This document shows positions 1 to 64,000 of a stretch of 64,000 nt of DNA, piece by piece. This DNA comes from Polynucleobacter sp. MWH-UH2A (lineage in GTDB: Bacteria; Pseudomonadota; Gammaproteobacteria; Burkholderiales; Burkholderiaceae). The stretch spans positions 992,001 to 1,056,000 of the forward strand of contig NZ_CP061321.1 of the NCBI RefSeq assembly GCF_018687195.1. Direction: 5' to 3'. Position 1 is the first letter of the stretch; each line of letters opens with the position of its first letter. The notes beneath the pieces are model-generated. The model had not been told where the DNA came from and searched no databases. It saw only the letters and a list, made by a program, of their open reading frames with translations. The translations under genes and the position numbers were made by a program.

Positions 1-106
1 AATAAGAAATACCTTCGGTATCACGCTCATAGAACTCATCGCGATTCGCAGCCACGACTAAAGAATAGTCTGGATGAGAATTCCATGCGAATAGGATGAG
101 GCACAT
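1..106 (-). CDS. NRDE family protein (N-terminal fragment)
   Basis: The minus strand from 106 translates as MCLILFAWNSHPDYSLVVAA followed by NRDEFYERDTEG, and the frame stays open to the window edge. The N-terminal Met-Cys and the Asn-Arg-Asp-Glu motif are the signature of the NRDE/TANGO2 family, whose biochemical role in bacteria is not settled. Only the first 35 codons are in the window; the rest lies before position 1. It follows ygfZ on the same strand after 17 bp, so the two are probably co-transcribed. Family call is firm; function is unknown. Confidence 0.85.
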   Translation of the reverse strand, partial: MCLILFAWNSHPDYSLVVAANRDEFYERDTEGISY

Positions 107-123
107 AATGTTCTAGGGGTTTA

Positions 124-1128
124 TTAAATTTCGATCAAGGGGTAGGGTAATGGATCTAGTTTTAACACAGGCCCATCTATACTTCCTAGTCGTATTTCCC
201 CATGCTCAAGCGCTTCTGATTTGCACTCAATTTGCAGGTCTATGCGGTCCTCGACAAAAGCAGCATGCGAAGAAAGAACCACCATTCCAGCTGGCTGGCT
301 GGTATCCTCGCTATGAAATAGCTCTACGCCAGGATCAAAAGAGGCGCCATTTAGTTGATCGGTCGGTACATGAGCCAAGCTCAGTCGACGTTTAATGACG
401 CCTCGGTATTGGCTACGGGCCACAATTTCTTGACCTGGATAGCAACCCTTCTTAAAGTCCACGCCTGCAACCGATTCTAAATTGATCATTTGCGGTACAA
501 ATTGTTCTTGAGTTGTTTGCACGATCCTGGGGATAGCGCTCAAAACCTCAAGATCATTCCATGTAGAAAGTACCCTGTCTTGATCTTCCATTGCTCCAGA
601 TGGTTGAGCTTGTGCAATCAAAACTCGTCCATACATTTGATTGTGAACCTCAACATCGGGCATTTGAAGTCCAATTTGATTTTCTTCGAGCGTTAATGAA
701 TTTACTTGATTGGTAATAGAGCAAAAACCCAAGACTGACCAATCATGTGAGGCGTCAGTGACTTTAACTTTGGATCGTAAAACATACATAGCCAAACGTT
801 TGGCAATACCCGCGGCAATATCATTTGAGATAAATAAAGCAAAGCGATCATCTGATGCGCTATCTCGTGGAACCAATGCAAGCCAAGCACTAGCTAGTAA
901 TCTTCCTTTTGGGCTGCAATATCCCGCCAGTCGAACAGATGATGGCGTGCGCGCAATTTCAGGAGAAAGGGTGCGTTTTAATCCCAATACCGAATTCGTC
1001 AACTGATTCTGCAAAAAACTCGCCGCGTCAGGTCCTTCAATAAAGATTAATCCCCACTGATGCAAAGGACAAAACCCAAAATCACCAGGGTTTCTTTGTA
1101 ATGGAACATTTTGGCTAGAGTTTGTCAT
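124..1128 (-). CDS. ygfZ: Folate-binding YgfZ-type protein
   Basis: 334 aa, related to the GcvT aminomethyltransferase fold. YgfZ proteins bind folate and support repair or assembly of certain iron-sulfur enzymes, including the tRNA methylthiotransferase MiaB in E. coli. The diagnostic motif K-G-C-Y-P-G-Q-E lies at residues 227-234, with the conserved Cys at 229. Start is the ATG at 1126-1128. The gene is divergent from mltG, whose start lies within about 20 bp, so the two promoters must overlap each other's coding ends. Downstream is the NRDE gene. Confidence 0.9.
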   Translation of the reverse strand: MTNSSQNVPLQRNPGDFGFCPLHQWGLIFIEGPDAASFLQNQLTNSVLGLKRTLSPEIARTPSSVRLAGYCSPKGRLLASAWLALVPRDSASDDRFALFISNDIAAGIAKRLAMYVLRSKVKVTDASHDWSVLGFCSITNQVNSLTLEENQIGLQMPDVEVHNQMYGRVLIAQAQPSGAMEDQDRVLSTWNDLEVLSAIPRIVQTTQEQFVPQMINLESVAGVDFKKGCYPGQEIVARSQYRGVIKRRLSLAHVPTDQLNGASFDPGVELFHSEDTSQPAGMVVLSSHAAFVEDRIDLQIECKSEALEHGEIRLGSIDGPVLKLDPLPYPLIEI

Positions 1129-1148
1129 CTTCCTTTTATCATAGCCTG

Positions 1149-2216
1149 ATGCGCAAAAAAATTCAGAGGGGAATCCTTTTTAGGCAAAAAAAGTCCTCGG
1201 GTCGTGGACCGCTTCCATACTTATCAGTTTTAGTAGGCTTGGTGGCTGTTCTCTATGCGGCCATTTTTATGTGGCCGGTAGTGCCCAGTCTTTCTAATGT
1301 GGACAATAAACTTGTTTACCGCGTAAAGATTTCACCCCACTCTAGCTTGGCAAGCATTTCTCAGCAGTTAAAAGAACAGGGGCTTCTACTTACAACTATT
1401 CAGTTTCAGATTAGCGCACGCGCCATTTTTGTCGGTTCGAAATTAAAACCTGGCACCTACTTATTGCCAACAGGCGCTAGCTTAGGAAAAATATTGCTGC
1501 AGTTTGCACGTGGTGATCGAGTTCGAGAAAGTATTGCCATTATTCCAGGGATGACCATATGGCAATTGCGGGCGTTAATTGATTCACATCCTGCATTAAT
1601 TCACCAAACAAAAGGTCTTAGCTCAAAAGCGCTACTGCAAAGTTTAAATCTGAATTTTCCAAGTGATGAAGGTATTTTTTACCCCGACACCTATCTATTT
1701 GATCCGGATGAGACCGATATCACCATCTATCAGCGCGCCTCTCAGGCTTTGCAAAAGCAGCTAGACCAAGCATGGGAACAAAGGGCGCCCGACCTCCCTT
1801 TAAAGAACCCTTATGATCTATTGATCCTATCGTCCATTGTTGAAAAGGAGACTGGAAAATCTAGCGATCGTGGTTTAGTTGCTGCCGTATTCATAAACAG
1901 ACTTAAGCAGGGAATGATGCTCCAGACTGACCCAACAGTGATCTATGGCATTGGCTCCCGTTTTGATGGAAACCTTCGGAAAGCAGATTTGCGCAAAGAT
2001 AATCCCTACAATACCTATATGCGTAAAGGTTTACCACCAACCCCTATTGCCATGCCAAGCAAAGAGTCGCTTTTAGCTAGTGCTCACCCCGCACAAAGTA
2101 AGGCTTTGTATTTTGTGGCCAAAGGTGATGGCAGTAGCCACTTTTCTGAAACACTGAACGAGCACGAATCTGCGGTTGATCGTTATCAACGAAAACCAGC
2201 TCTCGAACCAAATTAG
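1149..2216 (+). CDS. mltG: Endolytic murein transglycosylase MltG
   Basis: Inner-membrane lytic transglycosylase (YceG family) that cleaves nascent glycan strands and is thought to end their polymerisation. With the ATG at 1149 the protein is 355 aa. It has a short basic cytoplasmic tail, one transmembrane helix near residues 22-43, a LysM-like part and the catalytic region S-I-V-E-K-E-T-G with the catalytic Glu near residue 232, followed by F-I-N-R-L and L-Q-T-D-P-T-V-I-Y-G. An in-frame TTG at 1122 would add nine residues and overlap ygfZ; I prefer the ATG, but neither has a clear ribosome-binding site. First gene of the mltG-tmk-holB-tatD run. Confidence 0.9.
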   Translation: MRKKIQRGILFRQKKSSGRGPLPYLSVLVGLVAVLYAAIFMWPVVPSLSNVDNKLVYRVKISPHSSLASISQQLKEQGLLLTTIQFQISARAIFVGSKLKPGTYLLPTGASLGKILLQFARGDRVRESIAIIPGMTIWQLRALIDSHPALIHQTKGLSSKALLQSLNLNFPSDEGIFYPDTYLFDPDETDITIYQRASQALQKQLDQAWEQRAPDLPLKNPYDLLILSSIVEKETGKSSDRGLVAAVFINRLKQGMMLQTDPTVIYGIGSRFDGNLRKADLRKDNPYNTYMRKGLPPTPIAMPSKESLLASAHPAQSKALYFVAKGDGSSHFSETLNEHESAVDRYQRKPALEPN

Positions 2217-2239
2217 CCAATTACATTTAGTTAACTGAT

Positions 2240-2872
2240 ATGAATCCTGGATATTTCATTAGTTTTGAAGGCATTGATGGTGCCGGAAAAAGCACGCACA
2301 TCGATCGCTTTTGCAAGCTAATGCAAGATCGATACCCTGATCGAGAAGTAGTTGTCACGCGCGAGCCTGGTGGGACAGCTCTAGGTGAGCAATTACGAAG
2401 TTTGTTGCTTGATGCACCCATGAATATCGAAACAGAAGCATTACTTATGTTTGCGGCAAGACGTGAGCATATTGCGCAGATTATTGAACCAGCATTAAAA
2501 GCAGGAAAAATAGTGATCTCTGACCGCTTTACTGACGCCAGCTTTGCATATCAAGGAGGGGGGCGTGGGTTAAGCATCGCCAAATTGAATGACCTTGAGC
2601 GCTGGGTTCAGGGCCAAGCAGATGGCTCGCTACTGCAGCCAAATTTAACCATATTGTTTGATTTGCCTGGTGAGGTTGCGGAAGCCCGACGCTCAAAAGT
2701 TCGTGCGCCGGATAAATTTGAAAAAATGGATTTAAATTTTTTTGATAAGGTTCGTCAGGAGTATTTGAGGCGCGCCAATGAAAATCCCAAGAGATTTCAT
2801 TTAGTGGATGCGACCCAGACTCCCGAGGCTATATGGAACGGCTTGGAGCGCCTGGATATAGAGTTGAAATGA
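2240..2872 (+). CDS. tmk: Thymidylate kinase
   Basis: Phosphorylates dTMP to dTDP with ATP in the pathway to dTTP. The 210-aa protein opens with the P-loop G-I-D-G-A-G-K-S-T (residues 11-19). It then has the D-R-F motif and the Y-Q-G-G-G-R-G lid stretch, all typical of bacterial Tmk, and the length is normal. The TGA stop overlaps the ATG of holB (ATGA, 2869-2872), so translation of the two is probably coupled. This tmk-holB arrangement is usual in proteobacteria. Confidence 0.95.
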
Positions 2873-4017
2873 ACGATTTGATGTTTCCTCCAGAGCAGCA
2901 TGAGAGCAATATTGCGCCATGGCTCAAAACACTGTGGTGTAGCTTAGATTTTGAGCGTTTTCCGAATGCCATTTTGATACATGGGCAATCAGGTGTTGGT
3001 AAATTTGCATTCGCTGTAGAGCTTGCCAAGGCATTGCTATGCGAATCCCCGTATTCAGCAGAAAAGCCCTGCAATCAATGCGATGGGTGTCACTGGTTTA
3101 GCACGGGAAATCATCCTGACTTTACGCCTTTAGTCCCCGAAACCCATCGTAAATTACTCCCACAAGCGGATTACGAATCTGATGAACCCGCTAAAAAGTC
3201 CCGCACTTCTCGAGGCGAGGACGATGCAGAGCCCAGCGAGAAAAAAGAGAGGAAGAATATTTCCATAGAAGAGACACGCAGCGCTATAGAGAGTCTCTCT
3301 ATAGGGTCTCATCGAGGCGGAAACCGAGTCATTTTGATATACCCCCTGGAGATGCTTCGTTCTGATTCGGCCAATACGCTTCTTAAATCACTAGAGGAGC
3401 CACCCGAAAAAACGATATTCATCTTGCTGGCCGATAGAGTGGATCGCGTTCTGCCCACTATTCGATCACGCTGCAGGCTATTAAGTGCCCCAAGGCCCGA
3501 TCAAGCTGAGGGCTTAGCTTGGCTGAAAACTCAATTAGGCGCCATCCCTGAAATCAAGGTAGCTGATGGTGATGTTGAGGCGATTTACAACGAGCAGGGT
3601 GGGGCACCCTATGCGGTGCTTGAGTCTTTGATTGCAAGACACAACAAAGATGAAAAAGATGAACTCACTATGTCCATTGCCGCATCCAGAATACTGCTTC
3701 AGTCAATGGCACAAGGTGCTCGAATCAATTGGCTTGAAACGGCAGAGAAAGTTCATAAAGCTCAGTATGCATTTTTGTTGGCAACTATGCAGCGCTGGGT
3801 TTCTGATTTACAAATCGTGATTGAAGGCGGGGTGCCTCGATACTATCCAAAGCACATAAATACGCTTAAGGGCCTCTCGCAAACGGCGCAAACTCTCAAA
3901 CTTCTTCAATTTTGGAAATCACTTGTCCAATCAAGAAGATCCGAAAACCATCCACTGGCTGCCCGCGTCCAATTGGAGGCCTTGCTCTCCCAATATCAGC
4001 AAGTTTTTGAAGCCTAA
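2869..4017 (+). CDS. holB: DNA polymerase III subunit delta prime
   Basis: Clamp-loader subunit of the replicative polymerase. From the ATG at 2869 it is 382 aa; an in-frame ATG at 2833 would extend it 12 residues into tmk, but the ATGA overlap is the better start. Visible are a P-loop-like G-Q-S-G-V-G-K (39-45), a zinc-module cysteine set (C58, C68, C71, C74) and the S-R-C sensor region. Between the zinc module and the conserved I-S-I-E segment lies a highly charged insert of about 30 residues (roughly 102-130), probably a disordered linker. Confidence 0.9.
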
Positions 4018-4060
4018 GCAGAATCCTGAATTACCCCCATACCGTCTAAAATGAGAGTCT

Positions 4061-4849
4061 ATGTTTATTGATTCCCATTGCCACCTCGATTTTCCAGAGT
4101 TTAAAAATCGTCTACCTGAGGTTTTGGCGAATATGAAATCTGCTCAGGTGAGCCACGCGCTTTGTGTTTCTGTAGATATTCCGGACTTTCCCAATGTGTT
4201 GAAGCTGGCTCAAGAGAATGTGAATCTTTATGCTTCAGTTGGTGTACACCCTGATTACGAAGATACCCCTGAGCCTACGTTAGAGTTTTTGGTGGAAACC
4301 GCGTCCAAACATCCAAAAATCGTTGCCATAGGCGAAACAGGCCTTGATTACTATCGTATGGGTGATCGAAGCTACGAATCCATGAATTGGCAGCGAGACC
4401 GATTCAGAACCCATATTCAGGCCGCACGAAGAACAAAAAAGCCATTAATCATTCATACACGCTCAGCTTCAGTTGACACCATCAAGATCATGAAAGAAGA
4501 GGGCGCCGATCAAATCGGCGGGGTAATGCATTGCTTCACCGAAAGTTATGAGGTAGCTAAACAAGCTATGGAATTAGGTTTTTATATCTCTTTCTCGGGA
4601 ATAGTGACATTTAAGAGTGCGAAAGACCTCCAGGAGACCTGCAGGCAGATCCCTCTAGATCGAATGCTGATTGAAACGGATTCTCCTTATTTGGCGCCCA
4701 TTCCGCATCGCGGCAAAACGAATGAACCCGCTTGGGTATCAAAAGTGGGTGAATTTGTAGCAGATCTAAAGGGGGTTTCAGTGGAGACACTTGCAGAGCA
4801 AACTTCAATTAATTTTAATCAATGTTTTCATATAGATGGAAGCCTTTAA
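4061..4849 (+). CDS. TatD family metal-dependent hydrolase
   Basis: 262-aa TIM-barrel metallohydrolase of the TatD/YcfH family, proteins with DNase activity in characterised members. Metal-site landmarks are D-S-H-C-H-L-D at residues 4-10, G-E-T-G-L-D-Y in the middle, H-T-R-S, H-C-F-T-E and E-T-D-S-P-Y-L-A-P near the C-terminus. The position after holB matches the common tmk-holB-tatD arrangement. The precise substrate in this organism cannot be read from sequence. Confidence 0.9.
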   Translation: MFIDSHCHLDFPEFKNRLPEVLANMKSAQVSHALCVSVDIPDFPNVLKLAQENVNLYASVGVHPDYEDTPEPTLEFLVETASKHPKIVAIGETGLDYYRMGDRSYESMNWQRDRFRTHIQAARRTKKPLIIHTRSASVDTIKIMKEEGADQIGGVMHCFTESYEVAKQAMELGFYISFSGIVTFKSAKDLQETCRQIPLDRMLIETDSPYLAPIPHRGKTNEPAWVSKVGEFVADLKGVSVETLAEQTSINFNQCFHIDGSL

Positions 4850-4851
4850 TA

Positions 4852-5562
4852 ATGTATTTACTTAGAAATAAATCCCTGTGTTTTGGACTCCTTATTGCCA
4901 TTTCCAGCTTTCAAATAGGCGCACAAACAAATGATCAGGCTGAAGATTTTGCTAAGGCGGCTAGGTTTGATGACGTTTCTGAGGTCAAAACCCTTATTTC
5001 TAAAGGTGTTAGCCCAAATACAGTTGATGCAAAGGGTAATCCTATGCTTGTTTTGGCCATCAAAGATAGGTCTACCAAAGTGACTGAGTTATTGCTTCAG
5101 AATCGCAATATTGACGTTGATTTGTCAAATAAGTATGGCGAAACACCTCTCATGATGGCTTCAATTGAGGGAGACTTGCCTATAGTGAAAACTCTCGTCT
5201 TACAGAACAAGGCTCGCATAGATCATATCGGCTGGACTCCATTGCATTATGCTTGTGCCAAGGGGAATCTAGATGTCGCCAAGTTCCTGGTGGCAAACGG
5301 TGCTGTAGTCGACTCCAACGCGTTAAATGGGACAACACCCTTGATGATGGCCGTTCAGTCAGGTAATGAGGATCTCATTCGTTTCCTATTGGAAAATGGC
5401 GCAGATATTCGATTGCGCAATACTCAAGGATTCTCAGCAATTGATATCGCCGAAATCTACGACAAACCTTGGATTGCTGATGGACTCAAATCACGCTGGC
5501 AAAAGCTATACAAACAGCCATATCCTGGACCTCAGAAGCAACTCTCTACGAAATCCTCATAA
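4852..5562 (+). CDS. Exported ankyrin-repeat protein
   Basis: 236 aa from the ATG at 4852, which sits two bases after the tatD stop; an in-frame ATG at 4822 inside tatD is less likely because 4852 gives a clean signal peptide. The N-terminus is basic, then hydrophobic (LCFGLLIAISSFQIGAQ), predicting export to the periplasm. About five ankyrin repeats follow (for example T-P-L-M-M-A, T-P-L-H-Y-A, T-T-P-L-M-M-A-V), a protein-interaction scaffold. The partner is unknown. Ankyrin genes after tatD are a recurrent Burkholderiales arrangement, which supports the call but not a function. Confidence 0.8.
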   Translation: MYLLRNKSLCFGLLIAISSFQIGAQTNDQAEDFAKAARFDDVSEVKTLISKGVSPNTVDAKGNPMLVLAIKDRSTKVTELLLQNRNIDVDLSNKYGETPLMMASIEGDLPIVKTLVLQNKARIDHIGWTPLHYACAKGNLDVAKFLVANGAVVDSNALNGTTPLMMAVQSGNEDLIRFLLENGADIRLRNTQGFSAIDIAEIYDKPWIADGLKSRWQKLYKQPYPGPQKQLSTKSS

Positions 5563-5626
5563 ATAATATTTGCGTATAATCATTATTATGTCAAATAAGA
5601 TATTTATGTCGGAATACCTCTAGCCA

Positions 5627-6160
5627 ATGACCATGTTTAGCTTTATTCAAAATACAGACCTTCCAAGCTTTGCTACCCTGTTCAACGAAATCAATTTGGA
5701 TATGGGCAATGGGCAGATCTGGGTTGTGGTGATGTTGGCTTGCCTGATGCTGGCAATCCATGCAATAGCAGTGTTAGGTATTGCTGGAGCATTTCACGCC
5801 ATTGATGATGTCATGACAAGACGCCGGATCTATGGCGCTAGTTTTCTGTCGTATTTCATTGCAATCTTGCTAGTAATCGCAATTCATTTAGCCGAAATCG
5901 TTGTTTGGGCCTATATTTGTGTCGCACTTAAGGTATTTCCTACCAATCCGCAGACTTTTTACTTTGCCGGTGAAATGTATACAACCGTTGGTTATGGCGA
6001 CTATAAACTCACCGAGCAATGGCGAATATTGCCCATCATTATTTCCTTTTCAGGGATATTTGCGGTATCGATGTCGGGTGCAGCTCTTTACACCATGATG
6101 GGCGCATTATTGGGCCATAACCGTCAGAATCAGAACCCAAAGTCAGGCTCAGGATTCTAG
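5627..6160 (+). CDS. Small potassium-channel-like membrane protein
   Basis: 177 aa with transmembrane segments near 31-54, 70-99 and 133-160. The perfect K+ selectivity filter T-V-G-Y-G-D at 120-125 is preceded by a pore-helix stretch. This matches the two-TM ion-channel pore domain (Ion_trans_2) with one extra N-terminal helix. There is no RCK or other regulatory domain; the C-terminus is a short polar tail. A TATAAT lies at 5575-5580 upstream. The 3' end overlaps the convergent DUF3108 gene by four bases. K+ selectivity is inferred from the filter; gating and role are unknown. Confidence 0.75.
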   Translation: MTMFSFIQNTDLPSFATLFNEINLDMGNGQIWVVVMLACLMLAIHAIAVLGIAGAFHAIDDVMTRRRIYGASFLSYFIAILLVIAIHLAEIVVWAYICVALKVFPTNPQTFYFAGEMYTTVGYGDYKLTEQWRILPIIISFSGIFAVSMSGAALYTMMGALLGHNRQNQNPKSGSGF

Positions 6161-7146
6161 AGTTGCCGATTGGTCGCCACCGGATTCTTTTGCTTAAAGA
6201 CCAACTCAAGTATTCGTCCATTTGCTTCTAGAGAACGAATGCGACCAGGAAGCCATTCAAGATCCTTAGCCAGCCATATATCTACTTGGCGTTTATAAGG
6301 ATCATTTTCTCTTTGCATTAATGCATAATGCCGATTAACGGACTTACCTAGACTGGGTATATCTTCGTTGTTTGCTTCACCGTAGCTTTTGAAATGCCAT
6401 TGATCTAGCGTGTTGTAATCGACCACTGGTATAGAACGAATCGTGCCTGGATCGTCTATTTTGGCGTCCCCATTAAGTAATGATGCCAACTGAAACATGA
6501 GGCTAAAGCGATCCTGGGTACCAGGAACAATGCTAGGTGTGAATTCCGGTTTCTCAGAAAAAAACATCTGCCCTCCTCCACTACCATCTCGATCAAAGCG
6601 TGAATAGCGTGGCGCCTTAGTACCACGTTGCGTCCAATATATAGCGGGAGCGATTCCAAATAAATCAACAGCTCCTCTAGATTCAAAGACGAACGGACCC
6701 ACAAATGCATACGGTATGTTGATATGAAGGCGATAAGAATTGCCATCTACAACCCAATCAATCTCACCAGTTTGCAACTTCTGCCCATCAACAAAGGAGT
6801 CGTAATAAAGGGTCCCGGATTCTGGGAGTTTGAACAGAACACCGGGTTGATTTAGTGATCCAGATTGCGTGTTCGAGCTTAGTGATGAGTCATTCTCTAA
6901 GCTACTAGCTCTATTCGTTTTTGGGGGGTTTTGTTTTGGGGCTTTGGCTATTTGGATTTGTTTCGGAGGTTCGGTTTTTAATTCTGATCTGATGATTAAA
7001 TCTTCTGAGGGATCTGGATTTCCTCCAAAGGTAATGAAGGGTAATCCGAAAAATAAAATGAAGTGACCCAATATGGATAAGAGCAAAGCAATCGAGAAAA
7101 TGCGCAAGGAATGATTGCGAAGGGATGTACTCATAAAAACATTCAT
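6157..7146 (-). CDS. DUF3108 domain-containing membrane-anchored protein
   Basis: About 329 aa from the ATG at 7146; alternatives are a TTG at 7167 and an ATG at 7134, and none has a convincing ribosome-binding site. There is a basic N-terminus and a single hydrophobic helix (RIFSIALLLSILGHFILFF), then a Pro/Ser/Lys-rich linker. The C-terminal part has the W-T-Q-R-G-T-K-A-P-R-Y-S-R-F-D-R-D-G pattern of DUF3108. Layout suggests an inner-membrane anchor with a periplasmic beta-rich domain. Function is not known. It ends the minus-strand run that begins with hyi and overlaps the channel gene tail to tail. Confidence 0.7.
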   Translation of the reverse strand: MNVFMSTSLRNHSLRIFSIALLLSILGHFILFFGLPFITFGGNPDPSEDLIIRSELKTEPPKQIQIAKAPKQNPPKTNRASSLENDSSLSSNTQSGSLNQPGVLFKLPESGTLYYDSFVDGQKLQTGEIDWVVDGNSYRLHINIPYAFVGPFVFESRGAVDLFGIAPAIYWTQRGTKAPRYSRFDRDGSGGGQMFFSEKPEFTPSIVPGTQDRFSLMFQLASLLNGDAKIDDPGTIRSIPVVDYNTLDQWHFKSYGEANNEDIPSLGKSVNRHYALMQRENDPYKRQVDIWLAKDLEWLPGRIRSLEANGRILELVFKQKNPVATNRQL

Positions 7147-7177
7147 GCTGGACTGCGATACTAGCAAAGAATCGGCT

Positions 7178-7747
7178 CTAAATCAGAGCTTCAAGTAGAC
7201 GACTATTTTTTGGGAGATTAGCAGCTAAAAAGTCCATTTGATCCGCCAAGATATTGCGTCCTTTCAGAATCATGTCCTCATAAAGGCTAGGCAAATAAGG
7301 CGTATACAGCAGACTCATTCCCGCTTGTTCGGGCGTTCGATTGCCTTTCCGCTGGTTGCATGGTCTACAGGAAATAACTAGATTCATCCAAGAGTATTTT
7401 CCACCCCTACTATTTGGAATAATGTGCTCTGCTTCCGCGCCACTCTCATGAATGGAGTCACCGCAATATGCGCAGAGCCCCCGATCACGTTTGAAAAGTT
7501 TGTGTTTAGTAATTACCGGAACTACATCGAAAAGATTAATTTTGGAGCTGCCTTTAACAGCAATGATGGAATGGAGTTCAATAATAGATTGTGTGCCGCT
7601 ACTGCGAGAGATGCCGCCACGCATTCGCATGATGGGATCACCTAAAGTCCAAAGAACGCTGCTCTCTGCATAATGCTTAGTAGCTTCTTCTGCATTCACC
7701 CAGCCTTGGGGAATTCCACCAGCGTCTAATTTCAAGATGCTCAGCAC
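7178..7747 (-). CDS. HNH endonuclease family protein
   Basis: 189 aa from the GTG at 7745-7747. That start is fixed by a strong AAGGAG at 7753-7758, five bases upstream; the open frame continues to a GTG at 7771 that lacks such a site. The C-terminal half holds a complete HNH module: C92-x2-C95, the E107-H108 catalytic pair in A-E-H-I-I-P, N122, and C127-x2-C130 for zinc. No partner methylase, restriction subunit or phage gene is adjacent, so a role in restriction or homing is not indicated. Stand-alone HNH proteins like this are widespread in Burkholderiales, with unknown substrate. Confidence 0.8.
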   Translation of the reverse strand: MLSILKLDAGGIPQGWVNAEEATKHYAESSVLWTLGDPIMRMRGGISRSSGTQSIIELHSIIAVKGSSKINLFDVVPVITKHKLFKRDRGLCAYCGDSIHESGAEAEHIIPNSRGGKYSWMNLVISCRPCNQRKGNRTPEQAGMSLLYTPYLPSLYEDMILKGRNILADQMDFLAANLPKNSRLLEALI

Positions 7748-7752
7748 AATCT

Positions 7753-7758
7753 CTCCTT
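7753..7758 (-). promoter_or_regulatory. Ribosome-binding site deciding the HNH start
   Basis: The minus strand reads AAGGAG followed by five bases and GTG. This is a strong Shine-Dalgarno match at good spacing. It moves the start of the HNH gene from the longest open frame (7771) to the GTG at 7747. Confidence 0.7.
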
Positions 7759-7843
7759 TCCAGGCCGCCACCCTATCTATATGAAAGTGAAAACGGTCAT
7801 TTTGCTCATATTACCGAATAAGCAAAAAGCAATCAAGAAAGAG

Positions 7844-8437
7844 CTAAGGCTGGGTTGAGATAAATTCCAGAACCCGCGGAAGGTGGTCCGCATAGTCGGC
7901 AATTCCATGGTCACTGCCATCCAGTACCAAGTGTTTTGCGCCAGGATAAAAGTGAACCATTTCTTGCCAATCCAAAAGCTCGTCGCCCTTTGCGGCAATT
8001 AAAAAGTAACGGGATGGATTGGTAATCTTTTCTACCTGCAATGCTTTGAGCTCGTCGATATATTCAGAGCGAAAATCAAAAGGCTCATCACTGTCATAAG
8101 CGGTCATCATGCCAACATGGGGTGCCAGTTCTCTGGCAGCCCGCACTGCTGGATTTAAAAGAACTGCCTTGCAATTATATTTTTCAGCGAGGTAATTTGC
8201 ATAAAATCCGCCCAGTGAGGAGCCCACCACCACCATTTGATCAGCACCAGATTCCTGAATCTGTTTTTCAACCATCGCCATGCTTTCTTTTGGTGAAGCA
8301 AGCAATTGCGGGCAATACCATTGAATGGGATTGTCTAAGGTTGATATGGCATTAATTCCCTCGCCTGTCATTACTGCCTTACTAGAGCGAGGCGACGAGC
8401 GAAATCCGTGCAAATAAACTAATAATGTTTTACTCAT
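7844..8437 (-). CDS. YqiA-type alpha/beta-hydrolase esterase
   Basis: 197-aa single-domain alpha/beta hydrolase similar to E. coli YqiA (UPF0227). It starts L-V-Y-L-H-G-F, has the nucleophile elbow G-S-S-L-G-G with Ser74, an Asp in A-A-K-G-D-E and the catalytic His in G-S-D-H-G-I. Such proteins hydrolyse short acyl esters in vitro; the physiological substrate is unknown. It follows glxR after 13 bp and is probably in the same transcript. Confidence 0.8.
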   Translation of the reverse strand: MSKTLLVYLHGFRSSPRSSKAVMTGEGINAISTLDNPIQWYCPQLLASPKESMAMVEKQIQESGADQMVVVGSSLGGFYANYLAEKYNCKAVLLNPAVRAARELAPHVGMMTAYDSDEPFDFRSEYIDELKALQVEKITNPSRYFLIAAKGDELLDWQEMVHFYPGAKHLVLDGSDHGIADYADHLPRVLEFISTQP

Positions 8438-8450
8438 AAGTACACTTCAA

Positions 8451-9350
8451 TTAAGACTTCTGCCCCACTTCGAAATTCGCCATCATTTCTAGGGCCTTAA
8501 CCATTGCAGAGTGGTCCCACCCTTTTCCACCATGTGCTGAACAAGAGTTAAATAGTTCTTGCGCTGTAGCGGTATTCGGTAAAGATACGCCAAGTGACTT
8601 AGCGCTATTAAGAGCCAAATTAAGATCCTTTTGATGAAGCTCAATACGAAAACCTGGGTCAAAGGTGCGCTTTACCATGCGCTCACCATGAACCTCTAAG
8701 ATTTTTGAACCAGCAAAACCACCCATTAAAGCTTGGCGAACTTTAGTTGGATCAGCACCTGCTTTGGAAGCAAATAACAACGCTTCAGCGACTGCCTCAA
8801 TATTAAGGGCAACAATAATTTGATTGGCAACTTTTGCCGTTTGTCCATCGCCATTACCGCCAACTAAATTGATATTCTTTCCCATCAGATCAAAAATAGG
8901 TTTGACCCTATTGAAAACGCCCTCATCACCTCCTACCATGATCGATAAGGTCGCATTCTTTGCGCCTACCTCTCCGCCAGATACGGGTGCATCGAGATAA
9001 TCACAGCCAAGCGCATTGATTTTTTTAGCAAACTCTTTAGTGGCGATTGGGGAAATAGAGCTCATATCCACAACAACCTTCCCCTTGCTCAATCCAGCAG
9101 CCACACCATTGTCTCCAAACAGAACTTTTTCAACATCTGGTGTATCGGGGACCATTGTGAAAATGATGTCCGCATTCTGTGCAACTTCTTTTGGACTTGA
9201 GCACTGTTTTGCATTGGATTTCGCTAGCAACTCAGGAACTTTGCTGCGCGTGTTAATGAAGACAGCATGTCCAGCATTTACAAGATGGCTTGCCATTGGC
9301 GCCCCCATAATGCCAAGGCCAATAAATCCTAGTTTTAATTGATTACTCAT
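8451..9350 (-). CDS. glxR: 2-hydroxy-3-oxopropionate (tartronate semialdehyde) reductase
   Basis: 299-aa beta-hydroxyacid dehydrogenase that reduces tartronate semialdehyde to D-glycerate with NAD(P)H. The Rossmann motif G-F-I-G-L-G-I-M-G lies at 8-16, the substrate motif D-A-P-V-S-G-G at 119-125, and the catalytic Lys172 in G-Q-T-A-K-V-A-N-Q. Related enzymes act on 3-hydroxyisobutyrate, so the family alone is ambiguous. The adjacent hyi supports the glyoxylate route. Glyoxylate carboligase is not in the window. Confidence 0.8.
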   Translation of the reverse strand: MSNQLKLGFIGLGIMGAPMASHLVNAGHAVFINTRSKVPELLAKSNAKQCSSPKEVAQNADIIFTMVPDTPDVEKVLFGDNGVAAGLSKGKVVVDMSSISPIATKEFAKKINALGCDYLDAPVSGGEVGAKNATLSIMVGGDEGVFNRVKPIFDLMGKNINLVGGNGDGQTAKVANQIIVALNIEAVAEALLFASKAGADPTKVRQALMGGFAGSKILEVHGERMVKRTFDPGFRIELHQKDLNLALNSAKSLGVSLPNTATAQELFNSCSAHGGKGWDHSAMVKALEMMANFEVGQKS

Positions 9351-9379
9351 GACGTCTCCGACTGTAGGTGTTTTATATA

Positions 9380-10159
9380 TTAAGAAGTAAGTTGTTTTGT
9401 CCAGCCAAGACCTGCTTCAGTGGTAGTTGCGGGCTTGTATTCGCAGCCAATCCATCCCTTGTAGCCCATGCGGTCGAGATACGCGAAGAGGTAACGATAG
9501 TTAATCTCGCCAGTGCCTGGTTCATTGCGACCGGGATTGTCAGCAAGTTGAATGTGGGCAATACGTGGCAGATATTTTTGAATAGTATTTGCTAGCTCGC
9601 CTTCCATGCGTTGAGCATGATAAATATCGTATTGCAAATACAGGTTATCCGCACCCACATCATCCATGATTTCTATCGCTTGAGCAGTTCTAGATAAATA
9701 GAATCCGGGAATGTCGTAGGTATTGATTGGCTCGATTAGCAAGCGTAAATTTACCTTCTTTAATTCTGAGGCGGCAAAGCGTAGATTTTCAATAAAGGTA
9801 GCGCGCACAAGCTCGGGCTTAACGCCATCAGGAGTTTTTCCTGCCAAGCAATTTAGCTGGCTTACACCAAGGGTCTTGGCATATTCAATCGCCTTTGCAA
9901 TTCCTTTGCGAAACTCTTCAACCCGATCTGGGTGACAGGCAATACCTCGTTCACCAGCATCCCAGTCCCCAGCTGGCAAATTATGCAGCACTAAATGCAA
10001 ATGGTTTTTGCTCAGTTGATCTTTAATCTCTTGAGCGGAATGCGCATAAGGAAAAAGGAACTCAACAGCCTGAAAGCCTGCCTTTTCCGCCTTTTCAAAG
10101 CGCTCCAAAAATGGAACTTCATTAAAAAGCATGGTGAGATTGGCGGCAAACTGTGGCAT
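9380..10159 (-). CDS. hyi: Hydroxypyruvate isomerase
   Basis: 259-aa TIM-barrel enzyme of the xylose-isomerase-like superfamily that interconverts hydroxypyruvate and tartronate semialdehyde. The N-terminus (F-A-A-N-L-T-M-L-F-N-E) and the conserved acidic residues in L-L-I-E-P-I-N, Q-Y-D-I-Y-H, I-Q-L-A-D and G-C-E-Y-K-P match Hyi. It leads the minus-strand operon hyi-glxR-esterase, with its product feeding GlxR. The upstream neighbour is divergent, so the usual gcl is not in front of it. Confidence 0.85.
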   Translation of the reverse strand: MPQFAANLTMLFNEVPFLERFEKAEKAGFQAVEFLFPYAHSAQEIKDQLSKNHLHLVLHNLPAGDWDAGERGIACHPDRVEEFRKGIAKAIEYAKTLGVSQLNCLAGKTPDGVKPELVRATFIENLRFAASELKKVNLRLLIEPINTYDIPGFYLSRTAQAIEIMDDVGADNLYLQYDIYHAQRMEGELANTIQKYLPRIAHIQLADNPGRNEPGTGEINYRYLFAYLDRMGYKGWIGCEYKPATTTEAGLGWTKQLTS

Positions 10160-10305
10160 TGGGTCCCTTTGATATACAGATTAAGCAAGAATCTTAACAA
10201 AGATAGAGATATTCATCCTGAGCCTAAATAAAGGTCCGTAATCACTGTTTTTGAATAAAATTGCGCTAATATTGTGAGCAAGATCGTTTACTTATAAGGA
10301 ACAGA

Positions 10306-10911
10306 ATGAATATTCAATTGATCAAAGCCTCCTTAGGGCTTATAGCGGCATCGACTATCTCAACTTTGGTTGTTGCGCAACCGAATGCAACTCCTGCAGC
10401 CAGCAAGCCAATGGTGATTGATGCTGCTGTCGTCGACAATAGTTACTCCCTATATGAAGGCGATGTTGTTAAGGTTGATAAAAAGACCCGCACTATCACC
10501 TTTAAGAATAAAGAAGGTGAATCTAAGTTTGTTGCAGGTCCTGAAATTACTAATTTCAATCAGATTAAAAAAGGCGATCACCTTAATGTGAATTATCAAC
10601 TTGCAGTTGCCATTGAGTTGATAAAAACAAAAAGTGATGGTGTGCGTAGCAAGGTGGAGACCAACACAGTCACAAGCTCAAAGGCAAATGAAAAGCCATC
10701 TGAAACGATCGCAAATAAAACAACCATCGTTGCCGATATCGTTGAAGTGAATCGTGAAAAAAAGCTAGTGTCTGTTAAAGGGCCTAGCGGAAAAATCACG
10801 ACTGTAACGGTTAAAAATCCTGCCCTGTTAGCTGACGTCAATGTTGGCGAGCAAGTGAAGGTGATCTATTACGACGCTATGGCTGCCTCGATTACTGCGC
10901 CTAAGAAGTAA
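10306..10911 (+). CDS. Exported protein with two similar beta-rich modules
   Basis: 201 aa with a signal peptide (residues 1-24, ending V-V-A-Q). AAGGAA five bases upstream supports the ATG. After a short Pro/Ala linker come two modules of about 60 residues, near 42-108 and 138-195. Both follow the pattern V-x-x-V-(D/N)-x-x-x-x-x-(I/V)-x-(F/V)-K, then a short acidic/hydrophobic strand, then (K/E)-(K/Q)-x-x-V-x-Y, suggesting an internal duplication. They are separated by a Ser/Thr/Lys-rich linker. I do not recognise a characterised family. The M48 lipoprotein gene starts four bases after the stop, so the two are likely co-expressed in the envelope. Confidence 0.7.
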   Translation: MNIQLIKASLGLIAASTISTLVVAQPNATPAASKPMVIDAAVVDNSYSLYEGDVVKVDKKTRTITFKNKEGESKFVAGPEITNFNQIKKGDHLNVNYQLAVAIELIKTKSDGVRSKVETNTVTSSKANEKPSETIANKTTIVADIVEVNREKKLVSVKGPSGKITTVTVKNPALLADVNVGEQVKVIYYDAMAASITAPKK

Positions 10912-10915
10912 TTGA

Positions 10916-11770
10916 ATGCGGTTATTGGTTGTTTGCTGTAAGGTATTAATTAGTTTAACCCTATCTACCCTGCTTCTGGCCTGCGCAAATTCAACAAGGT
11001 CAGGAGCAGTTGGTATTAATCGATCACAATTCTTGGCGGTATCAGCATCTGAAGTTGATCGCCTTTCTGCTGTTAGTTATAACGAGCAGAATCAAAAGGC
11101 TAAAGAAAAAAATATACTCGTTACATCTGGGCCAGCTTATGACAGACTCAAAGCCATTTCGAATCGTTTGATTTCTCAAACAAGCGTTTTTCGAGATGAC
11201 ACACAACAGTGGAATTGGCAGCTTGTTCTGATTGATGCGCCGATACTCAACGCAACTTGCGCCCCCGGCGGGAAGATTACTTTTTATACCGGTTTAATAG
11301 AAAAATTAAATCTGAATGATGATGAAATCGCCGCCATCATGGGGCATGAAATTGCCCATGCTCTAAGAGAGCATGGTCGAGAGCGTTTGTCACAAGCCAT
11401 GGCTCAAAGCGCAGTTGCGAATATTGCGATGGCAGTTGCAGGGCCTTACGGGTCCGCCGTTAGTGCCGCCAATCAAGCGGCTCAATATATTCTTGTCTTG
11501 CCAAATTCACGCCAAAATGAATCAGAAGCGGATGCCATTGGATTGGAGCTTGCGGCCAGAGCGGGATATAACCCTAGGGCCGCTATTAGCGTTTGGCAGA
11601 AGATGAATAAAGCTACAGAGGGTAAAGGTAAGTTTGAGTTCTTATCTACCCACCCTTCTGGCGATACCAGGATAGAACAGCTTAGAGAGCTAATGCCGGC
11701 TGTAGAGCCGTTATATTTAGCTGCAAATAATCAAAATACAAATCAATTCATCCAAAAACAAAAGAAGTAG
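10916..11770 (+). CDS. M48 family metallopeptidase lipoprotein
   Basis: 284 aa. The lipobox L-L-L-A-C places the modified Cys at residue 23, so it is a lipoprotein. The zinc-protease motif H-E-I-A-H is at 144-148, and the third ligand is in N-E-S-E-A-D-A-I-G-L, as in LoiP/BepA-like M48 enzymes that act on outer-membrane or envelope proteins. The C-terminus keeps S-T-H-P-S-G-D-T-R-I, typical of the family. It lacks the TPR domain of BepA, so it is closer to LoiP/YcaL. Coupled to the exported two-module protein upstream. Confidence 0.85.
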   Translation: MRLLVVCCKVLISLTLSTLLLACANSTRSGAVGINRSQFLAVSASEVDRLSAVSYNEQNQKAKEKNILVTSGPAYDRLKAISNRLISQTSVFRDDTQQWNWQLVLIDAPILNATCAPGGKITFYTGLIEKLNLNDDEIAAIMGHEIAHALREHGRERLSQAMAQSAVANIAMAVAGPYGSAVSAANQAAQYILVLPNSRQNESEADAIGLELAARAGYNPRAAISVWQKMNKATEGKGKFEFLSTHPSGDTRIEQLRELMPAVEPLYLAANNQNTNQFIQKQKK

Positions 11771-11782
11771 TTGAGTTTCTAA

Positions 11783-12028
11783 TTATTTTTTGTTCTGCGC
11801 GCCAGCAGGATTTGGAGCTTGGCTAGTTTGACTGGCAGGGGCTGCTGGTGGGATAGGTGTAGTCTTTGGTGCCACTGGAGCTGCAGGTGCAGGTGCAGTT
11901 GGGTTTGGTTTAACGCTCCCAGTAGCGGATGTTGGAGATTTGGCGTCAAACGGATTAAATCCCAACCCTGCCGAATAGGCCGGCATAGCTACCAATAGAG
12001 AAATCAGGATTGCTGAAATTTTGTGCAT
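11783..12028 (-). CDS. Small exported Pro/Ala-rich protein
   Basis: 81 aa from the ATG at 12028; the longer frame to 12085 adds residues that do not look like a signal peptide. A clear signal peptide (MHKISAILISLLVAMPAYS) is followed by a low-complexity tail rich in Pro, Ala, Thr and Asn. No domain is recognisable. It is convergent with the M48 gene (12 bp apart) and downstream of the DUF4118 gene. It could be a cell-envelope spacer; function unknown. Confidence 0.55.
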   Translation of the reverse strand: MHKISAILISLLVAMPAYSAGLGFNPFDAKSPTSATGSVKPNPTAPAPAAPVAPKTTPIPPAAPASQTSQAPNPAGAQNKK

Positions 12029-12090
12029 TACAGCATTCTGACATAGTTCACAGGGATTTGCATTAATACGGCACAAAATATGCAATATTC

Positions 12091-12540
12091 TTAAGAAATT
12101 TGGTTTTTTGCCCTTTTGATTGCACTACTAGCCTCGCTAAGCAACTGGAAATTGCTGTTGCTTACTCTACTCGTAAGGTCGGCTTTGTAACGCTCGCGTT
12201 GAAGCCATTCAACAATTCCAACGGCTATCAAGGCAATGAGGATATAAGAAGCAAAGACAAATCCGTCCTGCGGGGTCGGCACATCAAATGAGTCAAATGG
12301 TGGGACAAAGAAAAAGAAGGCCAAAGGAACCGACAAAACAATTGTCAAGATACTGGGCACATAGCCATAAAAAAGAGCGATGACAATAGTATTTAGGATA
12401 AAAAATGTCATGGGAATATTGGCCTGCAAAAACCCGTGCAAGCTAAAACGTATGCAAAATGCAACAAAAACCCCGAATACTGCAAAGAAGTAGGCTTCAG
12501 CGCCACTTTTTGCCCACCGTCTCGAATTTAGTATTTTCAT
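12091..12540 (-). CDS. DUF4118 membrane protein (KdpD-like four-helix domain)
   Basis: 149 aa with four hydrophobic helices (about 16-34, 42-60, 62-80, 92-110), including the F-F-F-V-P-P-F-D-S-F-D-V pattern of the DUF4118 domain found in KdpD-type sensor kinases. A short, partly coiled C-terminal tail follows. There is no histidine kinase, USP or other output domain. It is either a stand-alone membrane domain or a remnant of a sensor; the frame is intact and starts with a normal ATG. Divergent from the hydrolase gene, 45 bp apart. Confidence 0.65.
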   Translation of the reverse strand: MKILNSRRWAKSGAEAYFFAVFGVFVAFCIRFSLHGFLQANIPMTFFILNTIVIALFYGYVPSILTIVLSVPLAFFFFVPPFDSFDVPTPQDGFVFASYILIALIAVGIVEWLQRERYKADLTSRVSNSNFQLLSEASSAIKRAKNQIS

Positions 12541-12585
12541 GGGTAATAATGAAGTCTTATTAAATGGGCCAATTTAAGCACCCGT

Positions 12586-13476
12586 ATGAGCGATTTATCA
12601 AGTAAAAAAGAACAATTCGAATCATTCTATCAAGGTAAAACGGGGCATACAGTAGTTTTGCTTCCAGGCCTTTGTGGGTCAGCTCTAGAGATGGGTGCAA
12701 TTCCTCGCTTGTTGCAGCAATCTGATTTAACCTATGTAATTCCTAAAATACCCGGTTATTCGGCGCATACCGCCCTAACTGATTACCCAGAATGGATTGA
12801 GTTTGTAGATCAATTGGTAACGGATTTGCAGGAAAGTCATGAGGCTATCTCGCTCGTGGGCCTCAGCATGGGGGCAACCTTAGCAATTTCTGTTGCTAGC
12901 AGGAATCAGAAAATTCAAAGCTTATGTCTTTTGTCGCCAGTGCTGTTTTTTGATGGATGGTCAGTTCCCTGGTACTACCCTTTTCTTTCCCTCATATATA
13001 AGATTGGAATACGAAATTGGCATTACAAGGAATCAGAGCCATTTGGTGTAAAGAATAAAGAATTAAGGCGTCATATCCGAAAGGCCGTACTAGCTAATAA
13101 TGTTAGCGAGTTAGGGGCCGCCCATTTGCCTGCCAAGCATCTTTATCAATCACTCCAATTAATCAAAGATGCAAAAAAATCATTAGGCGAGATCACGGCT
13201 AATACATTAATTATTCATGCAATTGATGATGAGACTGCGTCACCAAAAAATCCAGATCTTATCCTTCATGGAATTTCATCTGAAACCAGAAGAGTTATTT
13301 GGCTTGGTAATTCGTATCACATGATTACCGTAGATAATGAAAGAGAAATTGTTGCTAATGAAGTAATTAACTTCATCGCGCAATGTAATGAGAGATCAAC
13401 TTTGGCAAAGACTCTAAATTACAACACTCCGAATTTAATTATTAAAAACCGATTGACTAATCAACGTGTCATATAA
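12586..13476 (+). CDS. Alpha/beta hydrolase (carboxylesterase-like)
   Basis: 296 aa. The oxyanion region V-V-L-L-P-G-L-C-G lies near 23-31, the nucleophile elbow G-L-S-M-G holds Ser94, the Asp is in H-A-I-D-D-E and the His in N-S-Y-H-M-I-T-V-D. The last two resemble bacterial carboxylesterases acting on short acyl esters. There is no signal peptide. It overlaps the TolC-like gene by 11 bases, so the two are translationally linked. Substrate is unknown. This gene and its two followers look more AT-rich than the housekeeping genes around them. Confidence 0.75.
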   Translation: MSDLSSKKEQFESFYQGKTGHTVVLLPGLCGSALEMGAIPRLLQQSDLTYVIPKIPGYSAHTALTDYPEWIEFVDQLVTDLQESHEAISLVGLSMGATLAISVASRNQKIQSLCLLSPVLFFDGWSVPWYYPFLSLIYKIGIRNWHYKESEPFGVKNKELRRHIRKAVLANNVSELGAAHLPAKHLYQSLQLIKDAKKSLGEITANTLIIHAIDDETASPKNPDLILHGISSETRRVIWLGNSYHMITVDNEREIVANEVINFIAQCNERSTLAKTLNYNTPNLIIKNRLTNQRVI

Positions 13477-14695
13477 ACTTTCAAGTCTGATAATCGGTTT
13501 TTGTTTTGCAACATTTTATTCTGTTGCAAACGGTCAAAATTTGCCCCCATTTAAAACACAGGGCACAAACTTTCAAGCAATAACACTTCCCTCCTACCTG
13601 AGTGAATTGAATGAAAGAAATTCGAACATTAAGGTTAAAAAACTGAACTCAGATTCTGCATCGGCTGTCGCAAAGCAGGCTGGCATGCCACATCTAAGTC
13701 CCCTGCTGACCTATTCAAAAGGAAGTATCTATACACAACAACCATACATTGGCTATACCAATCCCTCTTCGAATACATTTGGGGCGACCGTAACTATTGA
13801 GGGATGGGGTAAACGTTCGGCTCGAGAAGCGTATGCGAAAGCTGAGGCCAATCGACAACTTGCTGAAATGGTGAATGAATCGCGATCCGTAGAAACACAA
13901 GCGATTTTTAATTACATTGATGCCTTGCGCACTAAATTACTTTGGCAATCCTACCAAGGGGCAATTGAGCAATTAAATTCCATTAAAACTGGCGACGCAA
14001 CTAGATTCAAGGATGAATTTATTTCAGCTCAAAAAGTTCTCAATAATGATTTGAAGTTCTTTTCATACGGATTGCTAAATTACTTGGGCGAGACCGATAA
14101 GGCCCTTCCACTCCCTGTTGGCAACCTCAATATTGCGCCTAAGAAATTTAACGTTAGCGAGCTAGTAGTGCATGCTCTTGAAAAAAGGCCGGATGTATCC
14201 ACCAATAGAGCATCCATTGAATCTGCATCCGCGAATTTGGAGTTGGTGCAAGCAAATCGAAATATCGACTTTATGCCAGGTGTTTACTACACTGAAACGC
14301 CGCCCTATACATCGAGTGGAATAGGATATGGATCCCAGAAATCGTTTAGTTTTATTTTGACGGTACCTCTAGGCAATGGCTTTGTAGACAATTCTGATGT
14401 TTTGGTTGCATCCAACACCGTTACAGAGCATGAAATTAACTTAAGCTCTACAAAAACTAAGATACTGACTGAGATTAACCAAACTTATTTGCAATATGAG
14501 TCAGCTCAGGAACGATTAAAAAATGCGAATTTAGCCTTTAAACAGGCAATTAGCCAAAAAAATGGTGGTATATCAAGCATTTTAAGGTATCGAGAGGCCG
14601 AAGGAGATCTGATAGAGGCTAGAGCCATTCATGCGAAAACGCTGATACTATTGGAACGATTGGGCGGCAATTTTGAAGTCCCGAGCCTGAATTGA
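13466..14695 (+). CDS. TolC-family outer-membrane protein
   Basis: 409 aa from a GTG inside the end of the hydrolase gene. It has a signal peptide (residues 1-23, ending A-N-G-Q). Two repeated helical halves are rich in Asn, Ala and Gln, and the typical L-E-K-R-P-D-V motif starts the second half. This matches the outer-membrane efflux protein family, which forms trimeric channel-tunnels. No membrane-fusion protein or inner-membrane pump is adjacent, so it is an orphan channel locally. The partner could be elsewhere, or it may work with the hydrolase and the Ala-rich protein of this operon. Confidence 0.75.
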   Translation: MSYKLSSLIIGFCFATFYSVANGQNLPPFKTQGTNFQAITLPSYLSELNERNSNIKVKKLNSDSASAVAKQAGMPHLSPLLTYSKGSIYTQQPYIGYTNPSSNTFGATVTIEGWGKRSAREAYAKAEANRQLAEMVNESRSVETQAIFNYIDALRTKLLWQSYQGAIEQLNSIKTGDATRFKDEFISAQKVLNNDLKFFSYGLLNYLGETDKALPLPVGNLNIAPKKFNVSELVVHALEKRPDVSTNRASIESASANLELVQANRNIDFMPGVYYTETPPYTSSGIGYGSQKSFSFILTVPLGNGFVDNSDVLVASNTVTEHEINLSSTKTKILTEINQTYLQYESAQERLKNANLAFKQAISQKNGGISSILRYREAEGDLIEARAIHAKTLILLERLGGNFEVPSLN

Positions 14696-14711
14696 AACAG
14701 AAAGGTAGCAA

Positions 14712-15197
14712 ATGAAATCAATTGATAGTTTCTTTAAGAAAGTTGCTTTTCTGTCGGCAATTTCATTTGCAGCCATGAGTTTTTCAGTATTGGCTGCGGA
14801 ATCCCAGACTTTAGCTCAACAACAAGCAGCAGCAAAAGCAGCTGCGGCTGCGGCAGCAGCAAAAGCAGCTGCGGCTGCGGCAGCAGCAAAAGCAGCTGCG
14901 GCTGCGGCAGCAGCAAAAACATCGGCAACCATTGCTGCAACAGCAAGACCCGTCGTTAGCCCCAGCTCTGTTGCATCCACCACAAGCACAAGTTCGACCA
15001 AGGTAGTCTCATCACCCGCAACTACTTCTACGTCCACTCCTGCTACTGCAAACAAAACTACAACTCAAACTGTTGCTGTTAAACCCTCGGCCAACTCAAT
15101 ATCAGGAAGTTATGACAAATCAACCAATCAGTCTACAAAACCAGGCGGCCCTACGGATAGCAATAACTTTGCGAGCACCTCACCAACGTCGCAATAA
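14712..15197 (+). CDS. Exported Ala-rich repeat protein
   Basis: 161 aa with a signal peptide ending A-V-L-A-A near residue 29. An Ala/Lys block of nine-residue units (eight Ala and one Lys) is encoded by a 27-bp tandem repeat. The rest is Ser/Thr/Pro-rich with no recognisable fold. The Ala/Lys block should form a long helix, as in TolA-type spacers. It follows the TolC gene by 16 bp with a purine-rich leader (GAAAGG) and ends the operon at a strong terminator. Function unknown; a surface or periplasm-spanning role is a guess. Confidence 0.6.
   Translation: MKSIDSFFKKVAFLSAISFAAMSFSVLAAESQTLAQQQAAAKAAAAAAAAKAAAAAAAAKAAAAAAAAKTSATIAATARPVVSPSSVASTTSTSSTKVVSSPATTSTSTPATANKTTTQTVAVKPSANSISGSYDKSTNQSTKPGGPTDSNNFASTSPTSQ
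14826..14918 (+). repeat. 27-bp in-frame tandem repeat
   Basis: Three identical 27-bp units (14826-14852, 14853-14879, 14880-14906) followed by a 12-base partial copy. Each unit encodes nine residues, so gain or loss of a unit keeps the frame. The copies are identical at every base, suggesting recent expansion or ongoing homogenisation. Confidence 0.95.
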
Positions 15198-15215
15198 TAT
15201 CTGGAGCTATTAAAT

Positions 15216-15242
15216 AAAAAGCCTCCACTTGGGAGGCTTTTT
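15216..15242. terminator. Bidirectional intrinsic terminator
   Basis: A perfect 11-bp inverted repeat (AAAAAGCCTCC / GGAGGCTTTTT) with the five-base loop ACTTG. It has a T-tract in either direction. It ends the hydrolase-TolC-Ala-rich operon on the plus strand and the tRNA cluster on the minus strand. Confidence 0.9.
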
Positions 15243-15252
15243 AATATGAATT

Positions 15253-15329
15253 TGGCGGAACGGACGGGACTCGAACCCGCGACCCTCTGCGTGACAGGCA
15301 GATATTCTAACCAACTGAACTACCGCTCC
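15253..15329 (-). tRNA. tRNA-Asp (GTC)
   Basis: Read on the minus strand: acceptor GGAGCGG pairs with CCGTTCC, the T-arm is G-G-T-T-C-G-A-G-T-C-C, the anticodon loop is C-T-G-T-C-A-C with anticodon GTC, and CCA is encoded. 77 nt with CCA. Last of three tRNAs transcribed as Ala-Glu-Asp. Confidence 0.95.
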
Positions 15330-15369
15330 AAATAACATCAGGTACTGCAACTACATGAGCCAAAAAATT

Positions 15370-15446
15370 TGGCGTCCCCAGGGGGATTCGAACCCCCGTA
15401 CTCACCGTGAAAGGGTGATGTCCTAGGCCTCTAGACGATGGGGACC
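15370..15446 (-). tRNA. tRNA-Glu (TTC)
   Basis: Minus-strand cloverleaf with acceptor GGTCCCC/GGGGACG, anticodon TTC in the loop C-T-T-T-C-A-C, T-arm G-G-T-T-C-G-A-A-T-C-C and encoded CCA. 77 nt. Middle member of the tRNA cluster. Confidence 0.95.
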
Positions 15447-15480
15447 TAGACTACTTTGTACGTCTTTTGTTCTGAAATCT

Positions 15481-15556
<76 letters not shown>

Positions 15557-15599
15557 GAAATCTCGCAATAAAACCACAAGAGAATCAAAACAATCCAAG

Positions 15600-15629
15600 A
15601 TTTTAGCCTATTTTTGTGCAACTGCGCAA
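15600..15629 (-). promoter_or_regulatory. Probable promoter of the tRNA cluster
   Basis: On the minus strand TTGCGC (15624-15629) and TAAAAT (15600-15605) are separated by 18 bases, with the -10 ending 43 bases before tRNA-Ala. It fits a housekeeping sigma-70 promoter just after the gltX stop. Sequence inference only. Confidence 0.4.
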
Positions 15630-15637
15630 ATTACCCA

Positions 15638-17041
15638 CTAGACAAGCCTGGAGAGCCTATTTACCACCTCTTCCTTCCCCAATACAACCAAGACAGCATC
15701 AATTGCTGGCGTTTGGGTGGTGGCAAATAAGCCATAACGAACGGGCATCGCAAGTGCGGGCATTTTGAGTTGATGCTTAGCTAATACCTGTTTAAATGCA
15801 GCGCCATAAGACTCCTTGCTTGGCTCTGCAGTTTTAATCGCCTCAATCAAATCATTCAATGCAGGTTTGATTGCCTCAGGAATATTTTCTGCAATTTGTT
15901 CGGATGTTAGTTGCGGTGCTGGCAGATAAAAAAGTTTTGAGCCCTCTGCAATTTCAATCAAAGTGTTCGCTCTATCTTTTAGCAACCCAACAACTTGAAC
16001 AAAGTCTGGCCCATGTTCGGTATCAATTCCCAACTCGTGAGCAAATGGCTTTGTTACTTCCGCTAACTTCGCTGCATCTGCATTTTGAATATATTGATGA
16101 TTTAGCCAAAGTAATTTCTCAGGGTTGTGCTGTGCAGGGGATCGGCCAAGACTTTCAAGGTCAAACCAGCCTACAAATTGCTCCTTAGTAAACACTTCAG
16201 CATCGCCATGAGACCAACCTAATCTAGCTAAGTAGTTCAAGATTGCTTCCGGTAAATAACCAGCTTTCTGGTAATCACGCACGCTCATTGCACCATTACG
16301 CTTGCTCATCTTTTCACCGGCATCATTGAGGACTGTTGGCAAATGGGCATAGATTGGCGGTGTGCCACCAAGCGCTTTCATGATGTTGATTTGTCTTGGT
16401 GTGTTGTTTACATGATCATCACCTCTGATGACATGTGTAATCTTCATATCAAGGTCGTCTACAACAACGCAGAAGTTATAAGTAGGCGTTCCGTCTGGCC
16501 TGGCAATAATAAGGTCATCCAACTCATCATTAGAGATTTCAATTTGACCCTTCACTGCATCATTCCAGATAACTGATCCTCCAATGGGATTTCTAAAGCG
16601 AATGACTGGCAATACGCCATCGGGTATGGCCGGCAATGTTTTTCCTGACTCAGGCCTCCATAAGCCGTTGTAACGTGGCTTTTCCTTATTTGCCATTTGC
16701 TGATCGCGAAGACGGTTCAATTCTTCTTCGCTCATGTAACAGGGATAAGCTAATCCTGCATCTAGCATTTGCTTGATCACTTCACGATAGCGATCAATCC
16801 GCTGCATTTGATAAATAGGACCTTCATCAATATCCATGCCCAACCAGGCCATACCCTCGATAATCACATCAACGGCTTCTTGAGAAGATCGCTCTAAGTC
16901 GGTATCTTCGATTCGTAGAATGAAGTCACCCTTGTTATGACGAGCAAATGCCCACGGGTAAAGTGCGCTACGAAGGTTTCCCAAATGTATAAAGCCCGTG
17001 GGACTGGGGGCAAAGCGTGTACGAATATGCATAAACCGCAT
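15638..17041 (-). CDS. gltX: Glutamyl-tRNA synthetase
   Basis: 467-aa class I synthetase that charges tRNA-Glu. The HIGH-type motif is H-L-G-N at 19-22, after [15 protein letters not shown] is at 244-248 and the length is normal. Start is the ATG at 17041; an ATG at 17032 (three codons in) is equally possible by homology. It is followed on the same strand by a tRNA cluster that includes its substrate tRNA-Glu. Divergent from hslO. Confidence 0.97.
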
Positions 17042-17096
17042 TATCTCAGGTCGGCATATTGAACGGCAATTTCAAAAAAAGTGGATACTTTCACTC

Positions 17097-18062
17097 ATGA
17101 ATGAGCTTCTTGTATTTATTTGTGATGGCGCCCCAGTTCGAGGGGAAATTGTTTCTATCGGCTCTGCCTGGCAAGCCGTCCTTGAGCGTCGCAATGACCC
17201 CCCTGCAGTACGTAAAATTCTCGGTGATTTCGTTGCTGCCGCCACCCTACTTAGCGCTAGCCTCAAATTTGATGGCACCCTAATAATTCAGGCCCAAAGT
17301 AAGGGTCCAATTCAGCTTCTAGTAGTTGAGTGCAAATCCGATCTCAGCATGCGTGCTACCGTAAAGCTGTCTGTTGATGTATCTCAAATTAACGATAAAG
17401 CTACCCTAGGTGAGCTATTAGATGCCAGCAATTCTGGGCGACTAGTCATTACTTTAGATCCTGCTGATCGAGAGCCAGGGCAAGCACCCTACCAAGGAAT
17501 TGTTGCCCTTCAAGAATATGACGGCGATGTGCTAAAACCAGTTGCAAATGCTGCTGAAGCAATCGCGCTTTATATGCAAAATTCTGAGCAATTAGATACA
17601 CGAATTTGGCTGAGCTCAAATGATACGAATGTTGGTGGTTTACTATTACAACGCTTGCCTGATTCAGGTGGACATGCCCATCTTGACCCGCAACTAGCAG
17701 CAGAAGGCTGGTCTCGCATTCAGACGCTTGGAGAGACCATCACCCATGACGAATTACTTACTTTGCCACCTCAAACCATCTTAAGACGACTATTCCTGGA
17801 GGAGTCCATGGAATATGGCGTTAGAAGCTTCCCGGTGCGACCGATACGATTTGCCTGCACCTGCTCGCGCAACAAAGTGGCAGATGTACTCAGAATGCTT
17901 GGCGAAGATGAGGTGCAAGGGATTCTCGAAGAACGTGGTTCCGTTGAGACCATTTGTGATTTTTGCGCAAAACCATATCGCTTTGATGCGGTTGATTGCC
18001 TTCAGGTCTTTAAAACAGACTTATTAAGCGACGCCACAAGGCCCCCATCAAAGGGCCATTAG
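17097..18062 (+). CDS. hslO: Redox-regulated chaperone Hsp33
   Basis: 321 aa from the ATG at 17097; the longer frame to 16998 overlaps gltX and does not match the family N-terminus. Hsp33 is a cytoplasmic holdase switched on by oxidation. The C-terminal zinc switch C-T-C ... C-D-F-C is intact, so redox activation is expected. Only 55 bp separate it from the divergent gltX start. Convergent with ftsB, six bases between stops. Confidence 0.95.
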   Translation: MNELLVFICDGAPVRGEIVSIGSAWQAVLERRNDPPAVRKILGDFVAAATLLSASLKFDGTLIIQAQSKGPIQLLVVECKSDLSMRATVKLSVDVSQINDKATLGELLDASNSGRLVITLDPADREPGQAPYQGIVALQEYDGDVLKPVANAAEAIALYMQNSEQLDTRIWLSSNDTNVGGLLLQRLPDSGGHAHLDPQLAAEGWSRIQTLGETITHDELLTLPPQTILRRLFLEESMEYGVRSFPVRPIRFACTCSRNKVADVLRMLGEDEVQGILEERGSVETICDFCAKPYRFDAVDCLQVFKTDLLSDATRPPSKGH

Positions 18063-18068
18063 ATCGAG

Positions 18069-18374
18069 CTATTGTTTTGTGGCAGGTGTAGAGCTAGATT
18101 TATCTGCAGGCAAAATTTGTACGAAAAACTCACCTTCTTTGATGAGACCATGCTCTACTCGCGCGCGCTCTTCAATCGCACGAGTTCCATCTTTTAGATC
18201 TTTGACATCGCCAGCAAGCTTGGCATTACGAAGAGCCAAGAGGCTATTTTTAGCCTCTTGAAGCTCTACTTGCTTCTCCATTTCATAAACTTTTAGCCAT
18301 CCACCCTTACCGAGCCAAAGCGGAAACTGGATTGCTATTAGCAATACCAGCATGGAGTAGATGACAATACGCAT
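18069..18374 (-). CDS. ftsB: Cell division protein FtsB
   Basis: 101-aa bitopic division protein that forms the FtsQBL complex. One N-terminal transmembrane helix (about 4-22) with G-K-G-G-W just after it is followed by a coiled coil (about 28-62) and E-E-R-A-R-x-E-H-G-L-I-K-x-G-E. This is the septum-formation-initiator signature. It is the last gene of pyrG-kdsA-eno-ftsB, 14 bp after eno. Confidence 0.93.
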   Translation of the reverse strand: MRIVIYSMLVLLIAIQFPLWLGKGGWLKVYEMEKQVELQEAKNSLLALRNAKLAGDVKDLKDGTRAIEERARVEHGLIKEGEFFVQILPADKSSSTPATKQ

Positions 18375-18388
18375 AAATAACGAGTGTA

Positions 18389-19723
<1,335 letters not shown>

Positions 19724-19736
19724 TTATTCGAATTAA

Positions 19737-20600
19737 CTACTTGAAACTATTTTCTAAAAATGAATTGCTGGATTTCACTACCTGATCAATCGACAGCAAG
19801 GACTCTAGTAATTCCTTCATGTGTTTGAGTGGTACCGCGTTTGGACCGTCCGAAAGTGCTTTAGTAGGATCGGGATGGGTTTCCATAAACAAACCGCTAA
19901 TGCCAACTGCAACAGCTGCACGAGCTAATACAGGCACGAATTCTCGTTGGCCGCCACTAGAGCTCCCTTGTCCGCCGGGCAGCTGAACTGAATGAGTAGC
20001 ATCAAATACAACTGGTGCATTGGATTCGCGCAGAATCGCAAGACTGCGCATGTCAGATACCAGGTTGTTGTATCCAAATGATGCGCCTCGCTCACAAACC
20101 ATGAATTGATCAGGAAGATTTTTCTCGGCCGCCGCAGCTCTTGCCTTATCAATTACATTGAGCATTTCATGGGGGGACAAAAATTGCCCTTTTTTGAAAT
20201 TGACTGGCTTACCACTTTGCGCACAGGCGCGAATGAAGTCAGTTTGTCTACATAGAAATGCAGGTGTTTGAAGAACATCCACCACTTCTGCGACTGGTGT
20301 GATCTCGGCAATATCATGAACATCAGTTAAGACGGGAACACCAATCTGCTTTTTGACTTTCGCAAGTATCTCGAGGCCCTTATCCATTCCCAGCCCGCGA
20401 AATGAATTTCCGGATGAACGATTCGCTTTATCAAAAGAAGATTTATAAATGAATGGGATATTGAGAGAGGATGTAATTTCCTTTAGCTGTCCCGCAACAT
20501 CAATAGCAGACTGCTCTGACTCAATTACACAAGTACCGGCAATTAGGAAAAAACGTTGATCTAAGCCAACGTTATATCCACAAAGCTTGAAAGCGCTCAT
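19737..20600 (-). CDS. kdsA: 3-deoxy-8-phosphooctulonate synthase
   Basis: 287 aa. Condenses phosphoenolpyruvate and arabinose 5-phosphate to KDO 8-phosphate for lipopolysaccharide inner core. Typical segments are [32 protein letters not shown] and D-A-T-H-S-V-Q. It starts one base after the pyrG stop codon, so the two are coupled. Confidence 0.97.
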
Positions 20601-20601
20601 C

Positions 20602-22266
<1,665 letters not shown>

Positions 22267-22345
22267 TTAAGCTCTGTTGGAAAAAGTAATTATAACGATA
22301 GACGTGGGTAATTATTGGTTTTAAAACGGGGTAATATGTATTTAT

Positions 22346-22792
22346 ATGATGAAAAAAACGGCTTCCCTCCTCCTTTTTTCCGCTCTGATTGGTTTGGGGG
22401 GTGTTGCATTGGCGCAGACCATGGACTCGATTGTGGGCACATGGAAAACCTTTGATGATGAAACAAATCAACCAGCCGCCTTAGTCCAAATCAGTGAAAA
22501 AAATGGAGTTTTTTCAGGCGTTATTACCAAGGTGCTGGATACATCAGGATCCCCGACTTGTGAAAAATGCACCGATTCCAGAAAGGATAAGTCAATTCTG
22601 GGGATGGAAATCCTTTCTGACCTTAAAAAACAGGGTGAAAGCTACTCTGGTGGACATATTCTGGACCCGGACGACGGTGAAATCTATCGCGCAGAAATGA
22701 AATTAAAGGACCAGGGATCTAAATTGGATCTCAGGGCTTATATAGGCATACCCCTATTAGGCAGAACTCAAACATGGGTTCGCGAGAAATAG
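22346..22792 (+). CDS. Exported DUF2147 protein
   Basis: 148 aa with a signal peptide (about 1-23, ending A-L-A-Q). The DUF2147 pattern follows: I-V-G-T-W-K-T-F-D-D, then E-K-N-G-V-F-S-G-V-I, a Cys pair C-E-K-C, G-G-x-I-L-D-P-D-D-G and the final G-R-T-Q-T-W. This is a lipocalin-like periplasmic domain of unknown function. The small membrane protein gene begins five bases after the stop. Confidence 0.8.
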   Translation: MMKKTASLLLFSALIGLGGVALAQTMDSIVGTWKTFDDETNQPAALVQISEKNGVFSGVITKVLDTSGSPTCEKCTDSRKDKSILGMEILSDLKKQGESYSGGHILDPDDGEIYRAEMKLKDQGSKLDLRAYIGIPLLGRTQTWVREK

Positions 22793-22797
22793 AGTCT

Positions 22798-22986
22798 ATG
22801 CGCCTGCTATTTGCCGTCCTAGTCACGATCCTATCCCTCTTTTATTTCCTGCCTTTTGCTGTTGCATTCAATAAGAAACGGGCTAATACAGGAGCCATAT
22901 TTGCCTTAAACTTGTTTTTGGGCTGGTCCCTAATTGGCTGGGTTGTAGCCTTGGTTTGGGCCCTGAAAGAGGAAGGCATTGTTTAA
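22798..22986 (+). CDS. Small superinfection-immunity-like membrane protein
   Basis: 62 aa from the ATG at 22798. It has two hydrophobic helices (about 3-24 and 33-56) joined by a short basic loop with K-K-R-A-N-T. The second helix carries the N-L-F-L-G-W-S-L-I-G-W-V-V-A-L-V-W-A-L pattern of the superinfection immunity family (phage T4 Imm-like). Many bacterial members are plain chromosomal genes without phage context, as here, so an anti-phage role is only a possibility. Overlapping frame and spacing suggest an operon with the DUF2147 gene. Confidence 0.65.
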   Translation: MRLLFAVLVTILSLFYFLPFAVAFNKKRANTGAIFALNLFLGWSLIGWVVALVWALKEEGIV

Positions 22987-23047
22987 GGCAGCTTTTCCCT
23001 AAAAATGCTTAGGGTTTAAACTCTTATATAAGACTTAAATTAGCAAC

Positions 23048-23053
23048 TATAAT
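23048..23053 (+). promoter_or_regulatory. Probable -10 element of acnB
   Basis: A perfect TATAAT 68 bases before the acnB ATG. No good -35 hexamer is visible at 16-18 bases, so the promoter may need an activator, or it may lie elsewhere. Low to moderate confidence. Confidence 0.4.
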
Positions 23054-23063
23054 GGCCTCAATT

Positions 23064-23081
23064 GGGTAAAAATACCCTTTT
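23064..23081 (+). other. Hairpin with T-tract in the acnB leader
   Basis: GGGTA-AAAA-TACCC followed by TTTT lies about 11 bases after the TATAAT and 40 bases before the acnB start. It looks like a weak terminator or a 5' stabilising hairpin. The five-pair stem is short, so an attenuator role is uncertain. Confidence 0.4.
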
Positions 23082-23120
23082 GGCCTTTCTATTGATCACT
23101 TTTACCGCATAGGAACCACC

Positions 23121-25706
23121 ATGTTAGACGCCTATAACGCCCAAGTTGCAGAACGTGCCACCCTCGGCATTCCCGCTCTTCCACTTACCAAAGATCAAGT
23201 AGCTGAATTAGTTAAGTTACTCAAGAGCCCTCCGGCAGGCAAAGAAGCCGAGCTAGTTGAGCTTATTGCCAATCGCGTTCCAGCAGGTGTCGATGAAGCC
23301 GCAAAGGTCAAGGCTGAGTTCTTAGATGCAGTAGCCAAAGGTACAGAAAAGTCGCCATTAATTACACGTATTAAAGCAACAGAGTTACTAGGCACAATGC
23401 TTGGTGGCTACAACATCAAACCATTGGTTGAGCTTCTATCTGATGCTGAATGTGGCGCTGCTGCGGCTGCCGCCCTCAAGAAAACCTTGTTGATGTTTGA
23501 TTACTTCCATGATGTTCAGGAACTTGCTGAAAAAGGCAATGCAAATGCCAAGGCTGTATTGCAGAGTTGGGCTGACGCTGAGTGGTTTACCAGCCGCCCC
23601 GCTGTTCCAGAAAGCATGAAGCTGACTGTATTTAAGGTTACCGGTGAGACTAATACTGACGATCTCTCCCCAGCACCTGATGCTTGGAGTCGTCCAGATA
23701 TCCCCTTGCATGCAACGGTCATGCTCAAGAATCCTCGTGCCGGTATCGAACCAGATGAAGCTGGTGTGCGCGGCCCGATGAAGCAAATCGAGGCTTTGCA
23801 AAAGAAAGGGAATTTGATCGCTTACGTTGGTGACGTAGTCGGTACAGGCTCTTCTCGTAAATCCGCAACTAACTCTGTGTTGTGGTGGACTGGTGAAGAT
23901 ATCCCATTTGTTCCTAATAAACGTTTTGGTGGTGTTTGCTTGGGCACCAAGATTGCTCCTATCTTCTTTAATACCATGGAAGATGCTGGCGCATTGCCAA
24001 TCGAATTAGATGTATCTCAAATGAATATGGGCGATGAAATCGAATTGCGTCCATACGAAGGCAAAGCATTTAAAGATGGTAAAGAAATCGCCACTTTTTC
24101 TCTGAAGTCTCCAGTGATTTTTGATGAAGTACGTGCTGGTGGCCGTATTCCATTAATCGTTGGTCGTGGCTTAACTGCAAAGGCACGTGCCGCCCTCGGT
24201 TTACCTGCTTCTACTGAATTCCGTGTACCAGTAAGCCCTCCTGACAATAAAAAAGGTTTCAGCTTGGCGCAAAAGATGGTTGGTCGTGCTTGTGGCTTGC
24301 CAGAGGGACAAGGCGTTCGCCCGGGCACTTACTGCGAGCCGCATATGACTACTGTGGGCTCTCAAGATACAACTGGCCCAATGACTCGCGATGAGTTGAA
24401 GGATTTGGCCTGCTTAGGATTCTCAGCAGATTTAGTAATGCAATCCTTCTGCCACACATCTGCGTATCCAAAACCAGTCGATATTCGCACTCACCATGAA
24501 TTGCCAGCATTTATGACTAATCGTGGTGGCGTTGCATTGCGCCCAGGTGATGGTGTTATTCATAGCTGGCTTAATCGCTTGCTCCTACCGGATACCTGCG
24601 GAACTGGTGGCGATAGTCACACACGCTTCCCAATCGGCATCTCCTTCCCTGCTGGTTCAGGCTTAGTTGCCTTTGCCGCAGCAACTGGTGTCATGCCATT
24701 GGATATGCCTGAGTCAGTATTGGTTCGCTTTAAAGGAAAGATGCAGCCTGGAATTACATTGCGCGACTTGGTAAACGCTATTCCTCTCTACGCAATTAAG
24801 AAAGGCTTGTTGACCGTTGAGAAACAAGGCAAGAAAAATATTTTCTCTGGCCGTATTTTAGAAATCGAAGGTCTGCCCGATCTGAAGGTTGAGCAAGCAT
24901 TTGAGCTTTCTGATGCTTCTGCAGAACGCTCTGCAGGTGGTTGTGCAGTTCAATTGAACAAAGAGCCAATTATCGAATACATGCAATCTAATATCACATT
25001 GATGAAGTGGATGATTGCCAATGGTTATGAAGATAAGCGCACTTTGGGTCGTCGCATCAAGGCAATGGAGGCATGGATTGCTAAACCTGAATTGCTCAAG
25101 GCTGATGCGAATGCAGACTATGCCGAGATCATTGAAATTGATATGAACGATATCAAAGAGCCAATCTTGGCCTGCCCTAATGACCCAGATGATGTGAAAT
25201 TCCTCTCTGAAGTTGCTGGTGAGAAAATTGATGAGGTATTCATTGGCTCTTGCATGACTAACATTGGCCACTTCCGTGCTGCCGGTAAAGTGCTTGAAGG
25301 TAAATCCGATATCCCAACTCGCTTGTGGATTGCGCCTCCTACCAAGATGGATCAAATGGTTCTCACCGAAGAAGGTTATTACGGTATTTTGGGCCGCACT
25401 GGCGCTCGTATGGAAACCCCAGGGTGCTCACTTTGCATGGGCAATCAAGCGCAGATTCGCAAAGGCTCTACCGCGGTTTCAACATCTACACGTAACTTCC
25501 CAAATCGTCTCGGCATTGATACACGAGTATTTTTAGCCTCAGCTGAATTAGCATCTGTTGCTGCCCTCTTGGGTCGCTTACCGACACCTAAGGAATACCT
25601 TGAGCAAGTAGAGTCACTCAATGCGAAATCAGCTGAAGTCTATCGCTATATGAACTTTGACAAGATCAAGTCATTTAGTGAAGTTGCGGATACTGTTAGC
25701 GTTTAA
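23121..25706 (+). CDS. acnB: Bifunctional aconitate hydratase 2 / 2-methylisocitrate dehydratase
   Basis: 861-aa AcnB-type aconitase of the TCA cycle, which also acts in the methylcitrate cycle. The order is that of AcnB: N-terminal HEAT-like domain, then the swivel domain (about 160-380), then the catalytic domains. The 4Fe-4S cysteines are in F-I-G-S-C-M-T-N and G-C-S-L-C-M-G-N. Length is normal. Followed by a strong terminator. Relevant to the propionate theme of the window, since AcnB can process 2-methylaconitate. Confidence 0.97.
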
Positions 25707-25740
25707 GAGTCTCTAGCCCAACGTTTTTCGGGCAGACATT

Positions 25741-25768
25741 AAAAAGGCGATCTAATGATCGCCTTTTT
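25741..25768. terminator. Bidirectional intrinsic terminator after acnB
   Basis: A perfect 12-bp inverted repeat (AAAAAGGCGATC / GATCGCCTTTTT) with the TAAT loop. T-tracts face both ways. It ends acnB on the plus strand and the spermidine-synthase-like gene on the minus strand. Confidence 0.92.
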
Positions 25769-25793
25769 ATTTACCGTGGCTTATAGGCACCAT

Positions 25794-26558
25794 TTAAATA
25801 CTGAGCTTGCCCTCTTGACGAGCGTTGGCACGGCTAAGACCAGGCGCCCAATCTTTTGTTGGTAAACCGGTTTTTTCCATTATTAATTTGGCACGCTTGG
25901 CAACATCTTTCCATTCGACCTCTAACTTTGGACCTTTAAATGCCATAGCCACCACATTGCAATCATGCGACTCAGGGAACAGCAATACCCTATCATCGAA
26001 GGCTTCACAGATATTTTTTAGGTTGACGTCAAAACTTTTATGCCGTGAAAAAAGGTTTACTGTCATTACGCCAGGACTTTTGAGAATATTGAAGCAGCCT
26101 TTATAGAAATCAAGCGAGCTAGCTGCCGGCCCATCGCATATGGCGTCATATAAATCAACCTGCACAGCATCAAACTGATTCTTATGACTAGTGGATTTGA
26201 CAAAGACTTTGGCGTCAGTCTGTAATGTTTCAAGTCTACGATCGTCATCCGGGGTTGAGAACATGGAGCGTGCAGAGACAATCACTGCAGGATTCAATTC
26301 CACTACCGTTGTTTTTACTGCTGGGCAATAGCGATGTTGAAACTTAGTGAGCGCACCTGTACCAAGCCCGAGTTGGGCAACCCTCATTCCGGGCTTTGTC
26401 TCAAGAAACAAAAGCCAAGCCATCATCTGCTGGTTGTACTCTAGATAAATTTCATCGGGATCACGAATGCGCATTGCACCTTGAATTAAATCTGTTCCAA
26501 AATGCAAATACCGAATACCGCCACTTTCAGAAAACGTTACAGGCTCCATTGCGAGCAT
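25794..26558 (-). CDS. Spermidine-synthase-like methyltransferase-fold protein
   Basis: 254 aa. Contains the Rossmann/SAM-fold motif V-A-Q-L-G-L-G-T-G-A-L-T, V-V-E-L-N-P-A-V-I and D-A-V-Q-V-D-L-Y-D as in the polyamine-synthase superfamily. It lacks the usual N-terminal tetramerisation sheet, and several putrescine-site residues are not obvious, so a polyamine product is not assured. It follows purL after two bases and may only share its transcript. Confidence 0.7.
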   Translation of the reverse strand: MLAMEPVTFSESGGIRYLHFGTDLIQGAMRIRDPDEIYLEYNQQMMAWLLFLETKPGMRVAQLGLGTGALTKFQHRYCPAVKTTVVELNPAVIVSARSMFSTPDDDRRLETLQTDAKVFVKSTSHKNQFDAVQVDLYDAICDGPAASSLDFYKGCFNILKSPGVMTVNLFSRHKSFDVNLKNICEAFDDRVLLFPESHDCNVVAMAFKGPKLEVEWKDVAKRAKLIMEKTGLPTKDWAPGLSRANARQEGKLSI

Positions 26559-26560
26559 AT

Positions 26561-29500
26561 TTAATTAGCCCAAACGCGTGCATTGCGGAACAAACGCATC
26601 CAAGGACTAGCGCCGTCAGGCGTATTCAACCATTCTGGTGGACACCAACTCATTTGGGCAGTCCGGAAGACCCGCTCAGGATGAGGCATCATGACCGTAA
26701 ATCGTCCATCAGGGGTAGTAACGCCAGTTAAGCCGCGAGGTGACCCATTGGGATTCATTGGATACACTTCAGTTGGCTTACCCGCATGATCAACAAAGCG
26801 AAGTGCAGCCAAGCCTTGATTTTGGATCTGGGCCAAATTGCCTTGCTGGCTAAAATTAGCGAATCCTTCGCCATGGGCAATTGCGATTGGTAACTGACTG
26901 CCTTCCATTCCTCGAGTAAAGATCGATGGAGAGGTCAATACTTCAGCCATTACTAAGCGAGCTTCATATTGCTCAGATTGGTTACGGGTAAATTTTGGCC
27001 AAGCTTCAGCACCCGGAATAATTCCTGAAAGATTGCTCATCATTTGGCATCCGTTACAGACACCCAAAGCAAAACTATCTTGTCGGTTAAAGAAGTTGAT
27101 AAATTGATCGCGTAATTGCTGGTTAAACAAAATGGTTTTTGCCCAACCTTCTCCGGCCCCGAGAACGTCGCCATAACTAAATCCGCCACAGGCAATCAAA
27201 CCTCGGAAGTCATCCAGCCTTGCTTTACCACTTAAGAGGTCTGACATATGGACATCGTAACTATCAAAGCCTGCCCAATGAACGGCATAGGCCATTTCCA
27301 CATGGGAATTCACTCCTTGCTCTCGCAAGATGGCTACCTTGGGTTTTGCATTCTTATTGATAAATGGCGCAGAAATATCATCTGCAATATCAAAACTTAA
27401 TTTGGGAGACATGCCAGGGTCTGCAAGATTGTCTAACAGCGCAAATTCAGAATCCGCACATGCTGGGTTATCGCGCATACGGGCAATTTGATAGCTCGTA
27501 TTAGTCCACATCTTTTGCAGTACTTCACGTGGTTCAGCAAAGATACTCTTTGCATCACGCCAGATTTCAATACGACCATTGGCGTTGGGTTTGCCAATGA
27601 CATGGCTAAATGCACTTAAGTTAAGCTTACGTAATGTAGTGAATACCGCATCACGATCATCTCTACGAACTTGAATAACAGCGCCGAGCTCTTCGTTAAA
27701 TAAGGCGCACATAGTCTGCTCATGACGTCGACCAGAAACTTGTTGTGCCCAATTCTTGGCATCTCCATGATCAGGTTCTTGCCCTACATCAACCGCAATC
27801 ATGTCGACATTAATCGAAATGCCAGTATGGGATGCAAAAGCCATTTCCGCTACACAAGCCAGTAATCCGCCATCAGAACGATCATGATAGGCAAGCAATC
27901 GATTCTCTTTACGAAGTTCAATGATGGCTGAAGCTAAATTCTTAAGGTCTTCCGGGTGATCAAGATCGGGGGCAGTATCGCCAGATTGATTTAAGACTTG
28001 AGACAAAATGCTGCCGGCCATCCGGTTTTTACCACGGCCCAAATCAATCAAAACCAATTCAGTTTCTAAGGGAGAGCCATCTGGGTTGTTCAGTTTAAGC
28101 AATGGTGTTGTCGTTTTGCGAACATCACCTACAGATGCAAATGCAGAAATGATCAAGGAAACTGGCGCGACCACTTTCTTAGCCTCATTACCTTCTTTCC
28201 ACTCGGTTGCCATCGATAAGGAATCCTTACCCACTGGAATGGAAATTCCAAGGGCTGGACAAAGCTCCATGCCAACTGCTTTTACTGAGTCATACAGTTT
28301 TGCATCTTCACCGGGCGAACCACAGGCGGCCATCCAGTTTGCAGACAGCTTGACGCCTTCTAGGTTTGCAATATCAGCAGCCAATAAGTTGGTAATTGAC
28401 TCGCCGACAGCCATACGAGCTGCTGCCGGAGCATCGATAACCGCAACCGGGGTGCGTTCACCCATCGACATTGCTTCACCGCAATAGCCTTTGTAATCCA
28501 TCATAGTGACGGCACAGTCCGCTACAGGAACTTGCCATGGACCAACAAACTGATCACGAGCATTTAAGCCGCCTACAGTGCGATCGCCAATCGTAATTAA
28601 GAATGATTTGCTTGCTACTGTTGGTTGCTGAAGAACCCAGGCAATTGATTGAGCTAAATCAGCATCGGTGACATCCAGCTCCGAAAAAGATTGCAAATCA
28701 CGCTTTACGTCGCGATGCATGCGTGGAGGCTTACCAAGCAGCACTTCCATTGGCATATCAATCGGTAAGGCATCGTCTGATCCAGAAGCCTGCTTAGAAT
28801 CCAAGAGTCGCAACTGACGCTCTTGGGTTGCCTCTCCAACTACCGCAAATGGGCAGCGCTCCCGCTCGCAAAATGACTTAAATAACTCTAAGTCTTTAGC
28901 GTCGATTGCCAATACATAGCGCTCTTGAGACTCATTACACCAGATCTCCGCTGGACTCATACCGCTCTCCTCAAGCGGTACGCTGCGTAACTTGAATTGG
29001 GCGCCTAGCCCTGCGCCATCAGCCAATTCAGGGAAAGCATTCGATAATCCACCAGCACCAACGTCATGAATGGACACAATTGGGTTTTGATCACCCAATG
29101 CACGACAGGCATTAATGACTTCTTGAGCGCGACGCTCCATTTCTGGGTTACCGCGTTGGACAGAATCAAAATCCAGATCTGCGGTATTGGTGCCAGTAGC
29201 AACAGAGCTACCAGTTGCACCGCCCATACCAATGCGCATGCCAGGACCTCCAAGCTGAATCAGTAAATGGCCAGATTGAATCTCTTTTTTGTGCGTATGA
29301 ATGGCGTCAATACTGCCGATGCCGCCAGCAATCATGATGGGCTTGTGATAGCCACGACGCAAACCACCAAGGGTTTGTTCAAATACACGGAAATAACCAC
29401 CAAGAATGGGTCGACCAAATTCATTATTAAATGCAGCACCGCCCAGAGGGCCTTCAGTCATGATTTGCAATGGCGTTGCAATACGTTCTGGTTTACCGTA

Positions 29501-30598
29501 CTGCTCTTTTTCCCATGGGAGATTGGTGCCCGGAATATTCAAGTTAGAGACAGAAAAGCCAGTCAATCCTGCTTTGGGGCGCCCACCAATTCCCGTAGCG
29601 CCTTCATCACGAATCTCACCACCCGCTCCAGTTGAAGCGCCAGGAAATGGCGCAATCGCAGTTGGATGATTGTGCGTCTCAACTTTCATTAAGGTATGAA
29701 CTAAACGAGTATCTCTCACATAATGATGATCGTTACCTTGAGGAGCCCAAGTTTCCGCTTCACAACCAGCCATGATTGCCGAGTTATCTGAATAAGCAAC
29801 AATCGTGCCCTCTGGTTGCAATTGATGGGTATTTCGAATCATGGCAAATAAGGATTTGTCTTGATCCTCGCCATCAATAGTCCAGCTGGAATTAAAAATC
29901 TTGTGTCGGCAGTGCTCACTATTGGCCTGCGCAAACATCATCAACTCTACATCACTAGGATTGCGATTGAGGCGCACAAAGTTTTCAGCAAGATAAGATA
30001 TTTCATCACCTGACAATGCCAAACCAAGCTCTTGATTAGCCTTATCCAATGCTGCTCTACCTTCTTTCAAGACTGGTATACGAGACAAAGGACGATCATC
30101 CAATGTTTGATAGAGCTGATTTGCAGATTCAACCTCTTCAATCACCGACTCTGTCATACGATCGTGAATCGCAGCTAAAACGAGTTGATGTTGTTCAGGG
30201 TTTAGAGTTTTTTTGGACTTCCATGCAAATTGAATGCCACGTTCAATACGCAAAATATCTAGACCGCATTGTTGAGCTATGTCAGTAGCCTTACTAGCCC
30301 AAGGTGATACGGTGCCAAAACGGGGTACAACAATCGCGCCTTGAATATCGCCAGATCCCTTTCCAAACCAGGATTTGCCTGCAGAAATTTCAGAGGCAAA
30401 AGCTTGCCCATAGGTCAGCAAATTCTTAAGGACCTCTTCCTTATCCAAGCCGATCTTTTGCTCAGACCAAATGAAGTGCAGAAACTGCGCTTCAATAGCT
30501 TCAAGCTCCACTCCTTGAGCTTTCAAGGATGCTAAGAGACGTTGTTGACGGAAGGCAGAAAGCGCAGTGGCGCCAGGCAAAAAGTGAAAAAAGGACAT
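26561..30598 (-). CDS. purL: Phosphoribosylformylglycinamidine synthase
   Basis: 1345-aa single-chain FGAM synthase of purine biosynthesis, the large proteobacterial type. N-terminal PurS-like domain, two AIRS-like halves ([10 protein letters not shown] in the first; G-K-D-S-L-S-M in the second) and a C-terminal class I amidotransferase domain with Cys in L-G-V-C-N-G-C-Q and H-G-E-G are all present. Length is normal. It sits after the YbbA-type ATPase gene on the same strand, 21 bp away. Confidence 0.97.
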
Positions 30599-30619
30599 CC
30601 CTAGATTATAAGGTTTTAC

Positions 30620-31294
30620 CTACGCTAAACGACCGCCCTGGAGGTGAATTTGGCGCTGGCACCTGCCGGCCAAGGCGGGATCATGGGTAACCAGAATTAA
30701 GGTGGATTGGTTTGCCTGGTTTAAGTCAAAAAGGAGGTCAATTACCCGCTTACCACTGACTTCATCCAGGCTTCCAGTAGGCTCGTCAGCAAATAAAATC
30801 TTGGGTTTACATATAAAGGCTCTTGCAAGCGCTACACGCTGTTGCTCACCCCCCGAAAGCGTCTTGGGAAAATGAGAGAAGCGACTCTCAAGCCCCACCT
30901 TTTCAAGGCAAGCTTGCGCTTCAGGAATGGCGTTTTGAAGGCCTTGCATTTGGGCCGGTAAGGCAACATTCTCTAAAGCCGTCAGATGGGATAGCAATTG
31001 AAATGACTGAAATACAAATCCTACATGGGTGCCGCGTAACTTTGCCCTACCGTCTTCATCCAGCTCATTCAGATTTTGACCCATTAATGAAATATGTCCT
31101 GAGCTGGGTAGATCTAAGCCAGCCATCAAACCAAGTAAGGTGCTTTTTCCAGAGCCAGAGGCTCCGGTAATGGCTACACTTTCGCCATGATTAACGGCAA
31201 AGTTAATGTCGTGCAAAATAGGCAGAACACCATCGCTTGATAAAACTGCTTTACCAAGTTGATTGGCAATAAGGGCTTTAGCAGAAATATTCAT
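30620..31294 (-). CDS. YbbA/LolD-type ABC transporter ATPase
   Basis: 224 aa. Walker [10 protein letters not shown] at 44-52, signature L-S-G-G-E-Q-Q-R, Walker B I-L-F-A-D-E-P and the H-loop V-T-H-D are complete. It belongs to the MacB/LolD/YbbA family. Pairing with tesA matches E. coli ybbA-tesA, so a YbbA call is favoured over LolD. The YbbP-like permease is not adjacent. Its ATG (31292-31294) and the tesA ATG (31297-31299) are head to head with two bases between. Confidence 0.85.
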
Positions 31295-31296
31295 GT

Positions 31297-31953
31297 ATGC
31301 ATCAAAAACAGATAACCAAACTAATTGAAAAATGTACCTTAATTGGTCTATTTTGCCTGTTATTTATCCTAAGCTCTTGGGTGCATGCCAACCCCACCAT
31401 TCTGATCATGGGGGATAGCCTTTCTGCTGAATATGGCTTGCCACGAGGAACTGGCTGGGTCAGGCTTCTCGAACAGGATCTGCGCAAAAACGAGAGTCCC
31501 TGGTCTGTGTTTAATGCCAGCATTAGTGGTGAGACTAGCTCAGGTGGCTTAACAAGACTGCCTTCTCTCTTGCAAGCGAAAAAACCATCGATTGTATTTT
31601 TAGAGTTGGGTGGAAATGATACTCTGCGCGGTCTAACGATAGAACAAACCAAGGAGAATTTGCGCAAAATGATTCTCCTCTCAAAAAAATCAGGCGCAAA
31701 AGTCCTTTTATTTGGAATGCAAATCCCACCAAACTACGGTCAACAATATGCCAAGCAATTTAAAGATCTGTACCCAGCATTAGCCTCGCAGGAAGCCGTT
31801 CAATTACTGCCATTCTTTTTAGAGGGTGTTGCTCAGCATAAGGAGTTATTTCAGTCAGACAATATTCACCCGAATGTGGATGCTCAACCCATCCTTTTAA
31901 AAAACGTATGGGGCGCTATGGCCCCATATCAATCACTATTACTGCGAAAGTAA
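31297..31953 (+). CDS. tesA: Periplasmic SGNH arylesterase / acyl-CoA thioesterase I
   Basis: 218 aa. Signal peptide 1-31 (ending V-H-A-N), then the SGNH blocks: G-D-S-L-S with nucleophile Ser41, the Gly block near I-S-G-E-T-S-S-G, G-G-N-D, and D-N-I-H-P-N with the catalytic Asp and His. TesA hydrolyses acyl-CoA and aryl or phospholipid esters in the periplasm. Divergent from the ABC ATPase gene as in E. coli. Confidence 0.92.
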   Translation: MHQKQITKLIEKCTLIGLFCLLFILSSWVHANPTILIMGDSLSAEYGLPRGTGWVRLLEQDLRKNESPWSVFNASISGETSSGGLTRLPSLLQAKKPSIVFLELGGNDTLRGLTIEQTKENLRKMILLSKKSGAKVLLFGMQIPPNYGQQYAKQFKDLYPALASQEAVQLLPFFLEGVAQHKELFQSDNIHPNVDAQPILLKNVWGAMAPYQSLLLRK

Positions 31954-31961
31954 CAACTAGA

Positions 31962-33425
31962 TTAGCTTCCGGAGCTACTAGACATAGGCTTAAGTGGGTT
32001 AATCACTTTTACGCCAGCTGCATCGCGCCAGTAAGCCATGAATCCAGCAAACTCAGACTGAGCTGCTAAAGCCTGTATTTGTTGGGCTTGAGCCTTATGC
32101 ACTTTGGCATCCGCTCCACTCGGCTGACGAACTTGATCAACCCGATACAGTGTTGCTCCCACACCAGGATTATTTACTGAAACCACGGCAGGGAATTTAT
32201 CAGGGTTAATAGACATTACATCGTCCATGGCCAAACCAACTAAATTGTTAGGCTTGTTGCGAGATACCCAGACTGGCGCAGTAAATCCAGACGCATTTTT
32301 TGGGTCTTTTTCGAGTGCAGAATACTTCTCAGCAGCTGCAGCAACAGCCAATTTTTCTGCCGCACGCTGACTAACTTGTCGCTTTACTTCGCTTGCAACA
32401 TCTTTATACGGGAGTATTTGCGCCGGATGAAAAGTAACAACGCGTGCCGATACAAATACACCAGGTGCAGTTTGAACGGCTTCAGTATTCCTTTTGTTTT
32501 TAAGCGCTTCATCACCAAAAAGAGCTTGAACTACTTTGGGATTTGCCAAAGGATGGTCTTTGGATACGCCAGATGGACCAGAGCGCGTCATGCCCTTTTG
32601 ACTTTGAACTGTTAATTTCAGCTTATCGGCAGCCGGCTTCAAGCTGTCAGATTGGTCATAGGTCATATTCGCAAATTGATCTGCCTTCTCGCTAAATGCC
32701 TTGGCGTCCTCCTTGGGGTCAGCCTTTAAAACAATATATTCAACATCAACAAACTCAGGGCTTTCAAATAATTTACTGTTGGCGTTATAAAAAGCCTGCA
32801 GCTCTTCTTGTGAAGGATTTACCTTACTCAAATAATCCTTTGCATTAAAAGATAAAGACTGAACTTGACGCTCGGTTTCATAAAGCGTGGAGATGATTTC
32901 AGATAATTTAGGGGTGCCAATTTCAGTCCGCGCAACAGAGTTCACTAGCTGGTTAATCTTCAAATCAAATGCTTGGCTTGCGTAGAATTGCTCTTCATTT
33001 AAACCATTGCTGGCGAGTAACTGTTTAAAACGAACATCATCAAAACTGCCGTCTTGACGATACAAGGCACGAATTTGCGGAATACTCTGCAAGCTTTTAA
33101 TCAGCGCTTCCTTGCCAACCTGTAAGCGTAAATTTTGCACGGCAAAACCTAGAATTCTCTGTTGGAGCAATTCATTTAATATGGCCTGACGAAATTGCAG
33201 GCTTTGCGCAATCTGTAAATTGCCTCCAACTCTCTCAGCTTGTCGTTTGGCTGCGTTATCCACTTCTTGAGCGGTAATAGGCTTACCACTTACCTTCACC
33301 AAGTCTGTTTCCTTATCCATAAAACTGGAATAACTGGAAATTCCAAACATCACAAAAGATGGGACGATGAACAGCATCAAAACTAATTGAAGAATTTTTT
33401 GATGCTTACGAACGGTATCAAACAT
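31962..33425 (-). CDS. ppiD: PpiD-type periplasmic chaperone lacking the parvulin domain
   Basis: 487-aa inner-membrane-anchored chaperone. A short cytoplasmic end, one transmembrane helix (12-35) and the SurA-like N-terminal domain (about 38-215) are typical of PpiD. PpiD proteins are usually over 600 aa, with a parvulin-like domain next. Here the chain passes from V-D-V-E-Y-I-V-L at 226-233 directly to the C-terminal region F-S-E-K-A-D-Q-F-A-N at 244-253, and no G-G-D-L-G-type parvulin motif is present. So it may act only as a holdase or YfgM/SecYEG partner. Frame is intact. Located downstream of tRNA-Val. Confidence 0.8.
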   Translation of the reverse strand: MFDTVRKHQKILQLVLMLFIVPSFVMFGISSYSSFMDKETDLVKVSGKPITAQEVDNAAKRQAERVGGNLQIAQSLQFRQAILNELLQQRILGFAVQNLRLQVGKEALIKSLQSIPQIRALYRQDGSFDDVRFKQLLASNGLNEEQFYASQAFDLKINQLVNSVARTEIGTPKLSEIISTLYETERQVQSLSFNAKDYLSKVNPSQEELQAFYNANSKLFESPEFVDVEYIVLKADPKEDAKAFSEKADQFANMTYDQSDSLKPAADKLKLTVQSQKGMTRSGPSGVSKDHPLANPKVVQALFGDEALKNKRNTEAVQTAPGVFVSARVVTFHPAQILPYKDVASEVKRQVSQRAAEKLAVAAAAEKYSALEKDPKNASGFTAPVWVSRNKPNNLVGLAMDDVMSINPDKFPAVVSVNNPGVGATLYRVDQVRQPSGADAKVHKAQAQQIQALAAQSEFAGFMAYWRDAAGVKVINPLKPMSSSSGS

Positions 33426-33534
33426 GAATTATTTCGCTAGTAAAGTTAGGCAATAAGGTGCACAACTATGAGATTTTACTAGGCTAATCAGGATTCAGAG
33501 GAGAAAGCCCAGAACAGGCTTCAATGGTAAATTT

Positions 33535-33610
33535 TGGTGGGCGCTGAGAGGCTCGAACTCCCGACATTCTGCGTGTAAGGCAGACGCTCTACCAACTGAG
33601 CTAAGCGCCC
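33535..33610 (-). tRNA. tRNA-Val (TAC)
   Basis: Minus-strand cloverleaf with acceptor GGGCGCT/AGCGCCC, anticodon TAC in C-T-T-A-C-A-C, T-arm G-A-G-T-T-C-G-A-G-C-C and encoded CCA. 76 nt. A possible -10 TACAAT lies at 33629-33634, just upstream. Sits between lon and ppiD. Confidence 0.95.
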
Positions 33611-33654
33611 CAAAACATTACAGGTGAGATTGTAACCTAAGCGTGGATTTTTTG

Positions 33655-33700
33655 ATGAAAACCCGCCAAACCCAGCTTGTTTAACAGCTAGGCTTGGCGC
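33655..33700 (-). terminator. Terminator of lon
   Basis: On the minus strand, 22 bases after the lon stop, CGCCAA ... TTGGCG arms (33664-33699) enclose further pairing of AGCT with AGCT. GGGTTTT follows. It is a long, slightly imperfect stem with a short T-run, consistent with an intrinsic terminator that separates lon from tRNA-Val. Confidence 0.6.
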
Positions 33701-33721
33701 ATAAATCCTCTAAATAGGTGC

Positions 33722-36154
33722 CTAGTGCTTAAGCACTTTACTCGACGCGGCAGCCTCAGAAGCTTTGCTTGCTTCAGCGGCCTTCTTAGCCAACTCCTCA
33801 GGCGTGAGCTCTGGAAGCGACTCTGGCATACGTTCCAAGGCCAGTTCCAATACCTTATCAATCCAACGCACAGGAACAATTTCAATTGCATTCTTGACGT
33901 TATCTGGAATATCAATCAAATCCTTTACGTTTTCCTCGGGGATCAAGGCCAATTTGATTCCACCACGATGCGCAGCCAGCAATTTTTCCTTCAAGCCACC
34001 GATAGGCAGAACTTCGCCACGTAAGGTAATTTCACCCGTCATAGCTACATCAGATCGAATCGGTATTCCTGTGAAAACTGAAACCAAAGCTGTAGTGATC
34101 GCAATACCTGCTGACGGACCGTCTTTAGGGGTAGCACCATCTGGGAAGTGAATGTGGATATCTTTCTTCTCAAATGATTCATCTTCGATGCCAAGTCTTC
34201 TTGCTCGTGAACGAACCACTGTACGAGCAGCTTCAACAGACTCCTTCATGACATCGCCAATCGAACCCGTTCTAGTGATCACACCCTTACCTGGCATCAC
34301 AGCAGCCTCGATCGTCAAAAGATCGCCACCGACCTCAGTCCACGCAAGTCCTGTAACTTGCCCTACTTGGTTCTCTTTGCCTGCTAAACCGAAGTCAAAC
34401 ATGCGTACCGACAAGAACTTCTCCAAATTTTCAGCATTAACAACCACTGGAGCAGCTTCTTTCTTCAACAGCAGTAACTTCACTACCTTACGGCAGATCT
34501 TGCTGATTTCTCTCTCTAAAGAACGTACGCCAGCTTCGCGCGTGTAGTAGCGAATCATATTGCGTACAGCACTGTCTTCAATCTTTAACTCATCCTTCTT
34601 CAAACCATTATTTTTGATTTGTTTTGGAATTAAATAATTAACAGCAATGCTTGTCTTTTCATCCTCTGTATAGCCCGCTAGACGAATAATCTCCAGACGA
34701 TCCAGTAATGGACCAGGAATATTTAATGAATTCGAGGTCGCTACAAACATCACATCTGATAAGTCAAAATCCACCTCAACATAGTGATCTTGGAAAGTGT
34801 GATTCTGCTCAGGATCTAATACTTCCAGCAAAGCACTAGCAGGGTCTCCGCGGAAGTCCATACCCATCTTATCAACTTCATCCAAAAGGAATAATGGATT
34901 GCGGACGCCTACTTTTGTAAGGCTAGTCAAAATCTTGCCAGGCATAGACCCAATGTAGGTTCGACGGTGACCACGAATTTCAGATTCATCTCGCACACCA
35001 CCTAAGGCCATGCGCACAAACTTGCGGTTAGTTGCTCGCGCGATGGATTGACCCAAAGAGGTCTTACCTACACCAGGAGGCCCAACCAAGCAAAGGATTG
35101 GAGCTTTAACGCGATCAACTCGTTGTTGGACCGCGAGATATTCCAAGATGCGCTCTTTAACTTTATCTAAACCATAATGATCTTCATCTAATACCTTTTC
35201 GGCATTAGACAGATCGTTATTGATCTTGGTCTTTTTCTTCCATGGAAGATTAACGAGCGTATCAATAAAGTTACGTATCACGGTGGCCTCTGCAGACATT
35301 GGTGACATTAACTTTAGTTTCTTAAGCTCAGACTCGGCCTTTTTAAGTGCTTCCTTAGGCATACGAGCAGCTTTAATGCGCTTCTCTAGCTCCTCAAGAT
35401 CTGCGCCCTCTTCACCTTCTCCCAACTCTTTTTGAATGGCTTTGACCTGTTCATTCAAGTAGTACTCGCGCTGACTCTTTTCCATCTGGCGTTTTACACG
35501 ACCACGGATGCGCTTCTCCACTTGAAGGATATCGATTTCGCTTTCAAGGTCTGCCAAGAGACTTTCGAGACGCGCAACGACATCTGTCATCTCAAGCAAT
35601 TTCTGCTTTTGCTCAAGCTTAACCGGCAAATGTGCACAGATAGTGTCTGCTAAACGGCTTGGGTCATCAATACCACCTAAAGAAGAGAGAATCTCTTGAG
35701 GCACTTTCTTATTTAGCTTCACATATTGATCGAACTGCGCCATGATGGCACGACGCAAGGCTTCTGTCTCATGCGCATCAACTGCGTTGATCGCAGTAGG
35801 AGTAGCTTCGCAATTGAAATATCCAAGACTATCTTCAATTTGACTTACTTCAGCACGCTGCACGCCTTCAACAAGAACCTTTACAGTTCCATCTGGCAAT
35901 TTCAGCATCTGCAAAATATTGGCAATACAACCAACCTCATAGAGGTCTTCAATTCCCGGCTCATCTTTAGCAGCAGTTTTTTGAGCTACCAACAGAACAT
36001 TTTTTCCAGTCTCCATGGCAGCTTCAAGCGCTTTGATGGATTTTGGACGTCCCACGAAGAGTGGAATCACCATATGAGGAAACACCACGACATCCCTTAA
36101 TGGGAGCAATGGCAATTGAATCGGTTCAGAGGGTAGTAATAAGTGGCCAGGCAT
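33722..36154 (-). CDS. lon: ATP-dependent protease Lon
   Basis: 810-aa AAA+ serine protease of the cytoplasm that degrades misfolded and regulatory proteins. N-terminal substrate domain (P-L-L-P-L-R-D-V-V-V-F-P), Walker A G-P-P-G-V-G-K-T, and the catalytic dyad Ser in P-K-D-G-P-S-A-G and Lys in I-G-G-L-K-E-K are present. Upstream is a heat-shock-type promoter, and clpX ends in its own terminator, so lon is a separate transcription unit behind tig-clpP-clpX. Confidence 0.97.
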   Translation of the reverse strand: MPGHLLLPSEPIQLPLLPLRDVVVFPHMVIPLFVGRPKSIKALEAAMETGKNVLLVAQKTAAKDEPGIEDLYEVGCIANILQMLKLPDGTVKVLVEGVQRAEVSQIEDSLGYFNCEATPTAINAVDAHETEALRRAIMAQFDQYVKLNKKVPQEILSSLGGIDDPSRLADTICAHLPVKLEQKQKLLEMTDVVARLESLLADLESEIDILQVEKRIRGRVKRQMEKSQREYYLNEQVKAIQKELGEGEEGADLEELEKRIKAARMPKEALKKAESELKKLKLMSPMSAEATVIRNFIDTLVNLPWKKKTKINNDLSNAEKVLDEDHYGLDKVKERILEYLAVQQRVDRVKAPILCLVGPPGVGKTSLGQSIARATNRKFVRMALGGVRDESEIRGHRRTYIGSMPGKILTSLTKVGVRNPLFLLDEVDKMGMDFRGDPASALLEVLDPEQNHTFQDHYVEVDFDLSDVMFVATSNSLNIPGPLLDRLEIIRLAGYTEDEKTSIAVNYLIPKQIKNNGLKKDELKIEDSAVRNMIRYYTREAGVRSLEREISKICRKVVKLLLLKKEAAPVVVNAENLEKFLSVRMFDFGLAGKENQVGQVTGLAWTEVGGDLLTIEAAVMPGKGVITRTGSIGDVMKESVEAARTVVRSRARRLGIEDESFEKKDIHIHFPDGATPKDGPSAGIAITTALVSVFTGIPIRSDVAMTGEITLRGEVLPIGGLKEKLLAAHRGGIKLALIPEENVKDLIDIPDNVKNAIEIVPVRWIDKVLELALERMPESLPELTPEELAKKAAEASKASEAAASSKVLKH

Positions 36155-36256
36155 AAAGGCAATTCCTCCAAGTAATTAATCCTCAAGCGTCCTATCTAGT
36201 ATTTTTATGTTGCTGAACCACTAAATAGAGACAATATTCTTGAGTAGCATACTACC

Positions 36257-36285
36257 TATATGGGTAGTAGTTTTAGAAATTCAAG
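36257..36285 (-). promoter_or_regulatory. Sigma-32-type heat-shock promoter of lon
   Basis: The minus strand reads CTTGAAT (36279-36285), a 14-base spacer, then CCCATATA (36257-36264), close to the E. coli sigma-32 consensus CTTGAAA and CCCCATNT. It lies about 100 bases before the lon start. A seven-base inverted repeat (36250-36269) covers the -10 element. Confidence 0.6.
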
Positions 36286-36298
36286 GGAAAAAAGTGCG

Positions 36299-36325
36299 AA
36301 AAATGGGCAAAAATGCCCAAAAAAT
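36299..36325 (-). terminator. Terminator of clpX
   Basis: 25 bases after the clpX stop the minus strand forms TGGGCA-TTTT-TGCCCA (36304-36319), followed by a run of T residues. It ends the tig-clpP-clpX unit before the lon promoter. Confidence 0.75.
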
Positions 36326-36343
36326 AGCGAAAACCCTAAGAAT

Positions 36344-37702
36344 TTAAGCTTTTTTGCTTAAATCAGGCTGCTCTAAGTCCTGCTTATAGACCAAAAGTGG
36401 CTTTCCACCTTCAGCAATGCAAGATTCATCAATAACGACTTTTTGAACATTCTTTAAAGAAGGCAGGTCGTACATCACATCCATTAAAGAACCTTCTAGG
36501 ATAGATCTTAGGCCGCGAGCGCCTGTTTTGCGCGCAATAGCCTTCTTCGCGATTGCAGAGAGGGCTTCGCGGCGCACCTCGAGCTCAGAGCCTTCCATGG
36601 TCAAAAGGGCTTGATATTGCTTTACCAGTGCATTTTTTGGCTCGGTCAAAATGGCAATTAATGCTGCCTCATCCAGTTGTGCCAAAGTGGCCACCACTGG
36701 CAAGCGACCAATCAACTCTGGAATTAAGCCGAACTTGATCAAGTCTTCTGGCTCAACTTCTAGCAATAGATCGCTTACACCGCGGTCATCTTTACCAGGA
36801 ACGGTTGCATTGAAACCAATACCCGTCTTAGCGGTACGTTGTTGAATGACCTTTTCTAAGCCATCAAATGCACCACCACAGATGAAAAGAATATTAGTGG
36901 TGTCAACCTGCAGAAAATCTTGGTTAGGATGTTTGCGTCCACCTTGAGGTGGCACCGATGCCATGGTGCCCTCAACCAATTTCAATAAAGCCTGTTGAAC
37001 TCCCTCACCTGATACGTCACGGGTAATGGATGGATTATCTGATTTACGTGAAATCTTATCAATCTCATCAATGTAAACAATGCCACGCTGGGCTTTCTCT
37101 ACGTTGTAATCACAAGCTTGTAGTAATTTTTGGATGATGTTCTCTACATCCTCACCAACATAACCAGCTTCAGTTAAGGTCGTTGCATCAGCCATCACAA
37201 AGGGAACATCCAGCATACGAGCTAATGTTTGGGCTAACAACGTCTTACCAGAGCCCGTAGGTCCAATCAACAGAATATTGCTCTTTGCTAACTCAACGCC
37301 ATCAACGATTGCTTTTGCAGGTGCCTTAGATTCTTTTTTATCGGTTGCCTCCACAGGCTTGCCATCTTTATCCAACTTCTCTTTTTTCGGCTTTGGCAAA
37401 TACTGCAAACGCTTGTAATGGTTGTACACAGCTACAGCCAAGGTCTTTTTCGCCTGATCCTGACCAATGACGTATTGATCTAAGTTCTCACGAATTTGAT
37501 GTGGCGTAGGCAAAGAATCATCGCCCTCTTCTTTAGGAAGCTTAGCAATTTCTTCTTGAATAATATCGGTGCAAAGATCAATGCACTCATCACAGATAAA
37601 TACAGATGGACCGGCAATCAGCTTTTTTACCTCGTGCTGACTCTTGCCGCAGAAAGAGCAATACAGTACCTTATCGCCAGAATTTGCTGTTGTATCGCTC
37701 AA
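36344..37702 (-). CDS. clpX: ATP-dependent Clp protease ATPase subunit ClpX
   Basis: 452-aa AAA+ unfoldase that feeds substrates to ClpP. The N-terminal zinc domain has C-S-F-C and C-D-E-C, then Walker A G-P-T-G-S-G-K-T, Walker B V-Y-I-D-E-I-D and the ClpP-binding loop I-G-F. A Lys-rich insert of about 25 residues (near 103-128) sits before the Walker A, longer than in E. coli. Follows clpP, 34 bp away. Confidence 0.97.
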
Positions 37703-37736
37703 TGTATTTACCCAAAGAGTATTTAAATAGATTTGC

Positions 37737-38366
37737 TTAAGGACGCTTTTCGATAACCGTATCGATCAAACCATATTCACGAGCTTGTTCAGCAGACATG
37801 AAGTTATCGCGATCTGTATCTTTAGCAATGGTTTCAATTGATTGACCAGTGCGATCAGCCAAAATTTTGTTGAGGCGCTCACGCAAATACAAAATTTCAC
37901 GAGCTTGAATTTCAATATCGGAAGCTTGACCACGTGCACCACCCAATGGCTGGTGAATCATTACTCGTGAATTTGGTAATGCAAAGCGCTTACCTTTTTC
38001 ACCTGCGCACAATAAAAAAGCACCCATGCTTGCAGCCATGCCCATACACAAGGTGCTCACATGCGGCTTAATAAACTGCATGGTGTCATAGATAGCTAAA
38101 CCCGCAGAAACCGAGCCGCCAGGTGAATTAATGTACAAAGAAATATCTTTGTCTGGATTTTCGCTTTCCAAAAACAATAATTGGGCAATAACAAGATTGG
38201 CTGTCTGATCGTTAACTTCCCCGACCAAGAACACAACGCGCTCACGCAAAAGACGTGAGTAGATATCGTAAGCACGCTCACCACGACCAGAGGTCTCAAT
38301 AACCATCGGAACCAAACCCAGACCTTTTGGCTCTAGACTTTCAGCTTGTAAATGGCTTTGACTCAT
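37737..38366 (-). CDS. clpP: ATP-dependent Clp protease proteolytic subunit
   Basis: 209-aa serine protease subunit that assembles as two heptameric rings with ClpX or ClpA. The active-site Ser is in G-M-A-A-S-M-G-A and the His in M-I-H-Q-P, with R-D-N-F-M-S near the C-terminus. Normal length. Middle of the tig-clpP-clpX operon. Confidence 0.97.
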
Positions 38367-38391
38367 TTAAGACCCCTTTTTAATAATTGAA

Positions 38392-39729
38392 TTAGTTTAG
38401 CTTGCTTAATTCTTCGAAGCTAATTGCTTTTTCATTTACCTTGGCAAGTGATGTGAAATGCTTAATGACGTTGTCTTCAAGCACCAAGTTCTCAATATCT
38501 TTTAAACGACTTGGATTGCTATAGAACCAACGTACCACTTCTTTTGGATCTTCGTAAGTTGCAGCTTGCTCATCAATTTCTGCCTTAATTTGGTCTGCCG
38601 TAGCCGCCAAGTTGTTTTGCTTTACTAAATCACCCAAAATTAAGCCCAAACGCACACGCTTCAGTGCTTGTTCAGCAAAAATCTCCGGTGGGATTGGTGC
38701 GTCTTTTGCATTTGGAACACCGCGCTGCATAAGGTCTTGGCGGGCACCTTCAACCAAACGCTCTTGTTCAGACGACACCAAAGATTTAGGAACATCTAAC
38801 TCGCATAATTCGTTGAGTTTATCCATCACATCATTTTTTAATAAAGAAGTGATGCGACGTTTTACTTCGCGATCTAAATTCTGTTTAACTTCTTCGCGCA
38901 TCTTAGCAACGCCACCTTCAGCAACACCTAAAGAGAGTGCAAATGCATCATCAACTGCTGGCAAATGTGCCCAGTTGACAGATTTCACTGTAATGGTGAA
39001 CTCGGCTGTTTTGCCTGCAACATCCTTGCCGTGATAGTCGGCTGGAAAACTCAATGGGAATGATTTGCTCTCGCCAGCCTTTAGCCCTAAAGTGGCCGCT
39101 TCAAATTCCGGAAGCATGCGTCCTTCGCCTAAAACATATTCAAAGTTTTCTGCTTTACCGCCTGCAAACTCAACGCCATCAATTTTGCCTACGAAATCAA
39201 TCACCACCTGGTCACCGTTTTGTGCGGCCGTATTTGCTCCGCCATCACCATGAGGACCTGCTTCGCCACGTGGATGATAGTGAACTTGCTGCTTACGCAA
39301 TACATCGAGCGCACGATCAATTTCAGCGTCGCCAATTTCAGTTGTGTACTTAGCTACTTCCGCTTTGCTGAAATCACCAATCTTCACCTCGGGCAATACT
39401 TCGAAGAAAGCGTCAAACACAATCGTGTCGGCATCTAACTCACTTTTAGGCTCAAGGCGTGGTTGACCTGCTAACGCAATGCCTTCTTTTTTGCTGTGCT
39501 CAAAAAAGAGTTCAGATGCTTTGTCGAACTGAAGTTCAAAATCAACTTGCATACCATACTGCTTTTCAACCATGTTCTTAGGAACTTTACCTGGACGAAA
39601 GCCAGCCATTTTCATGGTCTTACCAACTTTAGCCAATCTTGCTTCGCGTGCTTTTGCCAAATCAGCGCGAGCAAACTCCAAAGTCATCTTGCGGTCTAAA
39701 GAACCTAAATTTTCTATCTGCACAGCCAT
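38392..39729 (-). CDS. tig: Trigger factor
   Basis: 445-aa ribosome-bound chaperone. The ribosome-docking signature G-F-R-P-G-K-V-P lies near residues 44-51, then an FKBP-like PPIase domain (about 170-255, [10 protein letters not shown]) and the helical C-terminal cradle. First gene of tig-clpP-clpX. It starts 57 bp after tRNA-Leu on the same strand, so read-through from the tRNA is possible. Confidence 0.97.
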
Positions 39730-39786
39730 TCTCGTCTCTTAATTGAAGATCAGGAAATATGAAGTCCAAGCCAAGTAGTAATCTTG

Positions 39787-39873
39787 TGGTGCGAGGAGGG
39801 GGACTCGAACCCCCACACCATTTCTGGCGTCAGGACCTAAACCTGGTGCGTCTACCAATTTCGCCATCCTCGC
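39787..39873 (-). tRNA. tRNA-Leu (TAG)
   Basis: Minus-strand class II tRNA of 87 nt with acceptor GCGAGGA/TCCTCGC, anticodon TAG in G-T-T-T-A-G-G-T, a long variable arm and encoded CCA. Directly upstream of tig. Confidence 0.95.
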
Positions 39874-39952
39874 GAATTCCGCAAACACTGCCAAGCTTAA
39901 ACTTCACTCTAAAGACCGTAATTCTACAATGTTTAGGGTTTTAGAGACGGTT

Positions 39953-40456
39953 TTAGGCCTTATAGAGCAAAGCCACCGCATGGACGGCGATACCCTCACC
40001 CCGCCCCAAATGCCCTAGGGATTCGTTAGTTTTAGCCTTGAGGTTGATATGGCTGGGAGTTACGGCCAAGTCAGTAGCGATATTTCGAAGCATTTCAGGC
40101 AAATATCCCGCTAGTTTTGGCTTTTGGCAAATGATGGTGGCATCAACATTGCCCACATGGTAGCCAGCCGCTTGCACTTTTTGCAAAGCGGCTCTCAATA
40201 AAATCCGGCTATCCATATCTTTAAATTGAGGGTCATCATCCGGGAATAATTGGCCAATATCATTGAGACCCGCAGCCCCCAATAAAGCATCGGTTAATGC
40301 ATGCAATAAGGCATCGGCATCAGAGTGACCTAGCAAACCTTTTTCATAAGGGATGTGAATGCCACCTAAAATTAACTTACGGCCAGCAACCAAGGCATGA
40401 ACGTCATAACCCTGACCAATACGAAATTGGGGAATGTGAATATTTGTTTGCGTCAT
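39953..40456 (-). CDS. ispF: 2-C-methyl-D-erythritol 2,4-cyclodiphosphate synthase
   Basis: 167 aa. Fifth step of the MEP isoprenoid pathway, forming the cyclic diphosphate. The metal site G-x-D-V-H is seen as G-Y-D-V-H-A-L near 18-24, with H-S-D-A-D, F-P-D-D-D and K-A-K-T-N-E downstream. Normal length. Follows ispD by 10 bp, and the two work in the same pathway. Confidence 0.96.
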
Positions 40457-40466
40457 ATCAAATAGC

Positions 40467-41213
40467 TTAGCTCAATAAGAGTTGCATGAGATCCCAATCT
40501 GCGGGGTGCGTCACTTTGAAATTTCGGGTTGCGCCCTCAATCAACAACGGTTTCTCGCCAGCTAGCTCCATCGCGCTCGCCTCATCCGTCACATCAGACT
40601 CTTGACGAATGGCCTCCTCTAAAGCCGCATGTAGATTTCTTAGACCAAACATTTGAGGAGTTTGCGCTTGCCATAAGTGCTCGCGTGGAATCGTCTTCAC
40701 GGAATGCGGAAAGTTTCCAGCAACAACAGAGTTGAGATCGGCTTGCTTCAATGTATCCGCCAAAGGCATCGCCAGCAAGCCTCCAGAACACGTACCTTGA
40801 ACGGCCTTTATCAGTTTTTCAATCAAGGCTGGAGTAATTCCAGGCCGTGCTGCATCATGCACCAATACCCAGTCTTCCGAGTGGATTCCTGCATGCATTA
40901 ATGCAGCTAATGTATTGCGCACTGTTTCTTGTCTAGTAGACCCACCTGTTGGCAGAAAATTAATGGGCTTACCGATATTAGATATGCCCTTCAAAATGGG
41001 ATGATCAATAAAGTGCGGTGAAACACCCACCCAAATAGACTCAATCTGCGGACATTGAGCAAACGCACTTAATGCATACGCCAGCATAGGCTTGCCGGCT
41101 AATTGCTGAAATTGCTTTGGTAGCTCACCACCTAACCGAGAACCAGTACCGGCAGTTGGCAAAACTGCGTGGCAACGATTGGATTGATTTGGCGCTTGGT
41201 TTCCAGTGCTCAT
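40467..41213 (-). CDS. ispD: 2-C-methyl-D-erythritol 4-phosphate cytidylyltransferase
   Basis: 248 aa from the ATG at 41213; the longer frame to 41261 overlaps the start of mfd and carries non-conserved residues. Transfers CMP to methylerythritol phosphate in the MEP pathway. The nucleotide-binding motif [12 protein letters not shown]-x-P-K-Q is at the N-terminus, and V-H-D-A-A-R-P follows. Co-transcribed with ispF; 23 bp separate it from the divergent mfd start. Confidence 0.94.
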
Positions 41214-41236
41214 ACCTGATTCTATAATGAGCCTAG

Positions 41237-44200
41237 ATGTCTGATGCATTAAATCTAGCACCCCCCATACCCGCTCCCCGGGCTGGGCAGCGCTTTACCT
41301 TTTCAGGGCTAGTCGGCTCAGCGGATGCCGCCCTGATAGCTCAATCTGCCATTCGTTACCGCAATGATTTCTCTGTCATGGTGGTTTTCTGTGCCCAAGC
41401 TCAGGAAGCGCAAAGACTTGTAGAAGAAATCCCTGCATTTGCGCCCCAGCTAAAGGTTCGCCTATTGCCTGACTGGGAGATCCTTCCCTACGATCATTTT
41501 TCGCCACACCAAGATTTGGTGTCTGAGCGTTTAGCGACGCTATATGAACTTCTTAATGGAAGCTGTGACATTGTCTTGGTACCTGTGACAACAGTATTAC
41601 AAAGACTCGGCCCACCACAATTTCTATCTGGTCACACTTTCTTTTTTAGACAGAATGACAAGCTCAATGAAGCTGCATTAAAACTTCAATTACAGCAAGC
41701 AGGCTACGACCCCGTTAGCGCGGTAATGCGTCCTGGCGAGTACAGTATTCGTGGTGGCTTAATCGATTTGTTCCCAATGGGCTCTAGCCTACCTTATCGA
41801 CTAGATTTGTTTGGCGATGAAATTGAACAAATTAGAGCATTTGATCCTGACACGCAACGCAGCCTCTACCCCGTTAAAGAAGTCCGCATTCTCCCGGGGC
41901 ATGAGTTTCCCTTTGATGATGAGGCACGCACAGCCTTTCGGGGTCGCTGGAGAGAAGTCTTTGAGGGTGACCCAACACGTTGCTCCATTTACAAAGATGC
42001 AAACTTAGGTATTCCTAGTGCGGGCATCGAATCGTACTTACCACTCTTTTTTGATGAGCAGTCCTGCCTTTTTGACTATCTCCCTAGATCCGGGGATCCT
42101 GTATGGCTAGTGAATATTGGCGATGTAGAGCAATCAATCAAAAACTTTTGGAAAGATACTCAGTCGCGTTATGAATTTCTGAAGCACGACCTTGATCGAC
42201 CAATTCTCCCGCCCAATCAATTATTTTTGAATGCTGATGAATTCTTCACTAACGCAAAGACCTATGCACGATTAGCCTTAGAAAATGCTTCTGACAACAA
42301 TTCAGATTCCAGCGCTTTTCAAGCTGTGCCAGATGTTGCAGTTCACCGACGCGATAACGATCCGATTGCCCGTTTACGTAGCATTGTTTCCCAAGAGAAG
42401 CTACGCGTATTAATTTGTGCTGATAGTGCCGGACGAAAGGAATCCATTCGTCAGCTTTTAGATGAAAGTAACGGGGTTGCAGGACAAGATGGCAAACCCC
42501 TTTATTCGCTTTTGCCAGAAGGTTTTGATGGTATTGCTGACTTCATCAAGAGTGATTCACGCTTTGGCTTAGTAACCGCCCCACTCTTTAATGGCTTTCT
42601 TTGGACTTCAGAAAACTTACTAGTTTTAACTGAGGCTGAATTATTTACCTCAACTGCAAGACAGAGACGTAAGGGTAAAGGCAGTGAAAATGCCGACCCC
42701 GATATGCTCTTTAAAGATTTATCAGAGCTCAAAATTGGGGATCCCGTAGTTCATTCCGAGCATGGCATAGGACGCTATCAAGGCTTAGTATTGCTGAACT
42801 TAGCGACACCAAAAGAAGCGCCTGTTTTTGAAGAATTCCTTCATTTGCAATATGCGGGTGATGCCACGCTGTATGTACCTGTTCAACAATTACAGATGGT
42901 TACTCGTTATGCGGGGTCAGATCCGGATTCTGCCCCCTTGCATCAACTAGGTTCAGGTCAATGGGATAAAGCAAAACGCAAAGCAGCACAACAAATTCGG
43001 GACACTGCTGCCGAGCTTTTAGGTCTGTATGCAGCACGGGCAATTCGCAAGGGCCATGCATTTGAATTTTCTGCGCATGACTATGCAGCATTTGCTGAAA
43101 GTTTTGGTTTTGAAGAAACCCCAGATCAAGCTAATGCTATTGCCGCCGTTATAGGCGATATGACCAGCGGTACACCAATGGATCGACTGGTATGCGGTGA
43201 CGTTGGGTTTGGCAAGACGGAAGTTGCATTGCGAGCAAGCTTTGTAGCGGTAATGGGCGGCAAGCAAGTAGCCATCCTTGCTCCGACCACTCTTTTGGCA
43301 GAGCAACATGTATCCACATGGAAAGATCGGTTTGCCGACTGGCCCGTCAGAATTGTTGAGCTATCACGATTTAAAACTACCAAAGAAATTAATAGTGCTT
43401 TAGAGGCAATCGCCAAGGGTGAGGCCGACATCATTATTGGCACTCACAAATTGCTATCTAAAGAAACGCAATTCGCCAATCTAGGTCTTGTGATTGTTGA
43501 TGAAGAACATCGCTTTGGTGTGAGGCAGAAGGATGCCCTTAAAGCTTTACGGGCAGAGGTTGATATCCTCACCCTTACAGCAACTCCAATACCAAGAACC
43601 TTGGGTATGGCCATGGAAGGCTTGCGTGAGTTCTCCATTATCGCGACAGCACCTCAAAAGCGCCTTGCCATCAAAACGTTTGTGCGCCGTGAAGGCGATG
43701 GCGTAATTCGGGAGGCAGTCCTTCGTGAAATCAAGCGTGGCGGTCAAGTCTACTTCTTGCATAACGAAGTTGAAACGATTGAAAATCGAAAACATGCGCT
43801 ACAAGAGCTCATCCCTGAAGCACGAATCAGCGTAGCCCACGGACAAATGCATGAGCGCGAGTTAGAAGCTGTTATGCGTGAGTTTGTGACGCAACGCACC
43901 AACATATTGCTATGTACTACCATTATTGAAACGGGCATTGATGTGCCAACAGCGAATACCATCATCATGCATCGGGCCGATAAATTTGGTTTAGCTCAAC
44001 TCCATCAATTGCGAGGACGTGTCGGCCGATCCCACCATCAAGCCTATGCATATCTTCTCGTTCCAGATCCGGAAGCCCTAAGCAAGCAAGCACAATTACG
44101 CTTAAATGCTATTCAAGCGATGGAAGAGTTAGGTTCGGGCTTTTATTTGGCGATGCATGACTTAGAAATTCGCGGTGCTGGCGAGGTGCTGGGCGATAAA

Positions 44201-44788
44201 CAATCCGGCGAAATCCATGAAATTGGCTTTCAACTCTATACGGAGATGCTCAATCGAGCCGTTAAATCCCTACGTAGCGGCAAAGAACCTGACCTACTCT
44301 CACCGCTACAAGCTACAACTGATGTGAACCTAGGTATTCCAGCGCTTTTGCCTAATGACTATTGCCCCGATGTGCATGAGCGCCTTTCTCTATACAAACG
44401 ATTTGCCAATTGCAATGATTTTTCTGAGTTAATGGGTTTACGTGAAGAATTGGTTGACCGCTTTGGAGATCTGCCGGACCAAGCGAAATCGTTTTATGAA
44501 ACCCATCGTTTACGTTTAGAGATGCAAGGTTTTGGCATTAAGAAGATAGATGCAAGTCCACTCTCAATCCAAATTCAATTTATTCCAAACCCACCTATTG
44601 ACTCAATGAAGATTATTCAACTCATTCAGTCATCTAAACACGTTCAATTGAATGGACAAGATAAGTTGAAGATTACTCCACAAAAGGAGCGTGACTTTGA
44701 GAAATTAGAGCAGCGTCTTGAGGCCATACGACAAGTGCTTCGGCGCCTGAACGACTCCGCAGTATTGAGTGCGGCCAAAGTGAATTAA
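41237..44788 (+). CDS. mfd: Transcription-repair coupling factor
   Basis: 1183-aa SF2 translocase that displaces stalled RNA polymerase and recruits UvrA. UvrB-like N-terminal part (L-P-D-W-E-I-L-P-Y-D), RNAP-interaction domain (D-P-V-V-H-S-E-H-G-I-G-R-Y), Walker A G-D-V-G-F-G-K-T-E, D-E-E-H-R-F-G box and the TRG motif region are present, with the C-terminal regulatory domain. Its opposite strand carries ispD, which starts within 25 bp. Confidence 0.97.
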   Translation: MSDALNLAPPIPAPRAGQRFTFSGLVGSADAALIAQSAIRYRNDFSVMVVFCAQAQEAQRLVEEIPAFAPQLKVRLLPDWEILPYDHFSPHQDLVSERLATLYELLNGSCDIVLVPVTTVLQRLGPPQFLSGHTFFFRQNDKLNEAALKLQLQQAGYDPVSAVMRPGEYSIRGGLIDLFPMGSSLPYRLDLFGDEIEQIRAFDPDTQRSLYPVKEVRILPGHEFPFDDEARTAFRGRWREVFEGDPTRCSIYKDANLGIPSAGIESYLPLFFDEQSCLFDYLPRSGDPVWLVNIGDVEQSIKNFWKDTQSRYEFLKHDLDRPILPPNQLFLNADEFFTNAKTYARLALENASDNNSDSSAFQAVPDVAVHRRDNDPIARLRSIVSQEKLRVLICADSAGRKESIRQLLDESNGVAGQDGKPLYSLLPEGFDGIADFIKSDSRFGLVTAPLFNGFLWTSENLLVLTEAELFTSTARQRRKGKGSENADPDMLFKDLSELKIGDPVVHSEHGIGRYQGLVLLNLATPKEAPVFEEFLHLQYAGDATLYVPVQQLQMVTRYAGSDPDSAPLHQLGSGQWDKAKRKAAQQIRDTAAELLGLYAARAIRKGHAFEFSAHDYAAFAESFGFEETPDQANAIAAVIGDMTSGTPMDRLVCGDVGFGKTEVALRASFVAVMGGKQVAILAPTTLLAEQHVSTWKDRFADWPVRIVELSRFKTTKEINSALEAIAKGEADIIIGTHKLLSKETQFANLGLVIVDEEHRFGVRQKDALKALRAEVDILTLTATPIPRTLGMAMEGLREFSIIATAPQKRLAIKTFVRREGDGVIREAVLREIKRGGQVYFLHNEVETIENRKHALQELIPEARISVAHGQMHERELEAVMREFVTQRTNILLCTTIIETGIDVPTANTIIMHRADKFGLAQLHQLRGRVGRSHHQAYAYLLVPDPEALSKQAQLRLNAIQAMEELGSGFYLAMHDLEIRGAGEVLGDKQSGEIHEIGFQLYTEMLNRAVKSLRSGKEPDLLSPLQATTDVNLGIPALLPNDYCPDVHERLSLYKRFANCNDFSELMGLREELVDRFGDLPDQAKSFYETHRLRLEMQGFGIKKIDASPLSIQIQFIPNPPIDSMKIIQLIQSSKHVQLNGQDKLKITPQKERDFEKLEQRLEAIRQVLRRLNDSAVLSAAKVN

Positions 44789-44817
44789 AAAATACCTTTC
44801 TCATCTATTATTAAGTC

Positions 44818-45708
44818 ATGACCGAACACCAAACCCTTGTAGCCTTGTCGCGAGAGCCTATTTCAGAAAAGCTCGTTTTTGAAATGAAGAGTCAGGCCTC
44901 TCAGTTTGGCGCCACCTTGCATACGCTTGGCGGTCAAATCAATAATGGTACTTATCACTCTGAACGCTGGGCTTGCAGCCAACATCTTGATGTATTACAG
45001 AGGGAACTGCTTCGATCGCTCTGCTATCAACACAAAGCCGATCTTTGTTTTTTAAATGCAAGTTTGTCACCCAAAGATATTCGTATATTGGCAATGGATA
45101 TGGACTCCACGCTGATAAACATCGAATGCATTGATGAGATTGCCGATTTCACAGGCAAAAAATCAGCGGTTGCGGAAATTACCGAAGCCACAATGCGCGG
45201 CGAAATTAAAGACTTTAAGGAAAGCCTGAGAAAACGCGTTGCCTTACTAGAAGGAATCCATGCGGATGCCCTTGAGGCTGTATATCGCGAGCGTCTGCGC
45301 CCAAACCCTGGCGCAGTTGAGTTGCTTGCGGGCGCTCAACAACGTGGCCTGTATACCCTTCTAGTTTCAGGAGGGTTCACCTTCTTCACAGAAAAACTTC
45401 GTGAAAGACTTGGATTCAAACAAACTCAAGCCAATACCTTAGAAATTATTGATGGCAAGCTTACCGGCAGAGTTTTGGGTGACATTGTTGATGGCCTCGC
45501 CAAAGCTGCTCACCTAGATGATGCTTGTCAACGTTTGGGCTGCACTAGAGCAAATGCCATCACCATGGGTGATGGCGCTAACGATCTCATCATGATGAAT
45601 GGCTCAGGCATTAGCGTGGCTTATCAAGCTAAACCAGTAGTCAAAGAAAAAGCCGACGCGGCTTTTGACCACGTCGGCTTGGATGCTGCTCTACTCTTAA
45701 TTGGCTAG
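44818..45708 (+). CDS. serB: Phosphoserine phosphatase
   Basis: 296 aa. Final step of serine synthesis. HAD phosphatase motifs are M-D-M-D-S-T (nucleophile Asp), S-G-G-F-T and G-D-G-A-N-D. The N-terminal 90 residues are an ACT-like extension as in E. coli SerB. It follows mfd by 29 bp. The 3' end forms an eight-base inverted repeat and the stop codon lies within a 22-base palindrome shared with the convergent thiolase gene. Confidence 0.94.
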   Translation: MTEHQTLVALSREPISEKLVFEMKSQASQFGATLHTLGGQINNGTYHSERWACSQHLDVLQRELLRSLCYQHKADLCFLNASLSPKDIRILAMDMDSTLINIECIDEIADFTGKKSAVAEITEATMRGEIKDFKESLRKRVALLEGIHADALEAVYRERLRPNPGAVELLAGAQQRGLYTLLVSGGFTFFTEKLRERLGFKQTQANTLEIIDGKLTGRVLGDIVDGLAKAAHLDDACQRLGCTRANAITMGDGANDLIMMNGSGISVAYQAKPVVKEKADAAFDHVGLDAALLLIG

Positions 45709-45719
45709 CTAGCCAATTA
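45698..45719. repeat. 22-bp perfect palindrome at a convergent gene junction
   Basis: TAATTGGCTAG followed by its exact reverse complement. It contains the serB stop codon and ends six bases before the thiolase stop. No T-tract follows on either strand, so it is not a standard intrinsic terminator. Confidence 0.85.
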
Positions 45720-45724
45720 GCTCA

Positions 45725-46909
45725 TTACATGCGCTCAAAAATGGTGGCAATACCTTGACCACCACCAATACACATCGTTACCAAAGCATATTTACCTTGA
45801 ACACGTTGTAGCTCATGAATTGCTTTTGTCGCAATTGCCGCACCTGAACAACCAATAGGGTGACCTAAAGCGATTGCACCACCATTGACGTTGGTCTTAG
45901 CAGGATCCAATCCCAGTCCTTTAGTAACCGCAAGTGCTTGCGCCGCAAACGCTTCGTTAGACTCAATCACATCCATTTGATCTAACTTTAAGCCAGCGCG
46001 CTCTAATGCAAGCTTGGTCGCAGGAATCGGGCCTTCACCCATAATGTGATTTGGCACGCCAGCAACCGCATAAGAAACGAGACGTGCGATTGGCTTATGA
46101 CCAGCCTTTTTGGCTGTCTCAGCATCAGCCAATACAAAGAACGCAGCGCCATCATTAATGCCCGATGCATTACCAGCAGTAACAGAGCCGCCCTCTTTTT
46201 TGAACACGGCTTTCATTTTGCCGAGTGTTTCCATAGTGGTTTCAGGCTTGCAGTGCTCATCTGTATCAAATACCACGTCACCCTTACGAGTTTTGATCGT
46301 AATGGGAACAATCTGAGACTTAAAGCGGCCTTCTTTGATGGCGTTTGCTGCGCGGCGATGAGACTCCACAGCAAGGGCGTCTTGCTCTTCACGAGTCAAT
46401 TTCCATTTTTCAACTAAGTTCTCTGCAGTCACACCCATATGACCTACGCCAAACGGATCTGTCAAAACAGAAACCATCAAATCGAGCATCTTGGTATCAC
46501 CCATGCGAGCACCACTACGCATTGCTGGTGAGCCATACATGCCACGAGACATGACTTCAACACCACCACCAACGCCATAATCGCAATCACCCAACATGAT
46601 TTGTTGAGCAGTTGTCACAATCGCTTGCAAGCCAGAGCTACACAAACGGTTCAATGCCATTGCTACAGACTCCATTGGCAAACCTGCTTGAATCGCGGCG
46701 ACGCGCGCTACGTAGGCATAGCGGCTATCTGTTGGAATGGTATTGCCAACAGTTACGTAATTAATTTTTGCGGGATCTACTCCAGAGCGGGCAACCGCCT
46801 CTTTCATGACGATTCCGCCAAGCTCGGAGGGCTCAAAGCTACTGAGCGAACCGTTAAAGCTACCAATTGCGGAACGAACTGCACTTAAGACAACGACATC
46901 ACGACTCAT
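45725..46909 (-). CDS. Acetyl-CoA acetyltransferase, BktB-like beta-ketothiolase
   Basis: 394 aa from the ATG at 46909; AAGGGG upstream supports it over the longer frame. Condenses acyl-CoAs with acetyl-CoA. The active-site Cys is in N-R-L-C-S-S-G-L-Q, with H-P-I-G and C-I-G-G-G-Q-G downstream. Wording of the motifs (N-R-L-C, V-T-M-C-I-G-G-G-Q-G-I-A) is closer to Cupriavidus BktB than to PhaA, so it may also accept propionyl-CoA. It follows rimO; the PHB genes lie further upstream on the same strand. Confidence 0.85.
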   Translation of the reverse strand: MSRDVVVLSAVRSAIGSFNGSLSSFEPSELGGIVMKEAVARSGVDPAKINYVTVGNTIPTDSRYAYVARVAAIQAGLPMESVAMALNRLCSSGLQAIVTTAQQIMLGDCDYGVGGGVEVMSRGMYGSPAMRSGARMGDTKMLDLMVSVLTDPFGVGHMGVTAENLVEKWKLTREEQDALAVESHRRAANAIKEGRFKSQIVPITIKTRKGDVVFDTDEHCKPETTMETLGKMKAVFKKEGGSVTAGNASGINDGAAFFVLADAETAKKAGHKPIARLVSYAVAGVPNHIMGEGPIPATKLALERAGLKLDQMDVIESNEAFAAQALAVTKGLGLDPAKTNVNGGAIALGHPIGCSGAAIATKAIHELQRVQGKYALVTMCIGGGQGIATIFERM

Positions 46910-46992
46910 AACAATCCCCTTACGGTGAATAAGCCCATCCATTGGGCCAAATTAGTACTAAAACAGCCAAAACACCAGTTTTATTGCATTAG

Positions 46993-48351
46993 TCAAGTTT
47001 CGGCTATTAGGTCATGCCCTTGGGAGCTAATCACCGTAGCGCGGATGATTTCACCTGTCCGATAGCGTTTGGAAGGCTTGCTGGGGGGTAAAACCCTCAC
47101 CAAACCATCAATTTCAGGGGCATCACCGATAGTTCGGCCGATGCCGCCTGAGTCATCTAAAGAATCAATTAGTACCTGGATGCGCTTGCCCACCTTTTGA
47201 GATAGACGGCGAATTGATATTTCTTCTGCCTTGGCCATGAATCGAGCCCTACGCTCCTCTCGAATAGCATCAGGAACTGGGTTATCTAGCTGATTTGCTA
47301 AAGCGCCATCCACTGGTGAATAGGCAAAACATCCCGCACGATCGATTTGCGCCTCGTCCAAGAAATCCAATAAATATTGAAATTCTTCTTCGGTTTCTCC
47401 AGGAAAGCCAGCAATGAAAGTGCTGCGAATGACTAAATCTGGGCAAGCTTTACGCCATGCCAAGATACGCTCTAGATTTTTCTCGCCACTCGCGGGACGT
47501 TTCATGCGCTTGAGTACATCTGGATGAGCGTGTTGCAAAGGGATATCCAAGTATGGCAACACCCCATAACCATGTTCAGAAAACTCAGCCATTAAAGGCA
47601 ACACATCATCCACGTGAGGATAGGGATAAACATAATGCAATCTCACCCATGCCTGATGCTCGCGCGCAATCTTGTTTAAGGCATTCACCAAATCAAACAT
47701 CCTGGTTTTGACTGGCTTGCCATCCCAAAAGCCTGTTCGATATTGAATATCTACGCCATAGGCACTTGTATCTTGGGATACAACCAGTAATTCTTTAACG
47801 CCTGACTCAAATAAGCGCTTCGCTTCCAATAAAACTTCACCAATCGGTCGTGATACTAAATCGCCGCGTAAATTCGGAATGATGCAGAAAGTGCATCGAT
47901 GGTTGCAGCCCTCAGAAATCTTCAGATAAGCGTAGTGCTTGGGGGTAAGTTTGACACCTGCAGGAGGAACTAAATCCGTAAATGGATCATGTGGCTTAGG
48001 CAAATGCAGATGGATCGCCTGCATGACTTCATCAGTGGCATGGGGCCCAGTAACTGCTAGCACTTTAGGGTGAATGCTTTGAATTAAATCGCTACCGTCG
48101 GCATTCTTTCTAGCACCAAGACAACCAGTTACGATAACTTTGCCATTTTCTGCCAAGGCTTCTCCGATTGCGGAGAGACTTTCCTCAACAGCAGAATCTA
48201 TAAAACCACAAGTATTAACCACAACAAGATCTGCGCCAGAATAATCTTTTGCGGTTTGATACCCCTCCGCACTCAATTGCGTCAGAATCAGCTCAGAATC
48301 AACTAATGCCTTGGGGCAACCCAAGGAGACAAAACCAATTTTTCCAGCCAC
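46993..48351 (-). CDS. rimO: Ribosomal protein S12 methylthiotransferase
   Basis: 452-aa radical SAM enzyme that adds a methylthio group to an Asp of ribosomal protein S12. N-terminal UPF0004 domain starts [13 protein letters not shown], the radical-SAM cluster C-N-H-R-C-T-F-C is central, and a TRAM domain ends the chain. Normal length. Its place between phaR and the thiolase gene, two bases after phaR, breaks up the PHB genes. Confidence 0.95.
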
Positions 48352-48353
48352 AA

Positions 48354-48914
48354 CTATTCTTTTTCAGATTTATTCGACTGTTGTGCAAATGGAAAGCTAC
48401 CAAACATATTGTGCGAGCCTTGCATTTGTTCTTGCATCTTCACGAACAAATCCTTGCTTTGCTCCATGTAGTTGCCCATCAGATTTTGCATCAGCGGGTT
48501 TTGCAAGTTGAGCATTTGCGCCCAAGCTTCTGGAGTACTGCCGGCACCAAGACCTTTAGTCTGGTCACCTAGTTTGTTGTGAATATCCACAAAAGACTGC
48601 ATTGTCTTTTCTAAATAGTTCCCCATGAGGCCCTGCATAGAATTGCCATAAAAACGAATGATTTGGGAAAGCATTTGGGTTGAAAATACTGGTGCACCAC
48701 CAGCCTCTTCTTCCAAAATAATTTGCAGCAGAATATTGCGCGTTAGATCTTCGTCCGTCTTGGCATCTACAACCTTAAAATTTTCACTTGTCATCACCAA
48801 GCCTTTGATGTCGGCTAAGGTGACATAAGTACTAGTTTGTGTGTCGTAGAGGCGACGATTTGGGTACTTCTTAATAAGCCGATCTTCACCAGCTTTTTTG
48901 GAACGGGTAACCAT
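48354..48914 (-). CDS. phaR: Polyhydroxyalkanoate synthesis repressor PhaR
   Basis: 186 aa. The N-terminal PHB/PHA accumulation regulator DNA-binding domain [14 protein letters not shown] is at 12-25, followed by a PHB_acc region with repeated M-G-N-Y motifs. PhaR represses PHA genes and binds PHB granules, so it senses polymer. Candidate operator repeats lie upstream of phaC. Downstream of phaB, 110 bp apart. Confidence 0.93.
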
Positions 48915-49024
48915 TTTTTTCCTTACAGATTACTGCAACGCAACATCAGCATAGTTTAGCCTTAGTTTGAACAAAAGGTAAACAAGCTGATTTGCGCCCC
49001 TTCAATACAGCAATTTTGGCCAAA

Positions 49025-49765
49025 TTAACCTGTATGGATACCGCCGTTTAGCGAGAAGTCTGCGCCCGTAGCGTAGCCACCATCATCTGAAGCAATCCAG
49101 CAGCAGATAGATGCGATTTCTTCTGGGGTGCCCAAACGCTTCACTGGAATGCCAGAAACAATCTTCTCAAGGACGTCCTCGCGAATGGCCTTAACCATAT
49201 CTGTGCCGATGTAGCCAGGAGAAACAGTATTAACAGTTACGCCTTTAGTTGCCACTTCTTGAGCCAAAGCCATCGTGAAACCATGCAAGCCAGCCTTAGC
49301 AGTGGAATAGTTACATTGACCAAACTGGCCCTTTTGACCATTCACAGAAGAAATATTGATGATGCGGCCCCAGTTGTTATCAACCATGCCATCAATCACT
49401 TGCTTGGTGACATTGAACAAGGAGTTAAGGTTGGTATCAATTACAGCCTTCCATGCATCTGGAGTCATCTTACGAAATACGCTGTCACGAGTAATGCCCG
49501 CGTTATTAACTAATACATCCACACGGCCCACTTCTGCCTTTACTTTTTCGAAGGCAGCTACAGTGCTATCCCAATCAGACACATTACCCTCAGAAGCAAT
49601 GAAGTCATAACCCAAAGCCTTCTGCTCACCAAGCCAACGGTCTTTACGCGGCGAATTAGGACCGCAACCCGCGATTACCTTAAAGCCATCTTTAGCCAAA
49701 CGTTGGCAGATGGCGGTACCGATACCACCCATACCACCAGTTACATATGCGACTTTTTGCGACAT
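49025..49765 (-). CDS. phaB: Acetoacetyl-CoA reductase
   Basis: 246-aa NADPH-dependent short-chain dehydrogenase that makes (R)-3-hydroxybutyryl-CoA for PHB. The Rossmann motif T-G-G-M-G-G-I-G is at 9-16, N-N-A-G in the middle, and the catalytic Ser ... Y-x-x-x-K appears as I-S-S-V-N ... Y-S-T-A-K. Length and sequence match PhbB rather than FabG. Between phaC and phaR. Confidence 0.94.
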   Translation of the reverse strand: MSQKVAYVTGGMGGIGTAICQRLAKDGFKVIAGCGPNSPRKDRWLGEQKALGYDFIASEGNVSDWDSTVAAFEKVKAEVGRVDVLVNNAGITRDSVFRKMTPDAWKAVIDTNLNSLFNVTKQVIDGMVDNNWGRIINISSVNGQKGQFGQCNYSTAKAGLHGFTMALAQEVATKGVTVNTVSPGYIGTDMVKAIREDVLEKIVSGIPVKRLGTPEEIASICCWIASDDGGYATGADFSLNGGIHTG

Positions 49766-49813
49766 TACTTTCCCCTTGTAAAAAACCTTCGTTAAATTGT
49801 GATGTTGTTTGTT

Positions 49814-51439
49814 CTACTTAGAAATTTTTTCTTTGACATAAACACCTGGCGCAGCCTCTTTCTTTTTATGCTTTTCATTGCCATAGGTGTCGCTTGCAGG
49901 TTTACGTTCACCAGCATGCTTCTCCAGCCATTCGGTGTAATTTGGCCACCAGCTTCCCGGAATTTGTTTTGCTCCTTCGAACCACTCATGCGCTGTTGGA
50001 GCAATAGCATTGTTTTCAAACCAATAGCGCTTATTCTTCGCAGGTGGATTAATCACTCCTGCAATATGACCAGACGCGCCTAAAACAAAGCGGTTGTTGC
50101 CCTTAAGGATATGAGTGGATTCATATGCGGATTGCCACGGCACAATGTGATCTTCCTGTGACGCATATAAATAGGCTGGGCATTTGATCTTGCCCAGATC
50201 AATCTTTTCACCGCAAATGGTGACCTTACCCGGTTTGATCAAGTCATTTTGCAAATAGGTGTGACGTAGATACCAGCAATACATATTGCCCGGTAAGTTT
50301 GTAGAGTCACCGTTCCAATAAAGCAAATCAAATGGGGGTGGTGAATTTCCTTTAAGGTAATTCTCAACGACATAGTTCCAAACTAAATCATTGGGGCGCA
50401 AGAAAGAAAAGGTATTGCCTAAATCTAAGCCAGACATCATGCCGTAATTGCCTGTTTTGCCACCAATCGTGTTTTCGCGTAACTCCACCATCGCTTCATC
50501 AATGAAGACATCCAAAATACCAGTGTTAGTGAAGTCCAATAAGGTGGTAAATAAAGTCAAACTTGCTGCAGGGTGTTGATCCTTAGCAGCCAATACAGCC
50601 AGCGCAGAAGTGGTTAAGGTGCCGCCTACACAGAAGCCCAAGATATTAATCTTCTTAGACTCGCTGATTTCTTGAACAACATCAATTGCTTTGATCACGC
50701 CCTTGCCTACGTAATCATCCCAGCTGACTTCAGCCATCGATGCGTCTGGGTTCTTCCAAGAAACCAGGAATACCGTGTGGCCCTGAGCCACCATATGGCG
50801 AACTACAGAGTTATCAGGTTGTAAATCAAGGATGTAATACTTATTAATGCAAGGTGGCACCATCAGATAGGGGCGCTCAAAGACTGTCTCAGTTAATGGC
50901 GTGTACTGAATCAGCTCAAATAACTCATTTCGAAAGACCACATACCCTTCAGTAGTGGCAATATTTTTACCAACCTCAAATGCACTCTCATCCGTAATCG
51001 AGACCTTACCTTTTTTCATATCGCCGAGCAAATTGACGATACCCTTTTGGATGGATTGCCCTTGCGTGCTAATGATGTTTTCTAGCACCTCTGGGTTGGT
51101 AGCAATAAAATTTGAAGGTGATAATGCATCAATCATTTGCTCAGTAGTGAACAAGATTTTTTGACGCGTCTTCTCGTCCGTCTCAACTGCTTTTGCAAGA
51201 GACATTAAATGCTTTGAATTGAGTAAATATGTGGCAGCAATGACTTTGCTCCAAGAGGAATGCCATGCTTTGCCAGCAAACCGACGATCCTTTACTTCAA
51301 TCGCCTCGGGATTAGTGGCGAGATGCGCCAACTCCGCAAAATATTCCTTTTGGATTTCTGCCAAACGTTCTTGAGGGATTAACGCCATATGGTGCGGTGC
51401 CAAAGATGGCGTCGCACCTGTATTCATGCCTGCAAACAT
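49814..51439 (-). CDS. phaC: Class I polyhydroxyalkanoate synthase
   Basis: 541 aa. Polymerises (R)-3-hydroxyacyl-CoA into PHB. The lipase-like box G-F-C-V-G-G has the catalytic Cys near residue 270, with the Asp in S-Q-E-D-H and the His in A-S-G-H-I-A-G. Class I by single-subunit length and context. It leads the run phaC-phaB-phaR-rimO-thiolase. Its leader carries a palindrome and repeated motifs that could bind a regulator. Confidence 0.95.
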   Translation of the reverse strand: MFAGMNTGATPSLAPHHMALIPQERLAEIQKEYFAELAHLATNPEAIEVKDRRFAGKAWHSSWSKVIAATYLLNSKHLMSLAKAVETDEKTRQKILFTTEQMIDALSPSNFIATNPEVLENIISTQGQSIQKGIVNLLGDMKKGKVSITDESAFEVGKNIATTEGYVVFRNELFELIQYTPLTETVFERPYLMVPPCINKYYILDLQPDNSVVRHMVAQGHTVFLVSWKNPDASMAEVSWDDYVGKGVIKAIDVVQEISESKKINILGFCVGGTLTTSALAVLAAKDQHPAASLTLFTTLLDFTNTGILDVFIDEAMVELRENTIGGKTGNYGMMSGLDLGNTFSFLRPNDLVWNYVVENYLKGNSPPPFDLLYWNGDSTNLPGNMYCWYLRHTYLQNDLIKPGKVTICGEKIDLGKIKCPAYLYASQEDHIVPWQSAYESTHILKGNNRFVLGASGHIAGVINPPAKNKRYWFENNAIAPTAHEWFEGAKQIPGSWWPNYTEWLEKHAGERKPASDTYGNEKHKKKEAAPGVYVKEKISK

Positions 51440-51490
51440 AGTCTTCTCTTCTATTTATTAAGAGCATTCTCCACCTGTATATGCAATTGA

Positions 51491-51537
51491 GTTATACGCA
51501 ATAACCCTAGAAGTAGGGTTAAGCTAGTAATAACCCT
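51491..51537 (-). promoter_or_regulatory. Candidate operator and promoter of phaC
   Basis: A perfect inverted repeat AACCCTA-GAAG-TAGGGTT spans 51503-51520, and AATAACCCT occurs twice in direct orientation (51500-51508 and 51529-51537). A minus-strand TATAAC (51491-51496), a possible -10 element, lies just downstream of the palindrome. Regulator identity is not known; PhaR or a different factor could bind here. Confidence 0.4.
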
Positions 51538-51592
51538 CAGTGCATAGGTAATGCTTAGAAAACAAACCAGAAGATAAATCAGACTACTAAGA

Positions 51593-52354
51593 CTAGGATA
51601 TCCAAATCAAACTTGCAAACCTACCTGTTACCCCATCCCTACGGTAGGAAAAAAATTGTTCTGCTTGGGTAACAGTGCAATAGTTGCCACCGTAAACCTG
51701 CTGAAGGCCAATTGACTCTAAGCGACTGCGCGCCAATAGATACAAATTGGCCAAATATTTACCTGGTTTATTTGGTATAGCCGTGAAGGATTCATCTGGA
51801 AATGGAATTTCTGCATCTTGAAAAGCCTCTAGGACATCTACGCCAACCTCAAAAGCCTGGGGTCCGATAGCAGGGCCCAAATAGGCCAATATACCCCTCG
51901 CAGAATTCACCCCGGACAAAATTTGCATTTCTTTTACGGTGTTTTCTAGTACGCCATTACATAAGCCTCGCCATCCTGCGTGCGCAGCACCAATGACACT
52001 ACCCGAATCGTTAGTGAATAAAACGGGCAAACAGTCAGCAGTCATGATTGCCAAAACTTCACTCACTTGATTCGTCACAATCGCATCCGCTTCATCGAGG
52101 CGGGAACTCGGAACACTAACATTTACTCCATGCACTTGCTTTAACCAAATAGGATTACTTGGAAGAGACTCTTGTAATAAAGCACGATTTAATAAAACCG
52201 TTTTAGGATCATCACCAACGTGACCCCCTAAGTTAAGAGAATGGTATGGAGCTAGACTATACCCTCCGGCTCTGCAAGTTATAGCCGTGCGTACCTGTAA
52301 TGGCGCAGGCCACATAGGGAGAAGCAATTGGACTCTTGGTTTGGCATCGCTCAT
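51593..52354 (-). CDS. pgeF: Peptidoglycan editing factor PgeF
   Basis: 253 aa of the YfiH/laccase-domain family. PgeF enzymes remove mis-incorporated residues from cytoplasmic peptidoglycan precursors in E. coli. The zinc/copper-site motifs are T-A-D-C-L-P-V, A-A-H-A-G-W-R-G and L-G-P-A-I-G-P. It follows rluD with a 4-base overlap (ATGA), the usual arrangement. Downstream to phaC there are 153 bp with no gene, holding the phaC promoter region. Confidence 0.9.
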   Translation of the reverse strand: MSDAKPRVQLLLPMWPAPLQVRTAITCRAGGYSLAPYHSLNLGGHVGDDPKTVLLNRALLQESLPSNPIWLKQVHGVNVSVPSSRLDEADAIVTNQVSEVLAIMTADCLPVLFTNDSGSVIGAAHAGWRGLCNGVLENTVKEMQILSGVNSARGILAYLGPAIGPQAFEVGVDVLEAFQDAEIPFPDESFTAIPNKPGKYLANLYLLARSRLESIGLQQVYGGNYCTVTQAEQFFSYRRDGVTGRFASLIWIS

Positions 52355-53394
52355 TTAGCGTCTTGGCCCTGATGAATCGTGGCTAATACCACCTGCTCTT
52401 GCGGAAGATCTACGCTCGACATGCCTATCTTTGGCAATAGCTTCATTAAATCTGTTTGAGGATCCCTAAACCAACTCACAAGCTCATGGGTCTGAGGATG
52501 TTGCAAACTGAGCGCAAAGGCATGTAATGCTTGTCGTGTAAATGGCAAAGACTGTGCTGCCCCAGGAGTTTTCTTGCGATATACAGGATCACCCAGCAAA
52601 GGAAATCCTAATGACTCAAGATGCACCCGAATTTGATGTGTGCGTCCAGTTTCAAGGCGGCACTCAAGCAAGGAAACGGGATGCTCCAGAAATGTTCCCT
52701 TTGCCAGCCTACGATAGGCAGTTGCCGCAGGTTTGCCTTGTGGGCTAGCGGCAGACATCTTTAGTCGATCACGTTGATCTCGACCCACCGATGCCAGCAC
52801 CTTACCTTGAGCGGGTGTATCACCCCAAACCCAGGCCAAATATCGACGCCCTACCGTTCGATCTTGTAATTGACGAACCAATGCAGTCTGAGCATGAGAG
52901 GTTCGTGCCACCACCATCAAGCCAGAAGTATCTTTATCTAAGCGATGAACAATGCCTGCACGTGGCAGCAATTTGAGTTCTGGGTATCTAAATAGCAAAC
53001 CATTCAATAAAGTCCCCGACCAATTGCCAGCGGCAGGATGAACCACCAAGCCAGGTGGCTTATTGATCACAATCAGGGATTCATCCTCATAAACCACGTC
53101 AAGAAGAATGTCTTGAGGACTAAAAGCATGTTGCTCAGGCATCTCCTGCGGAAATACCTTAATACTCTCTCCACCCCTTAATAAATAGCGCGCTTTGGTT
53201 ACCTTGCCATCTACCATGACAGCGCCTGCCTCGACCCATGTTTTGAGGCGATTACGGGAATAATCCGGCAAAGATACCGCCAGCGCCTTATCTAGGCGTT
53301 CACCGGCCATCTCCATAGGCATTTCTAGAGAGATGAAATCCTCTTCATCGATATAATCAATGGGATTCGAATCAGGAGTTTGCGGCAATGCCAC
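52351..53394 (-). CDS. rluD: 23S rRNA pseudouridine synthase RluD
   Basis: 347 aa. Makes pseudouridines in 23S rRNA helix 69. An S4 RNA-binding domain (about 32-90) precedes the catalytic domain with H-R-L-D-K-D-T-S-G (catalytic Asp) and G-R-T-H-Q-I-R-V-H. The start is a GTG at 53394, seven bases into the opposite bamD frame; a later start is possible because residues before about 25 are not conserved. Confidence 0.93.
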   Translation of the reverse strand: MALPQTPDSNPIDYIDEEDFISLEMPMEMAGERLDKALAVSLPDYSRNRLKTWVEAGAVMVDGKVTKARYLLRGGESIKVFPQEMPEQHAFSPQDILLDVVYEDESLIVINKPPGLVVHPAAGNWSGTLLNGLLFRYPELKLLPRAGIVHRLDKDTSGLMVVARTSHAQTALVRQLQDRTVGRRYLAWVWGDTPAQGKVLASVGRDQRDRLKMSAASPQGKPAATAYRRLAKGTFLEHPVSLLECRLETGRTHQIRVHLESLGFPLLGDPVYRKKTPGAAQSLPFTRQALHAFALSLQHPQTHELVSWFRDPQTDLMKLLPKIGMSSVDLPQEQVVLATIHQGQDAK

Positions 53395-54260
53395 GCTTAA
53401 AGAGCCTTTCAGTTATGTCCGGAGCAATATCAGACGCCAGTTTAAGGCTTACTGGATCTTTTGGGCTACTAGCCATGCTTATCTGCAGCGCACTCCTCCT
53501 AGGCGGTTGTGCTGGCAGCGATGGCCAAAAAGATGACACCGATATCTGGTCAGAGTCTAAGTTGTATTCAGAGGCAACCGATAAGCTTAACGATGGCGAT
53601 TTTGCTAAGTGCGGAAAATACTTTGACAAACTTGAAGCACGCTTCCCCTTTGGCCCTTATTCACAACAAGCGCAAATTAATGCAGCCTACTGCTACTGGA
53701 AAGCTCAAGAGCAAACCCAGGCCTTAGTTGCAATTGATCGCTTTATTAAATTACATCAAGGCAGTCCAACCTTAGATTACGCCTATTACCTCAAAGGCTT
53801 AATTACCTTTAATGATGACTTGGGTTGGCTTGGAAAGTTTACTGGTCAAGATTTAAGCGAACGCGATCCTAAAGCGGCCAAAGAAGCATTTGAATCATTC
53901 AAAACCGTAGTTGAGCGTTTCCCTAACAGTAAATACGCCCCCGACTCCTTAGATCGCATGCGTTACATCGTGAACTCGTTGGCTGAAGCGGATGTCATCG
54001 TGGCTCGCTTCTACTACCAGCGTGGCGCTTATCTAGCGGCGGCCAATAGAGCTCAGCTAGTGATTAAAGATTATGACCGAGCCCCCGCGGTTGAGGAGGC
54101 CCTGTACATCCTAACGAAGTCTTATGAAAAGCTAGGTCTAACCCAGTTAAGTAATGACACATTACGGGTCTTTAAACTGAACTTCCCAGACAGCCAAATG
54201 ATGGAAACTGGGCAACGAGTTCAGAAAGAACGTCGTTGGTGGCAGATCTGGAATAAATAA
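53388..54260 (+). CDS. bamD: Outer-membrane protein assembly factor BamD
   Basis: 290-aa lipoprotein of the BAM complex. AGGAG nine bases upstream supports the ATG at 53388; an in-frame ATG at 53415 is an alternative. The lipobox L-L-L-G-G-C follows a hydrophobic stretch. Repeated TPR-like helices include A-R-F-P-F-G-P-Y-S-Q-Q-A and R-F-P-N-S-K-Y-A-P-D. Divergent from rluD with overlapping starts. Ends at a strong terminator. Confidence 0.93.
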   Translation: MPRLKSLSVMSGAISDASLRLTGSFGLLAMLICSALLLGGCAGSDGQKDDTDIWSESKLYSEATDKLNDGDFAKCGKYFDKLEARFPFGPYSQQAQINAAYCYWKAQEQTQALVAIDRFIKLHQGSPTLDYAYYLKGLITFNDDLGWLGKFTGQDLSERDPKAAKEAFESFKTVVERFPNSKYAPDSLDRMRYIVNSLAEADVIVARFYYQRGAYLAAANRAQLVIKDYDRAPAVEEALYILTKSYEKLGLTQLSNDTLRVFKLNFPDSQMMETGQRVQKERRWWQIWNK

Positions 54261-54290
54261 ATCCAAGCAATTTATCTTTGCTGAGTTAAT

Positions 54291-54319
54291 AAAAAATCCT
54301 CTTTTATAGAGGATTTTTT
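54291..54319. terminator. Bidirectional terminator between bamD and alr
   Basis: An 11-bp perfect inverted repeat (AAAAAATCCTC / GAGGATTTTTT) with the loop TTTTATA. T-tracts face both convergent genes. Confidence 0.9.
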
Positions 54320-54368
54320 ATTGCTGCATGCCAATCAGTAAATTGGATGCTTTCATTTATTTAATAAG

Positions 54369-55493
54369 CTATTTAATTGATACTGGAACTCTAGGTGCCA
54401 CAGCGCAAAGTAATTCGTAGCCAATAGTGTCACTCATCCTCGCCACTTCATCTACTGGTACCTTGCTTCCCCATAACTCGACTACGCTACCAATTTTGGC
54501 ATCAGACGCATTTCGCAAATCAACTGTCAGCATATCCATCGATACACGTCCAACAAGCGGACATATAACACCGCCATTAGAGTCAATTGAATTACCCACC
54601 CATACAGGTGTACCATCTTTTGCGTGACGCGGGTAACCGTCAGCATAGCCGCAGGCAATAATGCCTATGCGCATATCCTCGGGAGCAATAAAACGACCGC
54701 CATAACCAATTCGATCTCCCTTGTGGAGATCTTGTATATCAATGATTTCGCTACGAAGCTGCATGACTGGCTTCAGGTGAGCATGCTCAATATCTGAATA
54801 TAGGCCGGTTGGTGAAGCGCCATAGAGCATGATTCCGGGGCGAACCCAGTCACCGAGTGCATTACGGTGCCACAAGATAGCAGCTGAGTTTGCTAATGAA
54901 GTAGAACCTGCAAGACCGTCGGTAGCTTGGCTAAATATTTCAAGCTGACTTCCTACGGTAGGCGCCTGATTAATTTGATCGGCATTAGCAAAATGTGTCA
55001 TGTGATGCATGTGATAACCGGCTACATGCAATCGATGGAAAATCGTTCTGTAATTTTCTGGTTTGAATCCCAGGCGATTCATGCCGGTGTTCATCTTCAA
55101 AAAAACACTAATAGTCTTATGGACTTTATCGGCGTACCGCTCTAACCAGTCCACCTGAGCATCACAATGCACTACCAAGTCACAATGCAACTCTTGGGCT
55201 AGATCCAATTCATTTTCATGAAAAAGTCCTTCCAGGAGCAAAATACGACCCTGCCAACCATGCTCTCTAAGCCAGACAGCATCTTGGATGTCTAGAAGCG
55301 CAAAACCGTCAGTAGAGCCAAGCCCCTTGAGGGCGGCCTCAAACGAATGGCCGTAGGAACGCGCCTTTATGACTGCCCAAATTTTCGACTCAGGAGCAAG
55401 CTCGCGGACACGGCTCAAATTGTGCGCAAAGGCCTGGGTATCAATAGATGCCAAAATTGGTCTATTAATCAAGCCATTAGCTGAAGCACCCAT
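54369..55493 (-). CDS. alr: Alanine racemase
   Basis: 374 aa from the ATG at 55493, fixed by AAGGAGG at 55501-55507. A longer frame to 55511 starts inside that ribosome-binding site. PLP-dependent fold III enzyme that supplies D-alanine for peptidoglycan. The PLP lysine is in A-V-I-K-A-R-S-Y-G-H-S; this segment differs from the common K-A-N-A-Y-G-H-G. The second catalytic Tyr region and D-M-L-T-V-D-L are present, so it should be active. Divergent from lplT. Confidence 0.9.
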   Translation of the reverse strand: MGASANGLINRPILASIDTQAFAHNLSRVRELAPESKIWAVIKARSYGHSFEAALKGLGSTDGFALLDIQDAVWLREHGWQGRILLLEGLFHENELDLAQELHCDLVVHCDAQVDWLERYADKVHKTISVFLKMNTGMNRLGFKPENYRTIFHRLHVAGYHMHHMTHFANADQINQAPTVGSQLEIFSQATDGLAGSTSLANSAAILWHRNALGDWVRPGIMLYGASPTGLYSDIEHAHLKPVMQLRSEIIDIQDLHKGDRIGYGGRFIAPEDMRIGIIACGYADGYPRHAKDGTPVWVGNSIDSNGGVICPLVGRVSMDMLTVDLRNASDAKIGSVVELWGSKVPVDEVARMSDTIGYELLCAVAPRVPVSIK

Positions 55494-55500
55494 ATCCACC

Positions 55501-55507
55501 CCTCCTT
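55501..55507 (-). promoter_or_regulatory. Ribosome-binding site deciding the alr start
   Basis: Minus strand AAGGAGG, a full Shine-Dalgarno match, seven bases before the ATG at 55493. The ATG at 55511 overlaps it and is rejected. Confidence 0.85.
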
Positions 55508-55543
55508 TCATGTTTTAATTGTATTAATGACTAGATTGTACGA

Positions 55544-56863
55544 ATGAACCGTAGTTTTTACATCATTATGGCGGCGCAATTTTTTTCGTCGCTAGCTGAT
55601 AACGCCCTGCTCATTGCAGCAATTGCTCTTCTGGCCCAGCTTAGCGCTCCGGCCTGGATGACTCCTTTGCTCAAATTATTCTTCGTATTGTCCTACGTAG
55701 TGCTCGCCGCATTTGTTGGCGCCTTTGCGGATTCCCGCCCAAAAGGCAATGTTATGTTCATTACCAATACTATTAAATTCATTGGTTGCGTTGCGATGCT
55801 TTTTGGTGGGCACCCATTACTGTCCTATGCGATTGTTGGCTTAGGTGCTGCGGCATACTCTCCTGCTAAATACGGAATTCTGACTGAACTCCTCCCTGCA
55901 GAAAAATTAGTAGCCGCAAATGGCTGGATTGAAGGTCTCACTGTTGGCTCTATTATTTTGGGTACAGTACTAGGTGGTGTATTAATTAGCAGCACTGTTT
56001 CACAAAGCTTACTTGCATTAGATATGCCAAGTTTTGATACCGGCATCGATACTCCAGCGGAATCTGCAATTCTCATCATCATGATGATTTATGTCGTTGC
56101 AGCCCTGATTAACCTCAAGATTCCGGATACAGGGGCACGCTACGTCTCTCAAAAGACAAATCCCATTGCACTGATTAAAGATTTTTCCATATGTTTTAAA
56201 ACACTTTGGAACGATCGTCTTGGACAAATCTCGCTAGCGGTGACCACCTTGTTTTGGGGTGCTGGCGCGACTTTGCAATTCATTGTTATTAAATGGGCGC
56301 AGGTTGCCTTGCATATGAATCTTTCTCAGGGTGCAATATTGCAAGCCATTTCAGCGGTAGGAGTGGCTGGAGGAGCTGTATGGGCCGCTTGGCGCGTTCC
56401 ACTACGAAACTCTCTCAATGTATTGCCATACGGCATCGCCATGGGCTTAGTAGTTTGTGTAATGGCTATCTACAACTCGGATCTACTACCTAATACACCA
56501 CTCGTGACAATCGGAAAATTGCAAGTTACATTGAACTTATTGCCTGCATATGGATTGCTCATTTTGGTTGGCTGGCTTGCTGGTTACTTTGTGGTGCCCA
56601 TGAACGCTCTGTTGCAGCATCGCGGACATGTATTGATGTCGGCGGGCCACTCTATTGCAGTACAAAACTTCAATGAGAATATTTCCGTTCTAGCAATGTT
56701 GGCAATCTACTCCTTGCTAATTTGGCTAGATGCACCTGTTCAAGGTGTCATAGTTGGCTTTGGGCTTGCTGTCAGTGGGATCATGTGGCTTGTAATCAAG
56801 CGTCACGCTCGCAACCAAGCGGAATATGATTCCATGCATCTCATCGGTGAGCATAAACACTAA
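55544..56863 (+). CDS. lplT: Lysophospholipid transporter LplT
   Basis: 439-aa major-facilitator protein with about 12 membrane helices. The N-terminus S-F-Y-I-I-M-A-A-Q-F-F-S-S-L-A-D-N-A-L-L matches LplT, which flips lysophospholipids inward for re-acylation in E. coli. There is no fused acyltransferase domain. Divergent from alr, 50 bp between starts, an arrangement I recall from other Burkholderiaceae. Convergent with the gene at 56908-57429. Confidence 0.88.
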   Translation: MNRSFYIIMAAQFFSSLADNALLIAAIALLAQLSAPAWMTPLLKLFFVLSYVVLAAFVGAFADSRPKGNVMFITNTIKFIGCVAMLFGGHPLLSYAIVGLGAAAYSPAKYGILTELLPAEKLVAANGWIEGLTVGSIILGTVLGGVLISSTVSQSLLALDMPSFDTGIDTPAESAILIIMMIYVVAALINLKIPDTGARYVSQKTNPIALIKDFSICFKTLWNDRLGQISLAVTTLFWGAGATLQFIVIKWAQVALHMNLSQGAILQAISAVGVAGGAVWAAWRVPLRNSLNVLPYGIAMGLVVCVMAIYNSDLLPNTPLVTIGKLQVTLNLLPAYGLLILVGWLAGYFVVPMNALLQHRGHVLMSAGHSIAVQNFNENISVLAMLAIYSLLIWLDAPVQGVIVGFGLAVSGIMWLVIKRHARNQAEYDSMHLIGEHKH

Positions 56864-56907
56864 TTATTCAGTACTTATTAAGTACCACTTAGTAGCTATT
56901 GGCGCAA

Positions 56908-57429
56908 TTAACTATTTTGCAAAACAGATTTAGCTAATAACAAGTCTTGCCAAAGCGAGGCCTTCTCTTGCGGCTTATTAACGACTTGCGCCAGGTCTTG
57001 CGATGCCACTACCGGAATCTCATCATCGTTACCGGTATTTAAGGCCAGTATGGTTTCACGCAATTGAGGCAAAAGATCTCGTTCACCCGTGATCTTTTGC
57101 GCAGCCGGACCTCCAAAGGCAACCGCAATAACAGGCAAACCATCCTCTGGTAATTTCAACTGAGATAAATCATCGGCCGGAAGTCTCCATGACCATTCAT
57201 GAGATGACAAACCCAAAACCTTGATCACATTCTGAAACAAAAGCTGAGCATCACCCTGCGGCTTAGATCCAAAAAACCACCAATGTGAACGAGGGGAAGG
57301 CTCGCTGTCTTGTGGCACTGAGGCTTCAGGTGAAGCTTCTGGTGCAAGCACAGAAGACGCAGTGGTATCACGGGACACCCACTCTGTGATTCCCATTTCC
57401 TTTAGATAGCTTGCGTGTGTATGGCTCAT
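56908..57429 (-). CDS. Cysteine-free uracil-DNA-glycosylase-like / HolD-like protein
   Basis: 173 aa, start ATGA-overlapped with the rimI stop. No characterised family is certain. Residues 8-20 (Y-L-K-E-M-G-I-T-E-W-V-S-R) resemble the DnaX-binding N-terminus of E. coli psi (HolD). A Pro/Ser/Glu linker (about 21-46) precedes a domain with W-W-F-F-G, I-A-V-A-F-G-G-P-A-A-Q and I-P-V-V ... K-A-S-L-W-Q-D-L-L-L-A, patterns like type-4 uracil-DNA glycosylases. It has no Cys, so no 4Fe-4S cluster. The catalytic G-E-A-P-G is G-S-K-P-Q and the H-P-S/A motif is Q-D-L-A. Catalysis is therefore unlikely; a clamp-loader role is inference. Confidence 0.6.
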   Translation of the reverse strand: MSHTHASYLKEMGITEWVSRDTTASSVLAPEASPEASVPQDSEPSPRSHWWFFGSKPQGDAQLLFQNVIKVLGLSSHEWSWRLPADDLSQLKLPEDGLPVIAVAFGGPAAQKITGERDLLPQLRETILALNTGNDDEIPVVASQDLAQVVNKPQEKASLWQDLLLAKSVLQNS

Positions 57430-57953
57430 GGCTCTAGCTTAATGGATTTTGCCATCACAATTGCATCTTCACGAATACCTGTCTCTTGACTGGCTGGGTA
57501 GTAGCCTTTACGAAGACCGATCTGCTCAAAGCCTAGTTTTTGATATAAAGACAATGCCGGCTCATTAGTAGGTCGCACTTCTAAAATAATTCGAGGCATT
57601 TTTTGTTGAGCCGCAACCCCTTCAATTGCCTCCATCATGCGAGCGCCCAACCCTAGCTTTCTTAATTCGGGTGAGACAGTAATATTCAGAAGATGAAGCT
57701 CATCTACCGCAGGATACAGAATGCAGTAGGCCCATAGGGCCTGAGAATCCAGAAAGGTACCCGGAACTTCTTCATCTTTACTAAGGCTTGGTCTAATGCA
57801 ATATGCCCAATGCGCGGCGGCCAATGAGTCAGAGAAATTTCCCCTGGTCCAAGGATGTAAGTGAGAAACGGCCTCAATCGCTAATACAGCATCTAAATCA
57901 GTTAGCTGCATTGGCATAAAAGAAAGCTCAGCCACGTCTTTTGGGCTTGTCAT
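57426..57953 (-). CDS. rimI: Ribosomal protein S18 alanine N-acetyltransferase
   Basis: 175-aa GNAT acetyltransferase. The substrate-side H-P-W-T-R-G-N-F and the acetyl-CoA loop L-R-K-L-G-L-G-A-R-M-M, with L-E-V-R-P-T-N-x-P-A-L-x-L-Y-x-K-L-G-F, are the RimI signature. A roughly 20-residue insert (about 54-72) lengthens it compared with E. coli. Two bases after tsaB, four-base overlap with the next gene, so one operon. Confidence 0.93.
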   Translation of the reverse strand: MTSPKDVAELSFMPMQLTDLDAVLAIEAVSHLHPWTRGNFSDSLAAAHWAYCIRPSLSKDEEVPGTFLDSQALWAYCILYPAVDELHLLNITVSPELRKLGLGARMMEAIEGVAAQQKMPRIILEVRPTNEPALSLYQKLGFEQIGLRKGYYPASQETGIREDAIVMAKSIKLEP

Positions 57954-57955
57954 TG

Positions 57956-58684
57956 TTATTCGCTTTTCTTAAACGCCTGCTCACGCTCTTCAGTAGTAAG
58001 AGCTACCTTATTGCGAACATAAAGCGGCTCTAATTCATGAACGGAAATATGTTTGCCACTCGCAAACTTTGGTATGGCGCAATTTAATACGCCCAAGGCA
58101 GATACATTGATATCCCCATCCAGACGATCCTTAGGTAACTCACGATGCTTAAATAAGCGATTGCCGAAAGCAGGTATTGCACTACCAGCTAAATACTCTG
58201 CACCATTAAGATCAATTGACTCGGGACTACTCAGATGAATATCACCCAATCTCTTGGGGGCTATTCCTGGAGACTTATATTCATATTTTGCCCAGTAAAT
58301 TTCATCCATACGTGCATCTATGGCAATGACAAATTGACTTGGGTGTACTTTTTGAAAGTTTGGATTGGCTATCAACTGCATTGCAATTGAATCTAGGCTT
58401 GCAACAGGAATCACTGGCAAGTTTGCAGCTACTGCCAATCCTTGAACAGCAGCAACCCCCAAGCGCACGCCGGTGAATGCGCCAGGGCCAACACCAACAG
58501 CAACCGCATCTAAATCTGCAATGGCAAGCTTAGACTCTAGAAGTAACTCTTCAATCCAAGGCAATAGCAATTGACTGGCACCAGCGGCAACCGGCTGGTG
58601 TCGAAATGTAGGCTCTGAATCACCTAAAGATAAAGCCACCGAACACCAAGCTGAAGAGGTGTCGATGGCCAATATGCGCGTCAA
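57956..58684 (-). CDS. tsaB: tRNA threonylcarbamoyladenosine biosynthesis protein TsaB
   Basis: 242 aa. Partner of TsaD in t6A modification of tRNA position 37. The ASKHA fold start I-L-A-I-D-T-S-S, G-P-G-A-F-T-G-V-R-L-G and A-S-L-D-S-I-A match TsaB. Leads the tsaB-rimI operon. The VOC gene lies upstream, 33 bp away on the same strand. Confidence 0.93.
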   Translation of the reverse strand: MTRILAIDTSSAWCSVALSLGDSEPTFRHQPVAAGASQLLLPWIEELLLESKLAIADLDAVAVGVGPGAFTGVRLGVAAVQGLAVAANLPVIPVASLDSIAMQLIANPNFQKVHPSQFVIAIDARMDEIYWAKYEYKSPGIAPKRLGDIHLSSPESIDLNGAEYLAGSAIPAFGNRLFKHRELPKDRLDGDINVSALGVLNCAIPKFASGKHISVHELEPLYVRNKVALTTEEREQAFKKSE

Positions 58685-58717
58685 ATCAAACTCTTTTTGC
58701 GTTGGCCAAAACCCAAA

Positions 58718-59185
58718 TTATGAACGCAAACCTACAATCACCTCTGGAGGTGCTTGAACCAGTTCAATTAACACCCCTTCACCACTCATCGGAAACTCGT
58801 CATTTCCCTTGGGATGGACGAAGGTGATGTCGTGACCACCGGCGCCTTTGCGAATACCACCAGGCGCAAAACGCAAGCCATTCGCGGATAACCACTCAAC
58901 CGCCTTTGGCAGATCATCAACCCATAGGCCAATATGATTTAGTGGAGTTTGATGTACAGCTGGTTTTTTATTGATATCTAGCGGCTGCATGAGGTCAACC
59001 TCGATCTCATGTACGCCACTGCCAATAGCACAAATATCTTCATCCACATTCTCACGCTCAGAAACAAAAGTGCTTTTGTACTCAAAACCAAACAAATCAA
59101 CCCAAAGTTTCTTTAGGCGATCCTTATTTTCGCCACCAATAGCAATTTGTTGAATCCCGAGAATCTTAAAAGGCTTTGCTGTCAT
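58718..59185 (-). CDS. VOC-family protein, methylmalonyl-CoA-epimerase-like
   Basis: 155 aa with two betaalphabetabetabeta VOC modules. The C-terminal half has [23 protein letters not shown] and [10 protein letters not shown], close to methylmalonyl-CoA epimerase. The N-terminal half has I-Q-Q-I-A-I where epimerases have a metal-binding His, so one ligand may be Gln. Location beside PCC, MeaB and mutase genes supports the epimerase idea, but the changed ligand leaves it open. Confidence 0.65.
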
Positions 59186-59197
59186 TTGATTTGCCTC

Positions 59198-61234
59198 TTA
59201 TTCAAAACGAATAATCAATTGATCAACCGCCAAACTGTCGCCTTCTTTGGCGCAAATCTCAGCGACAACACCATCCTGAACAGCAGAAATCGTATTCTCC
59301 ATCTTCATTGCCTCAATAGAAGCTAGCTTTTGACCTGCTGTCACAGATTCGCCCACCTTCACAGCTATCTTCGTAAGCAAACCAGGCATTGGTGACATGA
59401 TTAGTTTAGAAGTGTCTGGTGGAAGTTTCACTGGCATACGACGTTGCAATTCAGCACCCAAAGGACTGAGAACCATGCACTCATAATGCGCGCCATCAAG
59501 AACTAAATAAAACTTTACACCCTTGCGCTCCACTTGAGCAGTGATTTTTTGGGTGCCATTAATGGTCGCATTAAGACAAATTTGACCGGGCCTCCAATCA
59601 CTCACGATGTCATAACGGCTAACACCGTCTTTTTCATCGATATAAACAGAATAGACACCGTCTTTTAGCTCAACACGAATTGGAACCTCGTACGGATCAG
59701 TCATTGAGCCCGTTTTTTTGCCCGTTACAACGACAAATTTCTTAGCAATCACCATCTCATGACCCGCCAACTGTCCATCGATCATCTTGATGTGCTCAAG
59801 GTAACGATAGCGCATAAATGCAGCCAATGCGGCTAATCGCTTAGGGTCAGCAGGTTGTACCGAATCCTTCTTAAAGCCCTCTGGGTATTCTTCAGCAACA
59901 AAACCTGTAGTGAAATCGCCATTCACAAATCGCGGATGTTGCAACAAGGCCGCCTGGAAAGGAATATTGGAATGAATGCCGCGAATCACAAAATCATTCA
60001 GTGCAGAGCGCATTTTCTCAATGGCCTCACTACGATCTTTACCATGCACAATCAACTTCGCAATCATGGAGTCGTAGTACATCGGAATCTCGCCACCTTC
60101 GTATACGCCAGTATCCACGCGAACGCCATTCACAGACTCTGGTGGACGATATTTCACAAGGCGTCCTGTTGAAGGCAAGAAATTACGGAATGGGTCATCC
60201 GCGTTAATACGGCACTCCATTGACCAACCGTCTAATTTCACATCTTCCTGTTTGAATGCCAATTTTTCGCCAGCAGCAACACGAATCATTTGCTCCACCA
60301 AATCCAGCCCAGTGATACTTTCGGTAACTGGATGCTCTACCTGCAAGCGAGTATTCATTTCAAGGAAGTAGAAAGACTTGTCTTTACCAACTACAAATTC
60401 CACCGTTCCAGCAGACTGATAGTTAACAGCTTTTGCGAGTGCAACAGCTTGCTCACCCATAGCCTTACGTGTCGCAGGATCAATAAATGGGGATGGCGCT
60501 TCTTCAATGACCTTTTGATGGCGACGCTGAATAGAGCAATCACGCTCATTCAAATACACTACATTGCCATGTGAATCACCCAACACCTGAATCTCAATAT
60601 GTCTTGGGCCTTCGACAAATTTTTCAATAAAGATCCGGTCGTCACCGAAACTATTCATTGCCTCAGTCTTACAGGCCGCAAAACCTTCGGCTGCTTCTTT
60701 ATCATTAAATGCAACACGCAGGCCTTTACCGCCGCCACCTGCAGATGCTTTAATCATGACTGGATAGCCAATGCCTTGAGCAATCTTGACAGCCTCTTCA
60801 GTGGTATCAATTGCATCGTTGTAACCGGGGATTGTATTGACTTTAGCCTCTTGTGCTAATTTCTTAGAAGCGATTTTGTCACCCATGGCTGCAATAGACT
60901 GATGCTTAGGACCAATAAAGGTAATACCCTCTTGTTCGCAGCGCTTTGCAAATTGCTCATTCTCAGACAAGAAGCCATAACCAGGATGAACTGCTTCTGC
61001 GCCTGTATCTTTACAAGCCTGAATGATTCGATCTATCACCAGATAGGACTCTCTTGATGGAGCAGGCCCAATACAAACTGCTTCATCGGCGAGCTGTACG
61101 TGTCGAGCTTCTTTATCCGCCTCTGAATACACGGCAACCGTTTTGATACCCATCTTTTTGGCGGTTTTCATCACACGGCAAGCAATTTCACCGCGGTTAG
61201 CAATCAAAATTTTCTTAAACATTTTCGTAGTCAT
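59198..61234 (-). CDS. pccA: Propionyl-CoA carboxylase alpha subunit (biotin carboxylase + BCCP)
   Basis: 678 aa. N-terminal biotin carboxylase (K-I-L-I-A-N-R-G-E-I-A-C-R; ATP-grasp G-G-G-G-K-G), a BT-like linker and the C-terminal biotinyl domain with E-A-M-K-M-E-N (biotin Lys). Carboxylates biotin for transfer by PccB to propionyl-CoA, yielding methylmalonyl-CoA. The length with a fused carrier domain distinguishes it from AccC. 14 bp after pccB, same strand. Confidence 0.93.
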   Translation of the reverse strand: MTTKMFKKILIANRGEIACRVMKTAKKMGIKTVAVYSEADKEARHVQLADEAVCIGPAPSRESYLVIDRIIQACKDTGAEAVHPGYGFLSENEQFAKRCEQEGITFIGPKHQSIAAMGDKIASKKLAQEAKVNTIPGYNDAIDTTEEAVKIAQGIGYPVMIKASAGGGGKGLRVAFNDKEAAEGFAACKTEAMNSFGDDRIFIEKFVEGPRHIEIQVLGDSHGNVVYLNERDCSIQRRHQKVIEEAPSPFIDPATRKAMGEQAVALAKAVNYQSAGTVEFVVGKDKSFYFLEMNTRLQVEHPVTESITGLDLVEQMIRVAAGEKLAFKQEDVKLDGWSMECRINADDPFRNFLPSTGRLVKYRPPESVNGVRVDTGVYEGGEIPMYYDSMIAKLIVHGKDRSEAIEKMRSALNDFVIRGIHSNIPFQAALLQHPRFVNGDFTTGFVAEEYPEGFKKDSVQPADPKRLAALAAFMRYRYLEHIKMIDGQLAGHEMVIAKKFVVVTGKKTGSMTDPYEVPIRVELKDGVYSVYIDEKDGVSRYDIVSDWRPGQICLNATINGTQKITAQVERKGVKFYLVLDGAHYECMVLSPLGAELQRRMPVKLPPDTSKLIMSPMPGLLTKIAVKVGESVTAGQKLASIEAMKMENTISAVQDGVVAEICAKEGDSLAVDQLIIRFE

Positions 61235-61248
61235 TTTTATCAGCGCCT

Positions 61249-62781
61249 TTACAGAGGAATATTGCCGTGTTTACGCGCAGGATTTTTCAAGTCTTTATCT
61301 TTTAGCATTGCCAAAGAGCGGGCGATACGTTTACGGGTCTCATGCGGAAGAATGACGTCATCAATATATCCACGCCGACCTGCGACAAAAGGATTTGCAA
61401 ACTTCGATTTGTATTCCGCTTCGCGCGCGGCAATCTTTTCGGGGTCTGATTTCTCTTCCCGGAAAATAATTTCCACTGCGCCCTTTGGTCCCATTACTGC
61501 AATCTCAGCAGAAGGCCAAGCAAAGTTGACATCACCACGTAAGTGCTTGGAAGCCATTACGTCATATGCGCCGCCATAAGCCTTACGAGTAATCAAGGTG
61601 ACTTTCGGCACTGTGCAGTCCGCATACGCATAAAGCAACTTCGCGCCATGTTTAATGATGCCGCCGTACTCTTGGGCTGTACCAGGCATGAATCCAGGAA
61701 CGTCAACCAATGTCACGACTGGAATATTGAAAGCATCGCAGAAACGTACAAAACGTGCAGCTTTGATGGATGCCTTAATATCCAGGCAACCTGCAAGCAC
61801 TAAGGGTTGGTTCGCCACGATACCGATTGAGCGACCTTCCATGCGAGCAAACCCGATTACGATATTCTTTGCGTAATCTGGCTGGAGCTCAAAAAACTCA
61901 CCATCATCCACAATCTTCTCAATCAACTCCTTCATGTCATAAGGTTGATTAGGGTTAGAAGGAACTAACGTATCTAAGGAGAAATCTGGCTCTTCAGTAC
62001 GGTTCGCGCCTTTAATCAGTGGCGGTTTCTCACGGTTAGATAAAGGTAGATAGTTAAAAAAGCGGCGCAACATCATGATGGCATCGACATCATTGTCAAA
62101 AGCCAAATCACACACGCCCGATACGGTTGAATGCGTCACAGCACCACCCAACTCTTCAGCAGTGACATCTTCATGTGTCACTGTTTTCACCACTTCAGGA
62201 CCTGTTACGAACATATATGAACTGTCTTTCACCATAAAGATGAAGTCGGTCAGTGCCGGTGAGTACACGGCGCCACCGGCAGATGGCCCCATGATCAAGG
62301 AAATCTGCGGAATCACACCAGAAGCAGTGACGTTACGCTGGAAAATTTCTGCATAGCCGCCCAGAGAGGCTACACCCTCCTGAATACGAGCGCCGCCAGA
62401 GTCATTCAAACCAATCACTGGTGCCCCTACTTTCATGGCCTGATCCATGATCTTGCAAATCTTTTCAGCATGCGCTTCAGACAAAGAACCACCTAAGACT
62501 GTGAAATCCTGTGAGAACACAAATACCAGGCGTCCGTTAATCATTCCATAACCAGTGACTACGCCATCACCAGGAACAGTTTGGTCACCCATGCCAAAGT
62601 CGTGGCAACGGTGTTCAACAAACATATCCCACTCTTCAAATGTGCCCGCATCAAGCAAGAGCTCAATACGCTCACGGGCTGTCAACTTACCCTTTGAGTG
62701 CTGAGCCTGAATACGCTTTTGCCCACCACCAAGGCGTGCCAGCTCGCGCTTTGCCTCTAGTTGTTGAATGATTTCCTTCAT
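61249..62781 (-). CDS. pccB: Propionyl-CoA carboxylase beta subunit (carboxyltransferase)
   Basis: 510-aa carboxyltransferase with the crotonase-like N and C halves. It includes [12 protein letters not shown], the acyl-CoA oxyanion motifs G-G-A-R-I-Q-E-G and [12 protein letters not shown], and A-Y-G-G-A-Y-D-V-M in the C half. The aspartate in the active site, typical of propionyl-CoA preference, would need alignment. Ten bases after meaB. Confidence 0.93.
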
Positions 62782-62791
62782 TACCTACTCC

Positions 62792-63817
62792 TTAGAAAAA
62801 TTCATGACCCATGGACTCCAACAAGCGTCTTGCTGCTACTGAAGGCGCCATGGTTCCTTGATTAACTTCTGCAACTAAATTTGGTAGAAGCGCTTGTACC
62901 GCTTCATTACTACGAAATGCGTTCTTCAGACCAGCATCAATACGGTCCCACATCCATGCACCAGCTTGATTCTTACGGCGCGAGTCGAACTTGCCGTTTG
63001 CCTTCTGTAGCCTTTCAAAATGAGAAATCTTCCCCCACAATTCCGGCACACCTCTACCCTCAAGGGCACTCAAAGTCATTACAGTTGGATGCCAAAAATC
63101 AGCATCGTGGGAAGCATGGTCTGGATTTCCTTGAAAGCCCAATAAGCGCAATGAACTGGTAATAAAGAGCTGTGCACGCATTGCGGCATCGGGATCAATA
63201 TCGACTTTATTAATCACGATTAAGTCTGCGATTTCCATGACGCCTTTTTTGATCGCCTGTAAATCATCACCAGCATTAGGCAACTGAAGTAACAAGAACA
63301 TATCCGTCATACCCGCTACCGCTATTTCACTTTGGCCAACACCCACTGTCTCAACGATGACAACATCAAAGCCTGCAGCCTCAGCCACTAACATTGCCTC
63401 ACGGGTTTTCTCAGCAACACCACCTAAGGTTAAGGACGATGGGCTGGGCCGTATAAAAGCATTCTCCAATACCGAGAGGCGCTCCATGCGAGTTTTGTCG
63501 CCAAGGATTGAGCCGCCAGATAAGCTAGATGAAGGATCAATTGCTAGTACCGCAACCCGATGACCTTTTTCAATCAAATACAGCCCAAGTGATTCAATCA
63601 GGGTTGATTTGCCAACCCCCGGAACCCCAGAAATACCCAAACGAAAAGACTTCCCCGTTTTTGGCAACAAGGCATTAAGCACTTCATCGGCACGCTTGCG
63701 ATGATCCAGACGAGTCGACTCAAGCAGAGTGATGACTTTCGCTAGCGCTCGACGCTGTTTAAGCGAAGGAGCGCCAGTGAGTTCATTCACTAAAGCCTGA
63801 TCAACTGCTTCGAGCAT
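62792..63817 (-). CDS. meaB: Methylmalonyl-CoA mutase-associated GTPase MeaB
   Basis: 341-aa G3E-family GTPase that loads and protects adenosylcobalamin in methylmalonyl-CoA mutase. The P-loop G-V-P-G-V-G-K-S-T, E-T-V-G-V-G-Q-S-E switch region and N-K-V-D are present. It lies between pccB and the mutase gene, as expected. Confidence 0.93.
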   Translation of the reverse strand: MLEAVDQALVNELTGAPSLKQRRALAKVITLLESTRLDHRKRADEVLNALLPKTGKSFRLGISGVPGVGKSTLIESLGLYLIEKGHRVAVLAIDPSSSLSGGSILGDKTRMERLSVLENAFIRPSPSSLTLGGVAEKTREAMLVAEAAGFDVVIVETVGVGQSEIAVAGMTDMFLLLQLPNAGDDLQAIKKGVMEIADLIVINKVDIDPDAAMRAQLFITSSLRLLGFQGNPDHASHDADFWHPTVMTLSALEGRGVPELWGKISHFERLQKANGKFDSRRKNQAGAWMWDRIDAGLKNAFRSNEAVQALLPNLVAEVNQGTMAPSVAARRLLESMGHEFF

Positions 63818-63841
63818 TTTGTCTATCCCGCCTAGATCGTA

Positions 63842-64000
63842 TTAAGCAGGTTTAACTGATTTACGAATTTGCTCAAGCACGTCTTTTGCTGAAGCTGGAA
63901 TCGGTGTGCCGGGACCATAAATACCTTTAACTCCCGCTTCGTACAGGAACTCATAGTCCTGTCTTGGGATAACGCCACCCACGAATACGATAATGTCGTC
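63842..64000 (-). CDS. Methylmalonyl-CoA mutase (C-terminal end)
   Basis: The last 52 codons on the minus strand are open from the window edge to the TAA at 63842-63844. They contain V-F-V-G-G-V-I-P-x-x-D-Y and G-P-G-T-P-I, the end of the cobalamin-binding domain of methylmalonyl-CoA mutase. The rest of the gene is outside. It heads the mutase-meaB-pccB-pccA-VOC run that degrades propionyl-CoA to succinyl-CoA. Confidence 0.9.

Follow-up and report, generated by a model that had tools for sequence, protein, structure and literature searches.

A psi-like protein encoded beside rimI in Polynucleobacter, a probable clamp-loader subunit of glycosylase descent

The 173-residue protein encoded next to rimI in Polynucleobacter sp. 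MWH-UH2A is probably the psi subunit (HolD) of the clamp loader, descended from a family-4 (Fe-S) uracil-DNA glycosylase (UDG4) that occupied the same slot and already bore a psi-type N-terminal peptide. A probability of about 0.83 is given to this reading, which is based on sequence comparisons and a predicted structure. The window, i.e., the whole stretch of 64,000 nucleotides that was analysed, belongs to a genome made of a single 2.02-Mb contig. The psi-like gene starts with ATG, and its product, devoid of cysteine, begins with MSHTHASYLKEMGITEWVSRD and continues with a Pro/Ser-rich linker and a body containing VAFGGPAAQ and, further on, VVNKPQEKASLWQDL. A preliminary description of this DNA had reported a cysteine-free frame of 173 residues with a HolD-like N-terminus, a Pro/Ser linker and a domain with FGGPAAQ, all of which are seen in the translated reading frame. 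Downstream lies a convergent gene for a 439-aa lplT-like transporter. The features of the locus are as follows.

56908..57429, minus strand: psi-like (HolD-like) gene, probably UDG4-derived, 173 aa; reading frame with a PF03603 match above cut-off, the sole such match in the genome, found in 96 of 96 good-quality genus genomes
57370..57408, minus strand: N-terminal psi-type peptide YLKEMGITEWVSR, residues 8-20, predicted DnaX-collar-binding element; invariant residues, genus profile against E. coli psi residues 8-22, and the role of the E. coli peptide (PMC3290774, PMC11253446)
57292..57366, minus strand: disordered Pro/Ser/Glu linker, residues 22-46; pLDDT below 50 at residues 19-43, mean column identity 0.25
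56911..57291, minus strand: putative decayed UDG4/psi alpha-beta domain, residues 47-173; AlphaFold2 pLDDT mostly above 84, fold matches to UDG4 (Z 12.1) and E. coli psi (Z 8.6), body-only hhalign 97-98% to slot UDG4s
56980..57021, minus strand: degenerate UDG motif B, residues 137-150, IPVVASQDLAQVVN replacing VPVIVTYHPAYLLR; alignment with slot UDG4s and with deep genus members keeping YHPEHLL
56917..56973, minus strand: C-terminal helix, residues 153-171, with K156, W160 and D162 invariant and KxxxWxDL common to UDG4 and psi; conservation, AlphaFold2 model and alignment
57426..57953, minus strand: rimI (N-acetyltransferase), overlapping the psi-like gene by 4 bases; reading frame, homology to E. 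coli RimI and TIGR01575
57956..58684, minus strand: tsaB, upstream partner in the tsaB-rimI-psi/UDG4 arrangement; reading frame, homology

Psi signatures are recovered by profile methods. Indeed, the Pfam psi model (PF03603, DNA_III_psi) matches residues 5-162 with 26.8 bits for a gathering threshold of 22.2, it matches the 57 genus members scanned without exception (at E 0.01), and its search of the host genome returned no other intact holD, whose presence elsewhere had been raised as a point to verify. The cut-offs of the NCBIfam psi equivalogs (PRK06100, PRK06856, TIGR00664), models covering narrower psi subgroups, are far from being reached (18.8 versus 189 bits), and the protein is therefore not filed under them. 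When a profile of 18 genus members was compared with all PDB chain sequences, residues 8-22 of E. coli psi were matched by profile residues 6-20 and family-4 UDG/UdgX chains by profile residues 92-154, the one further match being unrelated (E 1.4). This link came from the genus profile only, as a single-sequence phmmer search of the PDB chains with the window protein gave nothing meaningful; likewise, searching with that protein alone retrieves relatives in the genus only, which hides the link to UDG4.

The protein shares with E. coli psi an LxxMGIxxW peptide, a flexible linker and a small alpha/beta domain ending with KxxxWxxL, as well as a location beside rimI and a chi gene in the same genome. 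The E. coli HolD sequence elements given in the preliminary description (MTSRRDWQLQQLGITQW and, later, ALWQQI) were confirmed, and E. coli holD does overlap rimI. Both systems differ in gene order, since holD precedes rimI in E. coli whereas the psi-like gene lies downstream in the order tsaB-rimI-gene, and in the body, which is nearer to UDG4 in Polynucleobacter than in E. coli psi. By its description, the cryptic psi of Pseudomonas aeruginosa is also comparable, being a longer psi with a disordered N-terminal part, and its binding of ssDNA fits descent from a DNA glycosylase (PMC3197488). Four features expected of a psi protein are found together here: the PF03603 score, the LxxMGIxxW peptide followed by a disordered linker, the psi fold in the AlphaFold2 model, and chi encoded in a genome with no other psi.

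The second homology is to family-4 UDGs. The TIGR00758 model gives the window protein a weak match (residues 99-170, E 0.0087, 15.8 bits for a cut-off of 125.3) but recognizes 16 of 18 diverse genus members, with a best value of 8e-10 among the deep ones. After removal of the peptide, hhalign relates core genus members to slot UDG4s with 97-98% and deep members with 99%, the corresponding values against E. coli-type psi being 70% and 87%, while controls (RimI, TsaB, HolC, reversed UDG) do not exceed 5%. On these comparisons, the body is clearly homologous to the slot family-4 UDGs and probably homologous to E. coli-type psi. Compared directly, the E. coli-type psi body and UDG4 reach 13% only, hardly above noise, so that it takes this genus to connect the two families. 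Profile similarity to both HolD and UDG families, proposed beforehand as a check, is thus present with PF03603, TIGR00758, the genus profile and hhalign alike.

The fold predicted by AlphaFold2 from a 57-sequence alignment agrees with this dual relationship (mean pLDDT 80.6, mostly above 84 per ten-residue block in the body, residues 19-43 disordered). Its best PDB match is the family-4 UDG 4zbx/4zby (Z 12.1, rmsd 2.6-2.7, 123 aligned residues), followed by UdgX (Z about 10), E. coli psi 3sxu_B (Z 8.6, 95 of 102 residues) and then human TDG. With Foldseek, 34 UDG4/UdgX chains come first, then the psi chains 1em8 and 3sxu with probabilities of 0.99-1.00 (1.00 for 1em8_B), and then unrelated folds. 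The comparison of a model with the psi structure, suggested earlier, therefore yields a predicted fold matching both psi and UDG4. Family-4 UDGs (TIGR00758; TthUDGa 1ui0, StoUDG 4zby) share the overall fold (Z 11-12), the strand order and a recognizable C-terminal half, but they have four Fe-S cysteines, motif A (GEAPG) and motif B (HPAYLL), which are lost or deleted in the psi-like protein. The UDG4-like UdgX of Mycobacterium smegmatis differs in being catalytic, in binding covalently to uracil-DNA and in being devoid of the psi peptide.

The decay of the glycosylase can be followed in the alignment with slot UDG4s, where deletions have removed the CxxC region and the segment bearing the remaining pair of cysteines, only GSKPQ is left of motif A (GEAPG..ED..GEPF), and VASQDLAQV stands in place of motif B (VTYHPAYLL). 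None of the family-4 hallmarks sought in the protein (Fe-S cysteines, GExPG, HPxYLL) is kept. Within the genus, motif B survives only in deep-branching members, which keep VLTYHPEHLL..KPxDKAKTWQDL, so that graded intermediates exist. No family-4 UDG is found in the host genome, whose other UDG is a family-1 Ung with GQDPYH (G000:C1:129660-130172, L384); because this enzyme is retained, the loss of UDG4 activity could be tolerable. The preliminary description had proposed an inactivated glycosylase acting as a possible betaproteobacterial psi, a predicted role supported by the dual homology, the lost motifs, the kept peptide and the presence of chi. A separate case of decay is seen in a strongly reduced 0.5-Mb genome without chi or intact UDG4 (G035), where a degenerate slot protein with the peptide LNEIGINPIW adjoins tsaB (L038, 1285-1923, minus strand).

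A relative of the psi-like gene is found in 118 of 121 genus genomes and in each of the 96 of good quality, one of which (G084) has it in broken form. Among 57 genus sequences, L9, M12, G13 and W17 of the peptide are invariant, as are W50, G106, R124, K156, W160, D162, L163 and A166 of the body, and mean column identity is 0.82 in the peptide, 0.25 in the linker and 0.66 in the body. Between species, nonsynonymous differences are low in the peptide and the body and high in the linker; synonymous sites are saturated, and for this reason no dN/dS ratio is given. Judging from this pattern, the gene encodes a functional protein with a free linker and is under purifying selection. The genome G084, a complete Polynucleobacter genome of 1.66 Mb, has both rimI and the psi-like gene broken (L008, L009), a second fragment of the latter elsewhere in the chromosome and an intact chi, so the gene appears dispensable under genome reduction. 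In another Polynucleobacter locus (L277, 2501-3022), a TAA occurs three codons early, a harmless shortening.

A partner expected for psi is also encoded. Chi (HolC, PF04364) occurs in all 41 relatives and in 119 of 143 class genomes, and the host chi keeps the equivalents of F64 and R128 (SFVPH and RERYKAYR in E. coli, DFLPH and RERYKAYR here), residues important in E. coli for psi and for SSB, respectively (PMC9826845). E. coli psi inserts its N-terminus into the DnaX collar, with a 20-fold gain in DNA affinity (PMC11253446). Among UDG4-type slots, the peptide is present in 67 and absent from 11 with chi, versus 1 and 3 without chi (p 0.015), an association that is suggestive only and loses significance once degenerate slots are included (p 0.07). 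Chi-less genomes are mixed, and some keep a peptide-bearing slot protein.

This last observation bears on another explanation, according to which the protein, as a glycosylase without activity, has been retained for some other task on DNA, e.g., as a uracil or damage sensor, the peptide serving only for recruitment and the protein being a DnaX passenger instead of a chi-binding psi. In two chi-less genomes (G035, G251), a degenerate slot protein with the peptide does persist; likeness to psi is strongest in the peptide, the body resembling UDG4 more than psi, and P. aeruginosa psi binds ssDNA (PMC3197488). However, motif A and both cysteine regions, which form the uracil/DNA pocket, are deleted here, the Pfam psi match extends well beyond the peptide, and chi with its psi-contact Phe is present in a genome with no other psi. 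A sensor or passenger role is thus considered unlikely.

As the Pfam psi model is a poor class-wide detector, matching 19 of 274 genomes and missing most slot proteins, the slot was surveyed from rimI, using 110 rimI loci, each from a different family of the class; other genome samples were one per family or genus. The class is taken as the GTDB Gammaproteobacteria with the beta lineages inside, as inferred from the genomes with an E. coli-like HolD in it. The gene beside rimI is UDG4-like in 82 loci; both catalytic motifs are kept in 72 of these and the peptide is carried by 68, and nine further loci encode short, psi-like, peptide-bearing proteins. In the remaining 19, the neighbour is neither UDG4-like nor motif-bearing under the rules used, and these include a few further psi-like proteins (L212; possibly L125, L233 and L249) as well as unrelated genes. 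Outside the beta lineages, the slot gene precedes rimI, as does E. coli holD, which overlaps it. The Pfam psi model itself matches the N-terminus of intact UDG4s (e.g., L083-L085), passing the cut-off when the rest of the frame is counted.

In the Burkholderiaceae sample, each of the 30 best family-4 UDGs carries an L-x-x-[LMF]-[GN]-[LIV]-x-x-x-W N-terminal peptide followed by a Pro/Ala-rich linker, and most of these enzymes sit in a tsaB-rimI-UDG4 arrangement. A family-4 UDG in this slot in other betaproteobacteria had been put forward beforehand and is indeed found in other Burkholderiaceae; the synteny survey proposed at the same time extends the slot UDG4/psi beside rimI across the class. 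Besides slot, peptide, linker and homologous body, which they share with the Polynucleobacter protein, rimI-linked UDG4s of most Gammaproteobacteria differ from it by the catalytic motifs, both present in most survey cases, and by at least five cysteines in Burkholderiaceae. They are probably the ancestral form. Since slot UDG4s across most of the class carry the peptide, the Polynucleobacter gene would have inherited it and not acquired it. The idea of this gene as an evolutionary link between UDG and HolD is supported, but the preliminary description had missed that the peptide already stands on intact-looking slot UDG4s.

Two side observations concern the peptide elsewhere. A 2.0-Mb Burkholderiaceae genome without chi (G019, L166) has a UDG4 starting with YLKILDVTNYKL, in which the Gly and Trp of the peptide are lost. 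A Trp-less look-alike, YLR[EQR]IGV.TP, starts family-4 UDGs of a non-gamma, probably alphaproteobacterial lineage of the same phylum (those checked all fall under family code f223; loci L351, L352, L355, L356, L358-L363, L365, L366, L371, L374, L375, L377 and L378). No rimI lies within about 1.5 kb of them; from their sequences, they could be a psi counterpart in lineages having chi but no known psi.

Could the psi-like N-terminus result from convergence or chance, as a generic short linear motif on a decaying UDG4 pseudo-enzyme? The peptide indeed spans only about 13 residues, and the sequence after it is of low complexity. Yet the strict pattern occurs in 85 of 109 slot N-termini for a shuffling expectation of 0.025, the peptide is seen in none of the 18 non-slot family-4 UDG loci from genomes of the Burkholderiaceae sample, against all 30 slot enzymes there (Fisher p 1e-13), the genomic slot is that of E. 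coli holD, the peptide is invariant while the linker is free, and the low nonsynonymous change in peptide and body indicates that the gene is not freely decaying. Coincidence is accordingly regarded as highly improbable.

A further reading is the gain of a psi gene from a gammaproteobacterium, replacing the slot family-4 UDG. In its favour, the peptide, with LGITEW, is spaced as in E. coli psi and gamma UDG4s, whereas Burkholderiaceae UDG4s are one residue longer there (LGIGPVW). Moreover, a tree built from 63 bodies, slot proteins and controls together, sets slot UDG4s apart from non-slot ones (support 98/89) but is unable to position Polynucleobacter among the slot proteins, as long branches meet. 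Against such a transfer, the order tsaB-rimI-gene is of the Burkholderiaceae type and not that of gamma holD-rimI, and deep genus bodies are still UDG4-like (TIGR00758 8e-10; hhalign 99%), more than E. coli-type psi. Horizontal replacement is thus judged improbable, and vertical descent from the slot UDG4 is preferred.

Under this descent, the rimI slot of the common ancestor would have contained a family-4 UDG fitted with a clamp-loader peptide. Most lineages would have retained it as an enzyme, while the E. coli lineage, Polynucleobacter and some others (e.g., L038) would each, on their own, have reduced it to an inert psi. Most simply, E. coli psi then arose from this ancestral protein independently and decayed further. 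In Polynucleobacter, residues 8-20 would dock on the DnaX collar, the flexible linker would give reach, and the decayed glycosylase body would hold chi, which in turn would contact SSB. The protein would link the clamp loader to SSB-coated DNA at the fork, as E. coli psi does, tethering and stabilising the clamp loader without glycosylase activity and leaving uracil removal to the family-1 Ung.

In a 2012 review, chi is known in alpha-, beta- and gammaproteobacteria and psi in gammaproteobacteria only, and two options are posed: either psi has become too divergent to be recognized, or tau is bound by chi without an intermediary (PMC3290774). Psi sequences are likewise not findable in several chi-bearing genomes (PMC3197488). 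No paper tying psi or holD to uracil-DNA glycosylases was found in the open-licence literature. The psi-like gene and its slot relatives offer a concrete, testable answer on the missing psi in the beta lineages and most gamma families, and psi, a core replisome subunit of unexplained origin, would gain a DNA-repair-enzyme ancestor with surviving intermediates. From the slot comparisons, it is somewhat probable that, in most Gammaproteobacteria, beta lineages included, an apparently active Fe-S UDG tethered to DnaX by the psi peptide fills the psi position, with E. coli and Polynucleobacter psi as independent decayed descendants. If so, the replisome would contain its own means of excising or sensing uracil; and should the slot UDG4s prove able both to bind DnaX and to excise uracil, many bacteria would have base-excision repair physically incorporated in their clamp loader.
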